A stretch of 64,000 nucleotides of DNA from Peptoniphilus lacydonensis. GTDB lineage: Bacteria; Bacillota; Clostridia; Tissierellales; Peptoniphilaceae. The position numbers and the translations under genes were made by a program. Where the stretch lies: positions 868,001-932,000 of the forward strand of contig NZ_FNWF01000003.1 in assembly GCF_900106515.1 (NCBI RefSeq). Direction: 5' to 3'. The notes under the pieces are model-generated. The model did not search any database and was not told where the DNA came from. It worked only from the letters and a program-made list of their open reading frames with translations. Positions 1 through 64,000 of this stretch are shown here, one piece after another (position 1 is the stretch's first letter; the number at the start of each line of letters is the position of its first letter).

Positions 1-691
1 GAGATGATCTAGTCTTATTCTTTGATTTTTCTTCCAAATACTTTCCAACAGTTATTAAAGTTAATATCATTGCAGAAGATTCAAAATATAAATTTTTTCT
101 GTAAAGGTCAACAATTTCCATATTATTGTGTCCAAAGCCATAGGACATCATGTAAATTGCAAAAACTCCATAAATAAGTGCAGCCGATGAACCAACGGCA
201 ACAAGACTATCCATGTTTGGAGCTTTGTTTTTTAGTCCTTTAAAACCAGAAATGTAAAAATCTCTATTTATATACACAACAGGTAGTGCCAAAAGAAATT
301 GCGTAAAAGCAAAAATAATTGACCCTTCTCTTCCATTAAAAACTTTTGGAGTTGGAAGGTGAGCCATATGCCCCATTGATACATACATTAGTATCACCAT
401 AAAAATAATTGAAGATACAAGTCTATTTTTTAAATTTTTTTCTCTGTTATCTTCTACTTTATCTTCCTGTGAAACTTTTTTGCCAGACACACTTGCACCA
501 TAGCCAATTTTTTCCACTGCACTAATTATTTTTTCTTCACTTACTTTATCTTCATAAAAATTTACTTTCATAGAGTTTGTCATAAGATTTACATTTGCAG
601 ACTGAACTCCATCAAGTTTTTCAACAGCTTTTGTGACATTAGCCACGCAAGATGCACAAGTCATTCCACTTACATCAAATTTTTTCTCCAT
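1..691 (-). CDS. copA: Copper-exporting P-type ATPase, N-terminal part (runs off left edge)
   Basis: P1B-type ATPase that would pump copper out across the membrane. Only about 230 N-terminal residues lie in the window. They begin with a heavy-metal-associated domain carrying the metal-binding motif GMTCASC (Cys12 and Cys15). After a charged linker come several hydrophobic segments, including the stretch around APNMDSLVAVGSSAA, which is conserved in the transmembrane part of CopA. The phosphorylation and ATP-binding domains are outside the window. The start at 691 has a good GGAGG ribosome binding site at 695-700. A GC-rich palindrome just upstream is a possible copper-responsive operator. Family assignment is firm; copper rather than another soft metal is inferred from the motif. 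Confidence 0.93.
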   Translation of the reverse strand, partial: MEKKFDVSGMTCASCVANVTKAVEKLDGVQSANVNLMTNSMKVNFYEDKVSEEKIISAVEKIGYGASVSGKKVSQEDKVEDNREKNLKNRLVSSIIFMVILMYVSMGHMAHLPTPKVFNGREGSIIFAFTQFLLALPVVYINRDFYISGFKGLKNKAPNMDSLVAVGSSAALIYGVFAIYMMSYGFGHNNMEIVDLYRKNLYFESSAMILTLITVGKYLEEKSKNKTRSS

Positions 692-703
692 ATTACCTCC
701 TCC

Positions 704-719
704 CACCCCCTATTGGGTG
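704..719. promoter_or_regulatory. Candidate CsoR-type operator upstream of copA
   Basis: The inverted repeat CACCC-CCTATT-GGGTG stands out as GC-rich in very AT-rich DNA. It lies a few bases ahead of the copA ribosome binding site. CsoR operators are known as G/C-tract pseudo-palindromes in front of copper export genes. A weak promoter can be drawn on the minus strand (TTGTAA, 17 bp, TAATCT) just upstream. No csoR gene is in the window, so the regulator is inferred. Confidence 0.4.
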
Positions 720-895
720 TCATCTATTATTAGATTAACACAAATAAAAAAAATTTACAAATCTTCACATAAAAATCTTTTTTATTTCCTAAATTGCATA
801 ATATTTTATAAGATAAAGCGTACAATAAAATATGGTCTAGTAAAAAACTAAACCATATAAAAACTTCTTATTAAATTTTTTAACTTCACAAAAAC

Positions 896-1531
896 TTACA
901 TCTTAAATAAAATTTCATTTTCTATATAAATATGTCTTCTTATGTCCTCGTCAAGCTCTTCCATAAGACTATTAAGTTCTTTAACTTCTGGTTCTTCCGC
1001 ATTCATTTTATAATCACGAGTTAAATATTTTACTCTGTCAAAAAGTCCAATTGTCTTTTCATGTTCTGCAATCAAATTTTCGAAATCAACATCTTTTCCA
1101 GCTAAAGCATCTTTAAACTCAAATTCCTCTTCGCTTGAAAAGTGTGAAATAAGTTCTGCCTTAATGAGAAGTATAACTTCATATATTACAAAGAGTTGTT
1201 CTCCCCTCTCTCTATAATATTTTTTTATTGCACCTCTAAAAATTTCATCAATTTTTTCTGTCATTTCAAGTTCGTAAGGATGAATTTCATTTACAATATA
1301 ATTTATAAGTTCCTCCTTATTCATTTTATAAACTCTGTCCATATCTTTAAATTCAACCTGATCCTGAACTTTTTTTAGAAAATCTTCATAATTTGTACCA
1401 AGAGATTTTAAAGCATCTTCCAAACTTTCCATTGCAATAAAATCATACTCTGCGCCAAGTTTTTGAATTTCCTTTAAAATCTTTGGATTCTCCATAACTG
1501 CAGCTTCAACTGTCATATTTCTATCTAACAT
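896..1531 (-). CDS. Hemerythrin-like iron-sulfur cluster repair (RIC/ScdA/YtfE-type) protein
   Basis: A 211-residue protein that resembles the di-iron RIC/ScdA/YtfE family, which repairs Fe-S clusters after nitrosative or oxidative damage. The C-terminal hemerythrin-like four-helix domain keeps the expected pattern of metal ligands: His84 (HPYE), His130, His157 (AEHEK), and His200 with Glu204 in the RRHIYIENEILF ending. The short N-terminal ScdA_N-like domain is present, but the usual Cys-Cys motif (CCGG) is absent, and GAEYDFIA stands in its place. The next upstream gene, threonine aldolase, is 9 bp away on the same strand, so the two are probably co-transcribed. Assignment rests on ligand spacing; exact substrate unproven. 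Confidence 0.75.
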   Translation of the reverse strand: MLDRNMTVEAAVMENPKILKEIQKLGAEYDFIAMESLEDALKSLGTNYEDFLKKVQDQVEFKDMDRVYKMNKEELINYIVNEIHPYELEMTEKIDEIFRGAIKKYYRERGEQLFVIYEVILLIKAELISHFSSEEEFEFKDALAGKDVDFENLIAEHEKTIGLFDRVKYLTRDYKMNAEEPEVKELNSLMEELDEDIRRHIYIENEILFKM

Positions 1532-1540
1532 TTTTTCCTC

Positions 1541-2539
1541 CTATTTATCTAAAGAATTTAAAAATCCTATTACATCACTCTCTTCTGTTCTGTAATTTGT
1601 AACTAGTCTAATAATTGACTCTCTTTTATTATCTATTTCAAAAATATTTTCTCTTTGTAACTTTTTAATTTCATCTGGATTTGACTTTATAAAAATTTGA
1701 TTTGACTCTCCAAAAAGTGGCTCTCTTCCCATTTTACTAAGACCATGGAACAGAAGTCTTGACATTTTATAAGCTTTATTTGCATTTTCATAGTAAAGAC
1801 CACTTTGAAATAATACTTTAAATGACAAACCTATCAAGAAAGATTTTGCCATCATTGCCCCTCTTTGTTTCAAATAATATCTAAAATCCTTTCTTAAATT
1901 TTCATCTAATATTACAAGAGCTTCCCCAAAAATTGCGCCATTTTTTGTGCCACCAATAGAAAAAATATGTGAGTATTTTGCATAATCAGAAAGTCTTGAA
2001 TTATTTGCAGCCATTGCATGGGCAATTCTAGCACCATCAATATATAAATAAAGATTATTTTCCTCGCAGACTTTATAAATCTCTCTTATCTCATCTACCG
2101 AATAAACTGTCCCAAGCTCTGTGGTTTGTGAAATATAGACAACTTTTATTTTTACATCAATTTCTCCAGCTTGATTTTCTAGTAATTCTTTTATATCTTC
2201 TGCTTTTAATTTTCCATTAGAATTTTCTATTGTGACGACTTTATGACCTGTCGCCTCAATTGACCCCGTTTCATGATGAGTTATATGGCCAGTACTTGCA
2301 GATAAAACTGCTTCAAAAGGCCTTAATGCAAAAGTAGTTGCCAAAATATTTGTAGCAGTTCCTCCAGATACAAATTCTATATCTGCATCACAATCTATTT
2401 CCTTTAAGATTAATTTTCTAGCAGAATTAGAAATTTCATCTAAACCATAACCAGAAATTTTTTCATCAAATATCTTATTAATTTCCTCATAAATTTCTCT
2501 TGAACCAAAATCGTTATAATCATTTAAAAAATTATTCAT
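1541..2539 (-). CDS. ltaE: Low-specificity L-threonine aldolase family protein
   Basis: A 332-residue PLP enzyme of the beta-eliminating lyase/threonine aldolase family, which splits L-threonine or allo-threonine to glycine and acetaldehyde. Family features are visible in order: FVSGGTATN near residue 57 (cofactor phosphate region), HITHHETG near 85, YIDGARI with Asp168 and Arg171, and GGTKNG with Lys199 as the PLP Schiff-base lysine. Length is typical of the family. The related amino-acid beta-eliminating lyases cannot be fully excluded. The gene stops 9 bp before the RIC-like gene and reads away from the adhesin module. Confidence 0.88.
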   Translation of the reverse strand: MNNFLNDYNDFGSREIYEEINKIFDEKISGYGLDEISNSARKLILKEIDCDADIEFVSGGTATNILATTFALRPFEAVLSASTGHITHHETGSIEATGHKVVTIENSNGKLKAEDIKELLENQAGEIDVKIKVVYISQTTELGTVYSVDEIREIYKVCEENNLYLYIDGARIAHAMAANNSRLSDYAKYSHIFSIGGTKNGAIFGEALVILDENLRKDFRYYLKQRGAMMAKSFLIGLSFKVLFQSGLYYENANKAYKMSRLLFHGLSKMGREPLFGESNQIFIKSNPDEIKKLQRENIFEIDNKRESIIRLVTNYRTEESDVIGFLNSLDK

Positions 2540-2568
2540 AACTCACCCCGTATTATTATTACCCAATA

Positions 2569-2613
2569 TTATATATTAAATGTGAATTTTTAAAAAATAG
2601 GCTACAATATTAA
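2569..2613 (+). repeat. 45-bp direct repeat, left copy (flanks sortase-adhesin module)
   Basis: This stretch matches 8702-8746 at 42 of 45 positions in the same orientation; the differences are at 2584, 2586 and 2602. It contains TACAAT, which looks like a -10 box. In the right copy it serves as the promoter of the following aminotransferase gene. Here it drives nothing obvious and runs into a terminator 40 bp later. Together the copies bracket the sortase and adhesin genes. Confidence 0.8.
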
Positions 2614-2652
2614 ATTATGATATCTTTTATATAATATTTGAAATAAAATATA

Positions 2653-2703
2653 AAAAAGTGATGAACAGAATAGATCTTCCTATTCTGCAACATCACCTTT
2701 TAT
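2653..2703. terminator. Bidirectional intrinsic terminator at end of sortase gene
   Basis: GTGATG (2658-2663) and AGAATAG (2667-2673) pair with CTATTCT (2680-2686) and CATCAC (2691-2696). The stem is flanked by A- and T-rich runs on both sides, so it can terminate the leftward adhesin-sortase transcript and stop rightward reading from the orphan promoter-like repeat. Confidence 0.8.
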
Positions 2704-2716
2704 AGCTTTGATTTTT

Positions 2717-3364
2717 TCAGTTTTCGATATTTTCGTCACTTCTTATTAATTCTGATTTAATTAAGAGTCTTTTATCATTTTTTGGATAAGGGTGACACGC
2801 CATTAAAAATAGCTTTGTCTTTCCTTCCTCTCGTGTGAATTTACTCCAATCTGTGGGTTCAATCACTTCTTTATCAACTACTTTGTAGTAAAGTTCTTCT
2901 TCTCTTGTAGTGATTTTTAGTTCATCGCCAATTTCCAGCTTATCAATATTTAGAAAGGATTGCGTTTCATTTCTTCCCCCTCTATGTCCTGCAAGAACTG
3001 TTATAGTGTTGTCTTTTGATGTTGGTATATCAGTACCTTCTACAATGCCTGAACCAGTCAATAAAGATTGTTTACTGGTATTTTCACTAATAGGAGTTAT
3101 AACCCCAATCTTATCAATTCTGAGAACACCTATTGCTGTATCTTTTATAGTATCCTTTACTTCATCTGGTTGTTCTTCTTTTTCATAATTTTCTAAAGAA
3201 GGTAATTCCTCTTTCATTTGGCTTTCAAGGTTTATTGATGCTTCTTTTTTAAATTCTATTCTTTTTTTGTTAAGAACCAGAAATGCAATGGCAAAGACTA
3301 TTAATATTAATCCAATACCAATAAGAGATTTACTAAGATAATCCTTTCTTTCTTTATTTGACAT
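2717..3364 (-). CDS. Sortase family transpeptidase
   Basis: A 215-residue sortase that would cut LPXTG-type signals and attach the protein to peptidoglycan or to another pilin subunit. One N-terminal membrane anchor (about residues 13-31) is followed by the sortase fold with catalytic His127 (VLAGHRGG), Cys190 (FLMACHPYP) and Arg199 (DKRLLI). There is no second C-terminal membrane segment, which most class C pilin sortases have. The core nevertheless resembles classes C and D, so the class is left open. Its start overlaps the end of the upstream LPXTG adhesin gene by 11 bp, so the two are translationally coupled and the adhesin is its likely substrate. Confidence 0.92.
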   Translation of the reverse strand: MSNKERKDYLSKSLIGIGLILIVFAIAFLVLNKKRIEFKKEASINLESQMKEELPSLENYEKEEQPDEVKDTIKDTAIGVLRIDKIGVITPISENTSKQSLLTGSGIVEGTDIPTSKDNTITVLAGHRGGRNETQSFLNIDKLEIGDELKITTREEELYYKVVDKEVIEPTDWSKFTREEGKTKLFLMACHPYPKNDKRLLIKSELIRSDENIEN

Positions 3365-6300
3365 TTTTCTTTCTTCTTGAGTTTAGTTTCTTTTTTCTTT
3401 GAATTCCAGCAAATGTAGAAAGATTTCCTAGTCCCAGTAGAATCCAAGCGTAAGTTGATAAATTCAATCCATCTCCTGTCTTAGGCAATTCTTTACCTTG
3501 TGAAGGAGTCTTGGAAGTGTTTGGTTTGTCTGGTGTTTCAACCTCATTTGGTTCTTCTGGAGTGTTTGGATTTTCAGGCTCTTCTGGATTATCCAGTTTA
3601 TTTGGAGTATCTGGTTTTTCTGGTTTCTTTGGATCTTCTGATCTATCTGGTCTAGTTGGCTTTTCTTCTTTGTTTACAATCGTAAATCCATCTTCTGCAC
3701 TGCCAAGATAATTGACATCAAACCATTTTCCATCTAATTTTATTGTGTTTCCAGCTTCGCCAACTTCTTTTATCGTATAATGATAATCATGTGTTGAATT
3801 TGAACTTTTCTTAGCGTCTAAATCTTTAAATTCACCACTCCAATTATTGTCTTTATTTAAGTCAAGGAGCTTTCCTGTCGCTTCTCCATCCCTATAAAGT
3901 TCTACTTCTATTTTGTCTACTGGCTTATTTCCATATAGAATCCAGTCTTTTTTAACTTTAATATCTATGGTATTAGGTTCTGATGGTCTTGGTCTTGGCG
4001 GTGATTTTGGTTCTTCTTGATTTCTTATAGTATAACCATCTTCCATAGATCCACTATAATTCACTTTGTACCAATTTCCATTAATCTTAATTGAACCAGT
4101 ATCTTCACCAACTTCTTTTACTGTGTATTTGTAATAGTTCTTTGAATCTAAGCTTTCCACAACGTCTAAGTCTTTGAATTCTGCTGTCCACTTGTTGTCT
4201 TTTGTTAGTTCTTTCTTTTCTCCTGTAGCTTTTCCATCTCTATAAAGTTCTACTTCTATTTTGTCTACTGGAGCTTCTATAACTTTTCCATTCTTATTTT
4301 GCCAAACTTTTTCAACTTTGATGTCTTCTTTTGATGGAGTTATTGGTGTCCATGGGTCTGATTTCTCTTCTAACTTATTTTTTATTGTTAGACCTTTTTC
4401 TTCATTTCCATCGTAACTTACTTGGTATTTTTTATCACCAATTGTAATTTTACCATCTTTTTCGCCAACTTCTTTTACTGTGTATTTGTAGGCTTTTTTT
4501 GAGTCCAATTTTTCTACTACGTCTAAGTCTTTGAATTCTGCTTTCCAATTGTTAGCTTTGTTTAGTTCTTTCTTTTCACCTGTAGCTTTTCCGTCTTTGT
4601 AGAGTTCTACTTCAATTTTTTCTACTGGTGCAGATATTTCTTTTCCGTCTTTGTCTTGCCAAATCTTTTCGACTTTTACATCTGTCTTTGGTGGGTCTAA
4701 TGGTGTCAATGGATTTGGTTCTTTATTTGTGATCTTAAAACCATCTTCCTTTGTTCTCGTATATGAAACATCATACCATTTATCTCCAAACTTGATTGAG
4801 CCGTCTTTTTCTCCGACTTCTTTTATCGTATATATGTCGGATTTATCTTCTAATTCTAAGTTTTTGAATTCTGCTTTCCAGTTGTTGGATTTATCTAATT
4901 CTAATTTCTTTCCTGTGGCTTGCTCATCTTTATATAGTTCTACTTCTATTTTGCCTGTTGGAGCGTCTATAACTTTGCCATCTTTATCTTGCCAAATCTT
5001 TTCGACTTTGATGTCTTCTTTTTTTATTAAGCCATTCGTAACAGAATTAGATTTTCCAAAATTTCCATCATCTGCATATCTCACAAAAAAGCTGTTCGTT
5101 GCAACTTTATCATTAAGAACATTGCTGCCAGGATATTCTGGAGCTTTCATTTGAAGTCTGATATCTAGGGTTTCATATTGTGTTAATACTGGGTCATAAT
5201 TACCGATTATCTTTACAGCGGTTACATCTTCGTATGATGTCGGATTTTTAACCCAATTTTGGCTTTTTACAGCTTTTACTGGGTCTTCTGAAGGATTCTC
5301 ATCTGTTGTATAAAAAATATTAAAATCCTTTGTTATATCTTTACCAGCTTTATAGATTTTTATTTCATCGACAAGTTTATTCCTGTATTTATTATTTCCA
5401 TCAGTAAAACTTGGTAGTACATCATATATTTCCAGTTTATTTAAATACTCATCTTTATAGTTATTTACTCTAAGCTGATATTCAAACCTACCTAATTTAT
5501 CATTGGCTTTATCAGCATAATTAGTAACTGTATCTAATGAAAATGCCCTGTCATATACAAGGTCCCCATTTTCTTCTGCTGGTTCTAAACTTCTTATTCT
5601 TTTAATACTTTTTACACTCTGTGCCAAAGTTGAGGTTACCTTTGACTTCGCCATTAGGATAGAATCATGTGTCTTCCCGTTTCTATTGATATCCAGCTTA
5701 TCAACAACTACTGTAAATGACATAGGGTCACCAACCTTAGGGTTTAACACAGATTGGTCATCATTGAAGTAAGAATATACTATATTGTCATTATTAAGTT
5801 TTTCTGTAATCGCCCTTTCTGGAACAATATTCTCATTAATTCTTCCTCCAAAACTAAATTCTAATTTCTTACCATGAACATTCCTAAATTCACCCACTAA
5901 AAAGTTGTCATATTTTAAAATAAAAGCGTCTCTACCCGTATTATTGTAATTCTTTACCAGCTCATATTTATAATTAAATCCACTTCCGACATCAGCTCTT
6001 AAACCTAATTCTTTTGGATCTGTACTTACAGTTGTACCTTCAGGTAAAAGATCTACAAATGTTAGGTTTGAGAGTTCTCTTTGGTCAGATAATCCTCTAA
6101 AATCGTATTCTATTTTAAATCTAATCTGATCTCCAACCTTAGGTGTAGGATTACGTAAGTAATCGGTGCTTTTATAGAGCTTAACAGACTCTTCTATTGG
6201 TATGAGGTATTTATCTGCTGATGCTGTAAAATTATATTCATCCTCTCCGGATTTTAAATTTACTTCTGCTGTATTATTAAGGGCTCTATCTGGTTCAAAT

Positions 6301-8489
6301 TTAACCTTAAAAGGATCCTTGTACTTCATTTTTAAACCTAATTTAAGCTGAGCACCTACTGGCAGTTCATAATTTTTAAAATGTATCTCTACTTTATCAT
6401 ACTCTGGATTTACAGCCGGCGCATTTTCTCTTTCTATCTTTCCATCAAGAACTTGCCTTCTTATATTTTTTGCTTCTTCCTGAGCAAGTTTATTTATCGG
6501 ATGCTCAGTATATCCAAATAACTTTTCAGTTATAATATCATAAGTCCCGTCTGACTTAATCCCCCTTATCTCATACTGTTCAGGTTTCAAGTTATGTTTA
6601 TTAGGTGTAGTTTGTTCTGGAATAAATATACCTGAAACATAAAATCTAGGATCAAAGCTTTTAGCATCTTCAATTATGACTATATTTTTCATAGGCTCAG
6701 GTGTCTTGTTTTCTAGAAAAACGCTATAATTGACTTCTGCACTAGCCATACCTGTTGGATCATAATAAGTCTTGGCTGGTGTCTCCGGATGGTATACCCC
6801 GTCATCAAATTCATTATTCTTCCAAAATACGCCGCTTCCATCTAATGGATCGGATGTCAATTGAAAGCTTAAATTAGCTGAAGCCTTGTAAACTTCCCCT
6901 TCACTTGGGTTATATGGCCTTGCTTCTATATCAACACTATTGTCATAATATACTCTATCCTCTTTTGGCATATCCTTTGAATTGGTTTTTGCACCTGGAA
7001 AGCGTAATTTTAGCTGAACACCTTCTTCATATAGGTCGCCTTCAGCGCCACCACATAAAAAGTCTCCATCCTTATTACTATGTCTTTTTCTTTCATTAAG
7101 ATTATAAGTTACAGTCTTTCCATCTTTAGAAAGCACCCATCCTGGGTTTTCTTCCTCTCTAAATTCAGCTGTCCTTTCCCTTCCATCCTTATCCGTATAA
7201 GTTGGTAGGGTGTCTGTGATTACATAAGATTTAAGAGCTCTTGCTTTGCTTCCATTGTAACCACGATCTTTAACTTCTAACTTGAATTGGAAGTTTACAG
7301 GTCTTGTGTCATTTTCTGATATTCTTCGAGGATCATTTTTATCTTCACTACCGCCATAATTCATTTGGTCTTTTTCACTAGATAGGTTAACTAATTTTCT
7401 TCCTCTAAAGTCATCATATTTAATAGAATAAACTTTATCTTTTACTTCTTTTATAAGACATCCACTTGCATCATAAAGCTTAACTTCTGGTTGGAATTTA
7501 TAATCTGGTGGTGTAATGTTGTCTTTAAAACTAAAGGTATAAGGTATTTTTAAAGTGGTAGTCGAATCTATGGCTTTTAAATAAACTCTATAAATGGTCT
7601 TCCTATCTTCTACTCTCTTTTCCACCTTATCAATCATAGGATACTCTTTTATAGTAGCTGAAGAATCTATATACTTTCCTTGGTTATTTGGGTCTTCCCA
7701 TCTTGTCACATCAATAGGATCCCAGTTCCCATCGTTTCTTATTGGAAACTCTTCAGAAGGGAATATAATATCATAATATAATCCTTCAACTTGACCTTCA
7801 ATTCCCTTACCATCAATTACTACATTACTTTGAATTAAATCTGTTCCATAATATTCTGTTTGTTCGTGTGATTCTATATCTAAGCTAAGGTCAATATTAG
7901 AACAGCTTCCATTTACCTCATTATCTTCATTATTATCATTTTCATTATTTTCAGCATTCATCACTTTTTCTGTCGATGCTTCGTCTTCTTTAATTTCTAA
8001 TTCTCTTTCTTCAGGAGGATTGTTTGTATTTAGTAGGCTGCCTTCGATAGCAATACTACCTGCTACATCTGTTTTATCCTCTACAAGGCTTGTAAATACT
8101 ACCTTTAGAGTACCTCCCCCAACTTCAGAATTAGAGTTATTTACTTGTGCCTTTGCAACTTGAACTCCATCAATGGTATTGACTGTAAAATCATTTTCTG
8201 ATGTTTTAAAGTTTTTTGGAAGGTTTACATTAAAGTAATCTCCTGCCTTAATGTTTTCTTCGTATTCACTAGAATCCCAATCAAACTCTAATTTACAATT
8301 TTTTTCTTCTGCAATGTCGTCATTAAGATCAATGGTATTACCATTTTGATCTTTAACTTCCATTCTACTTATCTTTGTTTTTGTTAGCTCATTTGCACCT
8401 TGTGCAAATATTTCTCCAATTGGAACAAATGTGCTTAATAGCATTAAACAAGCTAAAAAAAATGCCATTAATTTTTTATTTCTTAACAT
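3354..8489 (-). CDS. Large LPXTG-anchored surface adhesin with CnaB repeats
   Basis: A 1711-residue cell-wall protein. A signal peptide (residues 1-29, cleavage near IFA-QG) is followed by a collagen-binding/fimbrial-like N-terminal region. A long central region of several beta-sandwich units follows, with repeated phrases such as KVGDQIRFKIEYD and KVGDPMSFTVVVD. Four CnaB-type repeats occupy about residues 1158-1606. A Pro/Glu-rich wall-spanning linker comes next, then LPKTG at 1668-1672, a hydrophobic segment and a basic tail. Each CnaB unit has a KVEKIW-like strand, a KEVGE segment and a final ITNK-like strand, matching the Lys-Glu-Asn layout for intramolecular isopeptide bonds (inferred). 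The ligand is unknown. The sortase gene overlaps its 3' end, and AAAGGAGG precedes the start. Confidence 0.93.
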   Translation of the reverse strand: MLRNKKLMAFFLACLMLLSTFVPIGEIFAQGANELTKTKISRMEVKDQNGNTIDLNDDIAEEKNCKLEFDWDSSEYEENIKAGDYFNVNLPKNFKTSENDFTVNTIDGVQVAKAQVNNSNSEVGGGTLKVVFTSLVEDKTDVAGSIAIEGSLLNTNNPPEERELEIKEDEASTEKVMNAENNENDNNEDNEVNGSCSNIDLSLDIESHEQTEYYGTDLIQSNVVIDGKGIEGQVEGLYYDIIFPSEEFPIRNDGNWDPIDVTRWEDPNNQGKYIDSSATIKEYPMIDKVEKRVEDRKTIYRVYLKAIDSTTTLKIPYTFSFKDNITPPDYKFQPEVKLYDASGCLIKEVKDKVYSIKYDDFRGRKLVNLSSEKDQMNYGGSEDKNDPRRISENDTRPVNFQFKLEVKDRGYNGSKARALKSYVITDTLPTYTDKDGRERTAEFREEENPGWVLSKDGKTVTYNLNERKRHSNKDGDFLCGGAEGDLYEEGVQLKLRFPGAKTNSKDMPKEDRVYYDNSVDIEARPYNPSEGEVYKASANLSFQLTSDPLDGSGVFWKNNEFDDGVYHPETPAKTYYDPTGMASAEVNYSVFLENKTPEPMKNIVIIEDAKSFDPRFYVSGIFIPEQTTPNKHNLKPEQYEIRGIKSDGTYDIITEKLFGYTEHPINKLAQEEAKNIRRQVLDGKIERENAPAVNPEYDKVEIHFKNYELPVGAQLKLGLKMKYKDPFKVKFEPDRALNNTAEVNLKSGEDEYNFTASADKYLIPIEESVKLYKSTDYLRNPTPKVGDQIRFKIEYDFRGLSDQRELSNLTFVDLLPEGTTVSTDPKELGLRADVGSGFNYKYELVKNYNNTGRDAFILKYDNFLVGEFRNVHGKKLEFSFGGRINENIVPERAITEKLNNDNIVYSYFNDDQSVLNPKVGDPMSFTVVVDKLDINRNGKTHDSILMAKSKVTSTLAQSVKSIKRIRSLEPAEENGDLVYDRAFSLDTVTNYADKANDKLGRFEYQLRVNNYKDEYLNKLEIYDVLPSFTDGNNKYRNKLVDEIKIYKAGKDITKDFNIFYTTDENPSEDPVKAVKSQNWVKNPTSYEDVTAVKIIGNYDPVLTQYETLDIRLQMKAPEYPGSNVLNDKVATNSFFVRYADDGNFGKSNSVTNGLIKKEDIKVEKIWQDKDGKVIDAPTGKIEVELYKDEQATGKKLELDKSNNWKAEFKNLELEDKSDIYTIKEVGEKDGSIKFGDKWYDVSYTRTKEDGFKITNKEPNPLTPLDPPKTDVKVEKIWQDKDGKEISAPVEKIEVELYKDGKATGEKKELNKANNWKAEFKDLDVVEKLDSKKAYKYTVKEVGEKDGKITIGDKKYQVSYDGNEEKGLTIKNKLEEKSDPWTPITPSKEDIKVEKVWQNKNGKVIEAPVDKIEVELYRDGKATGEKKELTKDNKWTAEFKDLDVVESLDSKNYYKYTVKEVGEDTGSIKINGNWYKVNYSGSMEDGYTIRNQEEPKSPPRPRPSEPNTIDIKVKKDWILYGNKPVDKIEVELYRDGEATGKLLDLNKDNNWSGEFKDLDAKKSSNSTHDYHYTIKEVGEAGNTIKLDGKWFDVNYLGSAEDGFTIVNKEEKPTRPDRSEDPKKPEKPDTPNKLDNPEEPENPNTPEEPNEVETPDKPNTSKTPSQGKELPKTGDGLNLSTYAWILLGLGNLSTFAGIQRKKKLNSRRKKNVK
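3660..5020 (-). repeat. Four tandem CnaB-coding repeats within the adhesin gene
   Basis: Units begin near 5017, 4685, 4327 and 3969 (minus-strand order) and are about 330-360 bp each. The coding phrases for VELY(K/R)DGKATG, WKAEFKDL and YTVKEVGE recur with near-identical DNA, most strongly between the second and third units. This suggests recent unit duplication, and copy number may vary between strains. Confidence 0.88.
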
Positions 8490-8701
8490 AATGTCTTTTC
8501 CTCCTTTTTGCTATTTATTTTTCCTCAAAAACAATTCTATATAATAAAATTATTTTAAGGAATATTAAAGAAGACATTTATATTATGAGTATATCATATT
8601 TTCAATTATTTTTTAATCAAAAGACACTATTTTATCGGATTTTTCTAACTTTTATAATAAAATTTTTTTAATTACTAAAATGTTTACATTTTTGGTCGAA
8701 T

Positions 8702-8746
8702 TTATATATTAAATGTAATTTTTTAAAAAATAGGGTACAATATTAA
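8702..8746 (+). repeat. 45-bp direct repeat, right copy; promoter of aminotransferase gene
   Basis: This is the second copy of 2569-2613 (42/45 identical). It carries TACAAT at 8736-8741 as a likely -10 and is followed directly by the GGAGG ribosome binding site of the 8759 gene, so it probably is that gene's promoter. The rest of the 8490-8758 gap is AT-rich, holds the 5' region of the adhesin gene on the minus strand, and shows no other gene. Confidence 0.75.
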
Positions 8747-8758
8747 GGAGGTGTTTAA

Positions 8759-9826
8759 ATGAATAGTCATGGTGCAAATATTTTTGAAATTGCAAAAAAT
8801 AATGGTATAGAAATAAAAGATATTAAAGATTTTTCTTCCAACATAAATCCCTTGGGACCAAGTGTAAAAGCTCTAAATTCTCTTAAAAATAATTTAGTTT
8901 TACTTTCAAGCTACCCCGATGTAGAGTACATAGATCTTAAAAATTCTATTTCAAATTATGCAAGTTGTGATGAAAAAAATATTGTACTTGGACTAGGCTC
9001 CACAGAAATTTTAAAGGATGCTATAAAATTTTTTAATCCAAAAATTTCTATGATACTCTCACCTTGTTACTCTGAATATGAAAATGAACTAAAAAAAATA
9101 AATTCTAAAATAATAGAATACAATCTAGAAGAAAAAAATAATTTCGAAATAAATTTAGACGAAATTATAAATTTAATAAATAAAAATAAAGTTGAACTTT
9201 TTGTCTTTGCAAATCCAAATAATCCCACTGGAACAATTTTAAGTGCGTTAGATATTGAAAAAATTTTAACAGAAACTGATGCAAAAATTTTAGTAGACGA
9301 AACTTATGTGGAATTTACAGACATGGATATTTTTTCTTCTACAAAGCTAACTAAACATTATAAAAATCTTGCGATAGTAAGAGGTACTTCAAAATTTTTT
9401 GCACTTCCTGGAATAAGACTTGGATATGGAATTTCTTCTGATAAAAACTTTTTAAATTATTTTAAAGAGAGGGAAGTTCTTTGGCAAATAAATTCTGTTG
9501 CAGAAATTTGTGGCAAGGTAATGTTTTCTGACAAAGAATATATTGATAAAATTTTTAATTTTATAGATTCTAGAAGAAATTATATTTACAATGAAATTTC
9601 TCAAATAAAAAATTTAAAACCTTTTAAAAGTTTTGGGAATTTTATTTTAATAAAAATTTTGAATGGGATAAATTCTACAAATTTGCGTGAAAAACTTTTA
9701 GAATATGGAATTGTTATAAGAGATTGTAAAACTTTTAAAAATTTAGACAATTCTTATTTTAGAATTTGCATTTTAGATGATAATTCAAATGAAAAATTAT
9801 TACAATTTTTAAAAGAAATTTATTAA
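8759..9826 (+). CDS. CobD/HisC-like PLP-dependent aminotransferase or decarboxylase
   Basis: A 355-residue fold-type I PLP enzyme. The N-terminal HGAN and DFSSNINPLGP phrases are typical of the L-threonine-O-3-phosphate decarboxylase (CobD) and histidinol-phosphate aminotransferase branch. FANPNNPTG near residue 160 and the aspartate in VDETY bind the cofactor. TSKFFALPGIRLGYG contains the Schiff-base lysine and the conserved phosphate-binding arginine. No cobalamin or histidine genes are nearby, so the substrate cannot be decided; CobD-like is favoured by the N terminus. Start at 8759 follows GGAGG. The downstream TraB-family gene is 10 bp away and co-transcribed. Confidence 0.8.
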   Translation: MNSHGANIFEIAKNNGIEIKDIKDFSSNINPLGPSVKALNSLKNNLVLLSSYPDVEYIDLKNSISNYASCDEKNIVLGLGSTEILKDAIKFFNPKISMILSPCYSEYENELKKINSKIIEYNLEEKNNFEINLDEIINLINKNKVELFVFANPNNPTGTILSALDIEKILTETDAKILVDETYVEFTDMDIFSSTKLTKHYKNLAIVRGTSKFFALPGIRLGYGISSDKNFLNYFKEREVLWQINSVAEICGKVMFSDKEYIDKIFNFIDSRRNYIYNEISQIKNLKPFKSFGNFILIKILNGINSTNLREKLLEYGIVIRDCKTFKNLDNSYFRICILDDNSNEKLLQFLKEIY

Positions 9827-9836
9827 TGGTGATAAA

Positions 9837-11267
9837 ATGAAAAAATTAAAAAAAATATTTTCTACTTTAGTCTTAGTGCCTTCACTTTTTGTGCCAAGTT
9901 TGACTTTTGCTGCAGATAGAAATGCTCCTGTTATTACTGAAGTCAAGGTAGAGGATAATTTTAATAAAAATAGCGAAAATCAAAATACTCTAGATAAAAA
10001 AATAGAAGAAGCTCACGAATTGAGATCTAAGGAAGAATCCACTGCACCTAAAGATCTAATATTTAGTCCTTGGGCAAGTAGTGAATTAAATGATATACAA
10101 TTTATGGGTTTATTTCCAATTTCAAGCTTTTCAAATGGAAAGGATTTTACAAAAGCTGTTACTAGGGAAGATGCAAATACAGCTTACAATCTTGCAAAAG
10201 AAAAAATTGAATCTCGCAACATAAAAACTGGTGGGAATTTTAATTTTAAAAATTTAAGTCGTCTTGAAACTTTAGAATCTATTTCAAAACTTTTAAATAA
10301 TGATAAATTTTCAATAAAATCTTTAAAAGATTTGAAAATATTTTTGGGCGAAGATAGTAAAAATTACTTAAATGAAAAAATTCCTCTTGAAGAAATGCTT
10401 TCTCTATACAATAGAGCTGTTAAAAAAGTTTTGCAAGACAATGACAAGGTATCAAAGGGATTTTTCTACGAAATAAATAACAAAAACAACAAAGTTTATA
10501 TGCTTGGATCCATTCATGTAGGCAGAAATTCCCTTTATCCTATTGACAATAATATTGTAAAGTCTTTAAAAAATTCTGATAAAATTTATATGGAGATAGA
10601 TTTAACGGATCAAGAAAAAATAGCAGAAATGCAAGAAAAAATTTATTACAAAGATGGCAGAAATTTAAAGGATGATTTGGGCGAAGAACTTTACGAAAGG
10701 GTATTAGATATTTTTAAAAATTTTGGAATGACTGAAGACCAAGTGAAAAGTATAAAGCCTTGGGCAATTTACAATACTCTCTCAATTGATCCCAATAGAG
10801 AAACTGCGACATCAGATTATGGAGTTGAGTCATATTTCTTGGCACTTAGTCTTTTAAATAAAATTGAAATAGACGAACTTGAATCTGTTGAATTTCAATC
10901 AGATTTACTCTCAAATTTTGACAAAGAGTCCTATATTTCTATGATAAAAAATCTTACATATGAAATTGAAAAAAATGGATACAAGAATATAAATGCCCAG
11001 CTTGATAAAATGATTGATGTCTGGGAAAAAGGCGACAAAGATAAAATGAAAATACTTTTATCTACAAATGGGGATAAAGCTGCAGAAAAATTTAACGAAG
11101 CACTTTTATCTGACAGAGATAAAAATATGGCAAAAAAAATTGACACATTATTAAAAGAAGATGGTAAAAACACTTACTTTATATTAATAGGATCAGCTCA
11201 TCTTGTTCCAGAAAATTCTGTAACAGGAATTTTAAAGAGCATGGGCTATAATGTTATAGAAAAATAA
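9837..11267 (+). CDS. Exported TraB/GumN-family protein with SLH-like N-terminal region
   Basis: A 476-residue exported protein with a signal peptide ending near TFAA (residue 25). Residues about 70-190 hold two degenerate SLH-like segments (SPWASSELNDIQFMGLFP and RLETLESISKLLN). The C-terminal half matches the TraB/GumN family (PF01963), known from conjugation inhibitors and EreA-like folds. Visible motifs are YMLGSIHVG, YMEIDLT, YGVESYF, a LES-x-EFQ phrase, and a FILIGSAHLVPE ending. These histidines and glutamates are the family's presumed metal/catalytic residues. The role is unknown; peptide or ester hydrolysis at the cell surface is a guess. A bidirectional terminator follows the stop. 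Confidence 0.8.
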   Translation: MKKLKKIFSTLVLVPSLFVPSLTFAADRNAPVITEVKVEDNFNKNSENQNTLDKKIEEAHELRSKEESTAPKDLIFSPWASSELNDIQFMGLFPISSFSNGKDFTKAVTREDANTAYNLAKEKIESRNIKTGGNFNFKNLSRLETLESISKLLNNDKFSIKSLKDLKIFLGEDSKNYLNEKIPLEEMLSLYNRAVKKVLQDNDKVSKGFFYEINNKNNKVYMLGSIHVGRNSLYPIDNNIVKSLKNSDKIYMEIDLTDQEKIAEMQEKIYYKDGRNLKDDLGEELYERVLDIFKNFGMTEDQVKSIKPWAIYNTLSIDPNRETATSDYGVESYFLALSLLNKIEIDELESVEFQSDLLSNFDKESYISMIKNLTYEIEKNGYKNINAQLDKMIDVWEKGDKDKMKILLSTNGDKAAEKFNEALLSDRDKNMAKKIDTLLKEDGKNTYFILIGSAHLVPENSVTGILKSMGYNVIEK

Positions 11268-11313
11268 AAAAGACGAGGTACATATCAATATTAGATGTGT
11301 ACTTCGTCTTTTT
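11266..11313. terminator. Bidirectional terminator between TraB-family gene and cyuA
   Basis: AAAAAGACGA and TACATATC pair with GATGTGTA and TTCGTCTTTTT around an AATATTA loop. It serves two convergent genes. Confidence 0.9.
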
Positions 11314-11323
11314 ATTAAAATTT

Positions 11324-12568
11324 TTATTTTCCTATCATTTCCTTTAAAATTACTTCGTCAGTTTCCATCATTCCGTCCTTTGCAATGTGACCAATAGTTT
11401 TTATCATTTCATCAACATCTTTTTTTACAATTCCATCTCCTGCTTTAAAAGAATTTCCAGATTTTGCTTGTCTATAAGATAAAAATGCCATTTTTAAACT
11501 AGATGCAATTTTCATAGCACAAGATTCCTTTGCTCCATCGCAAATTATTCCAGAATTTGTGGCAAGTGAATTTATTAGGGTTTCCTTTATCAATTCCTTG
11601 TCTTCTCCATTTAAAAAGGCAATGCCACAAATAGAAGCAGAAGCTGCAGATACAACTCCACAGTAAGCAGAAAGTTCTCCAATTCCTTCTTTTATGTAAA
11701 GGCCAATTAAATTTGCAAAAATAAGACTTCTATAAAGAGTGTCGCTGTCAATATTATTTTCCCTTGCGTACATAATTACAGGTACAGAAACAGTTATGCC
11801 TTGATTTCCGCTGCCTGAATTTATTACAACTGGTTTTTCGCAACCAGACATTCTCGCATCAGAACCTGCTGCAGCATAGGCGACAAATTTTTCATAATTT
11901 TTGTCATTTGCATCAGTTAAAACTAATTTGCCAATATTTGCTCCCCAATTATTTTTAATTCCTTCTTCTGCAATTGCACAGTTGTATTCAATTTCTGTAT
12001 CTAGTAAATCTTTTATACTTTCATAATCTCCATTTTTCGCAAAATCATAAATTTTATCAAAGGATAAATCTATTTTATTTTCTTCACACTCTTCTTCATA
12101 TTTTTTTTCAAATAAAACTTCATCATTTAAACTTTCATAAATAATATTTGTATGAAAATCATTTATAATTACTTCAGATTTATTTTTATCTGATTCCATA
12201 ATTATATCTATATAAAGACCTTTCTTTTCATGAAGCAAAATAATTTCAACTAGACCTTTTTCTATTAAATCATCAAGTATATCTAGCTTACTTTTATCTA
12301 TGCCAGATAGAACTTCAAGTTTCTTTTTATAATCACCTAGAAAAGCTCCAGCTGCAAGTGAAATTTCTATTCCCTTTCTCCCATCAGTTCCTGGAACTTT
12401 AACACTATTTACATTTTTAATCATATTGCCCGATAACTTTGCTGTAATTTTTTTTGGATTTTCTCCCAAAATAAATCTGGCACGACTTGCACCATAAGCC
12501 AAAGCTATGGGCTCAGTACAGCCAAAAGCTGGAATCATCTTTTCTCTTAAAAAATTATTGTAATCCAT
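11324..12568 (-). CDS. cyuA: L-cysteine desulfidase (UPF0597/CyuA family)
   Basis: A 414-residue enzyme of the UPF0597/CyuA family, which breaks L-cysteine into pyruvate, ammonia and sulfide using a 4Fe-4S cluster and is related to serine dehydratase. Family motifs are present: FGCTEPIALAYG near residue 15, SGSGNQG near 265, LSAYCGVVSA near 310, and ICDGAKESCAMK near 350, which together supply the conserved cysteines. Divergent from the YfcC transporter/PepD operon across a 289-bp gap. All three genes point to amino-acid or peptide catabolism. Serine dehydratase activity is an alternative for some family members. Confidence 0.88.
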   Translation of the reverse strand: MDYNNFLREKMIPAFGCTEPIALAYGASRARFILGENPKKITAKLSGNMIKNVNSVKVPGTDGRKGIEISLAAGAFLGDYKKKLEVLSGIDKSKLDILDDLIEKGLVEIILLHEKKGLYIDIIMESDKNKSEVIINDFHTNIIYESLNDEVLFEKKYEEECEENKIDLSFDKIYDFAKNGDYESIKDLLDTEIEYNCAIAEEGIKNNWGANIGKLVLTDANDKNYEKFVAYAAAGSDARMSGCEKPVVINSGSGNQGITVSVPVIMYARENNIDSDTLYRSLIFANLIGLYIKEGIGELSAYCGVVSAASASICGIAFLNGEDKELIKETLINSLATNSGIICDGAKESCAMKIASSLKMAFLSYRQAKSGNSFKAGDGIVKKDVDEMIKTIGHIAKDGMMETDEVILKEMIGK

Positions 12569-12808
12569 AAAAATTTCCTTCCTCTTTTATTTTTTTACAA
12601 CTATATTATATCAAAATTTTTTTAATTTTATTATCTTATATAGACTTAAATTACAATCTAAATTGCAACAATAAATTAACCACTTTTAAATAAAAAATTA
12701 AATTAGGTTATATAATTTTCCATATATCTAGGAAAATTTTTTCTATTAATTTCAAAATATAATAGCTCATTCTTAATTATAAGATGAATTAATACATATT
12801 TTATTGTT

Positions 12809-12837
12809 TTGACAATGTTTTCACATGATGTTATATT
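12809..12837 (+). promoter_or_regulatory. Sigma-A promoter of yfcC-pepD operon
   Basis: TTGACA (12809-12814), a 17-bp spacer, then TATATT (12832-12837). Predicted transcription start near 12843 excludes the in-frame upstream ATG at 12825 and supports the start at 12858. The rest of the 12569-12857 gap is AT-rich and shows no gene. Confidence 0.82.
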
Positions 12838-12857
12838 TTAGTTGGGAGGTTTTTTAT

Positions 12858-14267
12858 ATGGCAAATTTTAAGAAAAAATTTAAAAATTTCAAATCACCTG
12901 ACGCATTATTACTAATATGTATTTTAATGGTAATTGTATCAATTTTAACTTATTTAATCCCAGCAGGAGAATATACTAGGCTATTAGATCCTAAAACTGG
13001 TAAAGAAATGGTTGATCCTAATTCATTCCATTTTATCGAAAATACACCAGTTGGTCCATGGAAAGTATTATCTTCTGTACATCAGGGACTTGTTGAATCT
13101 TCAGAAATCACTTCATTTTTATTTATTATTGGAGGTGCTTTTGGCGTTTTGAATTCAACAGGTGCTTTAGAAGCATTGATTTCAAGAACAGCTACTAAGT
13201 TAAAAGGTAAAGAAAAACTAGTTGTAATATTCTTTGTAACTTTATGGGCACTAGGAGGTGCTTTCTTAGGTAACTTTGAGGAATGTTTAGCATTCTTACC
13301 GATGCAAATAACTTTGTGCCTAGCTTTAGGATTTGATTCTATAACAGGTGTGGTTATAGGTATATGTGGTGTTGCTGTTGGTTATATTGGTGGAGTTATG
13401 AACCCTTTCACCTTAGGAATTTCACAACAAATTGCACAATTACCGCCCTATTCAGGAATTGGATTTAGACTAATTTTATGGCTAGTAACACTTATTGTAA
13501 CAATCGCATACATATATAGATATGCTGATAAAATTCACAAAAATCCTCAACTATCTCTATCTTATGAAGAAGATAAAACAAGTAAATATAGAGAAGAAAT
13601 TTCTACAAATATTGAATTTTCAATAAGACATAAATTAATATTGTTATCTTTTATATTAGCTGTTATAGGTATCGTTTATGGGGTAATTGTATATCAGTTT
13701 TACTTAGGAGAAATGGCAGCTGTATTTATATTACTAACTATAATTGTAGCTATTATTTCAGATAAACAAGCAAATGATACAGTTAATGCTTTTGCAAATG
13801 GAGCTGCTGATTTACTTTATCCTTGTTTATGTGTAGGATTGGCAAGAGGATTAACTATAGTAATGATGGACGGTCATATCCTTGATGTTATAGTTCATTC
13901 TTTGACAAGGGTTTTAGGAAATCTTCCATCAATAGTATCTGCTCCACTATCTTTTATAGTAATATCTATAATTAATCTATTTGTCCCATCTGGTTCAGGA
14001 AAAGCAGTAATCATTATGCCTATCTTAGTTCCATTGGCAGATATATTAGGAATAACAAGACAAACAGTTGCTCTTGCTTTTCACATGGGCGATGGTATAA
14101 CCAACTTACTTTCACCAGCCGAAGCTACAATAATGGTTTCTCTAGGCTTAATGAAAATTTCATATGGAAAATGGATTAAATGGTTTTGGAAATTAGTTTT
14201 ACTTTGGTACTTAATTGGTATAACAGCTTGTATTGTCGCTGTAAATATTGGTCTTGGACCATTCTAG
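12858..14267 (+). CDS. YfcC-family transporter (C4-dicarboxylate anaerobic carrier superfamily)
   Basis: A 469-residue integral membrane protein with about 11-12 hydrophobic segments. It belongs to the YfcC branch of the PF03606 family, which includes uptake systems for amino acids, dipeptides and short-chain acids. The early phrase DALLLICILMVIVSILTYLIPAGEY and the later LFVPSGSGKAVIIMPILVPL with GDGITNLLSP are typical of the two inverted halves. The start at 12858 has GGGAGG at the right distance. The next gene, a Xaa-His dipeptidase, begins 9 bp later, so peptide or histidine-related uptake is a reasonable inference, but the substrate is not readable from sequence. Confidence 0.85.
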   Translation: MANFKKKFKNFKSPDALLLICILMVIVSILTYLIPAGEYTRLLDPKTGKEMVDPNSFHFIENTPVGPWKVLSSVHQGLVESSEITSFLFIIGGAFGVLNSTGALEALISRTATKLKGKEKLVVIFFVTLWALGGAFLGNFEECLAFLPMQITLCLALGFDSITGVVIGICGVAVGYIGGVMNPFTLGISQQIAQLPPYSGIGFRLILWLVTLIVTIAYIYRYADKIHKNPQLSLSYEEDKTSKYREEISTNIEFSIRHKLILLSFILAVIGIVYGVIVYQFYLGEMAAVFILLTIIVAIISDKQANDTVNAFANGAADLLYPCLCVGLARGLTIVMMDGHILDVIVHSLTRVLGNLPSIVSAPLSFIVISIINLFVPSGSGKAVIIMPILVPLADILGITRQTVALAFHMGDGITNLLSPAEATIMVSLGLMKISYGKWIKWFWKLVLLWYLIGITACIVAVNIGLGPF

Positions 14268-14276
14268 GAGGTAATA

Positions 14277-15725
14277 ATGAATAAATTTAATTCAATTGAC
14301 GACTTAAAAAAAATTCAAATTTTTAATAATTTTTTAAAACTTACAGAAATTCCTAGGCCATCTTTTAAAGAAAAAAGAGTATCTGATTTTTTAAAAAATT
14401 GGGCTGAAAAACTTAATCTTATTGTTAAACAAGACAATAATTTTAATTTATTAATATTAAAAGAAGGTCAAAATGGAGGAGAAAATAAGGAACCTCTAAT
14501 TTTGCAAGCTCATTTAGATATGGTTTGTCAGAAAAAAGACGGATTTTCATTTGATTTTGACAAAGATCCTATACCTGTTCAAATTAATGACGATGAACTT
14601 AACACTGGTGGAAAGACCACTCTTGGTGCTGATAATGGCATTGGAGTAGCTATAATAATGTCAATTCTAGAAGATAAAGAAATTTCACATCCTCCAATTA
14701 CTGCTATATTTACTACTGTTGAAGAAGATGATTTTAGCGGTGTTAATAATTTATCAAAAGATTGGATAATAGGAAATAGAGCTATCAATATTGATAACAG
14801 TAAAGATAATGAAATTATATCAGGAAGTAATGGTGGAGCTGGTGTAACCTTGTCTATTAAAGTTAATAGACAAAATAGAAAATTTGCAAATACTTTTAAA
14901 ATAAAAGTTGGTGGATTTTTAGGAGGACATTCTGGAGAAGATATATCAAAAGGTAGAGGAAATGCTATTATAGTTTTATCTAGATTGTTAGAAAAATTAA
15001 AAAATAATATAGAAGTTTTAGATATTAATGGTGGTACCTTTAGACTTGCTATTCCTAGAGAATCTTTTGCAATTATAAGCACAAATTTAGATAAAAATGA
15101 ATTAAATAATATTCTCAGTGAATTTGAAAAAGAAATTCATTATGAATATAATTCTTTTTCTGATACTATTTATATTAGTTCTGAAGATTCAAATTCAGAC
15201 CAAAAAGCAATAAAATCAGAAGATTTTTATAAGATAATCAATATTATAAAATTATATCCTAATGGAATTTTTGAAGTAGATCCTAAAAATCATGTAGTTA
15301 TCTCATCAAATAATTTAGGTGAGATTAAAATCGAAGATAACTGTGTTAAATTTATAAATGAGATAAGAGCTATGGAAAAATCCCAGGTTGAATATACTTA
15401 TAATAAAATTTCTACAATAGCCGATATATATAATGGAAGTCTAGAAATATATGCAAAATACCCAGGTTGGAGATTTAACCCAGATAGCAAATTGAGAAAA
15501 GATTATAAAGAATTATTTGAAAAAGAACTCAATAAAAAAATAGAAATAAAAGTTTCACCTGCTGGTCTAGAATCAGGTTATCTTTTAGAAAAGAAACCTA
15601 ATCTAGATATAATTAGTGTTGGTCCTAATCACACAGGACTCCACAGTCCTTCTGAATCAGCCAACATTCCATCTATAATAAATTTTTACGAAGCTTTTAA
15701 AGTATTTCTTTCACAAATAAATTAA
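14277..15725 (+). CDS. pepD: Aminoacyl-histidine dipeptidase (peptidase M20C, PepD)
   Basis: A 482-residue cytoplasmic zinc dipeptidase of the M20C family, which hydrolyses Xaa-His dipeptides such as carnosine and many other dipeptides. Metal and catalytic motifs appear in order: QAHLDMVCQ, TTLGADNGIG, TTVEEDDFSG, INIDNS, GGFLGGHSGEDI, and a C-terminal GPNHTGLHSPSE with a metal-ligand histidine. Length is normal. It follows the YfcC transporter in one operon, matching import followed by intracellular hydrolysis. Confidence 0.93.
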   Translation: MNKFNSIDDLKKIQIFNNFLKLTEIPRPSFKEKRVSDFLKNWAEKLNLIVKQDNNFNLLILKEGQNGGENKEPLILQAHLDMVCQKKDGFSFDFDKDPIPVQINDDELNTGGKTTLGADNGIGVAIIMSILEDKEISHPPITAIFTTVEEDDFSGVNNLSKDWIIGNRAINIDNSKDNEIISGSNGGAGVTLSIKVNRQNRKFANTFKIKVGGFLGGHSGEDISKGRGNAIIVLSRLLEKLKNNIEVLDINGGTFRLAIPRESFAIISTNLDKNELNNILSEFEKEIHYEYNSFSDTIYISSEDSNSDQKAIKSEDFYKIINIIKLYPNGIFEVDPKNHVVISSNNLGEIKIEDNCVKFINEIRAMEKSQVEYTYNKISTIADIYNGSLEIYAKYPGWRFNPDSKLRKDYKELFEKELNKKIEIKVSPAGLESGYLLEKKPNLDIISVGPNHTGLHSPSESANIPSIINFYEAFKVFLSQIN

Positions 15726-15742
15726 ATATAATTTACAAAAAA

Positions 15743-15780
15743 TAAAGGTCTTAGAAACATTTCTAAGGCCTATACTTTTA
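15743..15780. terminator. Terminator shared by pepD and glpK
   Basis: GGTCTTAGAAA pairs with TTTCTAAGGCC across a CAT loop, followed on the plus strand by TATACTTTTATT. It lies between convergent genes. Confidence 0.8.
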
Positions 15781-15797
15781 TTAAACTTTTATATTAT

Positions 15798-17285
15798 TTA
15801 TTTTGTCCAATTCATAGAATACTTTACAGCTTCGTGCCATCTTTTCATTTTTTCTTTTCTTTCTTTTTCATCCATATCTGGCTCAAAATATTTTTCTATT
15901 TCATTATTTTCTCTTATTTCGTCAATATTTTCCCAAAATCCAACTGCAAGTCCAGCCATATAACAAGCACCAAGAGCTGTTAACTCAATTACTTTTGGTC
16001 TTGTGACTTCAACATTTACTATACTAGATAAAAAACTCATAAGAAAATTATTTTTGCTCACTCCACCATCAACTTTTAGAGATTTTATTTTTGTATTTGC
16101 ATCTTCTTGCATTGCATTTATAACGTCACAACTTAAATAAGCAATAGACTCAAGTGCTGCACGCACAACGTGATATTTGTTTACAGATCCACTTAATCCA
16201 ACTATACTTCCCCTTGCGTATTGATCCCAATAAGGTGCTCCAAGTCCTGTAAATGCCGGTATAAAATAACAATCATTTGTATCTTCTACTTTTCCTGCCA
16301 TATATTCAGAATCATCTGCCTGATCAATTATTCTAAGATTATCACGCAAAAAATCTATGCAAGATCCTGCTTCAAAAATTGAACCTTCTAGTGCATACTT
16401 AATTTCTCCATCTATTGCCCATGCAATTGTAGAAACAAGTCCATTTTGAGAACGAATAAGCTCATCGCCTGTGTTCATTAAAACAAAGGCTCCTGTTCCA
16501 AAGGTAGATTTTGCCATTCCTTTTTCAAAGGAAGCTGTTCCAAAAAGTGATGACTGTTGATCACCTATTGCCGATGCAATAGGAATTTCACAACCTAAAT
16601 ATTTTGATTTTGATTTACCATAAACTTCGCTAGAATCTTTTATCTCTGGCAGCATTGACCTTGGTATATCAAAAAGTTCTAATAATTCATTATCCCACTT
16701 TTTTTCTTTTATATTAAATAGAAGTGTTCTCGATGCATTTGTATAATCTGTTATATGTACTTCTCCATCTGTCAATTTATAAATCAAATAGGTTTCCACT
16801 GTTCCAAAGAGAAGTTCATCTCGATTAGCCATCTCTCTTGCACCTTCGACATTATCAAGTATCCATTTTATTTTTGTCGCAGAAAAATAAGGGTCAATTA
16901 CAAGACCAGTCTTTTCTCTTATTTTTTCTTCCAAACCTTTTTCTTTTAATTCTTCACAATATTTTGAAGTTCTCTTACATTGCCAAACTATGGCATTATA
17001 AATAGGCTCCATTGTTTTTTTATTCCACACAATTGTAGTTTCTCTTTGATTTGTAATTCCAATTGCACAAATATCTTTTGGATCTATTTCCTTTTTTGAC
17101 ATTGCTTCAACTGCAGTACCTATTTGTTTTGACCAAATATCTTCTGGTTCTTCTTCCACATATCCAGGTTTTGGAAAATGTTTAATTAAATCTTTTTGTG
17201 CAACAGATATGGGATTTCCCTTTTTATCAAAAATTATTGTCCTAGCAGATGTAGTTCCTGCATCAAATGCCATTATATATTTCAA
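15798..17285 (-). CDS. glpK: Glycerol kinase
   Basis: A 495-residue FGGY-family kinase that phosphorylates glycerol to glycerol-3-phosphate in the cytoplasm. DAGTTSARTIIFD at the N terminus is the phosphate-1 loop. ITNQRETTIVW, IVWQCKRT, GDQQSSLFG, KSTFGTGAFVLMNTG and FTGLGAPYWD are glycerol-kinase landmarks with the substrate-contact residues. Slight departures from the common forms (DAGTTSAR for DQGTTSSR, FGTVETYLIYKL for FGTIDTWLIWKL) do not change the call. It stands alone here with no glycerol facilitator or GlpD/GlpO nearby. Confidence 0.93.
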   Translation of the reverse strand: MKYIMAFDAGTTSARTIIFDKKGNPISVAQKDLIKHFPKPGYVEEEPEDIWSKQIGTAVEAMSKKEIDPKDICAIGITNQRETTIVWNKKTMEPIYNAIVWQCKRTSKYCEELKEKGLEEKIREKTGLVIDPYFSATKIKWILDNVEGAREMANRDELLFGTVETYLIYKLTDGEVHITDYTNASRTLLFNIKEKKWDNELLELFDIPRSMLPEIKDSSEVYGKSKSKYLGCEIPIASAIGDQQSSLFGTASFEKGMAKSTFGTGAFVLMNTGDELIRSQNGLVSTIAWAIDGEIKYALEGSIFEAGSCIDFLRDNLRIIDQADDSEYMAGKVEDTNDCYFIPAFTGLGAPYWDQYARGSIVGLSGSVNKYHVVRAALESIAYLSCDVINAMQEDANTKIKSLKVDGGVSKNNFLMSFLSSIVNVEVTRPKVIELTALGACYMAGLAVGFWENIDEIRENNEIEKYFEPDMDEKERKEKMKRWHEAVKYSMNWTK

Positions 17286-17364
17286 ATTATCACCTTATTT
17301 ATTTTTAAATTTTAATTTCTTTTCATTAGTGTTATATTAGTGTTATAATTGTTTTAAATTATTT

Positions 17365-17440
17365 GCTGATATGGCTCAGTTGGTAGAGCAATTGATTCGT
17401 AATCAATAGGTCGGCGGTTCGATCCCGCCTATCAGCTCCA
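17365..17440 (+). tRNA. tRNA-Thr (anticodon CGT)
   Basis: A complete 76-nt cloverleaf: acceptor GCTGATA with TATCAGC, D arm GCTC-AGTTGGTA-GAGC, anticodon stem ATTGA/TCAAT with loop TTCGTAA (anticodon CGT at 17398-17400), T arm GGCGGTTCGATCCCGCC, discriminator T and an encoded CCA. TATAAT at 17344-17349 is a probable -10. Confidence 0.97.
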
Positions 17441-17441
17441 A

Positions 17442-17474
17442 AAAAAGTGTTGGTTTTTTTTCCAACACTTTTTT
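17442..17474. terminator. Bidirectional terminator after tRNA-Thr and psiE-like gene
   Basis: AAAAAGTGTTGG pairs perfectly with CCAACACTTTTTT across a T-rich loop. On the minus strand it ends the rsbV-rsbW-sigB-psiE transcript. Confidence 0.92.
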
Positions 17475-17493
17475 ATTTATTTTTATTATTTTA

Positions 17494-18135
17494 TTAATTT
17501 TTATCAATTTTTTCAATTGAAACTGTTTCTATGACTCCACCAGATGACATACTCATTATTTGATAAATACACTTTCCATCATCGACTATAACTCCGATTT
17601 CAGGTTCCTCTGCATTTTTTACAAGAAGAGCATATACATATCCTCCAATTGTTTTGGAATCTTTTGGATCAATTTCAAATCCATATTTTGAATTTAATCT
17701 CTTAATAGTTGTAGTTGCAGAAAATTCATTGTATTTATTTTTTTCATTTTCAATTCTTGCTCCAGTAAGTAAATATTTTCTAACTGCAAATAAAATCGCA
17801 ATTGCGGTAGTAGCAAATAAAAGATCGAGCATAGTGTCAGAATAAACTAGCATTTTCCTTGAGATAACAAGTAAAATCAAGTGAAGAATATTAGTATCAG
17901 TATGTGCTATCATCAAAACCACAAATTCTATTGCTATCACAAGTAAAAGCACATGAGAAAGAAAATTTTGAAATATTTCATAAGATAGTGTTGCATCACT
18001 TGTAAGTATTTTAAAGTAATATTTTAAAATATCTGGAATTGAAATTATAACTCCTGCTATTAATAAAATTGAAACTATAATTTCAAAAATATTTACTAGT
18101 TTTAAAAGAATAACTAAGTACCTATTTCTATTCAT
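17494..18135 (-). CDS. PsiE-like membrane protein with C-terminal CorC/TrkA-C-like domain
   Basis: A 213-residue membrane protein. Residues about 8-120 contain four hydrophobic helices with the pattern IEFVVLMI...ILLVISRKMLVY, resembling the phosphate-starvation-inducible PsiE family. Residues about 148-210 (KYGFEIDPKDSKTIGGYVYALL to the end) resemble the transporter-associated CorC/HlyC domain. Function unknown. Its ATG overlaps the sigma-factor stop by one base (TAATG) with GGAGG just before it, so it is the last gene of the rsbV-rsbW-sigB unit and may be a target or accessory of that sigma factor (inference). Confidence 0.65.
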   Translation of the reverse strand: MNRNRYLVILLKLVNIFEIIVSILLIAGVIISIPDILKYYFKILTSDATLSYEIFQNFLSHVLLLVIAIEFVVLMIAHTDTNILHLILLVISRKMLVYSDTMLDLLFATTAIAILFAVRKYLLTGARIENEKNKYNEFSATTTIKRLNSKYGFEIDPKDSKTIGGYVYALLVKNAEEPEIGVIVDDGKCIYQIMSMSSGGVIETVSIEKIDKN

Positions 18136-18920
18136 TATACCTCCATAGTTTTAGTAAGTTCTTTTTTCATCTTTTCTAAAACTTTTTTCTCCATTCTTGA
18201 AACTGTCATCTGAGAAATATTTAATTCCTCTGCAATGACAACTTGAGTCTTTTTGTTGAAATATCTATCAATTAGAATTGTTTTTTCAACTTCATCTAAA
18301 TTTTCCATAGCTCTTTTGAAAAAATCATTTGATTCTATTTTATCAAAATATTTTTCATCTGCTCCTACTAAATCAGATAGACTTACTTCATTTTCATCTC
18401 CTGCCTCATAAGTAACATCAAGTGATTGTGGAGTGTAAACTTTTGATGCTTCCATGGATTCCATTATCTCTTCAGGAGTTGAATTTAAAAATTCTGCAAT
18501 TTCATCTATGGTAGGAGTCTTTTGATATTTTTGAGAGAGAGTTACAGTTGCATTTGCAATTTTTTTAGATAATTCTTGAATTCTTCTTGGAACTCTAATT
18601 GTCCAACCATTATCCCTAAAATATTTTTTTATTTCTCCAATAATAGTTGGAGTGGCAAAGGAAGAAAATTCGAATCCTTTATCCGGATCATATCTCTCTA
18701 TAGCATAAATAAGTCCAATAGATGCAACTTGGTATATATCATCATAATCTATTCCTCTACCTGTATACTTTTTAGATAGTATTTCTGCAATATAAAGATG
18801 CTCTTCAATTAAAATATCTCTTATATCTTGATCTCCAGTTTTGTGATATTCTTTAAAAAGTTCTTTTCTTTCTTCTTTAGTGAGTCTTCTATCTAAGTTA
18901 TTATATTCTTTTAAGTTCAT
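18135..18920 (-). CDS. sigB: SigB/SigF/SigG-type alternative sigma factor
   Basis: A 261-residue RNA polymerase sigma factor of the group that includes SigB, SigF and SigG. Region 2 has DYDDIYQVASIGLIYAIERYDPDKGFEFSSFA with the core-binding and -10 recognition helix. Region 3 (PRRIQELSKKI... TPTIDEIAEFL) follows, and region 4 ends with the helix-turn-helix TQVVIAEELNISQMTVSRMEKKVLEKM. Genes for an RsbV-like antagonist and an RsbW-like anti-sigma factor lie immediately upstream, the normal partner-switch arrangement. No sporulation genes are seen, so a SigB-like stress role is more likely than SigF/SigG; the symbol is by that reasoning. Confidence 0.85.
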   Translation of the reverse strand: MNLKEYNNLDRRLTKEERKELFKEYHKTGDQDIRDILIEEHLYIAEILSKKYTGRGIDYDDIYQVASIGLIYAIERYDPDKGFEFSSFATPTIIGEIKKYFRDNGWTIRVPRRIQELSKKIANATVTLSQKYQKTPTIDEIAEFLNSTPEEIMESMEASKVYTPQSLDVTYEAGDENEVSLSDLVGADEKYFDKIESNDFFKRAMENLDEVEKTILIDRYFNKKTQVVIAEELNISQMTVSRMEKKVLEKMKKELTKTMEV

Positions 18921-18929
18921 AACAGATCC

Positions 18930-19280
18930 TTACAATTTTTTTGATAAAATAAATTTATTCCCTTCAAAATAACTTTCGTCTACTAGACAATCAATAATAG
19001 TTTTTGCAAGAGATAATTTTTCAGATGATTCTAATTTTTCCTCTTCAATTTTACTTACATAAATCTTTATATTTTTTTCGTTTTCTATTTCAAAAATCAA
19101 GTCTATATAATCAAGTTCAGTTAAATTATGTGCAATATTCAAACTCTCTGTAACTGCCATTTTTAAATCTTCTATTTCTTCTATATTTCTATTTAAAATA
19201 TTTAGAATTCCTGAAAGCATTAATCTTACAGTAGAAAAATATTTAGGATCATTTGGTATTTGATATTTTAATACATCCAT
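18930..19280 (-). CDS. RsbW-like anti-sigma factor, short and lacking clear ATP-binding boxes
   Basis: A 116-residue protein in the position of rsbW between rsbV and sigB. The N-terminal half fits the anti-sigma kinase fold: DPKYFSTVRLMLSGIL, then EEIEDLKMAVTESLNIAHN, which resembles the N-box helix of RsbW/SpoIIAB. The later G boxes are not recognisable: there is no DxGxG and no GxGL, and the protein is about 25-45 residues shorter than usual RsbW. It may still bind sigma, but its kinase activity is doubtful. Assignment leans on gene context. Confidence 0.7.
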   Translation of the reverse strand: MDVLKYQIPNDPKYFSTVRLMLSGILNILNRNIEEIEDLKMAVTESLNIAHNLTELDYIDLIFEIENEKNIKIYVSKIEEEKLESSEKLSLAKTIIDCLVDESYFEGNKFILSKKL

Positions 19281-19281
19281 A

Positions 19282-19593
19282 TTATCCCCTTATTTCAAAC
19301 ATATCATCAAGCTTTGTAATTTTAAAAAGCTTCATTATTGAATTATTTAAATTTTCAATTACTATTTTGTTTCCATCTTTTTCAACTTCTTTTAATATAA
19401 AAATAAGTGAACCAAGACCTGTTGAATCTAAATATTCTAGTTCTTTACAGTCAAATAAAATGTCTTTCTTTTCTTTTTGATATATTTTAATTGACTTTTC
19501 TTTGAACTTTTTTGTATTGTAGACATCAAGTTCTCCTATTGGGTACAAAATTAAAAATTCATCAGTTATTTTTGATTCTAATCTAAATTCCAT
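19282..19593 (-). CDS. rsbV: STAS-domain anti-sigma factor antagonist (RsbV/SpoIIAA type)
   Basis: A 103-residue STAS protein. The ILYPIGELDVYNTKKFKEK strand-helix and YLDSTGLGSLIFI are diagnostic; the serine of DSTGLG is the usual phosphorylation site. In the known scheme the unphosphorylated form captures the anti-sigma factor and frees sigma. One base separates it from the rsbW-like gene, and 8 bp separate it from gyrA upstream. Confidence 0.9.
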   Translation of the reverse strand: MEFRLESKITDEFLILYPIGELDVYNTKKFKEKSIKIYQKEKKDILFDCKELEYLDSTGLGSLIFILKEVEKDGNKIVIENLNNSIMKLFKITKLDDMFEIRG

Positions 19594-19601
19594 AAATCCT
19601 C

Positions 19602-22031
19602 CTAATCTCCAATATAATTGGCAACAGCTACAACTTTTGCATCTGTTAAATTCATAAGTTTAACTCCAGAAGTATTTCTTCCTTGAATTGAAATATCTCC
19701 TGTAAGAATTCTAATGATAATTCCAGAATCTGCAATTATCATTACATCATCTTCTTTTTCGACTACTGCAGCCGCAGCTACATCTCCAGTCTTTTTCGTT
19801 ATTTTATAAGTTAAAAGACCTTTTCCACCTCTGTTTTGAGGTCTATATTTAGAAATTTCTGTGAGTTTTCCATATCCATTTTCAGAAATAACAAGAACAT
19901 ATTTATTTTCACAAATAAGATCAGAAGAAACTACAATATCATCGTCTGAAAGATCTATTGATTTAACTCCAATAGAATTTCTTCCTGATTTTCTAACTTG
20001 TTCTTCATTAAATCTAATTGAAAGTCCCTTCTTAGTTACAAGTATTACATCTTCGTCATTTTTAGTCAAATGGACATCTATAAGTTTATCATCTTCATTT
20101 AATTTAATGGCTATTATACCTGATTTTCTTATATTTTTGTAATCTTTAAAAGGAGTTCTCTTTATAAGTCCTTTTTCAGTTATCATTAAAAAGTTCATGT
20201 CTGGGTCATAACCTTCAACTGGTATGATTGATGTTATATTTTCACCTTCTTCAAGATCAAGCAAATTAATTATAGCTGTTCCTCTAGATGTCCTAGAATC
20301 TTGTGGAATTTCATATGCTTTTAATTTAAATACATTTCCAAGAGATGTGAAAAATAAAATTGTGTCATGTGTAGATGTTACAAATAATTCTTTTACAAAA
20401 TCCTCATCTCTCATATTTCCAGAAGAAACTCCTCTCCCACCTCTTTTTTGTGGCTTATAAGTTCCTTCACTCATTCTCTTTATATATCCAAATTGTGTGA
20501 GTGTAATAACTACATCTTCTTTTTTTATAATATCTTCAATTTCAATATCAGTATTGCCGTTAGAAATAACTGTCCTTCTCAAATCTCCATATTTTGATTT
20601 TATTTCTAAAAGTTCATCTTTTATAAGATTCATAAGAACATCATTATTTTCTAAAATTTCTTTATACCATTTTATGTCTGCTTTTAATTTTTCATATTCA
20701 GCTTCAAGTTTTTCTCTTTCAAGTCCAGTAAGTCTTCTAATTCTCATATCTAAAATAGCTTGAGATTGTGCTTCAGTTAATTTAAATTCTTTGTAGAATT
20801 TTTCTTTTGCTTCATTATCATCTTTAGAAGATCTTACAATTTTTATAATTCTATCAATATTATCTAGAGCAATAAAAAGCCCTTCAACAATATGTGCTCT
20901 CTTTTCAGCTTTATCTAAATCAAATTTAGTTCTTCTAGTTACTACTTCAACTTGATGGTCAACATAATATCTTATAATTTCTTTTAAATTTAAAATTTCT
21001 GGTTTTCCATTTACAAGAGCAAGGTTTATAATTCCAAAAGTTGTTTGCATTTGTGTATTTTTATAAAGTTTATTTAAAACAACTTCTGCATTTGCATCTC
21101 TTTTTAATTCTATTATTATATTTATGCCCTTTCTATTTGAGGCGTCTGTTATATTAGAAATTCCTTCTATAACTTTATTTTTTGCAAGATCTGCAATTTT
21201 CATTATTAGTGAAGATTTATTGACTTGATAAGGGAGTTCTGTAATTACAATTTTTTCTCTATTATTTTTGAAACTTTTTATTTCTGTAACTGCTCTTACA
21301 GTTATCTTTCCTCTTCCAGTTTCATAAGCTGATTTTATACCTTCAGTTCCCATAATTTTAGCTCCAGTAGGAAAATCAGGTCCCTTTATAATTTCATTTA
21401 ATTCACTTATAGATATTTCATCATTGTCAATATATGCAATTATACCGTCAATAGCTTCATTCATATTGTGTGGAGGCATATTAGTTGCCATGCCAACAGC
21501 TATACCACTAGATCCATTTACTAAAAGATTTGGAAATCTTGCTGGAAGTATTGTAGGTTCCTTTTCATTTTCATCAAAATTAGGTACAAAATCGACAGTA
21601 TTTTTGTTAATGTCTTTTAACATTTCTTCTGCTAACTTTGTCATCCTAACTTCTGTATAACGCATTGCCGCAGCGCCATCTCCATCAATATTTCCAAAGT
21701 TTCCTTGTCCATCTACAAGTGGATATCTAGTATTAAAATCTTGTGCAAGTCTTACTGTTGCTTCATAAATTGATGAATCACCATGAGGGTGATATTTACC
21801 CATTACATCCCCAACAAGTCTTGCTGATTTTCTGTAAGGTCCATTAGATGCAAGATTAAGTTCTTGCATTCCATATAAAATTCTTCTGTGTACTGGTTTT
21901 AGTCCATCTCGCACATCAGGAAGTGCTCTTGCGACAATTACAGACATAGAATAATCGAGATAAGAAGACCTCATCTTTTTATTAATATCTACATCAAGTA
22001 TTCCTGATTCTATAAAATTATTTTCAGTCAT
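19602..22031 (-). CDS. gyrA: DNA gyrase subunit A
   Basis: An 809-residue type IIA topoisomerase subunit that cuts and rejoins DNA as A2B2 with GyrB. The N-terminal domain has [21 protein letters not shown], the quinolone-region motif [11 protein letters not shown], and [11 protein letters not shown] containing the catalytic tyrosine. The C-terminal beta-pinwheel has the GyrA box QKRGGRG (around residue 525), supporting gyrase rather than ParC, plus later QNRGGKG-type blade motifs. The quinolone region shows Ser at the position of E. coli Ser83 and Glu at Asp87, common in susceptible Gram-positives. It follows gyrB by 9 bp. Confidence 0.97.
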
Positions 22032-22040
22032 CTTTTACTC

Positions 22041-23954
22041 CTATGCATCTATATAATCTGCATAAACTGCATTTTCTGTTATAAATTCTCTTCTTGGTTC
22101 AACTTCTGTTCCCATCAATACTGTAAAAGTATCATCAGCTTCTGTTATATCATCTATATTTACTTTAAGTAGAAGTCTATTATCTGGATTCATTGTTGTT
22201 TCCCAAAGTTGTTCAGGATCCATTTCACCAAGACCTTTGTATCTTTTAATATTTATCTTTGTGTCTTTATACTCTTTAACTGCGAGTCTAAGTTCTTTTT
22301 CATTGTGACAATATCTAAGAATTTTTGTACCTTTTTCAATTCCAAAAAGTGGAGCTTGTGCCACATATACATGACCTTCTTCTATCAAAGGTTTCATATA
22401 TCTAAAGAAAAATGTCAATAGAAGAGTCATAATGTGAGCACCATCGACATCGGCATCGGTCATAATAATAATTTTGTCATATCTAAGTTTTTTTATATCA
22501 AATTCTTCTCCTATTCCAGTTCCAAAAGCTGTTATCATAGCTCTTATTTCAGAAGAATTTAGCATTTTATCTAGCCTTGCCTTTTCAACATTCATAATTT
22601 TTCCCCTTAGAGGCAGGATTGCTTGATATGCTGAATCCCTTCCATCTTTTGCAGAACCTCCGGCAGAATTACCTTCGACTAAAAATATTTCATTTCTAGA
22701 AGGGTCATCATTTTGACAATCTGAAAGTTTTCCAGGAAGAGTCATTGACTCAATATTATTTTTCTTTCTAGTTAAATCTCTCGCACGTCTTGCTGCTTCT
22801 CTTGCACGCCTTGCGGAAAGTGCTTTATCTAAAATTTGTTTTCCAACTTTAGGATTTTCTTCTAAAAAAGCTGAAAGCTCTTCTGATAGAACTGAATCAA
22901 TAATACCTCTAGTTTCAGAATTCCCAAGTTTTGCCTTAGTTTGTCCTTCAAATTGTGGATCTGGGAGCTTTACACTTATAACAGCAGAAATACCTTCTCT
23001 TACATCTTCTCCAGATAAATTTTCTTCTTTTTCTTTTATAATATTATTTTTTCTCCCATAATCGTTTAAAGTCCTAGTAAGAGCTGATCTAAATCCTGAT
23101 AGATGACTTCCACCTTCTTCTGTATTTATATTATTTGCAAAAGCAAGCACGACTTCTGAATAAGAATCTGTATATTGGATTGCTATTTCCACAGCTGTTT
23201 CTTCTCTTATTTCATCTATATAAATAATTTCATCGTGAATTGGTTTCTTTTTTTCATTTATAAATTCAACAAAAGATTTTATTCCACCTTCATAGTGATA
23301 AATTTCTTTTATATTTTTTCTTTCATCTATAAATTCAATTTTTATTCCTTTATTTAAAAAAGCCATTTCTCTAAATCTTTTTGAAAGTACGTCAAAGGAA
23401 AATTCTACAGTTTCAAATATAGTATCATCAGGTTCAAAATAAATTGTAGTACCTGTATCTTCCTTTTTAGTTTTCCCAATTACATTTAGTTCACTTTTTC
23501 TTTTTCCTCTTGCAAATTCTTGTCTATAAATTTTTCCATCTCTTTTTATAGTTGCAACTAATTTGTTGGAAAGTGCATTTACTACAGATACACCTACACC
23601 ATGAAGTCCACCTGAAACTTTATAAGCTGAATTGTCAAATTTACCTCCAGCGTGAAGGATTGTAAGTACAGTTTCTACTGTTGATTTTCCTGTCTGCGGA
23701 TGTGTTGCAACTGGAATTCCCGATCCATTATCTGAAATTTCAACGCTTCCATCTTTATTTATTTTTACAATAATATGATCACATATTCCTGCAAGAGCCT
23801 CATCAATTGAGTTGTCTACAACTTCATAAACTAAATGATGAAGACCTCTTGCTCCTGTTGAACCTATATACATACCTGGTCTTTTTCTAACAGGATCTAG
23901 TCCTTCTAGGACTTGTATATCAGATGCGTCATAATGTCTTTTATCCTTGGCCAT
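22041..23954 (-). CDS. gyrB: DNA gyrase subunit B
   Basis: A 637-residue ATPase subunit of gyrase. It has the GHKL motifs EVVDNSIDEALAG, DNGSGIPV and GGLHGVGVSVVNALS, the transducer, and the Toprim domain with EGNSAGGSAKDGRD, DADVDGAHI and the C-terminal RYKGLGEMDPEQLWETTM. An in-frame extension to 23990 overlaps recF and lacks an ATG with a ribosome binding site. The ATG at 23954 is preceded by GGAG and begins MAKDKRHYDASDIQVLEGL, the normal GyrB start. Confidence 0.97.
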   Translation of the reverse strand: MAKDKRHYDASDIQVLEGLDPVRKRPGMYIGSTGARGLHHLVYEVVDNSIDEALAGICDHIIVKINKDGSVEISDNGSGIPVATHPQTGKSTVETVLTILHAGGKFDNSAYKVSGGLHGVGVSVVNALSNKLVATIKRDGKIYRQEFARGKRKSELNVIGKTKKEDTGTTIYFEPDDTIFETVEFSFDVLSKRFREMAFLNKGIKIEFIDERKNIKEIYHYEGGIKSFVEFINEKKKPIHDEIIYIDEIREETAVEIAIQYTDSYSEVVLAFANNINTEEGGSHLSGFRSALTRTLNDYGRKNNIIKEKEENLSGEDVREGISAVISVKLPDPQFEGQTKAKLGNSETRGIIDSVLSEELSAFLEENPKVGKQILDKALSARRAREAARRARDLTRKKNNIESMTLPGKLSDCQNDDPSRNEIFLVEGNSAGGSAKDGRDSAYQAILPLRGKIMNVEKARLDKMLNSSEIRAMITAFGTGIGEEFDIKKLRYDKIIIMTDADVDGAHIMTLLLTFFFRYMKPLIEEGHVYVAQAPLFGIEKGTKILRYCHNEKELRLAVKEYKDTKINIKRYKGLGEMDPEQLWETTMNPDNRLLLKVNIDDITEADDTFTVLMGTEVEPRREFITENAVYADYIDA

Positions 23955-23967
23955 TTTTTCTCCTATT

Positions 23968-25044
23968 CTAATACAAAATTTTACCTGCATTTATCCTATA
24001 AAAATTAGCATCAATTGACTTTAGAAAATTACTAGTTTCAGTTGTAGTAATAAATGTCTGTAAATTTTTTAGTGAGTAAAGTAAATATCTACTTCTATTT
24101 GAATCTATTTCAGAAAAAACATCATCTAAAAGAAGTATTGGATTTGTTTTATATAATTCTTTTATTAAATCTGCTTCAGACAATTTTAAACTAAGAACAA
24201 TACTTCTCTGTTCTCCTTGAGAACCATAAGATTTAGATGAATACTTATTTATTTTAAAATCTAAGTCATCTCTATGAGGTCCAATAGTAGTGTATTTTTT
24301 TTCTATGTCCTTTGAAAGAGAAGATTTTAAAAGTTTTAGATAATTTTCTGTAAGTTCCCTTTCTTCTGTTAAAATTGGAACAGTTGACAAATAAGTAATG
24401 TTTAAATCATCTCCAGAGATGTTTTTATAATGTTTCTTTGCAATTTCATTTAATTTTTTTATTGTTTTAAGACGCATTATTATTATTTTAGTTCCATTTT
24501 TTACAATTTCTCTATCATATACATCTAAAAGATTTTTATCCGTACAAGATTTTAAAAGTTTATTTCTTTCGAATAAAAGTTTTCTATATCTATACATATA
24601 AAAATCATAATTTAGATCTATATTTGAGAGTAAATCGTCTAAAAACTTTCTTCTATCCTTTGGTGAATATTTTATCATATTGAGATCTTCTGGGCTAAAT
24701 AGAACTACAAATCTAGATTTTCTATATTCTTTAGTATTTACTTTTTCATCATTTATAAATAATTTTTTATTTTCAAAATTTGAAATTTCAACCCTATAAT
24801 CATCTTTAAAATTTTCTATATTGTACCTAGTTATAATACTAGAAGAATTCTCACCAATATTAATAAGATCTCTATCTTTTTGGTTTCTAAAAGAATTTGC
24901 CCTTATGGACATATAAATTGATTCCAGTAAATTAGTCTTTCCAGAAGCATTTAATCCATAAAGAACATTTATATTTTCACCTGGAATAAAATCTAAACTC
25001 TTATAATTTCTAAAATTAAAAAGTCTTAGATATTTTAGTTTCAT
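23968..25044 (-). CDS. recF: DNA replication and repair protein RecF
   Basis: A 358-residue SMC-like ATPase that helps load RecA at gaps. N-terminal LRLFNFRNYKSLDF is followed by the Walker A sequence GLNASGKTNLLESIY. The ABC-type signature SYGSQGEQRSIVLSLKL and Walker B ILLLDDVFSEID lie in the C-terminal half. Its ATG overlaps the yaaA stop by four bases (ATGA). Confidence 0.95.
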   Translation of the reverse strand: MKLKYLRLFNFRNYKSLDFIPGENINVLYGLNASGKTNLLESIYMSIRANSFRNQKDRDLINIGENSSSIITRYNIENFKDDYRVEISNFENKKLFINDEKVNTKEYRKSRFVVLFSPEDLNMIKYSPKDRRKFLDDLLSNIDLNYDFYMYRYRKLLFERNKLLKSCTDKNLLDVYDREIVKNGTKIIIMRLKTIKKLNEIAKKHYKNISGDDLNITYLSTVPILTEERELTENYLKLLKSSLSKDIEKKYTTIGPHRDDLDFKINKYSSKSYGSQGEQRSIVLSLKLSEADLIKELYKTNPILLLDDVFSEIDSNRSRYLLYSLKNLQTFITTTETSNFLKSIDANFYRINAGKILY

Positions 25045-25253
25045 TTCTCACCAATTATAAAATCATTTCCATTAAAGGAAATTCTATCTTTATTATATAA
25101 TTTTTTACCTCTTCTTTTTTCGACTTCTCCATTTACATATACAAGGCCTTCTGAAATTACAGTTTTTGCTATTCCACCTGTTTCACAAAGACCTGTAAGT
25201 TTTAAAAAAGAATCTAATTTTATATACTCTGTGTCTATTTTAATAGTTTTCAT
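25041..25253 (-). CDS. yaaA: S4-domain RNA-binding protein YaaA/RlbA
   Basis: A 70-residue S4-like RNA-binding protein always found between dnaN and recF in Firmicutes. It shows TEYIKLDSFLKLTGLCETGG, VYVNGEVEKRRGKKL and the final strand. Possible role in ribosome or translation-related RNA binding; not established here. Confidence 0.92.
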   Translation of the reverse strand: MKTIKIDTEYIKLDSFLKLTGLCETGGIAKTVISEGLVYVNGEVEKRRGKKLYNKDRISFNGNDFIIGEK

Positions 25254-25255
25254 AT

Positions 25256-26350
25256 TTACCCCGCAAGTCTAACTGGTAAAACAAGGTATATATAGGAGTC
25301 ATCATCAGATTCAGTTATTATAAGAGGATTTACAGAATCTGTAAAATTTAATGTAATTTCTTCTGATTCTAAAATTTTTACTCCATCTAAAATATATCTT
25401 GAGTTAAAAGCAATATCTAGCTCTTCTTCATTTTCAGATGTCTTTACTTTTTCAAAAACATCTCCTATTTCGGAATTACTTTTTATATCAATGTATTTAT
25501 CTCGAATATTTAATTTTATTAAATTTGCTCTATCTTCTCTTGCAAGTAGAGATGCTCTTTCTACTGCAAGTTGAAATTCTTTCTTTGAAACATTAGTAGA
25601 AATCTTGTGTTCATCTCTTAATAGTGCTTTATAACTGAAAAATTCTCCGCTTAATAATGTACTGTAAAAAACAGTATCGTCAAATTTAAATACAATATTG
25701 TTTCTTGAAATATTTAAAGTTATTTCGTTTTCATCATCAATAATTTTTACAAGTTCGTTTAGTGATCTTGAAGGAATTATTACAGAATTTTCTATTCCTG
25801 TTTCTTTTTCTAATTTTTGAATTGCCATTCTAAAGCCATCCAGAGCTACAAAATTGATATAATTTTTTCTTATATCCATAAAAACTCCAGTGAATACAAT
25901 TCTTGATTCATCATTTGAAACAGCAAAAGTTGTCTTTTTTACAATGTTTTTTAAATCCTTTGATGAAATATTTATCTTAGTTTCTTCTTCTACATTTGGA
26001 AGATCAGGATATTCATCAGCTTTTTGTGTAGATAAATTAAAGATAGAATCTCCACATTTTAAATTCATAATATAATTTTCTACATTTATATTTATAATGT
26101 CATTTTCAAGTTTTCTTACAATATCACCAAAAAGTCTTGAATTTATTACAATTTCCCCTTCTCTTTCAACTATTGCATTTAATTTTGTTTTAATACTTAT
26201 TTCTGTATCAGTAGCTGTAAGTATTAAAGTATTATCTTTAGCTGACATTTTTATACCTTCAAGTATTTGCATAGTGGTTCTTTGAGAAATTGCTTTTTGA
26301 ACTATTGAAATATGTTTTGTAAGTTCTTTTCTATTAACCTTTATTAGCAT
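25256..26350 (-). CDS. dnaN: DNA polymerase III beta sliding clamp
   Basis: A 364-residue clamp that encircles DNA and tethers polymerase. Three beta-clamp domains are visible, with ILEGIKMSAKDNTLILTATDTE early, PSRSLNELVKII in the middle, and the typical C-terminal VLPVRL. Two bases separate it from yaaA. DnaA boxes lie between dnaN and dnaA. Confidence 0.96.
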   Translation of the reverse strand: MLIKVNRKELTKHISIVQKAISQRTTMQILEGIKMSAKDNTLILTATDTEISIKTKLNAIVEREGEIVINSRLFGDIVRKLENDIININVENYIMNLKCGDSIFNLSTQKADEYPDLPNVEEETKINISSKDLKNIVKKTTFAVSNDESRIVFTGVFMDIRKNYINFVALDGFRMAIQKLEKETGIENSVIIPSRSLNELVKIIDDENEITLNISRNNIVFKFDDTVFYSTLLSGEFFSYKALLRDEHKISTNVSKKEFQLAVERASLLAREDRANLIKLNIRDKYIDIKSNSEIGDVFEKVKTSENEEELDIAFNSRYILDGVKILESEEITLNFTDSVNPLIITESDDDSYIYLVLPVRLAG

Positions 26351-26398
26351 TTTTTCCTCCTAGAAAATAGAATATTAATTAGTAATAGTAGTAGGACT

Positions 26399-26469
26399 TG
26401 TGGATTTGTGAATAAGTCCCTTTAATACATGAATTAAAATAGAATTTTATATTGATAATATGTGGATAA
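26399..26469. promoter_or_regulatory. DnaA boxes in the dnaA-dnaN gap (part of oriC)
   Basis: Perfect TTATNCACA boxes (minus orientation) are at 26407-26415 (TGTGAATAA) and 26461-26469 (TGTGGATAA), with a weak one at 26399-26407. An AT-rich stretch follows up to the dnaA stop, possibly an unwinding element. This matches the bipartite origin layout of Firmicutes. Confidence 0.8.
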
Positions 26470-26498
26470 GTTTTAAATTTATTAAAAATTATTAACAT

Positions 26499-27848
26499 CT
26501 ATGATTTTATTTCCTTTATTAAATTAGTAACTTCTATTTTAAATATTGGATCATCTTCTAAATCTTTAGTAATTTTATCATAAGCATGTATAACAGTAGA
26601 GTGATCTCGTCCACCAAATACTTCACCTATTTTTGGAAGAGATAAATCTGTTAATTCTCTAGTAATATACATTGCAATTTGTCTTGGATAGGCAATAGCT
26701 TTAGTTCTTTTTCTTGAATTTAAATCTTCAACATTTAATCCATATTTTTTTGCAACTTCAGACTTAATATACTCTGCAGTTATTTGTTTTTTTGCTTTTG
26801 TTTCATAAATATCTCTAAGGACAATAGCTGCAGAATCTACAGTAATTTCAGAATCTGTAAGTTTAGAGTATGCCATTACTCTGGAAAGAGCTCCTTCAAG
26901 TTCTCTGATGTTACTTCTCACATTTTCAGCGATAAAATTCATTACCTCTACACTTACTTCAAAACCTTCAGAATCAGCTTTTTTTCTCAAAATAGCAATT
27001 CTAGTTTCAAGATCAGGTGGTCCAATGTCAACTACAAGTCCCCATGCAAATCTTGAGATAAGTCTTTCTTCAAGACTTTTTATTTCTTTAGGAGGTTTAT
27101 CAGAAGTTAAAACAATTTGTTTATTTTGTTCATGTAGTTCATTAAAGGTGTGAAAGAATTCTTCTTGAGTTCTATCTTTATCGGCTATAAACTGAATATC
27201 ATCTATTAATAATAAATCTACTTTTCTATATTTATTTCTAAATTCTTCATTTTTATTTGTTTGAATTGAATTAATGAGCTCATTTGTAAATTGCTCACTT
27301 GTAACATACAAGATTTTTTTAGTGGGATCTTGTTCTAGTACAAAATGTCCAATAGCATGCATCAAATGTGTTTTTCCAAGTCCAACTCCACCATATATAA
27401 ATAGGGGATTTGAAAAAGCATTTTGGGGATTTTCGTAGTTTTCAGAAACAGCTAAAGCTGCTGCATGGGCAAATTCATTACTCTTACCTACTACAAAAGT
27501 TTCAAAAGTATATTTTGGGTTTAACCTTGAAACATTTAAAAAGTTGTTATTTATTAAACCTGCTGGGTGAGAATTTTCAGCTTCATCTTCTGAAATAATA
27601 CTTATATTAAAATCAATACCAGTTATTTCTTTTAAAGCATCTCCCACAAGATCGAAATGCCTTTTGTTGTTTGCAAGATAATCTCTTATAAAGGGGGATG
27701 GAACTGTAATGACAATTTTTTTATTGTCATAATCTATTGATTTAGGAAGCATTCTGGAAAACCAAGTGGAATATGTAACTTGAGACATAGATCTTTTTTC
27801 AAGTTCTTTTAAGAAAGATTCCCACATAGTGGAAAGTTCTTTGTCCAT
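26499..27848 (-). CDS. dnaA: Chromosomal replication initiator DnaA
   Basis: A 449-residue AAA+ initiator that binds TTATNCACA boxes and opens the origin. Domain I has the WESFLKELEKRSMSQVTYSTWF pattern. Domain III has Walker A GGVGLGKTHLMHAIG, Walker B LLIDDIQFI and the arginine-finger region ERLISRFAWGL. Domain IV ends with the DNA-binding signature GRDHSTVIHAYDKI. Promoter-proximal DnaA boxes at 27877-27933 suggest autoregulation. Confidence 0.97.
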   Translation of the reverse strand: MDKELSTMWESFLKELEKRSMSQVTYSTWFSRMLPKSIDYDNKKIVITVPSPFIRDYLANNKRHFDLVGDALKEITGIDFNISIISEDEAENSHPAGLINNNFLNVSRLNPKYTFETFVVGKSNEFAHAAALAVSENYENPQNAFSNPLFIYGGVGLGKTHLMHAIGHFVLEQDPTKKILYVTSEQFTNELINSIQTNKNEEFRNKYRKVDLLLIDDIQFIADKDRTQEEFFHTFNELHEQNKQIVLTSDKPPKEIKSLEERLISRFAWGLVVDIGPPDLETRIAILRKKADSEGFEVSVEVMNFIAENVRSNIRELEGALSRVMAYSKLTDSEITVDSAAIVLRDIYETKAKKQITAEYIKSEVAKKYGLNVEDLNSRKRTKAIAYPRQIAMYITRELTDLSLPKIGEVFGGRDHSTVIHAYDKITKDLEDDPIFKIEVTNLIKEIKS

Positions 27849-27876
27849 AGTTCCTCCTTATTAACAATTTATATAG

Positions 27877-28143
27877 TGTGCATAAATTTTAGTAAATAAA
27901 TAAATCTGCAATTGTGAATAAATTTGTGGATAAATATTTATAAACAGGATAACTTTAGTAAATTTGTTTATAATTTCTTGTAAAAAAATGATTATTTACG
28001 TATTTATAAAAATAAAAATGAAATTATCAACACTTTATCAACAGAATGTTAATAATTTTATTTATAAACAATTTTATTTTTATAAACATACACACAGCAT
28101 TTATCCACATATATTTTAACAAATAACATTGTACTTATCAACA
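27877..28143. promoter_or_regulatory. oriC: Origin of replication (oriC), rpmH-dnaA region
   Basis: The 456-bp gap between dnaA and rpmH holds perfect TTATNCACA boxes at 27877-27885, 27913-27921, 27925-27933 (minus orientation) and 28101-28109 (plus). One-mismatch TTATCAACA boxes lie at 28024-28032, 28035-28043 and 28135-28143. Surrounding DNA is extremely AT-rich. Gene direction switches here: dnaA and its followers read left and rpmH and its followers read right, as expected at a bidirectional origin. Confidence 0.93.
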
Positions 28144-28249
28144 ATATGCTTTTTATGAGATTTTATATTTTTATAAACAAATTAAAAATTTTTAAATATT
28201 TCTTAATCACAAAGTCTAGTTATAAATTTTATTTAATTGCCTATATTAC

Positions 28250-28278
28250 TTGACAACTAAGCTATTTATAAATAAAAT
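28250..28278 (+). promoter_or_regulatory. rpmH promoter
   Basis: TTGACA (28250-28255), exactly 17 bp, TAAAAT (28273-28278), then a short leader to the AGGTGAG ribosome binding site of rpmH. Confidence 0.85.
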
Positions 28279-28304
28279 TATAAAGATAGAAAGAGGTGAG
28301 AATT

Positions 28305-28439
28305 TTGAAAAGAACTTATCAACCAAAAAATAAACAAAGAAAAAGAGAACATGGTTTTCGTTCAAGAATGAGAACTAGATCAGGTAGAGCTGTTATCAAA
28401 GCAAGAAGAAGAAAGGGAAGAAAAAGACTTTCAGCTTAG
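28305..28439 (+). CDS. rpmH: 50S ribosomal protein L34
   Basis: A 44-residue basic protein, starting at TTG with AGAGGTGAG upstream. It begins [20 protein letters not shown] and ends GRKRLSA, the standard L34 sequence, and occupies its standard place beside oriC and rnpA. Confidence 0.97.
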
Positions 28440-28447
28440 GTTTTATA

Positions 28448-28783
28448 ATGAAGGATTGTTATTTAAAAAAGAATAGTGAATTTCAAAGGGTTTACGCTAA
28501 TAAAAAAATTTCTGGTTCAAAATATATTACTCTTTTCACTGCAAAGAATAATAGAGATTATCCTAGATTCGGAATAACTACAACGAAAAAAATTGGAAAC
28601 GCAGTAGAGAGAAATTTTGCAAGAAGAAGATTAAAACACCTACTAAGAGAGAATTCTCATAAAATAAAGTCAGGTTATGATTATGTTTTTGTTGTCAAAA
28701 AAGATGCTTGTGATGCTGATTTTAAAGACTTTAGGAATTCTTTTTTTTCTGTTCTAAAAAGACAAAAGAAGGTTATTAAATGA
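28448..28783 (+). CDS. rnpA: Ribonuclease P protein component
   Basis: A 111-residue protein subunit of RNase P, which matures tRNA 5' ends. It contains the [28 protein letters not shown] segment with the conserved arginine-rich RNR-type helix. It lies 8 bp after rpmH and overlaps yidD by four bases. Confidence 0.95.
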
Positions 28784-28995
28784 GAAAATTTTGTATGCTT
28801 TTAATAAGATTTTATCAAAAATTTATTTCAAAATATATTTTACCAGGAAGACACTGTAGGTTTACCCCAACTTGTTCACAGTACAGCTATGAGGCCTATG
28901 AAAAGTATGGTTTTTTTAAAGGAACTTATCTTACTGTTAGAAGACTTTTAAAATGCCATCCATTTCACGAAGGCGGTTACGATCCTCTCATTTAA
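28780..28995 (+). CDS. yidD: Membrane protein insertion efficiency factor YidD
   Basis: A 71-residue protein of the YidD family, thought to assist YidC-mediated insertion. The [23 protein letters not shown] start, [18 protein letters not shown], and [17 protein letters not shown] are diagnostic, with conserved cysteines. Start overlaps rnpA stop (ATGA). Confidence 0.95.
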
Positions 28996-29013
28996 TATTG
29001 GAGGAAATTATTA

Positions 29014-29760
29014 ATGCGTGCAATTAGTTCTATACTTGGTGTATTTGTAAAGTTTATTTACGATGGACTTGCATCAATTATGCCACATGAACCAGCTCAA
29101 GTTTCATTTTTTGCACTTTCTATAATTATAGCTACTATAATTATTAAATTTCTTATTTTGCCACTAAATATTTCTCAGATGAAAAATCAAAAGAAAATGG
29201 CAAAGTTACAACCAGAACTAAAAAAAATACAACAAAAGTACAAAAATGATCCTCAAACTTTGGCTGCTAAACAACAAAAACTTTATAAAGATGCAGATTA
29301 CAATCTTGCTGGAGGATGTCTTCCTATGATTATTACAATGGTTGTTTTAATTGCTTTTTATAGAGTATTTTTAAATCCACAAACCTTTGCTTTTAAAGAT
29401 CCTGGATTTTATGAATCCATGAATAAAAATTTCTTTTATATTGAAAATATTGATCATATAGATCCTACACTTATAATGCCTATTGTTTCTGCGCTAACAA
29501 CTTTTTTAGTAAGTTTTATTACTACTAAAAATCCTGCAACGCAAAGTGCGGAGAATGATCAAGCAAAGTCAATGATGATGACTATGATGGTTGCAATGCC
29601 AATTTTAATTTTTTCAATGGCTAGAAAATATGCAGCTGGTCTTGTTATTTATTGGACTGTTTCTAATATTTTTTCAATAGTCCAACAGCTTATCACTAAT
29701 AAGCTTGTGGAAGATGAAGTTGATGATGTTGAAGAAGTTAAGGGTAAGGGTAAAAAATGA
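29014..29760 (+). CDS. yidC: YidC/Oxa1 family membrane protein insertase
   Basis: A 248-residue insertase with about five membrane segments. FFALSIIIATIIIKFLILPLNISQMKNQKKMAKLQPELKKIQQKY is the typical first helix and cytoplasmic coiled region. ADYNLAGGCLPMIITM and LVIYWTVSNIFSIVQQ are later conserved helices. No lipobox cysteine is seen at the N terminus, unlike Bacillus SpoIIIJ. GGAGG precedes the start; khpB overlaps its end. Confidence 0.95.
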   Translation: MRAISSILGVFVKFIYDGLASIMPHEPAQVSFFALSIIIATIIIKFLILPLNISQMKNQKKMAKLQPELKKIQQKYKNDPQTLAAKQQKLYKDADYNLAGGCLPMIITMVVLIAFYRVFLNPQTFAFKDPGFYESMNKNFFYIENIDHIDPTLIMPIVSALTTFLVSFITTKNPATQSAENDQAKSMMMTMMVAMPILIFSMARKYAAGLVIYWTVSNIFSIVQQLITNKLVEDEVDDVEEVKGKGKK

Positions 29761-30584
29761 ATTATGTAATTAAGACGGGAAAATCCATAGATGAAGCAGT
29801 AAGAGAGGCTCTAACCGAATTAAATATAAATAAAGAAGATGCAAACATTCAAATTTTGGATGAAGGTCAAAAAGGATTTTTAGGACTTATTGGTTCTAAA
29901 GATGCTACAGTAAAGGTTTGGCCTAAAGAAGATGAAAATAAAAATATTTTAAACGATATATTTAATGAGGATTTAGAAAAAGAGAAGAGCCAAGATGAAG
30001 TTCTAGATACTTATAATGAACTTAAATTTGAAAATAATGATAATTCTAATGAAATTTCTTATGAAAAAACTGAGGATATTATAAGTGAAGAAGAAAAAAA
30101 GACAAGTATTGAAGAAGAAAATGAAGAAATTTTAAGTACTGCAAGAGAATTTATGACTAAAATACTTGAAACTTTGGAACTTGAAAATATTATAGAAATG
30201 GAATTAGAAGAAAATACTTTACACATAAATGTAAATGGAGACGAAAATAGACTTGGAATTTTAATTGGAAAAAGGGGCGTAACTCTTGATTCAATCCAAT
30301 ATATTTTAAATTTAATAGTAAATAAAAAGTCTTCAAGATATATTAGAGTAAGTTTGGACTCTAGTGGATATAGAGAAAAGAGAAAAGAAACTCTTACAAA
30401 TCTTGCTGAGAAAATGGCAAAGAAAGTTATTAAAACTGGAAGAAGTGTAAGGCTTGAGCCTATGAATTCTTATGAAAGAAAAATTATTCATACAGCTTTG
30501 CAAGATTTTGAAGGGGTTTTAACACATTCAGAAGGAAAAGATCCTTTTAGAAAAGTAGTAATTCAAAAAGAAAGAAAATATTGA
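29757..30584 (+). CDS. khpB: RNA-binding protein KhpB/Jag (EloR)
   Basis: A 275-residue protein with an N-terminal Jag_N domain (residues 1-55, EGQKGFLGLIGSKDATV), a Glu/Asn-rich linker of about 70 residues, a KH domain (ILIGKRGVTLDSIQYIL near 170), and a C-terminal R3H domain (MNSYERKIIHTAL). In other Firmicutes it partners KhpA and tunes cell elongation and sRNA use. Overlaps yidC by four bases. Confidence 0.93.
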   Translation: MNYVIKTGKSIDEAVREALTELNINKEDANIQILDEGQKGFLGLIGSKDATVKVWPKEDENKNILNDIFNEDLEKEKSQDEVLDTYNELKFENNDNSNEISYEKTEDIISEEEKKTSIEEENEEILSTAREFMTKILETLELENIIEMELEENTLHINVNGDENRLGILIGKRGVTLDSIQYILNLIVNKKSSRYIRVSLDSSGYREKRKETLTNLAEKMAKKVIKTGRSVRLEPMNSYERKIIHTALQDFEGVLTHSEGKDPFRKVVIQKERKY

Positions 30585-30593
30585 AAAATATTT

Positions 30594-30624
30594 AAGGAGG
30601 CTTATTTTAAAAGCCTTCTTTTTT
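30594..30624 (+). terminator. Terminator after khpB
   Basis: AAGGAGGCTT pairs with AAGCCTTCTT (one G-T pair) across ATTTTA, followed by a T run. It separates the rpmH-khpB unit from mnmE. Confidence 0.82.
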
Positions 30625-30667
30625 ATTTTATATAGTTGTAGTAATATATTTTAAAAGGACTGATTTA

Positions 30668-32047
30668 ATGGGAAATTTAAATGATACTATCGCAGCAATT
30701 TCTACTGCAATTGGAGAAGCTGGAATTGCAATTGTGAGAATTAGTGGCGATAAATCAATTGATATAATAGATGATATTTTTGTTTCTGCAAATGGAATTA
30801 AAATAAGGGATGCGGAAAATAGAAAATTTTTGTACGGACATATATGTGATGAAAAAAAGCAAATTGATGAGGTTTTAGTAGTTAAAATGAAGGGACCTCA
30901 TTCTTATACATCTGAAGATATTGTAGAAATTCACTGTCATGGCGGAATTGTTTCAGTTAAAAGAATTTTAAATTTAGTTTTATCAAAAGGTGCAAGACTT
31001 GCTGAAAGAGGAGAATTTACTAAAAGAGGATTTTTAAATGGAAGAATTGATCTTACTCAAGCTGAAGCTGTAATAGATATGATAAAGGCAAAGACAGATA
31101 TTTCTTTTGACATGGGATTAAATCAACTTGGTGGAGCTTTAAGTGATGTTTTAAACGAGTTAAAAGATGAGCTTATTTCTATGCAGGCTCTTATTGTTGC
31201 TAACATTGATTTTCCAGATGAGGATATTGAAAATGCAGCATATAATGATTTAATTGTAAGAAGTGAAAAAATCATAGGCAAGATGGATGAACTACTTGAA
31301 AATTCTAAAAATTCTAGACTTTTAAGAGATGGAATTAATACAGTTATTTTAGGAAAACCAAATGTTGGTAAAAGTTCTCTTTTAAATGGACTTCTAAAGT
31401 ATGATAGAGCAATAGTAACAGATATTGCGGGAACTACAAGAGATGTAATAGAAGACTATATAAATTTAGATGGAGTTTTATTAAAGATTGCAGATACTGC
31501 AGGAATAAGAGAAACTGAGGATGAAGTTGAGAAAATAGGTGTAAATATTGCAAGAGAGAAGTTATCAGAGGCAGATCTTGTAATTGCAATTTTTGATATA
31601 TCTCGTGAATTCGATTCTGATGATAAAGAAATTTTAAATTTAATAAAAGATAAGAAACATATTATTATTTTAAATAAAGACGATTTAGAACAAAAAATTA
31701 CAGACGCGGAGATAGAAAAATATTTTAAAGATGATTATCTAAGACTTTCTGTAATGGAAAATAAATCTGTAAAAAAAGTAGAAGAATTAATTTTAGATTT
31801 GTTTTTCGACGGAGAGCTTCAAATTTCATCTGATATGGTACTTTCAAATTTAAGACATATAAATGCATTAAGGGAAGCAAAAAAAGACCTTTTAGAGGTA
31901 AATGAGAGTTTAAATAAAAAAGTGTTTTTAGATTTAATTGAAGTTGACTTAGAAAATGTCATTGCACATATTTCAGAAATAACAGGGGCAATTACGACAG
32001 AAGATATTTTAGACAGAGTATTTTCTGATTTTTGTATAGGAAAGTAG
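30668..32047 (+). CDS. mnmE: tRNA modification GTPase MnmE
   Basis: A 459-residue GTPase that, with MnmG, places cmnm5 groups on U34 of certain tRNAs. It starts with DTIAAISTAIGEAGIAIVRISG (folate-binding domain). The inserted G domain has GKPNVGKSSLLNG, AGTTRDV, DTAGIRET and NKDD. The final FCIGK is the conserved C(x)GK motif. mnmG follows 6 bp later. Confidence 0.96.
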   Translation: MGNLNDTIAAISTAIGEAGIAIVRISGDKSIDIIDDIFVSANGIKIRDAENRKFLYGHICDEKKQIDEVLVVKMKGPHSYTSEDIVEIHCHGGIVSVKRILNLVLSKGARLAERGEFTKRGFLNGRIDLTQAEAVIDMIKAKTDISFDMGLNQLGGALSDVLNELKDELISMQALIVANIDFPDEDIENAAYNDLIVRSEKIIGKMDELLENSKNSRLLRDGINTVILGKPNVGKSSLLNGLLKYDRAIVTDIAGTTRDVIEDYINLDGVLLKIADTAGIRETEDEVEKIGVNIAREKLSEADLVIAIFDISREFDSDDKEILNLIKDKKHIIILNKDDLEQKITDAEIEKYFKDDYLRLSVMENKSVKKVEELILDLFFDGELQISSDMVLSNLRHINALREAKKDLLEVNESLNKKVFLDLIEVDLENVIAHISEITGAITTEDILDRVFSDFCIGK

Positions 32048-32053
32048 GTAAAA

Positions 32054-33961
32054 ATGTCAGAAATAAATTATTTTGAAGCTGGAGAATTTGACACAATAGT
32101 TATTGGAGCAGGTCATGCTGGAAGTGAAGCTGCCCTTGCATCTGCAAGACTTGGTGTTAAAACTTTATTATTGTGTATAAATTTAGATTCTATTGCACAA
32201 ATGAGTTGTAATCCAAATATAGGAGGAACTGGTAAGGGTCATCTAGTTCGTGAAATTGACGCATTAGGTGGCGAAATGGCAAAAAATATTGACAAAACTT
32301 TTATCCAGTCGAGAATGTTAAATACTTCAAAGGGTCCAGCTGTCCATTCTTTAAGAGTGCAAGCTGACAAGAGAAAATATCATGAAGAAATGAAAAGAGT
32401 TCTCGAAAATGAAAATAATTTGTATCTCGTGCAGGATGAAGCAATAAAAATTTTAAGAGAAGAAAATAAGATTACTGGGGTTTTGACAAGAAATGGTGCA
32501 AAGTATAACGGAAAATGTGTAATCATTTGTAGTGGAACTTATTTAAGAGCAAGAGTTTTTATGGGAGAAGTAAATTATTCATCTGGTCCAAGTGGTTTTG
32601 GGCCTTCAAATTATCTTTCTGAAAGTTTAGAAAAAGATTTTGGAATGGAACTTCAAAGATTAAAGACGGGTACGCCAGCAAGAGTACTTAGAAAATCAAT
32701 AGATTATTCTGTAATGAAGGAACAAGTAGGAGATGAAGAAATTGTTCCATTTTCTTTTGTAAATATTGACAAAAAATTTGATAAGAATCAAGAACTTTGC
32801 TACTTAACTTATACGACAGAAAAGTGTCACGAAATAATAAGAAATAATATAGATAGATCTGCTCTTGCACTTGGTGATATTGAAGGAAAAGGACCAAGAT
32901 ATTGTCCTTCAATTGAAGATAAAGTTATGAGATTTTCTGATAGGGATTCACATCAAGTTTTTATTGAGCCAGAAGGTCTTACCACTGATGAGATGTATAT
33001 TCAAGGAGTTTCATCATCGCTACCAGTAGAAGTGCAACATCAATTTTATAAAGAAATAATCGGAATGGAAAATTGCAAGATTTTAAGACCTGCTTATGCT
33101 ATAGAATATGATGCAATTGATGCAACTCTTCTTAAGAGAAGTTTGGAGCATATGGATTATGAAGGACTATTTTTTGCAGGTCAAATAAATGGATCTAGCG
33201 GTTATGAGGAAGCTGGAGCACAGGGAATAGTTGCTGGGATAAATGCAGCTCTAAAAGTTAAAGGAGAAGACCCTTTTATACTTGACAGATCTGAAGCTTA
33301 TATTGGGGTTTTAATTGATGATTTAGTTACAAAAGGAACTCGTGAACCTTATAGAATGATGACTTCGAGAGCAGAGTATAGGTTAACTCTTAGACAAGAT
33401 AATGCAGACCTTAGATTGACAGAAAGAGGAAGAGAAATAGGACTTGTCGATGATAATAGGTACGAAGGTTACCTATACAGAAAAAATGAAATAGAAAAAG
33501 AAATAAAACGAATTAAAAAAATTCAAATAAATCCAACATCAAAAAACAATGAAATTTTAAAGAAACTAGGGTCTACTGAAACACAAAATTCTTTTTCTTT
33601 ATACGAACTTATAAAAAGGCCAGAACTTGATTATAAAAAACTTATAGTTTTTGATCCAGATAGGCCTTTAGTAAGAGATGATATTATAAGAAATGTAGAA
33701 ATAGAAATAAAATACGAAGGATATATTAAAAAACAAGAGATACAAATAAATCAGTTTAAAAAACTTGAAAATAAAAAACTTTCAAAAGATATAGATTATA
33801 AAAACATTGAAGGACTTAGAATTGAAGCAAGAGAAAAATTATCAGACATAAGACCAGAATCAATAGGGCAAGCATCAAGAATAACAGGAGTATCACCTGC
33901 TGATATAAATGTACTTTTAATATATCTTGAACAAAAGAGGAGAAAAAATGAATTTAGCTGA
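32054..33961 (+). CDS. mnmG: tRNA uridine-5-carboxymethylaminomethyl modification enzyme MnmG
   Basis: A 635-residue FAD enzyme, partner of MnmE. It has the dinucleotide-binding [63 protein letters not shown] with a conserved second FAD contact, and the C-terminal helical domain. Length is normal. It overlaps rsmG by 14 bp. Confidence 0.97.
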
Positions 33962-34643
33962 TTATTTTGAGGAATATAAACTTAACGCTGAAAATATATA
34001 TAAATTTGAAAAATATAAAGACCTTATATTAGTTTATAATAAACACACTAATCTTACTAGAATAACTGAAGATGACGATTTTAATGTGAAACATTTTTTG
34101 GATTCCCTCTCTTTGTTTAAAACGGGATTATTTGATGAAAAGAAGAAAGTGATTGATATAGGAACTGGAGCAGGATTTCCAGGAGTACCTTTAAAATTAT
34201 ACAATGAGGACTTAGACATAACTCTTCTTGATTCATTGAGGAAAAGAATAGATTTTTTGGAGGGTGTTATAGAAGAACTAGGATTAAAAAATATAAAAGC
34301 TATTCATGCAAGGGCAGAAGAAATTGCAAGAGATGAAAAATGTAGAGAAAACTATGACATTGCAGTTTCTAGAGCTGTTGCAAATTTATCTACATTAACG
34401 GAGTATTCGATGGGATTTGTAAAAGTTGGAGGATACTTTATATCTCAAAAAGGGCCAGAATATAAAGAGGAACTAAAAAAAGCAGATAGAGCAATCAAAT
34501 TGATGGGCGGAGAAGTAGAAAAAGTTATTCATACACCACTGCCATCAGATATTGATCATTATATAATTGTAATAAAGAAAATAAAGTCGACAGATAAAAA
34601 ATATCCGAGAGGTGGAGGAAAACCAAGAAAATCTCCATTATAA
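33948..34643 (+). CDS. rsmG: 16S rRNA (guanine-527-N7)-methyltransferase RsmG
   Basis: A 231-residue SAM methyltransferase (GidB). [18 protein letters not shown] and the SAM loop [15 protein letters not shown] are diagnostic, followed by [11 protein letters not shown] place the start at ATG 33948, which has AGAGGAG in front and begins [10 protein letters not shown], instead of an in-frame TTG at 33927. The basic C-terminal tail ([13 protein letters not shown]) is typical. Confidence 0.95.
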
Positions 34644-34645
34644 TT

Positions 34646-34698
34646 AATGCTCCACGTGGAGCATTACAAAAACAAAAAAATGCTCTACGTAGAGCATT
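34646..34698. promoter_or_regulatory. parS: Two tandem perfect palindromes, parS-like, upstream of parA
   Basis: AATGCTCCACGTGGAGCATT (34646-34665) and AATGCTCTACGTAGAGCATT (34679-34698) are each perfect 20-bp palindromes and differ from each other only by one symmetric pair of changes. The first keeps the CACGTG core and matches 12 of 16 positions of the Bacillus parS site, with all four differences being paired transitions. Location between rsmG and parA is a usual parS place. The second has TACGTA in its core and may be a weaker or diverged copy. Confidence 0.65.
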
Positions 34699-34727
34699 CC
34701 CCAAAAATTTTTGGGGTTATTTTTTTG
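34699..34727 (+). terminator. Terminator downstream of rsmG
   Basis: CCCCAAAAATTTTTGGGG, an 18-bp perfect palindrome, is followed by TTATTTTTTTG. It probably ends the mnmE-mnmG-rsmG transcript before parA. Confidence 0.7.
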
Positions 34728-34787
34728 TAAATCTTTAAAAAAATTTTTAAACATGGTATTATTGATGATATAGAAATGAGGTAAGAA

Positions 34788-35552
34788 ATGTCTGTTGTAA
34801 TTACAGTTTTTAATCAAAAAGGTGGTGTTGGTAAGAGCACCACCGTTATAAATTTAAGTTCTGCATTAGCTCTTCGAGGGAAAAGAACGCTTATAATTGA
34901 CATGGATCCACAGGGAAATTCAACTTCGGGACTTGGAGTTTATGAATTTAAAAATATGATTTATGATTTTTTAATAGATGAAAAAGTAGATTCTATTTAT
35001 AAAACAGGATTTAGTAAGCTTGATATAATCCCATCTAATGGAGAGTTTGCTGGAGTTGAAATTGAACTTGCTAGATGCGAAGATTGGCAATTTAAGTTAA
35101 GAAAAATGCTAGATAAAGTAAAAGATAATTACGATTATGTAATAATAGATTCGCCACCTTCATTGGGAATTTTATCTATGATGTCTTTAGTTGCAAGCGA
35201 CAAAATACTTATTCCAGTTCAATGCGAATATTATGCACTTGAAGGGGTTTCACAACTTATGGATACTATAACTCTTGTAAAAGATAATTTCAATCCAAAT
35301 TTAAATATTTTAGGAATAGTGATGAGTATGTATGATGGAAGGACAAATCTTTCTAATCAAGTTGTTGAAGAGGTAGAAAAATTTTTCAAAGATAAAGTCT
35401 TTAAAACGTACATACCGAGAAATGTAAGACTTGCTGAAGCTCCAAGCTTTGGGATGAACATTTTCGATTATGACAGTAAGTCTAAAGGTGCAAAAGCATA
35501 TATAGATCTTGCAAAGGAAGTTATAGGTGAAGTAAATGGCGAAGAAAAATAG
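34788..35552 (+). CDS. parA: Chromosome partitioning ATPase ParA/Soj
   Basis: A 254-residue deviant Walker ATPase. FNQKGGVGKSTTVINLSSALA is the deviant P-loop; DMDPQGNSTSGLG and YDYVIIDSPPSLGILSMM are the further motifs. It works with ParB and parS in origin segregation and in control of DnaA. It overlaps parB by 17 bp. Confidence 0.96.
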   Translation: MSVVITVFNQKGGVGKSTTVINLSSALALRGKRTLIIDMDPQGNSTSGLGVYEFKNMIYDFLIDEKVDSIYKTGFSKLDIIPSNGEFAGVEIELARCEDWQFKLRKMLDKVKDNYDYVIIDSPPSLGILSMMSLVASDKILIPVQCEYYALEGVSQLMDTITLVKDNFNPNLNILGIVMSMYDGRTNLSNQVVEEVEKFFKDKVFKTYIPRNVRLAEAPSFGMNIFDYDSKSKGAKAYIDLAKEVIGEVNGEEK

Positions 35553-36381
35553 TCTTGGGAGAGGAATTGGAAATTTTTTAAATTCAAGTGAAAAAATTAG
35601 AGAAGTTATTGAAGAAGATAACACTAAACTTTTAGAAGTTGATATTAGTGATATTGTTCCAAATGAAGATCAACCTCGTAAAAACTTTGATGAAGATGAA
35701 CTTTATGATTTATCTAAATCAATTAAAAAGTATGGAATAATTCAGCCACTCTTATTGAAGAAAAAAGGAGAAAAATATGAAATAATTGCTGGAGAAAGAA
35801 GATTTAGGGCTGCCGCAAATGTTGGAGTTGTAAAAGTTCCTGCAATAGTCAAAAATGTTTCTGATGAAATTTCTGATAGAATTTCTATAATAGAAAATAT
35901 TCAGAGAAAAGATTTAAATCCAGTTGAAGAAGCTATGAGTTATAAACATCTTTTAGATTCTCAAAATTTAACTCAAAAGGAACTTGCAGATGAAATTGGG
36001 AAAAGTAGACAGTATGTGGGCAATACTATTAGACTTCTTAATTTAGATCCACGAGTGTTAAAATTATTAGAGGAAGGCAAATTAAGTACATCTCATGGAA
36101 AAAATTTATTATCTATAAAAAATGGAGATAAACAATATAAAGAAGCTCAAAAGATTGTAAAAAATTCTGTACCAGTGAATAAAAAAATTTCTACAAAAAA
36201 ATCTGTTGAGAAAGAAGAAAAAGAAGATATTTTTTGGGAAGATGTCAGAAATGAAGTTGAAAGATCTCTTGGTACAAAGGTCAATTTTAGCAAAAAGGGA
36301 AAAGTTGGAAAAATTGAGATTGAGTATTATGGAGAAGAAGATCTCTCTAGGATAGTTGAACTTATTTTAGAAAGAGAGTGA
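35536..36381 (+). CDS. parB: Chromosome partitioning CTPase/DNA-binding protein ParB/Spo0J
   Basis: A 281-residue centromere-binding protein. The N-terminal PNEDQPRKNFDEDELYDLSKSIKKYGIIQPLL and GERRFRAA (CTP-binding region), ENIQRKDLNPVEEA, and helix-turn-helix LTQKELADEIGKSRQYVGNTIRLLNL are present. The middle helix-turn-helix is expected to read the CACGTG palindrome upstream of parA. Confidence 0.95.
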   Translation: MAKKNSLGRGIGNFLNSSEKIREVIEEDNTKLLEVDISDIVPNEDQPRKNFDEDELYDLSKSIKKYGIIQPLLLKKKGEKYEIIAGERRFRAAANVGVVKVPAIVKNVSDEISDRISIIENIQRKDLNPVEEAMSYKHLLDSQNLTQKELADEIGKSRQYVGNTIRLLNLDPRVLKLLEEGKLSTSHGKNLLSIKNGDKQYKEAQKIVKNSVPVNKKISTKKSVEKEEKEDIFWEDVRNEVERSLGTKVNFSKKGKVGKIEIEYYGEEDLSRIVELILERE

Positions 36382-36385
36382 TAAA

Positions 36386-37276
36386 ATGAAAAGATTTTAT
36401 ACGACTTATTTGGTTTCAGCTTTTTCAGATAGATCATTTATGGGGAATTCCACTGGAGTAGTAATAGATGATGGAAGACTCACTGATTCTGATATGATAA
36501 ATATTGCAAAAGATATAAATCAATCTGTACTTGTAGTTGTAAGAGAACTTGATAGAGATAGGTTTTTGACTAGATTTTTTACACCAAAGGGAGAGATAAA
36601 TTTATGTGGTCATGCTACAGTTGCAACGTTTTATGCTCTTGCAGAAAATGAATATATTAAAAGCCAAGAGTCTGGAATAAAAAAGATAATTCAACACACG
36701 AAAATTGGGAAAATACCTGTTGAGTTGGAATATAGCAACTCTAAAATAAAAAATGTTTATATGAATTTAGACATTAAATTGAAGGAAGAATTTAAAAATG
36801 TAGAAAAAGTTTTAAGAATTTTAGATTTAGAAGAGGAAAATATAGGACTTTCTATATCAGAAAGTTCAAAAGTAGAGAAAATCTCTACTGGGACTTGTGA
36901 TATATTAGTTCCAGTAAAAGATGAAAAAACTCTCTCTTCTATAAAGCTTGACAAAAAAGAAGCACTGGAACTTTCTGATATGGAAGATATAATTTCTATT
37001 CACGTTTTTACAACAGAAGATGGAATAGAAATTAAACAGAGAACTTTTTCTCCAATTATTGGAGAGGACGAAGAATTTGGAAGTGGAACCTCTACTGCTG
37101 CGACTATGCACTACTTAAATGCAAATAAAATTACAGAAAGTAAATTTATTTCTGCAATTCAAGGTGATTATATTGGTAGAATTTCAAAAGTTTCTGCCAG
37201 TTTAACTGAGAAGGAAAATAAAATTAGAGTTGGTGGCAGAGCATATGTATTTATGAATGGAGTTTTAAGTATATAA
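36386..37276 (+). CDS. PhzF-family isomerase-like protein
   Basis: A 296-residue protein of the PhzF/diaminopimelate-epimerase fold. SFMGNSTGVVIDDG near residue 18, FFTPKGEINLCGHATVAT near 73 and the second-half EFGSGTSTAATMHYL are family landmarks. The catalytic glutamate normally found in an S-E-T motif about residue 46 is missing; the sequence there reads NQSVLVVV. The reaction is unknown and may be altered. It lies 4 bp after parB and shares a base with the next gene. Confidence 0.82.
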   Translation: MKRFYTTYLVSAFSDRSFMGNSTGVVIDDGRLTDSDMINIAKDINQSVLVVVRELDRDRFLTRFFTPKGEINLCGHATVATFYALAENEYIKSQESGIKKIIQHTKIGKIPVELEYSNSKIKNVYMNLDIKLKEEFKNVEKVLRILDLEEENIGLSISESSKVEKISTGTCDILVPVKDEKTLSSIKLDKKEALELSDMEDIISIHVFTTEDGIEIKQRTFSPIIGEDEEFGSGTSTAATMHYLNANKITESKFISAIQGDYIGRISKVSASLTEKENKIRVGGRAYVFMNGVLSI

Positions 37277-37692
37277 TGAGCAGAAGAGCAAAAAAATCAA
37301 GTAAATCTAAAATTGTTTTAGTTATATTTTTTGTTGTCATATTATTTTTTGGAATTAGTTTAGTTTCATCTAGAAATAAAATTGTAGATATTAATCCAAA
37401 AGATGTTGATTATATTGAAATTATTGGATTTAAAACAGATAATATGAAAACAATAAAAGATGAGAAAACAATAAATAAAATAGTAAAAGATCTCAATAGT
37501 TTGAGGGGAAAACAAGCAAATAAGGATACTAATTCTGAAATTAGTAATTATATAAATGTTTATTTTACAAGTGGAAATAAAATTTCTTTTGTAAAATCAG
37601 GATTTACTCTAAGAGTAAATAACATTTATTATAATATTAACTCCAAAGATTCAAAAGTCATTGACAATATTATAGAAAGATACGGAAGATAG
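37276..37692 (+). CDS. Unknown single-pass membrane protein
   Basis: A 138-residue protein I do not recognise. A basic N terminus (RRAKKSSKSK) is followed by one hydrophobic segment (about residues 13-31) and an extracytoplasmic, beta-rich domain with IEIIGFKTDNMKTIKDEKTINKIVKDLNSL. This looks like a small substrate-free lipoprotein-like module seen in other Firmicutes. The start overlaps the phzF stop by one base (TAATG), so it is translated from the same message. Confidence 0.6.
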   Translation: MSRRAKKSSKSKIVLVIFFVVILFFGISLVSSRNKIVDINPKDVDYIEIIGFKTDNMKTIKDEKTINKIVKDLNSLRGKQANKDTNSEISNYINVYFTSGNKISFVKSGFTLRVNNIYYNINSKDSKVIDNIIERYGR

Positions 37693-37718
37693 TTTGAAAA
37701 TTGAACTATCTTCTTTTC
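37685..37718 (+). terminator. Terminator at the end of the parA-phzF unit
   Basis: GAAGATAGTT pairs with AACTATCTTC across TGAAAATTG, then TTTTCTATTT. The last codons of the upstream gene form part of the stem. Confidence 0.75.
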
Positions 37719-37722
37719 TATT

Positions 37723-37931
37723 TGTGGACAAAAATTTATATTTATAAAAATGTGAATAAGTTATATAAAATATAATAATAAAGATGTGAATAAGATACAG
37801 ATTATAAAAAGTAACCGTAATAAAGCAAAATTAAATGCACAAATGTATATAAGTAATTAAAAATGTGGATAAAATTTAAAGTATAATAAAAATATATCTT
37901 TTATAGGGTATAGAAATTATATTTATCCACA
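37723..37931. promoter_or_regulatory. Second cluster of DnaA boxes, about 10 kb from dnaA
   Basis: Within a 291-bp AT-rich gap lie four perfect TTATNCACA sites: 37751-37759, 37785-37793, 37864-37872 (all read as TGTGNATAA) and 37923-37931 (TTATCCACA). A one-mismatch TGTGGACAA is at 37723-37731. No gene is visible in the gap. Confidence 0.8.
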
Positions 37932-37960
37932 AAAAAATAGCTCGCATAATTGAGCTATTA
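37931..37960 (-). terminator. Terminator of the holin-family gene
   Basis: On the minus strand AATAGCTC pairs with GAGCTATT across AATTATGC and is followed by seven T residues. Confidence 0.85.
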
Positions 37961-37983
37961 AAACTTTTATAAAAATATTTAAA

Positions 37984-38316
37984 TTACATAGTTTTTTTAT
38001 CTTCAGGTAAAAATGAATCAACAATACCAAGAATTAAAGCACCAATAACAGCACCTAATCCAGAAACGGTAAATCCGTCGACAATTTTTCCTGTTATAAA
38101 TAAAATAATTGCAGCTACTATAAATCCAGTTGCACCTCTACCAAAAGGTGATGCGTCAACACCTGTAAATTTATTTATAGCCCAATCTAAGATGCCAATT
38201 ACGATACCTGCCATTATGGCTGTAGAATAACCATCAGTTTGAATACCTATTGATAGTGCAGAAGTTATAAGAATAGCTAATCCACTAACCAAGATTTTTA
38301 CAATTAGTTTTAACAT
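37984..38316 (-). CDS. Phage-holin-family (DUF/PF04020-like) small membrane protein
   Basis: A 110-residue protein with three to four hydrophobic helices and glycine-rich turns (GIVIGILDWAINKF, ARGATGFIVAAIILF-like, GLGAVIGALILGIVDSF), resembling the PF04020 phage_holin_4_2 family of chromosomal membrane proteins. Function unknown; no phage genes nearby. Start placed at ATG 38316, preceded by GGGAGGG, rather than an in-frame TTG upstream. Confidence 0.72.
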   Translation of the reverse strand: MLKLIVKILVSGLAILITSALSIGIQTDGYSTAIMAGIVIGILDWAINKFTGVDASPFGRGATGFIVAAIILFITGKIVDGFTVSGLGAVIGALILGIVDSFLPEDKKTM

Positions 38317-38403
38317 TATCTTCCCTCCCAATCTATATATAACCGATAAACTTAAAAATAAACAATTTTTATCTAATGGGTATAAAAATATTGGAGGGAT
38401 AAA

Positions 38404-38715
38404 ATGAAATTTGTGAAAATAGAGGTTTTTGTACCAAGAGAAGATGCAAAAAAATTAATGAAAGGTATAAATGAAGGAGGATTTTTAGAAGAAGAAAATT
38501 ATGATTTTTGTTATTCAGAAACAAAGGTTATTGGTCATTTTAGACCGATAACTGGAGCAAATCCATATATTGGAACTGTTGGAAGTATTGAAGATGTAGA
38601 AGAAAATAAAATTGAGTTTAGGATAAAAAAAGATGATTTGGATGAGGTTTTAAAGATTATAAAAAGAATTCATCCATATGAAGTTCCAGTTATAAATGTG
38701 ATTGAATTATTGTGA
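38404..38715 (+). CDS. Stand-alone NIF3/YqfO insertion-type (CutA/PII-like) domain protein
   Basis: A 103-residue protein matching the PII/CutA-like domain found inserted in YqfO/NIF3 proteins: VKIEVFVPREDAKKLMKGINE, GHFRPITGANPYIGTVGSIE and the C-terminal IKRIHPYEVPVINVIEL. Here the domain stands alone. Its role is unknown; metal or metabolite sensing has been suggested for relatives. GGAGG precedes the start. Confidence 0.82.
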   Translation: MKFVKIEVFVPREDAKKLMKGINEGGFLEEENYDFCYSETKVIGHFRPITGANPYIGTVGSIEDVEENKIEFRIKKDDLDEVLKIIKRIHPYEVPVINVIELL

Positions 38716-38743
38716 AAGTTTTTTTAAAATACAAAAATTTATT

Positions 38744-38770
38744 AAAAAACTCACTTGTATTGCAAGTGAG
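38744..38770 (-). terminator. Terminator downstream of tRNA-Arg
   Basis: On the minus strand CTCACTTG pairs with CAAGTGAG across CAATA, then a run of T residues. Confidence 0.85.
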
Positions 38771-38773
38771 TAG

Positions 38774-38850
38774 TGGCGTCCACGAGAGGAGTCGAACCTC
38801 CGACCCCACGCTTAGGAGGCGTGTGCTCTATCCAACTGAGCTACGTGGAC
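38774..38850 (-). tRNA. tRNA-Arg (anticodon CCT)
   Basis: A 77-nt cloverleaf: acceptor GTCCACG with CGTGGAC, D arm GCTC-AGTTGGATA-GAGC, anticodon stem CACGC/GCGTG with loop CTCCTAA (anticodon CCT), T arm GGAGGTTCGACTCC, and an encoded CCA at 38774-38776. Confidence 0.97.
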
Positions 38851-38861
38851 TTATAAAATAT

Positions 38862-38890
38862 ATTTTATAAAAATTATTGAGAAGTGTCAA
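38862..38890 (-). promoter_or_regulatory. Promoter of tRNA-Arg
   Basis: Minus-strand TTGACA (38890-38885), 17 bp, TAAAAT (38867-38862), about 11 bp before the mature 5' end. The TTGACA lies inside the inverted repeat GAAGTGTC/GACACTTC at the end of dacA. Confidence 0.85.
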
Positions 38891-38935
38891 TTTATTTTAG
38901 ACACTTCTTTTTATAATATGGTTTAAATATAAAAG

Positions 38936-40297
38936 TTAAGCAGCTTTTTCAATATTTACAAATATTTCTTCAAAGACTCTCTTAAATTTATTTATCATTC
39001 CCTGCTCATAAACTTTTTCTTTTACGATTAAGTCAGTTTTATATATTAATTCATTATTTTTATAAAAACTAATCTTTCCAACAGGACTTCCTGCTTCTAT
39101 TGGAGCTTCCAAATTTTCATCAATATTTATTATTTCTTTTAATTTTTCATTTGATTTTGACAAAACATAGCCAACTTCTTTTTGATATATAGGAATATTT
39201 TTGTCTTGAGAATTTGGAATTTCTATAGTTCTCACTTCTTTTTCTGTGTCGCCTATTGCATTGTAACAATATTCTTCAAAACCTCTTGTTATAAGTCTTT
39301 TACATGCGACAAATCGTTCAAAATCAGAATTTGAGCCAGTTGTTATTCCAATAAGGCGCATATCTTTTGATTTATGTTTTTCGCCCTTTTTAAGACCAGT
39401 CAAGATGACACATCTTCCAGCAGCGTTAGTATAACCTGTTTTTAATCCATCTACTTCAGGAACAATTCCAAGGACAGGGTTTGTGTTATATTCAATAAAA
39501 TTTCTCGAAGGTTCTTCTAACTTCGTTATTGTAGTGTATTTTAAAATTTCTGGATGAAATTTTAAAAGTTCTGAGGCAAGTTTAAACATTTCACGAGTTG
39601 TCATCTTATTGTAGTCTAAAATTTCATAATCAGTAAGTCCAGTTGGATTTACCATATGTGCATTTTTAAGTCCAAGTTCACCGCACTTATAGTTCATCAT
39701 TTTTACAAAATTATCAGTAGAACCAGCGATGTGTTTTGCTAAAGCTGTAATGGCATCATTGCCTGATACCACAAGAGAAGCTTTAAGGAGTTTTTCTACA
39801 CTAACTTTATCGCCTGCTTTTAATTTAAAAGAAGATCCATTTAGCATTGCCACCTCGTGATCAATTTCAACCTCGTCATTTAGAGAAATTGATCCATCTT
39901 CAATTTTATCTAACACTACAAAAATTGATACAAGTTTTGATGTAGATGCCATGGCACGAACCTCATCTAAATTGTAACCCTCAATGATTTCTCCAGACTT
40001 AAAATCTCCCAAGAGGTATGATTTAGTCAAGCTTTCCATGGGAAGTTGCTCCAGATTTTTAATTTTATCTGCCTCGTATTGATTTGCTTTTTGAACTCCT
40101 TTATCTGTTGGAACTAAAAAATCTTTATTTCTTACTGCGTTTGGATCTATTTCAGAGTTTTGTTCTGGAAGATTTATATTAGAATCTATTATTTTATTTG
40201 TATTATTTTCTTTTTTTATGTTTTCCTCTGCAAATACATTTAGAGGAAGAGAAAAAATAAAAATAATTGCATATAAGTACAGAAGTATTTTCTTCAT
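38936..40297 (-). CDS. D-alanyl-D-alanine carboxypeptidase (low-molecular-weight PBP, DacA/DacF type)
   Basis: A 453-residue serine peptidase that trims the terminal D-Ala from peptidoglycan pentapeptides. A signal peptide (residues 1-23, ending NVFA) precedes the penicillin-binding domain with STSK (nucleophile Ser118, Lys121), SGN (in VVSGNDAITAL) and KTG (in DGLKTGYTNAAGR). A C-terminal domain and an amphipathic tail likely hold it to the membrane. I use ATG 40297 with GAGGTG in front; an in-frame extension to 40351 has no matching signal. Confidence 0.93.
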   Translation of the reverse strand: MKKILLYLYAIIFIFSLPLNVFAEENIKKENNTNKIIDSNINLPEQNSEIDPNAVRNKDFLVPTDKGVQKANQYEADKIKNLEQLPMESLTKSYLLGDFKSGEIIEGYNLDEVRAMASTSKLVSIFVVLDKIEDGSISLNDEVEIDHEVAMLNGSSFKLKAGDKVSVEKLLKASLVVSGNDAITALAKHIAGSTDNFVKMMNYKCGELGLKNAHMVNPTGLTDYEILDYNKMTTREMFKLASELLKFHPEILKYTTITKLEEPSRNFIEYNTNPVLGIVPEVDGLKTGYTNAAGRCVILTGLKKGEKHKSKDMRLIGITTGSNSDFERFVACKRLITRGFEEYCYNAIGDTEKEVRTIEIPNSQDKNIPIYQKEVGYVLSKSNEKLKEIINIDENLEAPIEAGSPVGKISFYKNNELIYKTDLIVKEKVYEQGMINKFKRVFEEIFVNIEKAA

Positions 40298-40478
40298 CTT
40301 ACACCTCGAAAAATATTGTATCAAATTATAAATAAATTGTAAATTAACCAAAAGCTTACAAAATTTGTATTAGTTATTATAAATTTTAATTTATGGGTAT
40401 TTGTTATAAATATAAGTACTATTGTGTTATAATAAATTTTATAAAATTTGATGGGATAAAATCTATAAGGAGATTATA

Positions 40479-41033
40479 ATGGATAAACAAAAAATTGAAG
40501 AAGCTGTAGAAATGATAATTGAAGCAATTGGAGAAGACAAAAATAGAGAAGGGCTAATTGAAACTCCAGCAAGAGTTGCTAGAATGTATGAAGAAGTTTT
40601 TGCAGGAATTGGAAAAACTGCAGAGGAACATCTTTCAAAAACTTTTGAAATAACTGAGGACAATATAGTTGTAGTAAAAGATATTGAGTTTTATTCAATG
40701 TGTGAACATCACTTCTTACCTTTCTATGGAAAAGCACATATTGCATATATACCTGATCAAAAAGTTGCAGGTCTTTCTAAACTTGCAAGAACTGTAGAAA
40801 CTTATGCAAAAAAGCCACAACTTCAAGAAAGGCTTAGCATTGAAGTTGCGGATGCAATGATGGAATATTTAGAACCAAAGGGAGTTTTAGTTGTAATAGA
40901 AGCAGAGCATATGTGTATGAATATGAGAGGAGTAAAAAAACCTGGCTCAAAAACAGTTACATCAGTTGCAAGAGGTGTTCTAGAAACTGATGAAAAACAA
41001 AAACAAGAAGCTTTTAGGTTGATTGAATTTTAG
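40479..41033 (+). CDS. folE: GTP cyclohydrolase I
   Basis: A 184-residue enzyme that turns GTP into 7,8-dihydroneopterin triphosphate, first step of folate synthesis. [35 protein letters not shown] (zinc Cys and His) and [22 protein letters not shown] are diagnostic, with the second zinc cysteine in [12 protein letters not shown] probable -10 TATAAT is at 40428-40433. The next gene starts on the last base of its stop codon. Confidence 0.97.
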
Positions 41034-41512
41034 TGAAAGAGACAAATAAAATTATAAAAAGTAAAATTTATAATGACTATTTAAATGAATTGGAAGATTT
41101 AGAAAAAGACAGATTCTTTTGCAGGCATAATTATGAACATTTTATATCAGTGGCAAGAATTTGCTATATATTAAAATTAGAAGGAAATGTTAATATAAGT
41201 AAAGATATGATTTATACAACGGCACTCCTCCACGATCTTGGAAGGGTGCTTGAAATAAAAGAGGGGATAAATCATGCAGAGGGCTCTCTTATTATTGCAA
41301 GAGAAATTTTAAAAATTACTGATTTTTCTGAAAATGAGAAAAAAAGAATTTTAAATTGCATAAGTTATCATAGGACAAAGGAAAAGCAAGAAGATGAATT
41401 TTTTAATATATTTTATAGGGCAGATAAACTTTCAAGGCCTTGTTTTAGATGTCCTGCATATAATTCTTGCAATTGGAGCTATGAAAAGAAAAATCACGAA
41501 ATAATTTATTGA
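41033..41512 (+). CDS. HD-domain phosphohydrolase in the folate operon
   Basis: A 159-residue HD-superfamily protein beginning at GTG, which shares its G with the folE stop. The metal site pattern is visible: His in CRHNYEHFISVARI, HD in TALLHDLGRVLEI, His in NHAEGSLI, and ISYHRT. A Cys-rich end (SRPCFRCPAYNSCNW) may bind metal. Its placement between folE and folB-folK suggests a pterin or nucleotide phosphohydrolase. It could supply the dihydroneopterin triphosphate dephosphorylation step, for which no Nudix gene is present here (inference). Confidence 0.8.
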   Translation: MKETNKIIKSKIYNDYLNELEDLEKDRFFCRHNYEHFISVARICYILKLEGNVNISKDMIYTTALLHDLGRVLEIKEGINHAEGSLIIAREILKITDFSENEKKRILNCISYHRTKEKQEDEFFNIFYRADKLSRPCFRCPAYNSCNWSYEKKNHEIIY

Positions 41513-41522
41513 TGGGAGAATT

Positions 41523-42341
41523 ATGGATTTTATCAAAATAAAAGATCTTGAAGTTTATGCAAACCATGGACTTTTTGAAGAGGAAAAAAAACTTGGACAA
41601 AAATTTTTAATAAGTGTAGAAATTGGGATGAGTTTTAGGGACTGTGCCATTGAAAAAAATTTGAATAGATCTATTGATTATGGAAAATTATCTCATGAAC
41701 TTTACAATTTTTTCAGGGATGAAACTGAAGACTTAGTAGAAACTCTTGGATACAAATTAACAAAGTTTATTTTCGACAATTATGAAATAGCTAAGAGTGT
41801 AGATTTAGAAATAAAAAAGCCTTGGGCACCAATAAATTTGCCACTTGATTCTGCGTCCATAAGATGCACTAAAAAAAGAAGAAATTATTATATTGGTATA
41901 GGTACAAATCTTGGCGACAGAGAAAATTATATAAAATCTGCACTGAAAATGATGGAAGAATCTGGATTAAAAATATTAAAAAAAGCAAGCATTATAGAAA
42001 CAAAAGCTTGGGGAAAGACTGATCAAGGAGATTTTTTGAATACAGTAGTAGTGGTAAGTTCTTACGAAGATCCACTAGATTTGCTTCATATTTTACAGAA
42101 AATAGAAATAGACTTAGGTAGAGTTAGACATGAAAAATGGGGAAAAAGAACAATTGATCTAGATATTTTATTTATAGATAGGGAAATATATTACACAGAT
42201 GAATTGATAGTTCCACATCCTTATATTGCTGAGCGTGAATTTGTCTTGGAGTCTTTAAACGAAATTATGCCAAACTATTTTCATCCGATATTAAATAAAA
42301 AAATAAGTGAACTTTATAAAGAATCCAAAGATGAAAATTAA
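41523..42341 (+). CDS. folBK: Fused dihydroneopterin aldolase / HPPK (FolB-FolK)
   Basis: A 272-residue bifunctional enzyme. Residues 1-116 are dihydroneopterin aldolase (IKIKDLEVYANHGLFEEEKKLGQ, RSIDYGKL, VDLEIKKPWAPI). Residues 122-265 are 6-hydroxymethyl-dihydropterin pyrophosphokinase (YYIGIGTNLGDRENYI, ETKAWGKTDQGDFLN, EKWGKRTIDLDILF, LIVPHPYIAEREFVL). No folP or folC is in the window, so the later steps are encoded elsewhere or absent. Confidence 0.95.
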   Translation: MDFIKIKDLEVYANHGLFEEEKKLGQKFLISVEIGMSFRDCAIEKNLNRSIDYGKLSHELYNFFRDETEDLVETLGYKLTKFIFDNYEIAKSVDLEIKKPWAPINLPLDSASIRCTKKRRNYYIGIGTNLGDRENYIKSALKMMEESGLKILKKASIIETKAWGKTDQGDFLNTVVVVSSYEDPLDLLHILQKIEIDLGRVRHEKWGKRTIDLDILFIDREIYYTDELIVPHPYIAEREFVLESLNEIMPNYFHPILNKKISELYKESKDEN

Positions 42342-42906
42342 AAAAACTGGCTGTGGTTTTTTTGTAATTTTGGTATTTTTTGTAGTAATTGTTGGAATAA
42401 TGAATTTATTAATAAGTAATTCTTCAAATAGAAAAGCTTATGATGAAGAAAATTATAGGCAAAAATATATAGAAGATACAGCATCTATGGCAGTAAAAAT
42501 ATCAAAGAAATATAAACTTTTTCCTTCTGTAATGCTTGCACAGTCAATATTAGAGAGCGACTGGGGAAGGTCGGAGCTTTCAAAAGAATATAATAATTAC
42601 TTTGGTATAAAAGAAGTAAAAAAAGGAGAAGGCATAGTCTTTGAAACAGAAGAATATGTAGAGGGAGAAAGTGGAAGATACATGGAAAACTTTAAAAAGT
42701 ATCCATCTAAGAAAGACTCCTTCCTACACTATGCGAAACTTTTAACAGAAGCGAAGAGATATGAAAAGGTAAAAACTGCCAAAAATTATGAAGAGGCTAT
42801 ACAGTATATAATAGAAGGTGGCTATGCCACAGATCCAGATTATAAAAATAAAGTGATTTCAGTAATTGAAAAATATAACTTAAATAAATATGACGATGTA
42901 AAGTAA
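42331..42906 (+). CDS. Membrane-anchored GH73-type glucosaminidase (lysozyme-like)
   Basis: A 191-residue protein with one membrane segment (about residues 7-27) and a flagellar-FlgJ/GH73-like domain: KYKLFPSVMLAQSILESDWGRSELSKEYNNYFGIK with the catalytic glutamate in QSILES, then YPSKKDSFLHYAKLL and GGYATDPDYKNKVISVIEKYNL. It would cut peptidoglycan glycan strands. I place the start at ATG 42331, overlapping the folK stop; an in-frame GTG at 42307 is possible but unsupported. Confidence 0.85.
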   Translation: MKIKKTGCGFFVILVFFVVIVGIMNLLISNSSNRKAYDEENYRQKYIEDTASMAVKISKKYKLFPSVMLAQSILESDWGRSELSKEYNNYFGIKEVKKGEGIVFETEEYVEGESGRYMENFKKYPSKKDSFLHYAKLLTEAKRYEKVKTAKNYEEAIQYIIEGGYATDPDYKNKVISVIEKYNLNKYDDVK

Positions 42907-42922
42907 TAAAAAGGAGAAAAAC

Positions 42923-43624
42923 TTGACAAAGAAAAAATCAAATATAATTCTTGCAATTTCAATACTAATACCATTTAGTCTTAGTGTTTCAGGAATGAAA
43001 AATTATATGGGGAAGAGTGCGTTTTTGTACTCATTTATGTGGGCAGTTGTAAATTATTTATTTATAATGACAGCAGTGGACTTTATAGCAAATTATAAAA
43101 AAATAAAAAAACTTGAAAATTTAAATATAAATAAAAAAACTTACAATTTGAATATATTTGTCTACCTTGGATTTTTAATTTTAGTAAATATTTATTTCTT
43201 GCAACAAATGTATGTAAAAGATGTAAAAATAGTAGATGCTTTATCCAATCCAATTCTCGTAATACTAGTATTTGTGGTATTTCTTATAAATCTCCAAAAT
43301 GGAAAATTTCCACAAAAAGAAGAAAAAGAAACAGATATATACGAAATACCGAGAAAATCATCTTTTAGAGATGGAAATGATAAATTGGGAACAGTGGTTG
43401 GATCATATGAAAATGGAATGATTTTAGGAAATTATCATTTTTCCTATGACAGTATGAAATCAATTTCTGAGTCAAAAGACAAAGAGTTAGTTATAAAAGG
43501 AAGAGAGAATTCAAAAAATTATAGAATTAATATTGGCTCAGAAAACTCTCTAAAAAAAGCAAAAGAAGTAATAAATGTTGCTCTAAAAAATGAAAAAATT
43601 GAGAAAAGCAAAGTTAATTTTTAA
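42923..43624 (+). CDS. Unknown membrane protein with cytoplasmic C-terminal domain
   Basis: A 233-residue protein I do not recognise. Four hydrophobic segments lie at about residues 8-25, 33-52, 75-94 and 105-125. The C-terminal 90 residues are soluble, with NDKLGTVVGSYENGMILGNYHFSYDSMKSI that may be a small beta domain. It starts at TTG after AAAAAGGAG and follows the GH73 gene by 16 bp in the same operon. Nothing links it to a known pathway. Confidence 0.55.
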   Translation: MTKKKSNIILAISILIPFSLSVSGMKNYMGKSAFLYSFMWAVVNYLFIMTAVDFIANYKKIKKLENLNINKKTYNLNIFVYLGFLILVNIYFLQQMYVKDVKIVDALSNPILVILVFVVFLINLQNGKFPQKEEKETDIYEIPRKSSFRDGNDKLGTVVGSYENGMILGNYHFSYDSMKSISESKDKELVIKGRENSKNYRINIGSENSLKKAKEVINVALKNEKIEKSKVNF

Positions 43625-43648
43625 AGTAAAGAGTTTTGAGGAAAACAT

Positions 43649-43677
43649 TTGACAAAGTGAAATGGAAGCTTTATAAT
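43649..43677 (+). promoter_or_regulatory. Consensus promoter of the candidate structured RNA
   Basis: TTGACA (43649-43654), exactly 17 bp, TATAAT (43672-43677): a perfect sigma-A consensus, the strongest I saw in the window. Confidence 0.9.
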
Positions 43678-43683
43678 ATAATC

Positions 43684-43896
43684 AAGCTAGCTTGAGAAAA
43701 CAAAATTGGTTACTAAGAAAAGGTGATTCCAATGACAAGTTTTATTTTATCCCGAAAGGGAAGAGTAGCAAGATATCTCATTTAATAGTAGCTAAGTGCT
43801 AAAAGTTTGAATGCTTAATTCGGGAGATGTTTAAGCTATAGATATATAACAATTTAAAATAATTTATTGAGGGACTCTCGTTGAGTCCTTTTTTTT
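43684..43896 (+). ncRNA. Candidate structured small RNA, unidentified family
   Basis: The 415-bp gap between 43624 and 44040 has no plausible ORF but has a perfect promoter and an intrinsic terminator enclosing about 210 nt. The RNA can close with TAGCTTGAG (43688-43696) pairing TTTAAGCTA (43830-43838). A stacked arm AAAAC/GTTTT plus ATTGG/CCAAT (43697-43743) follows. TCCCGAA (43750-43756) can pair with TTCGGGA (43819-43825) or form a TCCC-GAAA-GGGA hairpin, so two states are possible. I could not match it to tmRNA, SRP RNA, RNase P RNA or a named riboswitch; 6S RNA is one possibility. A separate promoter follows, so it looks like a free-standing sRNA. Confidence 0.65.
43870..43896 (+). terminator. 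Terminator of the candidate RNA
   Basis: GGACTC pairs with GAGTCC across TCGTT, followed by eight T residues. Confidence 0.92.
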
Positions 43897-43985
43897 GTTT
43901 TAAACGCAATAAATCTAAATATAATTCTATATATTTTAAAATGAACTTCTATTAATATTTTACTAAATTGTAATTTTATTTTAAC

Positions 43986-44014
43986 TTGTAATCAAAAATC
44001 CTTTATAGTAGTAT
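43986..44014 (+). promoter_or_regulatory. Promoter of the lipoprotein gene at 44040
   Basis: TTGTAA (43986-43991), 17 bp, TAGTAT (44009-44014), then a short leader to GAGGAGG. Confidence 0.6.
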
Positions 44015-44039
44015 ATAAATATGTTATGAGGAGGTTTTT

Positions 44040-45773
44040 ATGAAAAAGAAAATTTTAGTTATTTTATTAGCACTAATGGCTGCAATAACGCTTGGAGCTT
44101 GTAGTGCAAATACTGTGTCATATTTAGATGCCGCAGGAAAAGTTTCCAATTGGGAGGGTTCAAAAGTTTCGGGAAAACTTGATTACGATTTTGAAATTAA
44201 AGATCCTAAATCAAATGAAATGGTAAATGTAAAGTTACCTATAAAACTCACAGGAGAACAATTGGGACAAGACAGGGCTCATGTAATTATGGACATGAAT
44301 CTTCAAGATGTAAAAAAAGTTTTTGAAAAAGATTTAAAGAATACAGAAGATAAAAAAGAGATTGAAGATATCCCAAACAATATGAAAATTGATGTGTTTG
44401 TAAAAGACAATGAAATTATTATGTCCAAAAATATTTTTGCTGTCAATAAAGAAGCCGTAAAAGATATTAAAGAAGATTATATTTCAATATCTAGTGAAGG
44501 TAATGGTCTTTCACCTAAATCAGCTAAATATTTTAGTTCTGAAGAATTTAAATCCGATTTATTAAAATTAATGGATGTAGCATTAGGAGATGCTAAACAA
44601 GGTATCGACTATGAAGTAAATGGAAATACTTATACATTAAATGCTACAAGTGATCAAATAATTGACGAATTTATTAAAGCATCTGATAATGTTATGAAAA
44701 ATTGGGACACTGTTTCTAAAGATGTGCTAGCAATTGTAGATAAAGCTGGGCTCCCAATTAATGATGAAGAAAAGAAAGATTTTAAGGAGCTTAATAAAGA
44801 ATACAAAAGAGAAGATTTAGTAAATTCTGCTTCTGAAATAAAAGAAATGCTAAAAGGTTCAAATATTTCAGAAAAGACAACTTTTGAAGAAAATAAATAT
44901 ATACAAGAAATTGGAATGAAAGTTAGCGTTTCAAATTTTGTAAAAGTTTCTGTTAAAGGAAATACTGTGACAACAAAAGATGAGAATGTTAAAATCAATT
45001 TCCCTACATCAGTTAAAAAATTAACTATGGACGAATATATGAAACTAATAATGCCAGGAATGAATTCAAGTCTTGTTACAGTGAGAGTAAATGGAGAAGA
45101 TATAACTTTTGAAGATCCAGAAGCTCTTCCAAAGATTATTAATGAAAGAACAATGTTAGCTGCTCGTGCTTTCTATGAAAAAATTGGCGCTAAAGTTGAA
45201 TGGAATGGAAAAGATAGAACAGTAACAGTTTCAAAAGATAATGATAAGATTGTTTTAAAGATTGATTCTAATAAGGCTCTTGTAAATGGAAAAGAAGTTA
45301 AGCTTGATTCACCAGCTACAATTATTAATGATAAAACTTATATTCCAGTAAGATTTGTATCTGAAGCTTTTGGTTATAAGGTTAAATACGATGCAAACGA
45401 AGGAATGCCAATAGTTGATATCTTTAATATTACTGAAAAAGAATTAGAAACAAAACTTCAAGAATTAGAAAAAGAAGAAAATTATAAAATGATAGCTTCT
45501 ATGAAATCATCTGGTCAAAAAGATGAAGAAATAGAAGAAACTTTAAAAGATCTTTATGAAGGTGAAGAATTAGATAAAATTCTTGCAGCTAAGGCTGATC
45601 TTGACAAAGATCCAGAACTTTTAAAAAAATATCAAGATGAAGTTAAAAAGGAAATGGAAGGAGCTTTAGGAGAAGATTCTGAAGAAAAGGAAACTAAAGA
45701 CGAAAAAATTGTAGAAAAAACAGAAAAGTCTGCAGAGAAAGTAGCAAAAATTTTATTTTCAGTAGTAAAATAA
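44040..45773 (+). CDS. Lipoprotein with copper-amine-oxidase-N-like stalk domain
   Basis: A 577-residue exported lipoprotein. The signal peptide ends in the lipobox LGAC (Cys21). Residues about 22-320 form a region of unknown fold with many charged helices, DYDFEIKDP early, and KVSVSNFVKVSVKGNTV later. Residues about 340-465 hold a copper-amine-oxidase N-terminal-like domain (VRVNGEDITFEDPEALPKIINERTMLAARAFYEKIGAKVEWN and TYIPVRFVSEAFGYKVKYD), a surface module common in Tissierellia and clostridia. A Glu/Lys-rich helical tail follows. It is not an oxidase; the role is unknown. Confidence 0.8.
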   Translation: MKKKILVILLALMAAITLGACSANTVSYLDAAGKVSNWEGSKVSGKLDYDFEIKDPKSNEMVNVKLPIKLTGEQLGQDRAHVIMDMNLQDVKKVFEKDLKNTEDKKEIEDIPNNMKIDVFVKDNEIIMSKNIFAVNKEAVKDIKEDYISISSEGNGLSPKSAKYFSSEEFKSDLLKLMDVALGDAKQGIDYEVNGNTYTLNATSDQIIDEFIKASDNVMKNWDTVSKDVLAIVDKAGLPINDEEKKDFKELNKEYKREDLVNSASEIKEMLKGSNISEKTTFEENKYIQEIGMKVSVSNFVKVSVKGNTVTTKDENVKINFPTSVKKLTMDEYMKLIMPGMNSSLVTVRVNGEDITFEDPEALPKIINERTMLAARAFYEKIGAKVEWNGKDRTVTVSKDNDKIVLKIDSNKALVNGKEVKLDSPATIINDKTYIPVRFVSEAFGYKVKYDANEGMPIVDIFNITEKELETKLQELEKEENYKMIASMKSSGQKDEEIEETLKDLYEGEELDKILAAKADLDKDPELLKKYQDEVKKEMEGALGEDSEEKETKDEKIVEKTEKSAEKVAKILFSVVK

Positions 45774-45790
45774 AATTATATAAAGTCACA

Positions 45791-45824
45791 AAACCTCAAA
45801 ATTATTGATTTTGGGGTTTTTTAT
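45791..45824 (+). terminator. Terminator after the lipoprotein gene
   Basis: AAACCTCAAAA pairs with TTTTGGGGTTT (one T-G pair), followed by T residues. Confidence 0.85.
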
Positions 45825-45922
45825 TATTTGATAATTTTAATGTCAGTTTTTTCTTATACAGTTTATGCCGATATTTTTTTATTTTTAATCTATTTATAAG
45901 TTTATAAGTTATTTCTGTTGTG

Positions 45923-45970
45923 ATACTATATAGTAGTATTTGAAATAAAATTAATAAGAATATACTATAT
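45923..45970. promoter_or_regulatory. Possible NrdR-type repeats upstream of nrdA
   Basis: ATACTATAT occurs twice, at 45923-45931 (inside ATACTATATAGTA, a near-palindrome) and 45962-45970, 39 bp apart and just before the nrdA ribosome binding site. NrdR boxes are known as paired AT-rich palindromes with CTATATAG-like cores in nrd promoters. The first copy overlaps a possible -10 (TACTAT at 45925-45930). Confidence 0.4.
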
Positions 45971-45979
45971 GGAGGATTC

Positions 45980-48508
45980 ATGAAGATATTAAAGAGAGAT
46001 AAGAGGGAGGACACTTTCGATCATTTAAAGATAAAAAATGCAATTGAAAAAGCTTACGATTCGGTTGATAGGGCTTATGATGATTCTGTAATAAATAATT
46101 ATGCTCTTGATATAAAAGAGGAGTTATTGAAAAATTATGATCCAAAAAACCCACCAACTGTTGAAGAGATTCAAGATTTAGTTGAGTTAAAGTTAATTGA
46201 TGAAAAGCAAATTGATGTTGTAAAGGCATATATTCTTTATAGAAATAGACATTCTGAAGAAAGACAAATTTTAGACAAGTTTGCAAATTATATTAAAGAT
46301 GAAAATGTGCTAAAAATTTTAAAATATGTGAGAAAAAATTACGATCCTAAAAAATATGAGCTTGAAAATTTATACAACAAGTTTGAATCTTTTGTCAAAA
46401 AAGATCAATCTGAGGATGCTTATCTCTCTGAAATTATAAAAGCGGCAAGTGAATTAACTGACAAGGATTCCCCTAAATGGGAATTTATTGCTGCGTTATT
46501 TTTAAATTATGATTTGGAAAAGAAAATTGCAAAAAATTTGGAAAAGTTCGAAATTAATAATTTCTATGAAAAAATAAAATTTTTAACTGAAAGAAATCTT
46601 TACGGAAAATATATTTTAGAAAATTATTCTAGAGAAGAAATTTTAGAACTTGAAGAATATATTGATAATTCTAGGAATAGACTTTTAAATTACTCTGGCC
46701 TTGATCTTTTAATAAAAAGATATGTTATAAGAAGTCATGATGGTAGATTTGTTGAAAGCATTCAAGAGATGTTTATGGGTATTGCAATGCACCTTGCCAT
46801 TCCAGAGAAAAATAAAATTTATTGGGCAAAAAAATTTTACGACATCTATTCAACGCTAAAAGTAACTGTTGCAACACCTACTATGTCAAATGCGAGAAAG
46901 CCCTACAACCAACTTTCATCTTGTTTTATTGACACAGTGCCAGATACCTTAAAGGGAATTTATCGTTCAATTGATAATTTTGCACAAGTTTCTAAGCATG
47001 GTGGAGGAATGGGACTTTATTTTGGAAAAGTTCGTGCAACAGGTTCTGATATAAGAGGGTTTAAGGGTGTTGCTGGTGGTGTAATCAGATGGATTAAACT
47101 TGCCAATGACACTGCTGTTGCTGTGGACCAACTTGGTGTTAGACAAGGCTCAGTTGCTTGTTATCTCGACGTGTGGCACAAGGATATTCCAGAATTTTTG
47201 CAACTTAGGACAAATAATGGAGATGACAGAATGAAGGCTCATGATATTTTCCCTGCAATTTGTTATCCAAATTTGTTTTTTGAACTGGCTGAAAAAGATA
47301 TAAATGCTACTTGGTATATGTTTGATCCTCACGAAGTTTTGGAAAAAAAGGGTTATGCTCTTGAAGATTTTTATGGAAAAGAATGGGAAGAAAAATATAG
47401 AGAATGTATTGAAGATAAAAATATTTCAAGACGTGAAATGAGCGTAAAGGATTTAGTAAGGCTTATAATTAAATCACTTACAGAAACAGGAACGCCTTTT
47501 GCTTTTTATAGGGATAATGTAAATGAAATGAATCCAAATAAGCACAAGGGAATTATTTATTCTTCAAATTTATGCACAGAAATTATGCAAAATATGTCTG
47601 CAATTGAAACTTTAGATACTAAAATAGAAACTGTGGATGGCGATGAAGTAATAGTTAATAGAATTAAATCTGGAGATTTTGTTGTATGTAATCTTGCTTC
47701 ACTTGTCCTCGGAAATATTGATTTAGAAGACGATAAAGAGTTAAGGGATATTGTTTCTACAACTGTAAGGGCTCTTGACAATGTAATTGATTTAAATTAC
47801 TATCCAGTTCCCTATGCCAAAGTGACAAATAGAAAATATAGGTCAATTGGACTTGGAACAAGTGGTTATCATCATGCACTTGTGAGATCAGGTATCGCTT
47901 TTTCAGATATAGAAGAACATTTAAAGTGGGCTGATGATGTTTATGAAAGAATAAATTACCATGCAATTAGTGCTTCAATGGAAATTGCAAAGGAAAAAGG
48001 ATTTTATAATTTCTTTGAAGGCTCTGATTGGCAAAGTGGAGATTATTTTGATTTAAGAGATTACAATGATGAAAAATGGCAAAAGTTAAGAGAAGATGTA
48101 AAAAATAATGGACTTAGAAATGGTTATATAATGGCTGTTGCGCCAACTGGTTCTACTTCTATTATTTCTGCTACAACAGCTGGTGTTGATCCTGTTATGA
48201 GTAGGTATTTCTTGGAAGAGAAAAAAGGGTCAATCCTTCCTAGAGTTGCTCCAGATTTAACTCCACAGACTTTTTGGTTATATGAAAATGCTCATGAATT
48301 AGACCAAAATTTTTTAATAGAGGCTGCTGCAATTAGGCAAAGGCATATTGACCAATCTCAGTCAATTAATTTTTATATAACTACGGATTTTACAATGAGA
48401 AAAATTTTAAATCTTTATATAAAAGCGGCAAAGGAAAAAATAAAATCAGTTTACTATGTCAGAAGTAAGTCATTAGAAGTTGAAGAATGCGATTATTGTG
48501 CATCATAA
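45980..48508 (+). CDS. nrdA: Ribonucleoside-diphosphate reductase alpha subunit (class I)
   Basis: An 842-residue catalytic subunit that reduces ribonucleotides to deoxyribonucleotides. It opens with an ATP-cone (residues 1-95, ILKRDKREDTFDHLKIKNAIEKAY). The barrel has PYNQLSSCFIDTVPDTLKGIY with one active-site cysteine, KHGGGMGLYFGKVRATGSDI, NLCTEIMQN with another active-site cysteine, and VAPTGSTSIISATTAGVDPV. The C terminus ends EECDYCAS, a Cys pair for thioredoxin-type re-reduction. nrdB follows 14 bp later. Type Ia is favoured, since no nrdI or nrdH is present. Confidence 0.95.
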   Translation: MKILKRDKREDTFDHLKIKNAIEKAYDSVDRAYDDSVINNYALDIKEELLKNYDPKNPPTVEEIQDLVELKLIDEKQIDVVKAYILYRNRHSEERQILDKFANYIKDENVLKILKYVRKNYDPKKYELENLYNKFESFVKKDQSEDAYLSEIIKAASELTDKDSPKWEFIAALFLNYDLEKKIAKNLEKFEINNFYEKIKFLTERNLYGKYILENYSREEILELEEYIDNSRNRLLNYSGLDLLIKRYVIRSHDGRFVESIQEMFMGIAMHLAIPEKNKIYWAKKFYDIYSTLKVTVATPTMSNARKPYNQLSSCFIDTVPDTLKGIYRSIDNFAQVSKHGGGMGLYFGKVRATGSDIRGFKGVAGGVIRWIKLANDTAVAVDQLGVRQGSVACYLDVWHKDIPEFLQLRTNNGDDRMKAHDIFPAICYPNLFFELAEKDINATWYMFDPHEVLEKKGYALEDFYGKEWEEKYRECIEDKNISRREMSVKDLVRLIIKSLTETGTPFAFYRDNVNEMNPNKHKGIIYSSNLCTEIMQNMSAIETLDTKIETVDGDEVIVNRIKSGDFVVCNLASLVLGNIDLEDDKELRDIVSTTVRALDNVIDLNYYPVPYAKVTNRKYRSIGLGTSGYHHALVRSGIAFSDIEEHLKWADDVYERINYHAISASMEIAKEKGFYNFFEGSDWQSGDYFDLRDYNDEKWQKLREDVKNNGLRNGYIMAVAPTGSTSIISATTAGVDPVMSRYFLEEKKGSILPRVAPDLTPQTFWLYENAHELDQNFLIEAAAIRQRHIDQSQSINFYITTDFTMRKILNLYIKAAKEKIKSVYYVRSKSLEVEECDYCAS

Positions 48509-48522
48509 TTTAAGGAGGAGTT

Positions 48523-49563
48523 ATGAAACTTTCGAAGAGAGGTCTTTTTAATGAAAATGGAGATATTGAAACCTCAAAAAGAAGAGTAATTAATGGAAAT
48601 ACTACAAATTTAAATGATTTTAACAATTTAAAGTACAGCTGGACTAGCGATTGGTATCGACAAGCTATGAATAATTTTTGGATACCAGAAGAAATTAATT
48701 TAAATCAAGATATAAAAGATTATAGAAATTTAGATAAGTATGAAAAAACTGCATATGATAAAATTTTATCCTTTTTAATCTATCTTGATTCTCTTCAAAC
48801 TGCACAAATACCTAAGTTACAGTCTTATATAACTGCAAATGAAATAAATCTTTGTCTTTCAATTCAAGGCTATCAAGAGTCAATTCACTCTCAATCCTAT
48901 TCCTATATTTTGGATACAATTTGTTCACCAGAAGAGAGAGAAGATATTTTGTATCAATATAAAGATGATGAATTTCTTTTAAAGAGAAATAAATTTATTG
49001 GAGATCAGTACCAAGATTTTTATGAAGATGAAAGTTTGGATAATTTCATGAAAGCACTAATTGCAAATTATATTTTAGAGGGAATTTATTTTTATTCAGG
49101 TTTTTCTTTTTTCTATAATCTTGGTAGAATGGGTAAAATGCCTGGCACAGTTTCTGAGATAAGATATATAAATAGAGATGAAAACACACATCTTTGGTTA
49201 TTTAGAAGTATTATTTTAGAAATGAAAAAGGAAAATCCAGAAATTTTTACTGATGAAAACGTAAAAGAATATAAAGAAATGCTTAAAAAAGGTGTTGAGG
49301 AAGAAATTTCTTGGGGTAAATATGTCATAGGCGATGAAATTAGAGGTCTAAATGAGAAAATGATCGAGGATTATATAATGTATCTTGGCAACTTGCGTTC
49401 AAGAAATTTGGGTTTTGGAAATTTGTTTTCAAAAAACACAGAAGAGCCTGAATCTATGAAGTGGGTTAGTGAATATTCTGATCCAAATCAAATAAAGACA
49501 GACTTCTTCGAGGCAAAGCCATCTGCTTATTCTAAATCTTCTGTAATAGAAGATGACCTTTGA
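48523..49563 (+). CDS. nrdB: Ribonucleoside-diphosphate reductase beta subunit (class I)
   Basis: A 346-residue radical-generating subunit. Metal ligands are visible in YLDSLQTAQIPK (Asp), GYQESIHSQSYSYI (Glu, His), a mid-protein YILEGIYFYSGF (Glu) and INRDENTHLWLF (Glu, His). The tyrosine four residues after the first His (HSQSY) is in the radical position, so a Tyr-radical form is expected. GGAGG precedes the start and a terminator follows. Confidence 0.94.
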   Translation: MKLSKRGLFNENGDIETSKRRVINGNTTNLNDFNNLKYSWTSDWYRQAMNNFWIPEEINLNQDIKDYRNLDKYEKTAYDKILSFLIYLDSLQTAQIPKLQSYITANEINLCLSIQGYQESIHSQSYSYILDTICSPEEREDILYQYKDDEFLLKRNKFIGDQYQDFYEDESLDNFMKALIANYILEGIYFYSGFSFFYNLGRMGKMPGTVSEIRYINRDENTHLWLFRSIILEMKKENPEIFTDENVKEYKEMLKKGVEEEISWGKYVIGDEIRGLNEKMIEDYIMYLGNLRSRNLGFGNLFSKNTEEPESMKWVSEYSDPNQIKTDFFEAKPSAYSKSSVIEDDL

Positions 49564-49582
49564 TAATTTAATTTTGAGTTTA

Positions 49583-49606
49583 GCCGGATCTTGTATCCGG
49601 TTTTTA
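49583..49606 (+). terminator. Terminator after nrdB
   Basis: CCGGAT pairs with ATCCGG across CTTGT, then TTTTTATAAT. Confidence 0.9.
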
Positions 49607-49654
49607 TAATATAAGAAAGATTTAATTTTATCGTAATAAATTTAGGAGGTTAAA

Positions 49655-51496
49655 ATGAAAGAAAATAAAAATAATAATGGTAAGAAGCCACATTACAATT
49701 TACTTAGATATTATTTAATTGCTATTTTAGCAGTTTTTGCACTTAACTGGCTTATTCTTCCAATACTTTCACAAAATCGCATAGAAAATGTATCTTATTC
49801 AGATTTCAGAAGAGATTTAAGTGAAAATAAAATTAAAGAAGTGAGTTTTAAGGAATCTGAAATACTTTATAAATTAAAAGATGACGAAAAAGTTTATAAA
49901 ACTGGAAAAATGGAAGATCCAGACATAGTAAGAGATTTAGATAAAGAGAATGTTGATTATAGTGCAGAAATTACAGAAAAACCAAGTTTATTTATGTCAT
50001 TTATAATGACATGGGGATTTCCAATTTTATTATTCTTTATGCTTCAAAGAACTTTTAGTAAGAGAATGGAAAACATTGGAGGAGCTGCTGGAGGAATTTT
50101 TGGTGGCAAAAAAATTGAAAAGTATGAACCAACTGGAGAAACTGTAAATTTTGATGATGTCGCAGGGCAAGAAGAGGCAGAAGAATCTCTTGTTGAAATT
50201 GTAGATTATTTAAAAAATCCTGAAAAATATACAAAAATTGGTGCAAAGTGTCCAAAGGGAGCATTGTTAGTAGGTCCTCCAGGAACTGGTAAGACACTTC
50301 TTGCAAGGGCAGTTGCTGGAGAAAGTCATGTGCCTTTCTTTTCAATAGCAGGTTCTGAATTTGTTGAGATGTTTGTTGGGCGAGGTGCTGCAAAGGTAAG
50401 AGAGTTATTTGATGAAGCGAAGAAAAATGCACCATGTATTATATTTATTGACGAAATTGACACAATTGGGAAGAAGAGAGACAGTGCAGGAATATCAGGA
50501 AATGACGAAAGAGAACAAACATTAAATCAGCTTTTATCGGAGATGGATGGTTTTGATGGAAATATTGGAATAGTAATGCTTGCAGCGACAAATAGACCTG
50601 AAATTTTAGATCCTGCACTTTTAAGACCAGGAAGATTTGATAGACAAATAAGAGTTGAACTTCCAACGCTAAAAGATAGAATTGAAATTTTAAAAGTTCA
50701 TGCAAGAAAATATCAAATGGATGATGATATAGACTATTCACTTATTGCAAGATCAACAGCTGGAGCATCAGGTGCACAACTTGCAAATATTTTAAATGAA
50801 GCAGCTCTTCGTGCAGTTAGAATGGGTCATGACAAAGTTAGACAAGAAGACATTCAAGAATCCATAGAAGTTGTAATTGCAGGAGCACAAAGAAAGCAAG
50901 ATATTTTATCTCCAGAAGAGAAGAAGAGAGTGGCTTATCACGAAATTGGTCACGCTCTTGTATCAGCACTACAAAGTCATTCAGAGCCAGTGGAAAAAAT
51001 TACGATAATACCAAGAACATCTGGGGCACTTGGATACACAATGCAAGTTCCAAAGGATGAAAAAAATTTGTACACAAGAGATGACTTGTTAAATCACATA
51101 AGAACTCTATGTGGAGGTCGTGCAGCAGAAGAAGTTATATTTAACGAAGTATCAACAGGTGCAGCAAATGATATAGAAAAGGCGACAGACACTGCAAGAT
51201 CTATGATAACGCGATATGGTATGGCTGATGAATTTGGAATGGTTAAATTTCAAGAAAATGGATCAAGATATATGGGTGATGAAGGAAATATAAATTGTTC
51301 TGAAGAAACGAGAAAAGAGATTGACGACTTGACAGTTAAAATAATAAAGTCTGCTCAAGAAGATGCAAGAAAGATGATTGCAAATAATAGAGATGCCATG
51401 AAAGAACTTTCAGAGTACTTGTTAGAAGAAGAAACAATTACAGGAAAGGAGTTTATGGAAATTTTAGCAAAATATGTTGATTTAGATGAAGAATAA
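49655..51496 (+). CDS. ftsH: ATP-dependent zinc metalloprotease FtsH
   Basis: A 613-residue membrane AAA+ protease that degrades misassembled membrane and some regulatory proteins. Two membrane segments (about residues 17-38 and 112-131) flank an extracytoplasmic domain. The AAA module has GPPGTGKTLLARAVAGE, IIFIDEIDTIGKKR and the second-region arginines LLRPGRFDRQI. The zinc site HEIGH (in RVAYHEIGHALVSAL) is followed by the distal Asp ligand region. Length is slightly short of the longest homologues but normal. Confidence 0.97.
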   Translation: MKENKNNNGKKPHYNLLRYYLIAILAVFALNWLILPILSQNRIENVSYSDFRRDLSENKIKEVSFKESEILYKLKDDEKVYKTGKMEDPDIVRDLDKENVDYSAEITEKPSLFMSFIMTWGFPILLFFMLQRTFSKRMENIGGAAGGIFGGKKIEKYEPTGETVNFDDVAGQEEAEESLVEIVDYLKNPEKYTKIGAKCPKGALLVGPPGTGKTLLARAVAGESHVPFFSIAGSEFVEMFVGRGAAKVRELFDEAKKNAPCIIFIDEIDTIGKKRDSAGISGNDEREQTLNQLLSEMDGFDGNIGIVMLAATNRPEILDPALLRPGRFDRQIRVELPTLKDRIEILKVHARKYQMDDDIDYSLIARSTAGASGAQLANILNEAALRAVRMGHDKVRQEDIQESIEVVIAGAQRKQDILSPEEKKRVAYHEIGHALVSALQSHSEPVEKITIIPRTSGALGYTMQVPKDEKNLYTRDDLLNHIRTLCGGRAAEEVIFNEVSTGAANDIEKATDTARSMITRYGMADEFGMVKFQENGSRYMGDEGNINCSEETRKEIDDLTVKIIKSAQEDARKMIANNRDAMKELSEYLLEEETITGKEFMEILAKYVDLDEE

Positions 51497-51563
51497 TTTC
51501 GGTATTCTAATGTGAAATTTGGATATTAATTTTATAATCTATCATAAGAAATTAAACAAAAAT

Positions 51564-51595
51564 AAAATCCTAGAGTTTTTAGGCTCTAGGATTTT
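51564..51595. terminator. Bidirectional terminator between ftsH and the C69 peptidase
   Basis: AAAATCCTAGAG pairs with CTCTAGGATTTT across TTTTTAGG; convergent genes share it. Confidence 0.92.
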
Positions 51596-51612
51596 GTTGC
51601 AAAAAGTTTAAA

Positions 51613-53616
51613 TTATTTTGAAAGATTTGAAATTATTTGTGCAACTTCTGCTCTTGTTAGATTTTCCTTTGGTGAGAATTTGTTATTTGAAGTTCCACTT
51701 AGAATGCCTTTATTAACTAAGAATTCAATATCTGCAAAGGCCCAGTCAGAAATTTCTTTTTGGTCATCAAATACTACTGCTTTAAGTGTTGCAGTATCAT
51801 CTCCTTTTAATTTTAGATAAGATGCCAAAGTATAAGCCATTTCTTCACGAGTTATATTTTCTGATGCAAGAGCTTTTGAAGTTTTTGGAAGTAATTTATT
51901 TTCTACTGCCCAGTTCATATATTCTGTGTAGAATTTTCCAGCTTCGATATTTTTATCTTTGATTTCAGAATATTTTGCTATGTCAATTTTTTCAAGTCTT
52001 CCCAAGATAGTGATAAATTCACCACGAGTTATTTTTTCATTTGGAGAGAATTTTAAATCGCTTGTGCCGAGCATTAATTTTTTGCCCATTGCTTCAAGAA
52101 TTGGTTTTCTTGCCCAGTGGTCGATTAAATCTGTTTTTGAAATTTCTGAAAGTTCATTTTGAAGTCCTTTTTCAAGTTCAAAAACTTCTTTTTCCCATTC
52201 CATTGTTTTCTTTGTAGAAAATTCTGCAGCCTTTTCTTTGTCCTTTGAATAAAGTTCTTTCCATTCTTTTTCAACTTCTGGAAGTTCTTTCATAACTTTT
52301 TCTTCGTATTCAGTTATTTTTTTGCGAGTAGAATCTCCAAGTTCTTCTCTATTTCCTGAAACTAAATCATTTACAGAAGATCCAACCCAGTAGTATGAAT
52401 TTGCATCATATACTGGAGAGTTATTTTTGCAAGCGTCTGTTGAATCATTGATGTCAGGGAAAATTGGAATCCAAGGAATATTTAATGGGCTTCCAAGAGT
52501 CATCCACATAATTCCAGGAGCATCCTTTGGATAGTCTTCTTTTATTTGAAATATATGTGCTTGCATTGTGTTAATACTTCCAATTGGTCTTTTGTGAGTG
52601 TCAGGGTGTGCTTTTCTTTCAGCTTTATTGTCGGATGGAATATAATCTGTTCCTTCAAATCTATTTCTAAATACATTTAGTGCGTGATTTATATCAATTT
52701 TTTCACTGCCATCAGATAAGTCGTTTAATAAATCAAATCTCCTTGCATCGTAAGGAACCTTTGAATTAGGGTCTAAATCGTGAATACCAGACCAAATTCT
52801 TGAACGACTTGTGTCTGAAATTTCTTTTGGACCGTAAGATGCAGCCATGTGCATTAGACCATCTTCAGTTTCAACATAAGTGTTTGCATCTTTGGCAACT
52901 TTTACAATATCTTTTGATGCGATTACATTTTCTTTGTCATTTAAATCAACTCCGCCAAGCCAAAAATCATTTGGGAAAATACTGAATTTGTCAGCAGGGT
53001 ATTTTATTGCAACATATTGGTGGCCAGAATAAATTTCCATATACCAAACTTCATCTTGATCTCCAAAAGCAACAATGTCACCCATTGAAGCACCTTGTTT
53101 GTCAATTGTATCTGCCAAAAGTTCTATTGCACCCTTTGCAGATTTTGCATGTGCAAGTAAAAATGTAGTCATGCTTGCTTCATTTACACCAGTTTTTACA
53201 AAAGGATCAGCTTTTTCAATTTCTTCTGATGGATCTGCAGAAACTGTACAGAAAATCCCAACACCAGCTTCATTGTAGCCTGCCGCATCATAAACACCTT
53301 GTTCCATGTCCTTTGGTTTTGCACTTGAGTCAGGAGTTGAGAAGAACTTCATTGAGTCTTCTTTATGTATGTATTCAAATCCATTGTTTACATCAACTAA
53401 TTTGTCTCCTTTTTTCATTTCTCCACGAGGGTGAGTTACAAGACGCATAGTTCTATTTCTTTGATAATCTTCAGTTCTTCCAAAGATAAAAGATCCATCA
53501 TCTGTGAGATCCTTTCCTACAATAATGCCTGTGCAGGCGAAAGTACTTTGTGCCATTGATAAAACAAGAGCAGAAACAAGGCCTGCAACTAGAATTTTTT
53601 TCTTATTTTTTTTCAT
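51613..53616 (-). CDS. C69-family dipeptidase with three C-terminal SLH repeats
   Basis: A 667-residue exported Ntn-hydrolase. The signal peptide ends STFA and the next residue, Cys28 in ACTGIIVGKDLTDDGS, is the expected autoprocessed nucleophile of the C69 dipeptidase A family. GRTEDYQRN, YNEAGVGIFCTVSADPS and a DPNSKVPYDARRFDL region continue the family pattern. From about residue 495 there are three SLH repeats: DHWARKPILEAMGKKLMLGT, YMNWAVENKLLPKT, and WAFADIEFLVNKGILSGT with TRAE endings. These bind secondary wall polymer, so the enzyme is held on the cell surface, probably for peptide scavenging. Confidence 0.92.
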   Translation of the reverse strand: MKKNKKKILVAGLVSALVLSMAQSTFACTGIIVGKDLTDDGSFIFGRTEDYQRNRTMRLVTHPRGEMKKGDKLVDVNNGFEYIHKEDSMKFFSTPDSSAKPKDMEQGVYDAAGYNEAGVGIFCTVSADPSEEIEKADPFVKTGVNEASMTTFLLAHAKSAKGAIELLADTIDKQGASMGDIVAFGDQDEVWYMEIYSGHQYVAIKYPADKFSIFPNDFWLGGVDLNDKENVIASKDIVKVAKDANTYVETEDGLMHMAASYGPKEISDTSRSRIWSGIHDLDPNSKVPYDARRFDLLNDLSDGSEKIDINHALNVFRNRFEGTDYIPSDNKAERKAHPDTHKRPIGSINTMQAHIFQIKEDYPKDAPGIMWMTLGSPLNIPWIPIFPDINDSTDACKNNSPVYDANSYYWVGSSVNDLVSGNREELGDSTRKKITEYEEKVMKELPEVEKEWKELYSKDKEKAAEFSTKKTMEWEKEVFELEKGLQNELSEISKTDLIDHWARKPILEAMGKKLMLGTSDLKFSPNEKITRGEFITILGRLEKIDIAKYSEIKDKNIEAGKFYTEYMNWAVENKLLPKTSKALASENITREEMAYTLASYLKLKGDDTATLKAVVFDDQKEISDWAFADIEFLVNKGILSGTSNNKFSPKENLTRAEVAQIISNLSK

Positions 53617-53828
53617 AATAACCTCCTAAAAAGTAATTAAATTTCTTTAAAATAAAATTGTTTTCCTAATATAGAAATACAAATCTATAAAGAAATCTTA
53701 TAAATATAAAGTACCACTAGTGTGTTTATGTGTCAATGTTTTAATTAAGTACTATAATTTTTATGGATAACAAGTGAAAAGGATTGCAAAAATAAGAATA
53801 TCAGAGTTTAATTTTATGTTTTAATAAA

Positions 53829-53868
53829 GAAATACATCCATAGGTTTTAAACTTTACAGATGTATTTC
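53829..53868 (-). terminator. Probable terminator after the znu operon
   Basis: GAAATACATC pairs with GATGTATTTC around a 20-base AT-rich loop; minus-strand continuation is TTTATTAAAAC. The rest of the 53617-53889 gap holds the 5' region of the C69 gene and no ORF. Confidence 0.6.
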
Positions 53869-53889
53869 TAGTTTAAAATTTTATAAAAA

Positions 53890-54699
53890 TTATTTTTTAG
53901 ATGTGTTTTTGTATTTAATTTTTGAAATTAAAAGACATAAAAGCATTCCAATTGATGCAATAATTACAATTGCTCCTCCTGGTTTTACATCAAAATAATA
54001 AGAAACTGTCACGCCAGAAAGAGTGTAGATTATTCCCAATATAATTGTGTTCATAAAAGTTTTTTTGTAGCTTTTACTTATAAGAAGAGATGATGCCACA
54101 GGTAAAACTATAAGAGAAGTTACCATTAAAGCTCCAATTATTTTTGCAGAAAGTGCAATAGTTATTGCAGAAAGAAATGTGAAAATAGAATTAATTTTTT
54201 CTACATTTACCCCACTCATCTTTGCAAGTTGTTTATCAACTGCAATGCTTAGAAGTCCAAAGTAATAAATAAATGAAGTTAAGACTACGAGAATAAAAGT
54301 TACAAGGACTATTATTACATCTGATTTTGAAACTGAGGCAATACTTCCAAATAAATAGGCATCAAAACTGTTGCCTCCAGGAGAAAAATCAGAAAGAACC
54401 GCTGCAAGACCTAGTCCTATTGATGTAATTATAGCAGTTGCCATATCTCCAAATTGTGGAAATCTTTTTCTAATTTTTTCTATTGAAAAAGCACCAATTA
54501 TACAAGCTATTATAGCACCGATTAGAGGATTTATTGATAAAATAAGGCCTATTGCTACTCCTGCTAAAGATACATGGGAAAGAGCATCTCCCATCATGGA
54601 AGTCCCGCGATTAACAATTACTATTCCTATTAGAGGTATTATTATTGAAATCATAAGAGAAACGGCGAGAGTTCTAATCATAAAATTATATTGAAACAT
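53890..54699 (-). CDS. znuB: Zinc/manganese ABC transporter permease
   Basis: A 269-residue ABC-3 family membrane permease with eight to nine hydrophobic segments. MMGDALSHVSLAGVAIGLI near residue 33 and the central SPGGNSFDAYLFGSI region and IGALMVTSLIVLPVASSLLISKSYK are family landmarks. Overlaps the upstream ATPase gene by 14 bp. Zinc is inferred from the zinT neighbour; manganese is the alternative. Confidence 0.9.
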   Translation of the reverse strand: MFQYNFMIRTLAVSLMISIIIPLIGIVIVNRGTSMMGDALSHVSLAGVAIGLILSINPLIGAIIACIIGAFSIEKIRKRFPQFGDMATAIITSIGLGLAAVLSDFSPGGNSFDAYLFGSIASVSKSDVIIVLVTFILVVLTSFIYYFGLLSIAVDKQLAKMSGVNVEKINSIFTFLSAITIALSAKIIGALMVTSLIVLPVASSLLISKSYKKTFMNTIILGIIYTLSGVTVSYYFDVKPGGAIVIIASIGMLLCLLISKIKYKNTSKK

Positions 54700-55360
54700 T
54701 TATAAGACCTCCTTTTTTAAGTTCATAAATGCAGTCCATTTTTAGATTATTTTTGACCCAATCTAATTCGTGAGTTATCAAAACTATGGAAACATTAAAA
54801 TTTTTATTTAAGTTTTCAATAGTTTGTGCAAACTGTGTCTTTGAATTTTCATCGACACCTGATGTAGGTTCGTCAAAAATTAAAATATCAGGACTGTTCA
54901 TAAGAGCTCTTGCTATAATTACTCTCTGCCTAAGTCCTCCAGATAATTCTCTTATGGGATAATTTTGATATTTTTCCAAATTCATTTTTTTTAATAAGCT
55001 TATTGTTTTATCATAGTGAGTTTTTCTTGGGATTTTAAATTTTCCGAAACTGTCGTAGAGTTGTAAAGTTACAAGTTCTTTTACGGTTATGGGAAAAGTA
55101 TACAGATTTTCTTTTTGAGATTGTGGGACATAGCCGATTCTTTTTAATGAATTAGAATTTAAATCATCTTCAAAAATTTTAATAGTTCCACTGTTAAGTT
55201 TTAGTTCACCTACAATTATTTTAATTAGGGTTGTTTTTCCAACTCCATTTCCTCCAATTATAGTGATTTTTTCTTTATTATTAACAGTTAAATTTAAGTC
55301 TTTTAGAATAGGATCACTATCGTAGGAAAAATTTGCATTTTGTATTTCTATTGCCTTCAT
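54686..55360 (-). CDS. znuC: Zinc/manganese ABC transporter ATPase
   Basis: A 224-residue ABC ATPase. Walker A GGNGVGKTTLIKIIVGEL, signature LSGGLRQRVIIARALM, Walker B ILIFDEPTSGVD and the H-loop ITHELDW are all intact. I place the start at ATG 55360 behind GAGGTG; an in-frame GTG at 55366 overlaps the znuA stop and is also possible. It energises the 53890 permease. Confidence 0.92.
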   Translation of the reverse strand: MKAIEIQNANFSYDSDPILKDLNLTVNNKEKITIIGGNGVGKTTLIKIIVGELKLNSGTIKIFEDDLNSNSLKRIGYVPQSQKENLYTFPITVKELVTLQLYDSFGKFKIPRKTHYDKTISLLKKMNLEKYQNYPIRELSGGLRQRVIIARALMNSPDILIFDEPTSGVDENSKTQFAQTIENLNKNFNVSIVLITHELDWVKNNLKMDCIYELKKGGLINVSI

Positions 55361-55362
55361 AG

Positions 55363-56658
55363 TCACCTCAATGAATCGTATATAGTTTTTAAGTTGTATT
55401 CCATTATGTCTATAAAATCTTCTCCAATATCTCTTTCAATATCTTTATTAAGGTATTCCATGGAGATAAGTCCCTTTAAATCAGCATCAATTTCTTCAGC
55501 TATAATATCAGAACCGTTTTTTGGCATTCCATATTCATAAAAAATTGTGTTGATATTTTTGGACCTAGAATCGTCAATTACTTTTGTGAGTTTTTTAATA
55601 CTTGGAGAATCCATGCTTGTAAGAGATTGCAGAGGGTATTGAATTAGGTCAAAATCCTTTGCCAAATATGCAAAGGCAAAGTGGCTTACTATAAATTCCT
55701 TTCTCTTTGTATTTTTAAATAAATCTCTGTACTTATAGTCTAACTCTGTTAGCTCTCTTAAAGTTTTGGAAGCATTTTTTCTGTATATTTTTGCATTTTC
55801 TGGATATAGCTTGCTCATTTTATATTCAATGTCATTTACATATCTCTTGGCATTTCTAATGCTCATCCACGAATGGGGATCATAAGTTATTTTGTCCTCA
55901 TTAGTTGTGGAAGTATCTCTTAGTATTTCTAAATTAAGGTCTTCTCCATGCGAGTTAAGCATTTTATAAGATAATAAATCTGTAGAAACTCTGTCACTAA
56001 ACATAATCCACTTTCCTTTTTTAGGAAGTTTATAATATATTTCTCCATGTTCGTGACCCATCTCTAATTTATAAACTTTTTTATCCTCTACATTAATTAA
56101 ATTTTTTTGAGGAATATCTTCTCCAATATCTTCCATTAGTTTGCGACCTATTTTAACGAGTTCTTTTTCAGAATAATCTTTGTCACAATATAAGAAGGCA
56201 ATTCGCATATTGTCCTCGTGAGTGTGTCCAAAATCAAAGGAATAAGTTTCTCTATCAAAGCTACCTTTTACCATATATTGAAAATCTCCCATAGCTGCAG
56301 CACCTTTATAAGATATTAAATTTACACCACTTGCCAGATTTAGAATATCCAAATTAGGTAGAGTTTTAGAAATGTTGTCTGCCCAATTTTCCATGTTGGC
56401 ACCATTTATTATCAAAAGATTAGCATTAGACAGTTCCTTGATTTTTTTGGGAGTAGGCTCCCACAAATGAGGGTCTTGATTTTTTGGCATAAACATTCTA
56501 AGATCCACAGTATCTCCAACTACACTTTTAGTTAGACTGTAAACAGGATAAAAAGAAGTGTAAACCACAGGTCTATCATCTATATTTTTTTCATTGTCAC
56601 AAGCTACTAAAGAAGAGAACATTAAAATTATTAAAAAAATTTTTTTTATTTTTGACAT
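55363..56658 (-). CDS. znuA: Metal-binding lipoprotein of ABC transporter, ZnuA-like with a large insertion
   Basis: A 431-residue cluster A-I substrate-binding lipoprotein. Lipobox LVAC (Cys20) follows the signal peptide. Expected metal ligands are His64 (QDPHLWEPTP), His262 (DPHSWMSI), a later His (FIVSHFAFAYLA) and Glu (IFYEYGMP). In normal ZnuA the first two histidines are about 75 residues apart with a short His-rich loop; here they are 198 apart. The extra stretch (about 115-255) has GHTHED and GHEHGEIYYKLPKKGKWIMF and is of unknown fold. Start is ATG 56658 with GAGGAG. Confidence 0.9.
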   Translation of the reverse strand: MSKIKKIFLIILMFSSLVACDNEKNIDDRPVVYTSFYPVYSLTKSVVGDTVDLRMFMPKNQDPHLWEPTPKKIKELSNANLLIINGANMENWADNISKTLPNLDILNLASGVNLISYKGAAAMGDFQYMVKGSFDRETYSFDFGHTHEDNMRIAFLYCDKDYSEKELVKIGRKLMEDIGEDIPQKNLINVEDKKVYKLEMGHEHGEIYYKLPKKGKWIMFSDRVSTDLLSYKMLNSHGEDLNLEILRDTSTTNEDKITYDPHSWMSIRNAKRYVNDIEYKMSKLYPENAKIYRKNASKTLRELTELDYKYRDLFKNTKRKEFIVSHFAFAYLAKDFDLIQYPLQSLTSMDSPSIKKLTKVIDDSRSKNINTIFYEYGMPKNGSDIIAEEIDADLKGLISMEYLNKDIERDIGEDFIDIMEYNLKTIYDSLR

Positions 56659-56731
56659 ATTATCTCCTCTCAATTAAAAAAATTTATCCCCGATAAAAAT
56701 CGAGGATAGAACAAATAGATATAAAAAAATA

Positions 56732-57379
56732 TTATTCTGCAACTTCTTCGTAAACTTGATCGATAGTGACTGTTGGGCTTACGAAAGTTGGATACCAGTC
56801 GTCTTTTGCGAGCATTTCTTCGGCAGTGCCTCCAACTCTTAAATGAAAGTGTGGCATGTGATCTTCGCCATGGACAGGCATTAATAAAATTGTAGGATAT
56901 TTTCCATCAGAAGAAAATTCATACCAATAAAAAGTTTTTCCACCATGTTCCATAGGGTGTTTGGTCACATATTTGAAATTGGCTTTTTCAATTTCTGCTC
57001 CATTAGGTTCAGATAAAAAAGTTATGCTTTCATCGTCAATTTTTACTGCTCCAAAGTCGACAGCCACGTGATTTGCAAAATTAGATTTAGCTTCCTCTTC
57101 TGTTATATGATCTCTTTCAGCGACTTCTTCATATGCACCTTTTAAACCTTCATCGTCTTTGTAGTTTGCAATGCTATTCCATTCGCCTTCCCAATCAGAA
57201 AGAGAAACTTCTTCTGTTTTTTCTTCACTAGCTTTTGTATTTACATTTTGCTCGACTTTAGTATTACTTTCTTTTGCATTCGCATTATCTTCTACATTTC
57301 CATTATTTTTGTTGCAACCAATGAGTAAAGCAGAAGTCATAGCAAAAATAGCTAATGATGTTTTAAATTTTTTGTTCAT
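56732..57379 (-). CDS. zinT: ZinT-family zinc-binding lipoprotein
   Basis: A 215-residue exported protein. A lipobox (LIGC) is followed by an Asn/Glu/Lys-rich linker and a ZinT/YodA domain: LSDWEGEWNSIANYKDDEGL, KYVTKHPMEHGGKTFYWYEF and the HMPHFHLRVGG zinc motif. ZinT delivers zinc to ZnuA; in streptococci the same domain is fused to AdcA, while here it is separate and heads the operon. Start is ATG 57379 with AAAGGAGG; an extension to 57415 is unsupported. Confidence 0.93.
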   Translation of the reverse strand: MNKKFKTSLAIFAMTSALLIGCNKNNGNVEDNANAKESNTKVEQNVNTKASEEKTEEVSLSDWEGEWNSIANYKDDEGLKGAYEEVAERDHITEEEAKSNFANHVAVDFGAVKIDDESITFLSEPNGAEIEKANFKYVTKHPMEHGGKTFYWYEFSSDGKYPTILLMPVHGEDHMPHFHLRVGGTAEEMLAKDDWYPTFVSPTVTIDQVYEEVAE

Positions 57380-57450
57380 AAATCCTCCTTTTTTTAAGTA
57401 TTGATATTTTGTCAAAAAAGAAAATTAAAGTAATTTAAAGAAAAATAATT

Positions 57451-57467
57451 ATTTGTCCTAGACAAAT
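57451..57467. promoter_or_regulatory. Candidate operator upstream of zinT (inverted repeat)
   Basis: ATTTGTC-CTA-GACAAAT, a perfect 7-3-7 inverted repeat in the zinT-msrAB divergent gap (57380-57685). It sits near a possible minus-strand -35/-10 region for zinT. A metal-responsive repressor is likely but its family is not known from sequence. Confidence 0.5.
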
Positions 57468-57491
57468 TAGGAGTGACAAAATAATCGCAAC

Positions 57492-57524
57492 TTTCTTAAA
57501 TGATATTTTTTATCATTTAAGAAA
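57492..57524. promoter_or_regulatory. Perfect 14-bp inverted repeat in the zinT-msrAB gap
   Basis: TTTCTTAAATGATA, TTTTT loop, TATCATTTAAGAAA. No T run follows on either strand, so it is unlikely to be a terminator, and its central place between divergent genes suggests a shared control site. Confidence 0.5.
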
Positions 57525-57625
57525 TATAGTGTAACAATTTTAGAAAGTTTTTTTTAAGACCTTTACTAAATTATTTTTAATAGTTAAAAAGGATTTTACG
57601 AAAACTTTGTTAAGAGGAAAAAAGA

Positions 57626-57654
57626 TTGAAATCATAAAATAGTTTTTGTATAAA
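57626..57654 (+). promoter_or_regulatory. msrAB promoter
   Basis: TTGAAA (57626-57631), 17 bp, TATAAA (57649-57654), about 30 bp before the start codon. Confidence 0.65.
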
Positions 57655-57685
57655 TCTTTGGGGTATAGTTTTATAAGGTGATTAA

Positions 57686-58627
57686 ATGAATAATATTAAA
57701 ATCATATATTTAGCTGGTGGATGTTTTTGGGGAACAGAAGCTTATTTTAAAAAATTAAAGGGAATTTTAAAGACAAATGTTGGTTATGCCAATGGAGATG
57801 GTGACAAGACAAATTATGAAATAGTTTCAAGGACTGATCACGCAGAAACTGTAAAGATTTATTATGATTTTTCTAGAATTTCTCTAACAGAAATACTTCT
57901 TCATTATTTTAGGATAATAGATCCAAAATCAATTAATAGACAGGGAAATGATTTTGGCAGACAATATCGCACAGGAATTTACTGGGAAGATGGCGATGAA
58001 GAATCTGAAAGAATAATAAAAGAATTTATAAAATATGAAGAAGATAAAATTGGAAAAGTTGCAGTAGAAATTTCTTCAATTAAAAATTTTGTAAAGGCAG
58101 AGGATTATCATCAAGATTATTTAGACAAAAATCCTATGGGATATTGTCATGTTAATTTAAATTGGGCAGATGAACCTATAATTGATGACGACAGAAAATT
58201 TGCAGAAAAAAATAAAAGAGAATTTTTAGATGACTTAAGTTATGATGTAATGGAAAATGCTGATACTGAAAGACCTTTTACAAGTAATTTAAACGATGAA
58301 TATAGAAAAGGTATTTATGTAGATAAACTTTCAAAGAAACCTCTTTTTGCATCAAGTGACAAATTTGATTCAGGTTGTGGATGGCCTTCTTTCTCAAGAC
58401 CAATTATTTCAAATTATTTGGAAGAAGAGAAGGATAATTCTTTTGGAATGATAAGAACAGAGGTAAAATCAAAATCATCGGATTCACATTTAGGCCATGT
58501 TTTTAATGATGGGCCAAGAGAAACGGGGGGACTTAGATATTGCATAAATGGCGCAGCACTTGAGTTTATTCCTTATGAAGATATGGACGATGAGGGATAT
58601 TCTGATTACAAAATTTTTGTAAAATAA
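57686..58627 (+). CDS. msrAB: Fused peptide methionine sulfoxide reductase MsrA-MsrB
   Basis: A 313-residue enzyme that repairs both stereoisomers of methionine sulfoxide. The MsrA half (1-155) has the catalytic Cys13 in AGGCFWGTEAYF, with YCHVNL near its end. The MsrB half (about 175-300) has SDKFDSGCGWPSFSRP, RTEVKSKSSDSHLGHVFNDGP and the catalytic cysteine in LRYCINGAAL. The MsrB zinc cysteines appear to be absent. It is divergent from the zinc operon. Confidence 0.95.
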   Translation: MNNIKIIYLAGGCFWGTEAYFKKLKGILKTNVGYANGDGDKTNYEIVSRTDHAETVKIYYDFSRISLTEILLHYFRIIDPKSINRQGNDFGRQYRTGIYWEDGDEESERIIKEFIKYEEDKIGKVAVEISSIKNFVKAEDYHQDYLDKNPMGYCHVNLNWADEPIIDDDRKFAEKNKREFLDDLSYDVMENADTERPFTSNLNDEYRKGIYVDKLSKKPLFASSDKFDSGCGWPSFSRPIISNYLEEEKDNSFGMIRTEVKSKSSDSHLGHVFNDGPRETGGLRYCINGAALEFIPYEDMDDEGYSDYKIFVK

Positions 58628-58647
58628 AAGTTTTAAAAATCAAAGGG

Positions 58648-58682
58648 AAAAGGCTCACTACCAAAAGTAATGAGCCTTTTTA
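58648..58682. terminator. Terminator after msrAB
   Basis: AAAAGGCTCA pairs with TGAGCCTTTT around ACTACCAAAAGTA, followed by T residues; it also serves the convergent gene at 58712. Confidence 0.92.
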
Positions 58683-58711
58683 GGGTAAATATTTATTAAA
58701 ATTTAAAAATT

Positions 58712-59383
58712 TTAAGCTTTTCCTTCAAGACCCTTGTCTACTAAAGCTTGCTTAGCTGGGTCGATTTTTGGAGTATCCATTGTAAATGAATTGTTTACTA
58801 CTGTAAAGTCAAAGTATCCAAGTCTTGCAACTGGTCTTATTTTACATACGTCTACTTTATCTTCATCTGTTATAAATTCATCTTTAACATGAATTCCAAC
58901 AACTTCTCCTATAATTATGTCAATTGTATTTAGTTTATCTACACCAGGAAGTCTAAGAGTTTGTACATATTTTATTTCATATTGTACTGGTGATGCCTTT
59001 ACTCTTGCAACATCTACTATTTTTGATTCTGCTTTTTCAAGACCGCAGTAATCAAATTTGTCTTTAAATCCTTCAGGAAGTTCTGCAATTGAAGATTTAT
59101 TCATTGCTTCTGCAAGATCTTCTGATACCATGTTGTAAACAAATTCACCAGTTCTTTCAATATTTTTTACAGTATTTTTTCTATCGTCAAATACATTTTG
59201 ATTTGCAGAAAATAAAACTAGTGGTGGATCAAAAGTTAAATTTGTAAATTGTGAATATGGGGCAATATTATCTGTTCCATCTTCATTTTTAGTTGATATC
59301 CAACCGATTACTCTTGGTACTGTACATGATTTAAATGGATTTTTCTTTAGTCCATGATTATTTTTCTTAGGTTCGTAAAACAT
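58712..59383 (-). CDS. Flavin reductase family protein (FMN-binding split barrel)
   Basis: A 223-residue flavoprotein of the DIM6/NTAB flavin reductase-like family. SCTVPRVIGWISTKNEDGTDNIAPYSQFTNLTFDPPLVLFS is the FMN-binding barrel core, followed by TVKNIERTGEFVYNMVSEDLAEAMNKSS. Substrate unknown. It lies 27 bp after the YjiH-family gene on the same strand. Confidence 0.85.
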   Translation of the reverse strand: MFYEPKKNNHGLKKNPFKSCTVPRVIGWISTKNEDGTDNIAPYSQFTNLTFDPPLVLFSANQNVFDDRKNTVKNIERTGEFVYNMVSEDLAEAMNKSSIAELPEGFKDKFDYCGLEKAESKIVDVARVKASPVQYEIKYVQTLRLPGVDKLNTIDIIIGEVVGIHVKDEFITDEDKVDVCKIRPVARLGYFDFTVVNNSFTMDTPKIDPAKQALVDKGLEGKA

Positions 59384-59410
59384 AAAATCTCTCCTTTTGT
59401 TAAGTAATTA

Positions 59411-60742
59411 TTATTTAATTATTAAAAATGCTATTGGTGTGGTGATTAAGAAACACAATATAGTTCTTTCAAACCATATAAGTACTAAGTCCTTAATTGA
59501 TACATCTATTTCAGAAGCTACAATTGTAGGAATTGTAGTTGAAAACATTATTACTTGTGCAACGCTCATTACAGAGATTATAAATCTTGTAACAAGAGGT
59601 GCCTTAGTTATTACCATGACTGGCAAAAACATTTCTGCTAAGCCAAGCATTGCTGCTTTAGCTGCAAGCAATGGTTCAGGTACTCTAAGTAAAAGTGTAA
59701 GAGGATATAATATATATCCAAAGTAATCGAAAACCTTAGTGTAGTTTGCAATTATAAGAGCAATTAAACCAATTGACATAAAATTTGGAAGAACTTCAAA
59801 TGCCAAATTAAAGGAATCTAATACATTTTTTGCAGTTCTAGGTAAAACAGGACCAGAATTTTTGCAAAGAGTTAGAGCTTCATTTAAAGAAGCTTTAAAT
59901 AAATTTCCTTCAAGTTTTTCTTCAGGATAGCCTTCCTTATTCTCGTAATAAACATTAGGTGCTGTTGATATAGGAGGTATTCTAACTGTAATAGCACTAA
60001 GAAAAAAAGTTACAAATAGAGATACAAAAACATATTCTCCCCAATATGCCATTAGATCAGTTGTGTTTGCAATAACAATTAAAAATGAAATTGCTACTGT
60101 GGTAAAACCAGTGACAACTGCTATTGCCTCCCTTAGGGTATATTTTCTTTCTTTATATAAATCATCAGTCATCATAACTCCAACAGCAGTTGATCCCATA
60201 AAAGCAGCCACTGCAATTACAGCAGTTCTTCCTGGAGTTTTCCAAATTTTTCTCATTACAGGTCTTAAAAAATTTCCAATAAAATCAATAAAACCATAAT
60301 CCATTAGAAATGTAATAAATATGGCAGATACAGGTATGAGAATTCCAACTTGTATTGCGAGTGAATTAAACAAAAAAGGACCATGATCGGATCTTGATAC
60401 AGCTTCTGGTGCAAAACCTGAAAACAAATAAATTGTAAAAAATGCACCAATTAATTTAGTAATAGAAAATATAGTTGAAACCTTATCTTCATTCCAATTT
60501 TTCTTTACAAAAGGTCTAATTGCTCCAATCATTATTATTATAAAAGCATAAGTTGTGGCAACTTTTGGAAAATTATTTATAAATAATGAAATTACATATT
60601 CAAGTGGAATTGTTGAAGACCCATTTACCTTTATAGGTATGAAAAATACAAAAATACCAATTGCACTTAGAATAATAAATTTAAATAGCAGCTTTGGATC
60701 TTTATAAAGTTTCTCATCAGTATGTAAAGTTTTCTCATTCAC
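59411..60742 (-). CDS. YjiH-family membrane protein with nucleoside-recognition (Gate) domains
   Basis: A 443-residue integral membrane protein of the YjiH family. About ten hydrophobic segments include the two Gate-type parts, AAFMGSTAVGVMMTDDLYKERKYT in the middle and KAAMLGLAEMFLPVMVITKAPLVTRFIISVMSVAQVIMFS near the end. Function is unproven; a transporter is likely. The start is GTG 60742, six bases after GGAGGG. It is divergent from the AraC regulator. Confidence 0.8.
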   Translation of the reverse strand: MNEKTLHTDEKLYKDPKLLFKFIILSAIGIFVFFIPIKVNGSSTIPLEYVISLFINNFPKVATTYAFIIIMIGAIRPFVKKNWNEDKVSTIFSITKLIGAFFTIYLFSGFAPEAVSRSDHGPFLFNSLAIQVGILIPVSAIFITFLMDYGFIDFIGNFLRPVMRKIWKTPGRTAVIAVAAFMGSTAVGVMMTDDLYKERKYTLREAIAVVTGFTTVAISFLIVIANTTDLMAYWGEYVFVSLFVTFFLSAITVRIPPISTAPNVYYENKEGYPEEKLEGNLFKASLNEALTLCKNSGPVLPRTAKNVLDSFNLAFEVLPNFMSIGLIALIIANYTKVFDYFGYILYPLTLLLRVPEPLLAAKAAMLGLAEMFLPVMVITKAPLVTRFIISVMSVAQVIMFSTTIPTIVASEIDVSIKDLVLIWFERTILCFLITTPIAFLIIK

Positions 60743-60884
60743 ATAAATCCCTCCTTCTTGATTAAATAATAAACTTTTTAAGATAGGTTTCACATGGAAT
60801 ATATTGCTTTATATTTTGAAGTTTTTGCTTTATAATTTAATTACAATAAAGTGATAAGATTTTATAGATAAGAAGAGGATAAAC

Positions 60885-62087
60885 ATGGAAGAAAAAGTAC
60901 TTTTATACGACATGATAACTAAAGAATATATTTACAACTTAATTTATGGTGACCTTGCTCGTGCAAAATTATTTAAAGACACTTTTGAAAGCTATAAATT
61001 AAATTTAAAGACAAATTATATTTTAATTGTGATGTACGATGATTTTTGGAAAATTTGCAGAAATAAGGACAATCAATACAGATACTACATTAAGAAAAAA
61101 CTTTTGTCTTACACTAGAGTGATTTTAAAAAATTATAAAACTATCTCCACCACACTAACTGGAACGGATAAAATAATAATTTTTTTAGATTGTGAAGGAA
61201 AAGATGAAAAAGATGCATATAAATTGAGTATGGAAGTTGCAAAAAAGATAATTGATGAACTAAAAAATAATATAATAAATTCTGTAAGTATTGGTATAAG
61301 TTCTTATTGTGAAAGCGACAGAGAAATAGCAAAGTGTTACGAAGAAGCTTTTAGCGTTTTGGAAAATATTTTTAACAAGGGCAGAGGGAAAATATTAAGG
61401 CCCACAAAAGTTAATTTAAATGTAGAGGAAAATTATAAATCTCAAATTGACAAAAATATTTATGAGTTATTGATAAGAATTGGATTTCAAGATAGAGAGG
61501 CTTCTTATGAAATTATAGACGAAATAATAGAAGAAATGATAGGTAGAAATATGACAGAGGAGTATGTAAAGTCAAATGCAATAAGAATTTTAGTTGAAAT
61601 TACAAATTACTTTAAAAGGGAAAATTCCAAGTCAGATCTTTCTATTTTAATTGTTAAAATCATAGAAAAAATTGTAGATGCAAATAATATTGAAGACATA
61701 AATAATTATCTAAAAAAGACAATTGATCTTATAGATAGAGAATTGGATAGAGAAGATAGTAAAGAACTTGCTATGAATAATGCAAAAGCTTATATAGAAA
61801 AATATTATATGAATGATATAAGTTTAGATAAAATTTCTTTAGTTGCTGGATATAGCAAGAGCCATTTCTCAAGGACTTTTAAGGAATATGTTGACAAAAA
61901 TTTTTCAAAATATTTAATAGAAGTTAGAGTTGCAAATGCAGAAAAACTTTTGAGAAGTTCGGACAAAACAATTTACGATATTTCACTTGATGTTGGTTTT
62001 AATGACTACTCTTATTTTTCTAAAGCTTTCAAGGAGATTTATGAACTTAGTCCAAAGGATTATAGAGATAGAAAAATTAAATCATAA
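60885..62087 (+). CDS. AraC-family transcriptional regulator (YesN-like)
   Basis: A 400-residue regulator. The C-terminal 100 residues are two AraC helix-turn-helix motifs (DISLDKISLVAGYSKSHFSRTFKEYVDKNFSKYL and TIYDISLDVGFNDYSYFSKAFKEIYELSPKDYR). The long N-terminal part resembles the degenerate GGDEF-like region of YesN response regulators (SVSIGISSYCESDREIAKCYEEAF), with no receiver domain or membrane segment. Likely controls the divergent yjiH-flavin reductase operon across a 142-bp gap (inference). Confidence 0.85.
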   Translation: MEEKVLLYDMITKEYIYNLIYGDLARAKLFKDTFESYKLNLKTNYILIVMYDDFWKICRNKDNQYRYYIKKKLLSYTRVILKNYKTISTTLTGTDKIIIFLDCEGKDEKDAYKLSMEVAKKIIDELKNNIINSVSIGISSYCESDREIAKCYEEAFSVLENIFNKGRGKILRPTKVNLNVEENYKSQIDKNIYELLIRIGFQDREASYEIIDEIIEEMIGRNMTEEYVKSNAIRILVEITNYFKRENSKSDLSILIVKIIEKIVDANNIEDINNYLKKTIDLIDRELDREDSKELAMNNAKAYIEKYYMNDISLDKISLVAGYSKSHFSRTFKEYVDKNFSKYLIEVRVANAEKLLRSSDKTIYDISLDVGFNDYSYFSKAFKEIYELSPKDYRDRKIKS

Positions 62088-62110
62088 GGTTTTTTGTTAA
62101 AAAGCTTTAA

Positions 62111-62139
62111 TTGTTCTGCAAAAAATTTTATGTTAGAAT
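62111..62139 (+). promoter_or_regulatory. Promoter of the mgtE leader
   Basis: TTGTTC (62111-62116), 17 bp, TAGAAT (62134-62139), about 20 bp before the leader ORF. Confidence 0.65.
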
Positions 62140-62160
62140 TAAAAATATGGAGGTGTTTAC

Positions 62161-62247
62161 ATGGATACCAGTCGACCCTGGAAAATTATTTGTGTAAGAA
62201 GTCTAAGTGATAAGGAATTATTTTTAGAAGATTTATTTATAAGATAA
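62161..62247 (+). CDS. 28-residue leader peptide upstream of mgtE
   Basis: A small ORF with a good ribosome binding site (GGAGGTG at 62150-62156) and an ATG start. The peptide begins MDTSRPWKIICVRSLSD and ends FIR. It lies between a promoter and an intrinsic terminator that precedes mgtE, the layout of a translated attenuation leader. I know no family for it. It could instead be a chance ORF, but the spacing of its ribosome binding site argues against that. Confidence 0.6.
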   Translation: MDTSRPWKIICVRSLSDKELFLEDLFIR

Positions 62248-62269
62248 GTCTATTTAATTATGCCTCTTT

Positions 62270-62292
62270 ACCGCTTAGATAAGCGGTTTTTG
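62270..62292 (+). terminator. Intrinsic terminator (attenuator) between leader ORF and mgtE
   Basis: ACCGCT pairs with AGCGGT (extending to TTA/TAA) followed by five T residues, ending 20 bp before the mgtE start. Transcripts from 62140 must pass it to reach mgtE. Confidence 0.8.
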
Positions 62293-62312
62293 TGCCAATT
62301 AGGAGGTATGAT

Positions 62313-63641
62313 GTGAAAAAATATGATGTAGAAAAATTAAAAGAGCTTCAAAATGAAATTAATAGAATGGATCCTGTTGATATTGCAGAAAATCTTGAAG
62401 AGCTTCCAAAAGAAGAAGTTGCCATTTGGATAAAACTTTTGAACAAGGATCTTTTGGCAGATGCTTTTTCACTTTTGCCAAGAGATAAAAAAATTGAGAT
62501 AATGGGTTCTCTTTCAGAAGAAAGGATTATGACTCTTATGAAAGACTTGGAAGAAGATGAACTTGTAGATACACTTCAAGAACTTCCGGCCAATATGGTA
62601 AGAAAATTAATGGATCATTTTATTGAAGCTGAAAGAAGACCTATAATAAATGAACTATTAGGCTATCCAAAGGAATCTGTTGGTTCTATTATGTCAGTTG
62701 GATTTATTTTTGTGAAGAGCAGTGCAAGTCCAGTGGAAGCACTAGAAAAGATAATTCACTCAGATTTAGACGCAGATAGACTTGAACAAGTTTGGGTTAC
62801 AAATAGTTCACTTGTTTTGATAGGTTATGTAAACTTAGCAGACCTCATTCGTAATAAAAATAAAAGTGACAAAGTAGAAGACTTTATGAATTCAGTGAAT
62901 TTTAGTGTCTATGCAACAGATGACCAAGAAGTAGTTGCAAAACTTGCGCACAGATATGATTTGTCAGAAATTCCCGTAACAGATTCAGAGGGAAGACTTG
63001 TGGGAATTGTTCCAGTTGAGTGGGCAATCGATGTAATGCATGATGAATATGACGAAGACCTTGGAAATATTCATGGTATTAGCGATTCTTCTTCAGAACA
63101 CTATTGGGATAAGTCAGTTTTTGAACTAGCAAAGAATAGGACTATGTGGCTTATAATTTGTCTTGTCACAGCAACTTTTACGAGTTTTATTATAAAGAGA
63201 TATGAATCACTTTTAGCGACAAGTGTTGCCCTTGCAGCATACATTCCAATGCTAATGGATTCAGGTGGAAACGCAGGGACACAATCATCAACAACAATTA
63301 TAAGAGGACTTTATACAGGAGAAATAGAATTCAAAGAATTTTTGAGCGTAATGTTTAAAGAATTTAGAATAGGAATACTTGTTGGACTTGCTCTTGTAAT
63401 AGTAAATATAGTTAGAATGTCTATACTTGATGATGTAAGTATTGGAGTTACCATGACAGTTTCTTTGACACTTTTAACGACGATAATACTTTCTAAAATG
63501 ATTGGAGGAATACTACCTTTAATTGCAGAAAAATTAAAAGTAGATCCAACAATTATGGCAGGGCCACTTATCACGACAATAGTAGACACATTGGTGTTAT
63601 TTGTATATTTTGAAATAGCAACAGTTCTAATTGGAGTTTAA
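62313..63641 (+). CDS. mgtE: Magnesium transporter MgtE
   Basis: A 442-residue magnesium channel. Residues 1-130 are the MgtE N domain with helical repeats (DPVDIAENLEELPKEEVAIWIKLL). Two CBS domains follow (about 135-255). The C-terminal region has five membrane helices with the selectivity segment YIPMLMDSGGNAGTQSSTTIIRGL and the end MAGPLITTIVDTLVLFVYF. The start is GTG 62313, six bases after AGGAGG; an upstream in-frame GTG at 62292 lies inside the attenuator. Regulation by the leader is inferred. Confidence 0.93.
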   Translation: MKKYDVEKLKELQNEINRMDPVDIAENLEELPKEEVAIWIKLLNKDLLADAFSLLPRDKKIEIMGSLSEERIMTLMKDLEEDELVDTLQELPANMVRKLMDHFIEAERRPIINELLGYPKESVGSIMSVGFIFVKSSASPVEALEKIIHSDLDADRLEQVWVTNSSLVLIGYVNLADLIRNKNKSDKVEDFMNSVNFSVYATDDQEVVAKLAHRYDLSEIPVTDSEGRLVGIVPVEWAIDVMHDEYDEDLGNIHGISDSSSEHYWDKSVFELAKNRTMWLIICLVTATFTSFIIKRYESLLATSVALAAYIPMLMDSGGNAGTQSSTTIIRGLYTGEIEFKEFLSVMFKEFRIGILVGLALVIVNIVRMSILDDVSIGVTMTVSLTLLTTIILSKMIGGILPLIAEKLKVDPTIMAGPLITTIVDTLVLFVYFEIATVLIGV

Positions 63642-63681
63642 AATTTAATAAATTAAAGGCATTGGAAAGATAATTTATAAA

Positions 63682-63717
63682 AAAGGGGAAGACTGAATTT
63701 TAGTTCTTCCCTTTAAT
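63682..63717. terminator. Terminator between mgtE and the last gene
   Basis: AAAGGGGAAGACT pairs with AGTTCTTCCCTTT around GAATTTT, with AT-rich flanks on both sides; convergent genes share it. Confidence 0.9.
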
Positions 63718-64000
63718 TATTTATAAAATTTCTTAAGCTTTCTTCGTTTTCTGATATTTTGTCAAGACTCATATTTTCTTTTTGGAGTTTTTCTTCTACT
63801 TCAGATCGAGTAAATGTAAAAATTTCTTTTTCCTCTTCATCTACATAGTATAAGTTGGCTAAGTTTTTTATTAAGGAAAGTGTTGTGGCTGCATTTTTAA
63901 AAAGTTCTTCTTTTTTTATGTCATTATAATTTTTGCAGAAGACTTTTAACCCATAAGGCTCTTTTTCCGATAGTATTTTAATTTCTCCCGGTTCAAAATT
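63713..64000 (-). CDS. C-terminal part of an unknown protein (runs off right edge)
   Basis: A leftward reading frame enters from the right edge (95 residues seen) and stops at 63713. It has no start in the window. The visible part reads EPGEIKILSEKEPYGLKVFC, then NLANLYYVDEEEKEIFTFTRSEVEEKLQKE, and is rich in Lys and Glu, probably helical. I do not recognise a family. The bidirectional terminator at 63682 overlaps its end, supporting a genuine gene. Confidence 0.6.
   Translation of the reverse strand, partial: NFEPGEIKILSEKEPYGLKVFCKNYNDIKKEELFKNAATTLSLIKNLANLYYVDEEEKEIFTFTRSEVEEKLQKENMSLDKISENEESLRNFINN

Follow-up and report, generated by a model that had tools for sequence, protein, structure and literature searches.

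A putative translated, structured small RNA of the Peptoniphilaceae with an over-long Shine-Dalgarno site and a covarying three-helix domain

A gap between two protein genes of Peptoniphilus lacydonensis holds a terminator-bounded RNA that we read as belonging to a new family of translated, structured, free-standing small RNAs (sRNAs), with a function that we infer. Comparison of the locus, found in a 64,000-nucleotide stretch of the genome (hereafter the window), with those of relatives supports a conserved transcription unit, an unusual initiation site, a hairpin at the leading edge of the initiating ribosome and a covarying three-helix domain. Taken together, we favor with somewhat less than even confidence the reading that this Peptoniphilaceae gene specifies a translated sRNA of the dual-function type, whose translation-coupled domain acts in trans. 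Species of Peptoniphilus are common human commensals, and an RNA family with covariation support in them is absent from Rfam 15. Its layout raises a testable question, namely whether some sRNAs use the ribosome as a partner, and ready comparisons exist in a natural series of one to four initiation units and in two members of the genus with no detectable copy.

The RNA lies between the gene for a membrane protein without a Pfam or NCBIfam match (42923-43624, + strand) and that for a lipoprotein with a Cu_amine_oxidN1 domain (44040-45773, +), the latter being outside the RNA gene. An earlier note, made from the single sequence, had placed a TTGACA-17-TATAAT promoter and a strong terminator around the transcribed part of this gap, and both were borne out. 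The sigma-A type promoter (43649-43677, +) matches the consensus at 12 of 12 positions. Promoter-like sites as such are not unusual in the region (7, against 5.3 +/- 2.6 in shuffles), and this one is credible because TTGACA-17-TATA[A/C]T is kept in all 12 copies from the genus, the genome's own included. The intrinsic terminator (43869-43896, +), a 9-bp stem at 43869-43891 with a T run, is the one terminator in the region, against 0.2 +/- 0.6 in shuffles. It lies 126-178 nt past the last AUG in 22/22 copies, the hairpin chosen by the script in G002 being one beyond the terminator of the alignment. The transcript of this single-copy gene is predicted to be about 210 nt long. Upstream, the membrane-protein gene adjoins the RNA in 21 of the 22 RNA-bearing genomes and, by comparison of coordinates, is on the same strand in the 12 of the window's genus (g1) and divergent in 9. 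The same membrane protein was found in 30/130 family genomes, and also occurs without the RNA, for example in G001, G008 and G032.

The stretch of about 210 nt was at first thought to lack an open reading frame, which proved wrong: a 17-codon mini-ORF (MTSFILSRKGRVARYLI, stop TAA) occupies 43732-43785 (+), behind AAGGTGATTCCA-ATG. The extended Shine-Dalgarno site AAGGTGATTCCA (43720-43731, +) is complementary, with one bulged base, to the 3' tail of 16S rRNA (GGCUGGAUCACCUCCUUUCU) and abuts the start codon; the genome's two 16S tails read GGCTGGATCACCTCCTTTCT. On paper, as many as 10 bases of this tail can pair with the consensus of the over-long site, GGTGATNCCR: GGTGAT-N-CCR is predicted to pair with UGGAUCACC, one base bulged, right up to the start codon. 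GGTG..CC is kept ahead of ATG or TTG in 22/22 aligned copies. Among 130 family genomes the motif AAGGTGATWCCRNTGA occurs at 23 places in 18 genomes, 22 of them inside this RNA, and the reversed control occurs once. The sole match outside the RNA (L094, 1501-1516, - strand) lies, by eye, within a protein gene of G003. The predicted duplex with the 16S tail averages -16.0 kcal/mol over 35 mini-ORF units, compared with -10.9 over the 49 ORFs in the window that have 120 codons or more, for each of which the best start was chosen. Three of these 49 match or exceed the mean pairing strength of the units, and GGTGAT.CC stands ahead of none. Because the pattern used to select the 35 units prescribes GTG and CC, that motif can be judged only from the 22 last units, whose positions came from models or BLAST. 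Frames of 7-23 codons follow these sites. In five genomes of the sister genus g9 the units are repeated in tandem (2-4 each, 52-57 nt apart), and two units fit the pattern in G020.

Downstream of the start codon, a hairpin and a three-helix domain follow in the same order in 22 copies, those of sister genera included: a hairpin about 19 nt past the AUG, then a helix P1 that encloses P2 and P3. The hairpin, PH (TCCC-GAAA-GGGA, 43750-43761, +), lies inside the ORF and begins to pair at +19, counted from the A of the AUG; among the 12 copies examined, its start is at +18 to +21 in 11, the script having taken a different hairpin in G150 and, at a similar place, a different helix in G100. P1 (43765-43839, +) joins GTAGC (43765-43769) to GCTAT (43835-43839) and ATATCTC (43773-43779) to GAGATGT (43824-43830); the first strand of the domain falls within the ORF or at its end. 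In 3 of the 12 genus sequences both sides of a P1 pair have changed, from U-A to C-G, and more such changes are seen across genera. P2 (TAGC-TAAGT-GCTA, 43789-43801, +) has both-side changes in 4/4 pairs with 100% of cells paired, and P3 (GAAT-GCTTA-ATTC, 43809-43821, +) has them in 3/4 pairs. Between these two hairpins, 3' of P2, lies the linker AAAGTTT (43802-43808, +), in place of which the remaining 11 genus copies have AAAGGTT or AAAGGTTT. The changes in P2 are the clearest among the helices, at the level of sequence, with variants that can be read without an alignment: TAGC/GCTA, TAGT/ACTA (G098), CAGC/GCTG (G026) and ACAG/CTGT (G020).

The earlier note had suggested aligning the gap across relatives in search of paired substitutions, and the RNA was indeed conserved, with changes on both sides of its helices. 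In the alignment of 22 sequences (20 distinct), 96.5% of cells pair, 16/22 pairs have both-side changes and 0/500 shuffles are as good; partners slid by 1-3 columns pair in just 31-48% of cells. This alignment was fitted to the structure model, and three of its genus rows use another GTA segment in P1. In an unfitted MAFFT alignment of seven sequences the same fold pairs 94.2% of cells, and 2/500 shuffles reach its covariation score. All 3 of its both-side-changed pairs are in PH and none in P1, P2 or P3; it is the 15 sequences outside this alignment, therefore, that supply the evidence for these three helices. Among the 12 genus sequences alone, the helix set pairs 97.1% of cells and has 2 pairs with both-side changes, a number that 237/500 shuffles reach, while 3/500 reach the covariation score. 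When the best long helix was sought blindly, it fell at P1 in 21 of 24 sequences, although in single sequences this helix is mostly no better than in shuffles, with at most 10/200 shuffles as good in only 3 of the 24. The window sequence folded alone is marginally better than chance (z = -1.98, 9/200 shuffles as good), and the case for the fold therefore rests on comparison.

These helices only partly coincide with those first proposed from the single sequence. The TCCC-GAAA-GGGA hairpin, then considered one side of a switch, keeps 93.8% of cells in the genus and has diverged but paired equivalents in other genera. Its supposed competitor, a 7-bp TCCCGAA/TTCGGGA pairing, is not conserved (64.3% of cells paired in the genus, against 97.1% for the new helix set, with 3/7 pairs broken in 8, 10 and 11 of 12 genus sequences), and we rejected both the pairing and the two mutually exclusive states built on it. 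A 9-bp closing stem (43688-43696 with 43830-43838) keeps 72.4% of cells in the 12 genus sequences; only its first 5 pairs hold well, and its outer half was discarded. The stacked arm (43697-43701 with 43739-43743, and 43705-43709 with 43729-43733) keeps 93.3% and 96.7% of cells in those sequences, with no both-side change. Another competition is possible in the genus, in which 3' AGCTA (43834-43838) pairs either with 5' TAGCT (43688-43692) or with GTAGC inside the ORF; both pairings vary too little in the genus for covariation, and ribosomes could choose between them. In G020 (L055, 1519-1657), the hairpin CCAAT/ATTGG and the P1 strands TTGGATATA/TGTATCCAA overlap in bases and so are mutually exclusive, possibly a real two-state switch. 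The g9 copies (L050, L073, L075, L076, L103) have CTTGTGAATG in common near the 5' end of the RNA, where TTGTGA could pair with TTACAA 3' of P1 in 3/5 and in part in a fourth.

The RNA was followed from the genus outward by DNA searches and by successive models. Eleven of 13 same-genus genomes have its DNA, at 79-83% identity, a count from which 14 of the 26 matching genomes were left out as having matches of 21-45 nt only. The sequence-only model R1 gave matches in 22 of 130 genomes, with three g14 genomes at E 2e-10 to 2.5e-7, one g9 genome at 8e-4 and G020 (g8) at 0.06; matches in G001, G089, G120 and G124 and a second one in G151 were judged chance or coding, an assessment that left aside the match in G100:C46. 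The structure model R2, for which just seven sequences of g9 and g14 were used, recovered 11 of 14 genus genomes at full length (E 5e-6 to 6e-4) and additionally matched G098 and G026; when 69 kb were searched with it, the one genus copy still missing, in G006, scored E 7e-4 and G020 scored 0.018. In total, 22 copies were found, in 12/14 genomes of g1, 5/5 of g9, 4/4 of g14 and G020. No copy was found in the genus members G001 and G008 by DNA match, by models R2 and R3 or by eye at the locus, where the gene after that for the membrane protein encodes a related lipoprotein and the interval lacks the RNA. The core DNA pattern, linker included, occurs in 15/249 genomes of the order (reversed control 0), and a near-identical one in 14 records, all Peptoniphilus or Anaerosphaera, of a collection described as containing 84,980 species genomes; two pairs of species have the same core sequence. 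Model R3 matched 28 of 248 genomes, six of which, at E 0.2-0.9, were left out of the count, and, run on 391 genomes from the class, it yielded no further genus; as the model was built from the 22 sequences it found, it shows just that no other sampled genome scores well. Strong matches are thus confined to the Peptoniphilaceae in the genomes searched. Much diverged copies were seen by eye, with no match from the models, in two g5 genomes (G145 and G146; L130 and L133, about 2240-2480, +). These lie beside the same membrane-protein gene and carry GTGATACCAATG and CTAAGGTTT, a frame of 16-18 codons starting MYDLVDLVKK, and a P1 of AGTGGC/GCCACT or AATAGC/GCTATT.

The promoter differs in type between genera. 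All 9 copies of g9 and g14, and one of the two g5 copies, are preceded by a G[TA]TT-type -35 and a GGGTA[AT] -10 element 13 nt apart, which we take to resemble the sigma-B consensus. The pattern was written after the loci had been viewed, and as a control, 12 loci with 75,928 strand-bases contain 10 matches to it, all directly ahead of the RNA. Neither G020 nor any of the 12 copies in the window's genus has it. All 130 family genomes searched encode a SigB/F/G-type sigma factor, which passes the curated cut-off in 128 of them, and the window has one at 18156-18830 (-). The Peptoniphilaceae are not known to form spores.

The RNA could not be assigned to any described family. At gathering scores, Rfam 15 finds two tRNAs and nothing else in the window, and no family reaches its cut-off in the RNA locus or in the loci of 12 relatives. 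A covariance search for 6S, raiA and other clostridial RNAs, suggested at the outset, gave none above the gathering cut-off, and the initial view that this is not a tmRNA, SRP or RNase P RNA held against Rfam as well. With E up to 10, seven matches lie near the gap, all below cut-off. The best of these, to 6A (E 0.046), was rejected because it is the terminator on the opposite strand, and the sole match in the 12 relatives' loci, to an S15 leader (E 0.14), lies outside the RNA. ARAGORN found 0 tRNA or tmRNA genes in 13 loci. 6S RNA (RF00013) has no match here and a separate gene at G000:C1:1197045; raiA RNA (RF03072) has no match at the locus above the gathering cut-off, and a raiA search of 26 genomes gave no match, nor did its controls give a signal. 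A plasmid or phage origin was rejected for lack of a match in either collection. In the open literature, which leaves most subscription journals outside its coverage, we found no paper on an RNA of Peptoniphilus, and none on a dual-function sRNA with sigma B or on ribosome sequestration by a mini-ORF sRNA.

We propose that the over-long Shine-Dalgarno site would load ribosomes very efficiently onto the mini-ORF. From the size of the ribosome's footprint, a hairpin that starts about 19 nt past the AUG would be just outside an initiating ribosome. Ribosomes that read the mini-ORF to its stop would then hold PH and the 5' strand of P1 open, and folding of the 3' domain would therefore be coupled to translation, which would thus do more than produce a peptide. 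The P1[P2,P3] domain with its conserved linker AAAGGTTT is the presumed working part, acting in trans. In the sister genera the RNA would be made under stress by way of a sigma-B-type factor, and in the window's genus from a housekeeping promoter.

What lies 3' of the terminator bears on whether the RNA acts in trans or as a leader in cis, with mini-ORF translation controlling terminator read-through into the downstream gene, as an attenuator for the Cu_amine_oxidN1-type protein. We consider the latter unlikely, even though a mini-ORF and a terminator are its classical layout. By eye, on first residues, related lipoproteins follow the RNA in 6/12 genus and 5/5 g9 genomes, which makes the lipoprotein a frequent but not a constant neighbor. 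Downstream content otherwise varies among the 22 RNA-bearing genomes (with trmB-like, insertion-sequence-like and transporter-like genes, judged by eye, in G149, G002 and G004 respectively), so that no downstream gene is constant. This variability argues for a free-standing RNA, which it probably is, as first thought. A TTGAC-type promoter-like site stands ahead of the next gene in 7/22 genomes; the separate promoter once ascribed to the next gene in the window itself is weak, its best candidate being TTAACT-17-TATAGT at 43981-44009 with 9/12 matches. Terminator sequences vary and the domain does not, and no fixed antiterminator is evident by eye. In three of the four g14 genomes (G026, G150, G151), the next frame opens 2-18 nt past the terminator, its likely ATG being 18-29 nt past it, which leaves little room for a promoter and makes a role in cis possible in that genus.

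We think it quite improbable that this is a plain small-peptide gene, one whose product is the 17-residue peptide, with an RNA structure that does no more than adjust stability and translation. The strong start site speaks for such a gene, as does a frame of the same length in 12/12 genus copies that end in three different stop codons (TGA 10, TAA 1, TAG 1). The peptide is rich in K and R in most genus copies and begins MK in most of the 35 units. Against this, no conservation of the peptide is seen between genera (MKSEIFSLFIRKGAKYKS, MKIQNFGLLDKEAQVKKS, MYDLVDLVKKYSESGK), and the RNA domain 3' of the stop is conserved; chance ORFs in AT-rich DNA are likewise this short. Among 10 distinct genus sequences, pN/pS of the mini-ORF is 0.40 (0.30 without G006), from 10 synonymous and 18 other changes (7 and 10 without G006), where about 25% synonymous would be expected. 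The third-position excess that selection on the protein would leave is not significant in these sequences (P = 0.12 and 0.24).

A ribosome-binding RNA, whose over-long sites would hold 30S subunits or idle ribosomes under stress with the mini-ORFs incidental, is similarly hard to favor, and we judge it distinctly unlikely. Shine-Dalgarno spacing usually leaves several bases free ahead of the start codon, and here the possible pairing reaches the start codon, the R before it being able to pair with a 16S U. The 2-4 tandem sites of the five g9 genomes, the hairpin at the ribosome's leading edge and the sigma-B-type promoters of the sister genera would suit such a role as well. However, the window's genus has a single site and a sigma-A promoter, the start codon is kept in 22/22 last units, and part of the motif was built into the pattern that selected the 35 units. 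Moreover, UCACCUCCU, with pairing through UCACC, is reported as the extended anti-Shine-Dalgarno of Bacillus subtilis (PMC10783764); the unusual part of the site, as far as sequence tells, is the conserved CCR beyond that pairing. Least probable, and very doubtful in our view, is a ribosome-engaging stress RNA that captures 30S subunits or reports free ribosomes, with ribosome loading switching the P1[P2,P3] domain, a reading that draws on sites, tandem in one sister genus, matching the 16S tail beyond the Shine-Dalgarno core as far as the start codon, and on the hairpin at the leading edge of the last frame, and that, if true, would mean a bacterial RNA sensing or storing ribosomes instead of mRNAs or metabolites.

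The preferred reading, a translated sRNA with a domain acting in trans, can be set against known systems. 6S and raiA RNAs are clostridial RNAs of about 200 nt, and neither model matches this one. Ribosome-mediated attenuator leaders have a mini-ORF, helices that translation can open, and a terminator; the present RNA shares this layout and differs in that its downstream gene is not constant and no antiterminator is evident by eye. The sigma-B-dependent sRNAs of Staphylococcus aureus, which include RsaA, RsaD, RsaF and SbrA-C (PMC9266662), resemble its copies in sister genera in a sigma-B-type promoter with an intrinsic terminator. In contrast to them, it has no Rfam match, a sigma-A promoter in the window's genus, and a three-helix domain with mini-ORF arrays. 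Dual-function sRNAs, among which PMC8672173 names Pel, SR1, psm-mec, RNAIII, SgrS and VcdRP, have in common with it a promoter, a terminator and, at the level of its sequence, a short ORF with a ribosome-binding site. Unlike them, it has no Rfam relation, a 16S-complementary site stronger than those of nearly all window ORFs, a peptide not conserved across genera, mini-ORFs in tandem in a sister genus, and no base-pairing target known here. It is therefore not a demonstrated member of the dual-function sRNAs, but by analogy it would work like them.
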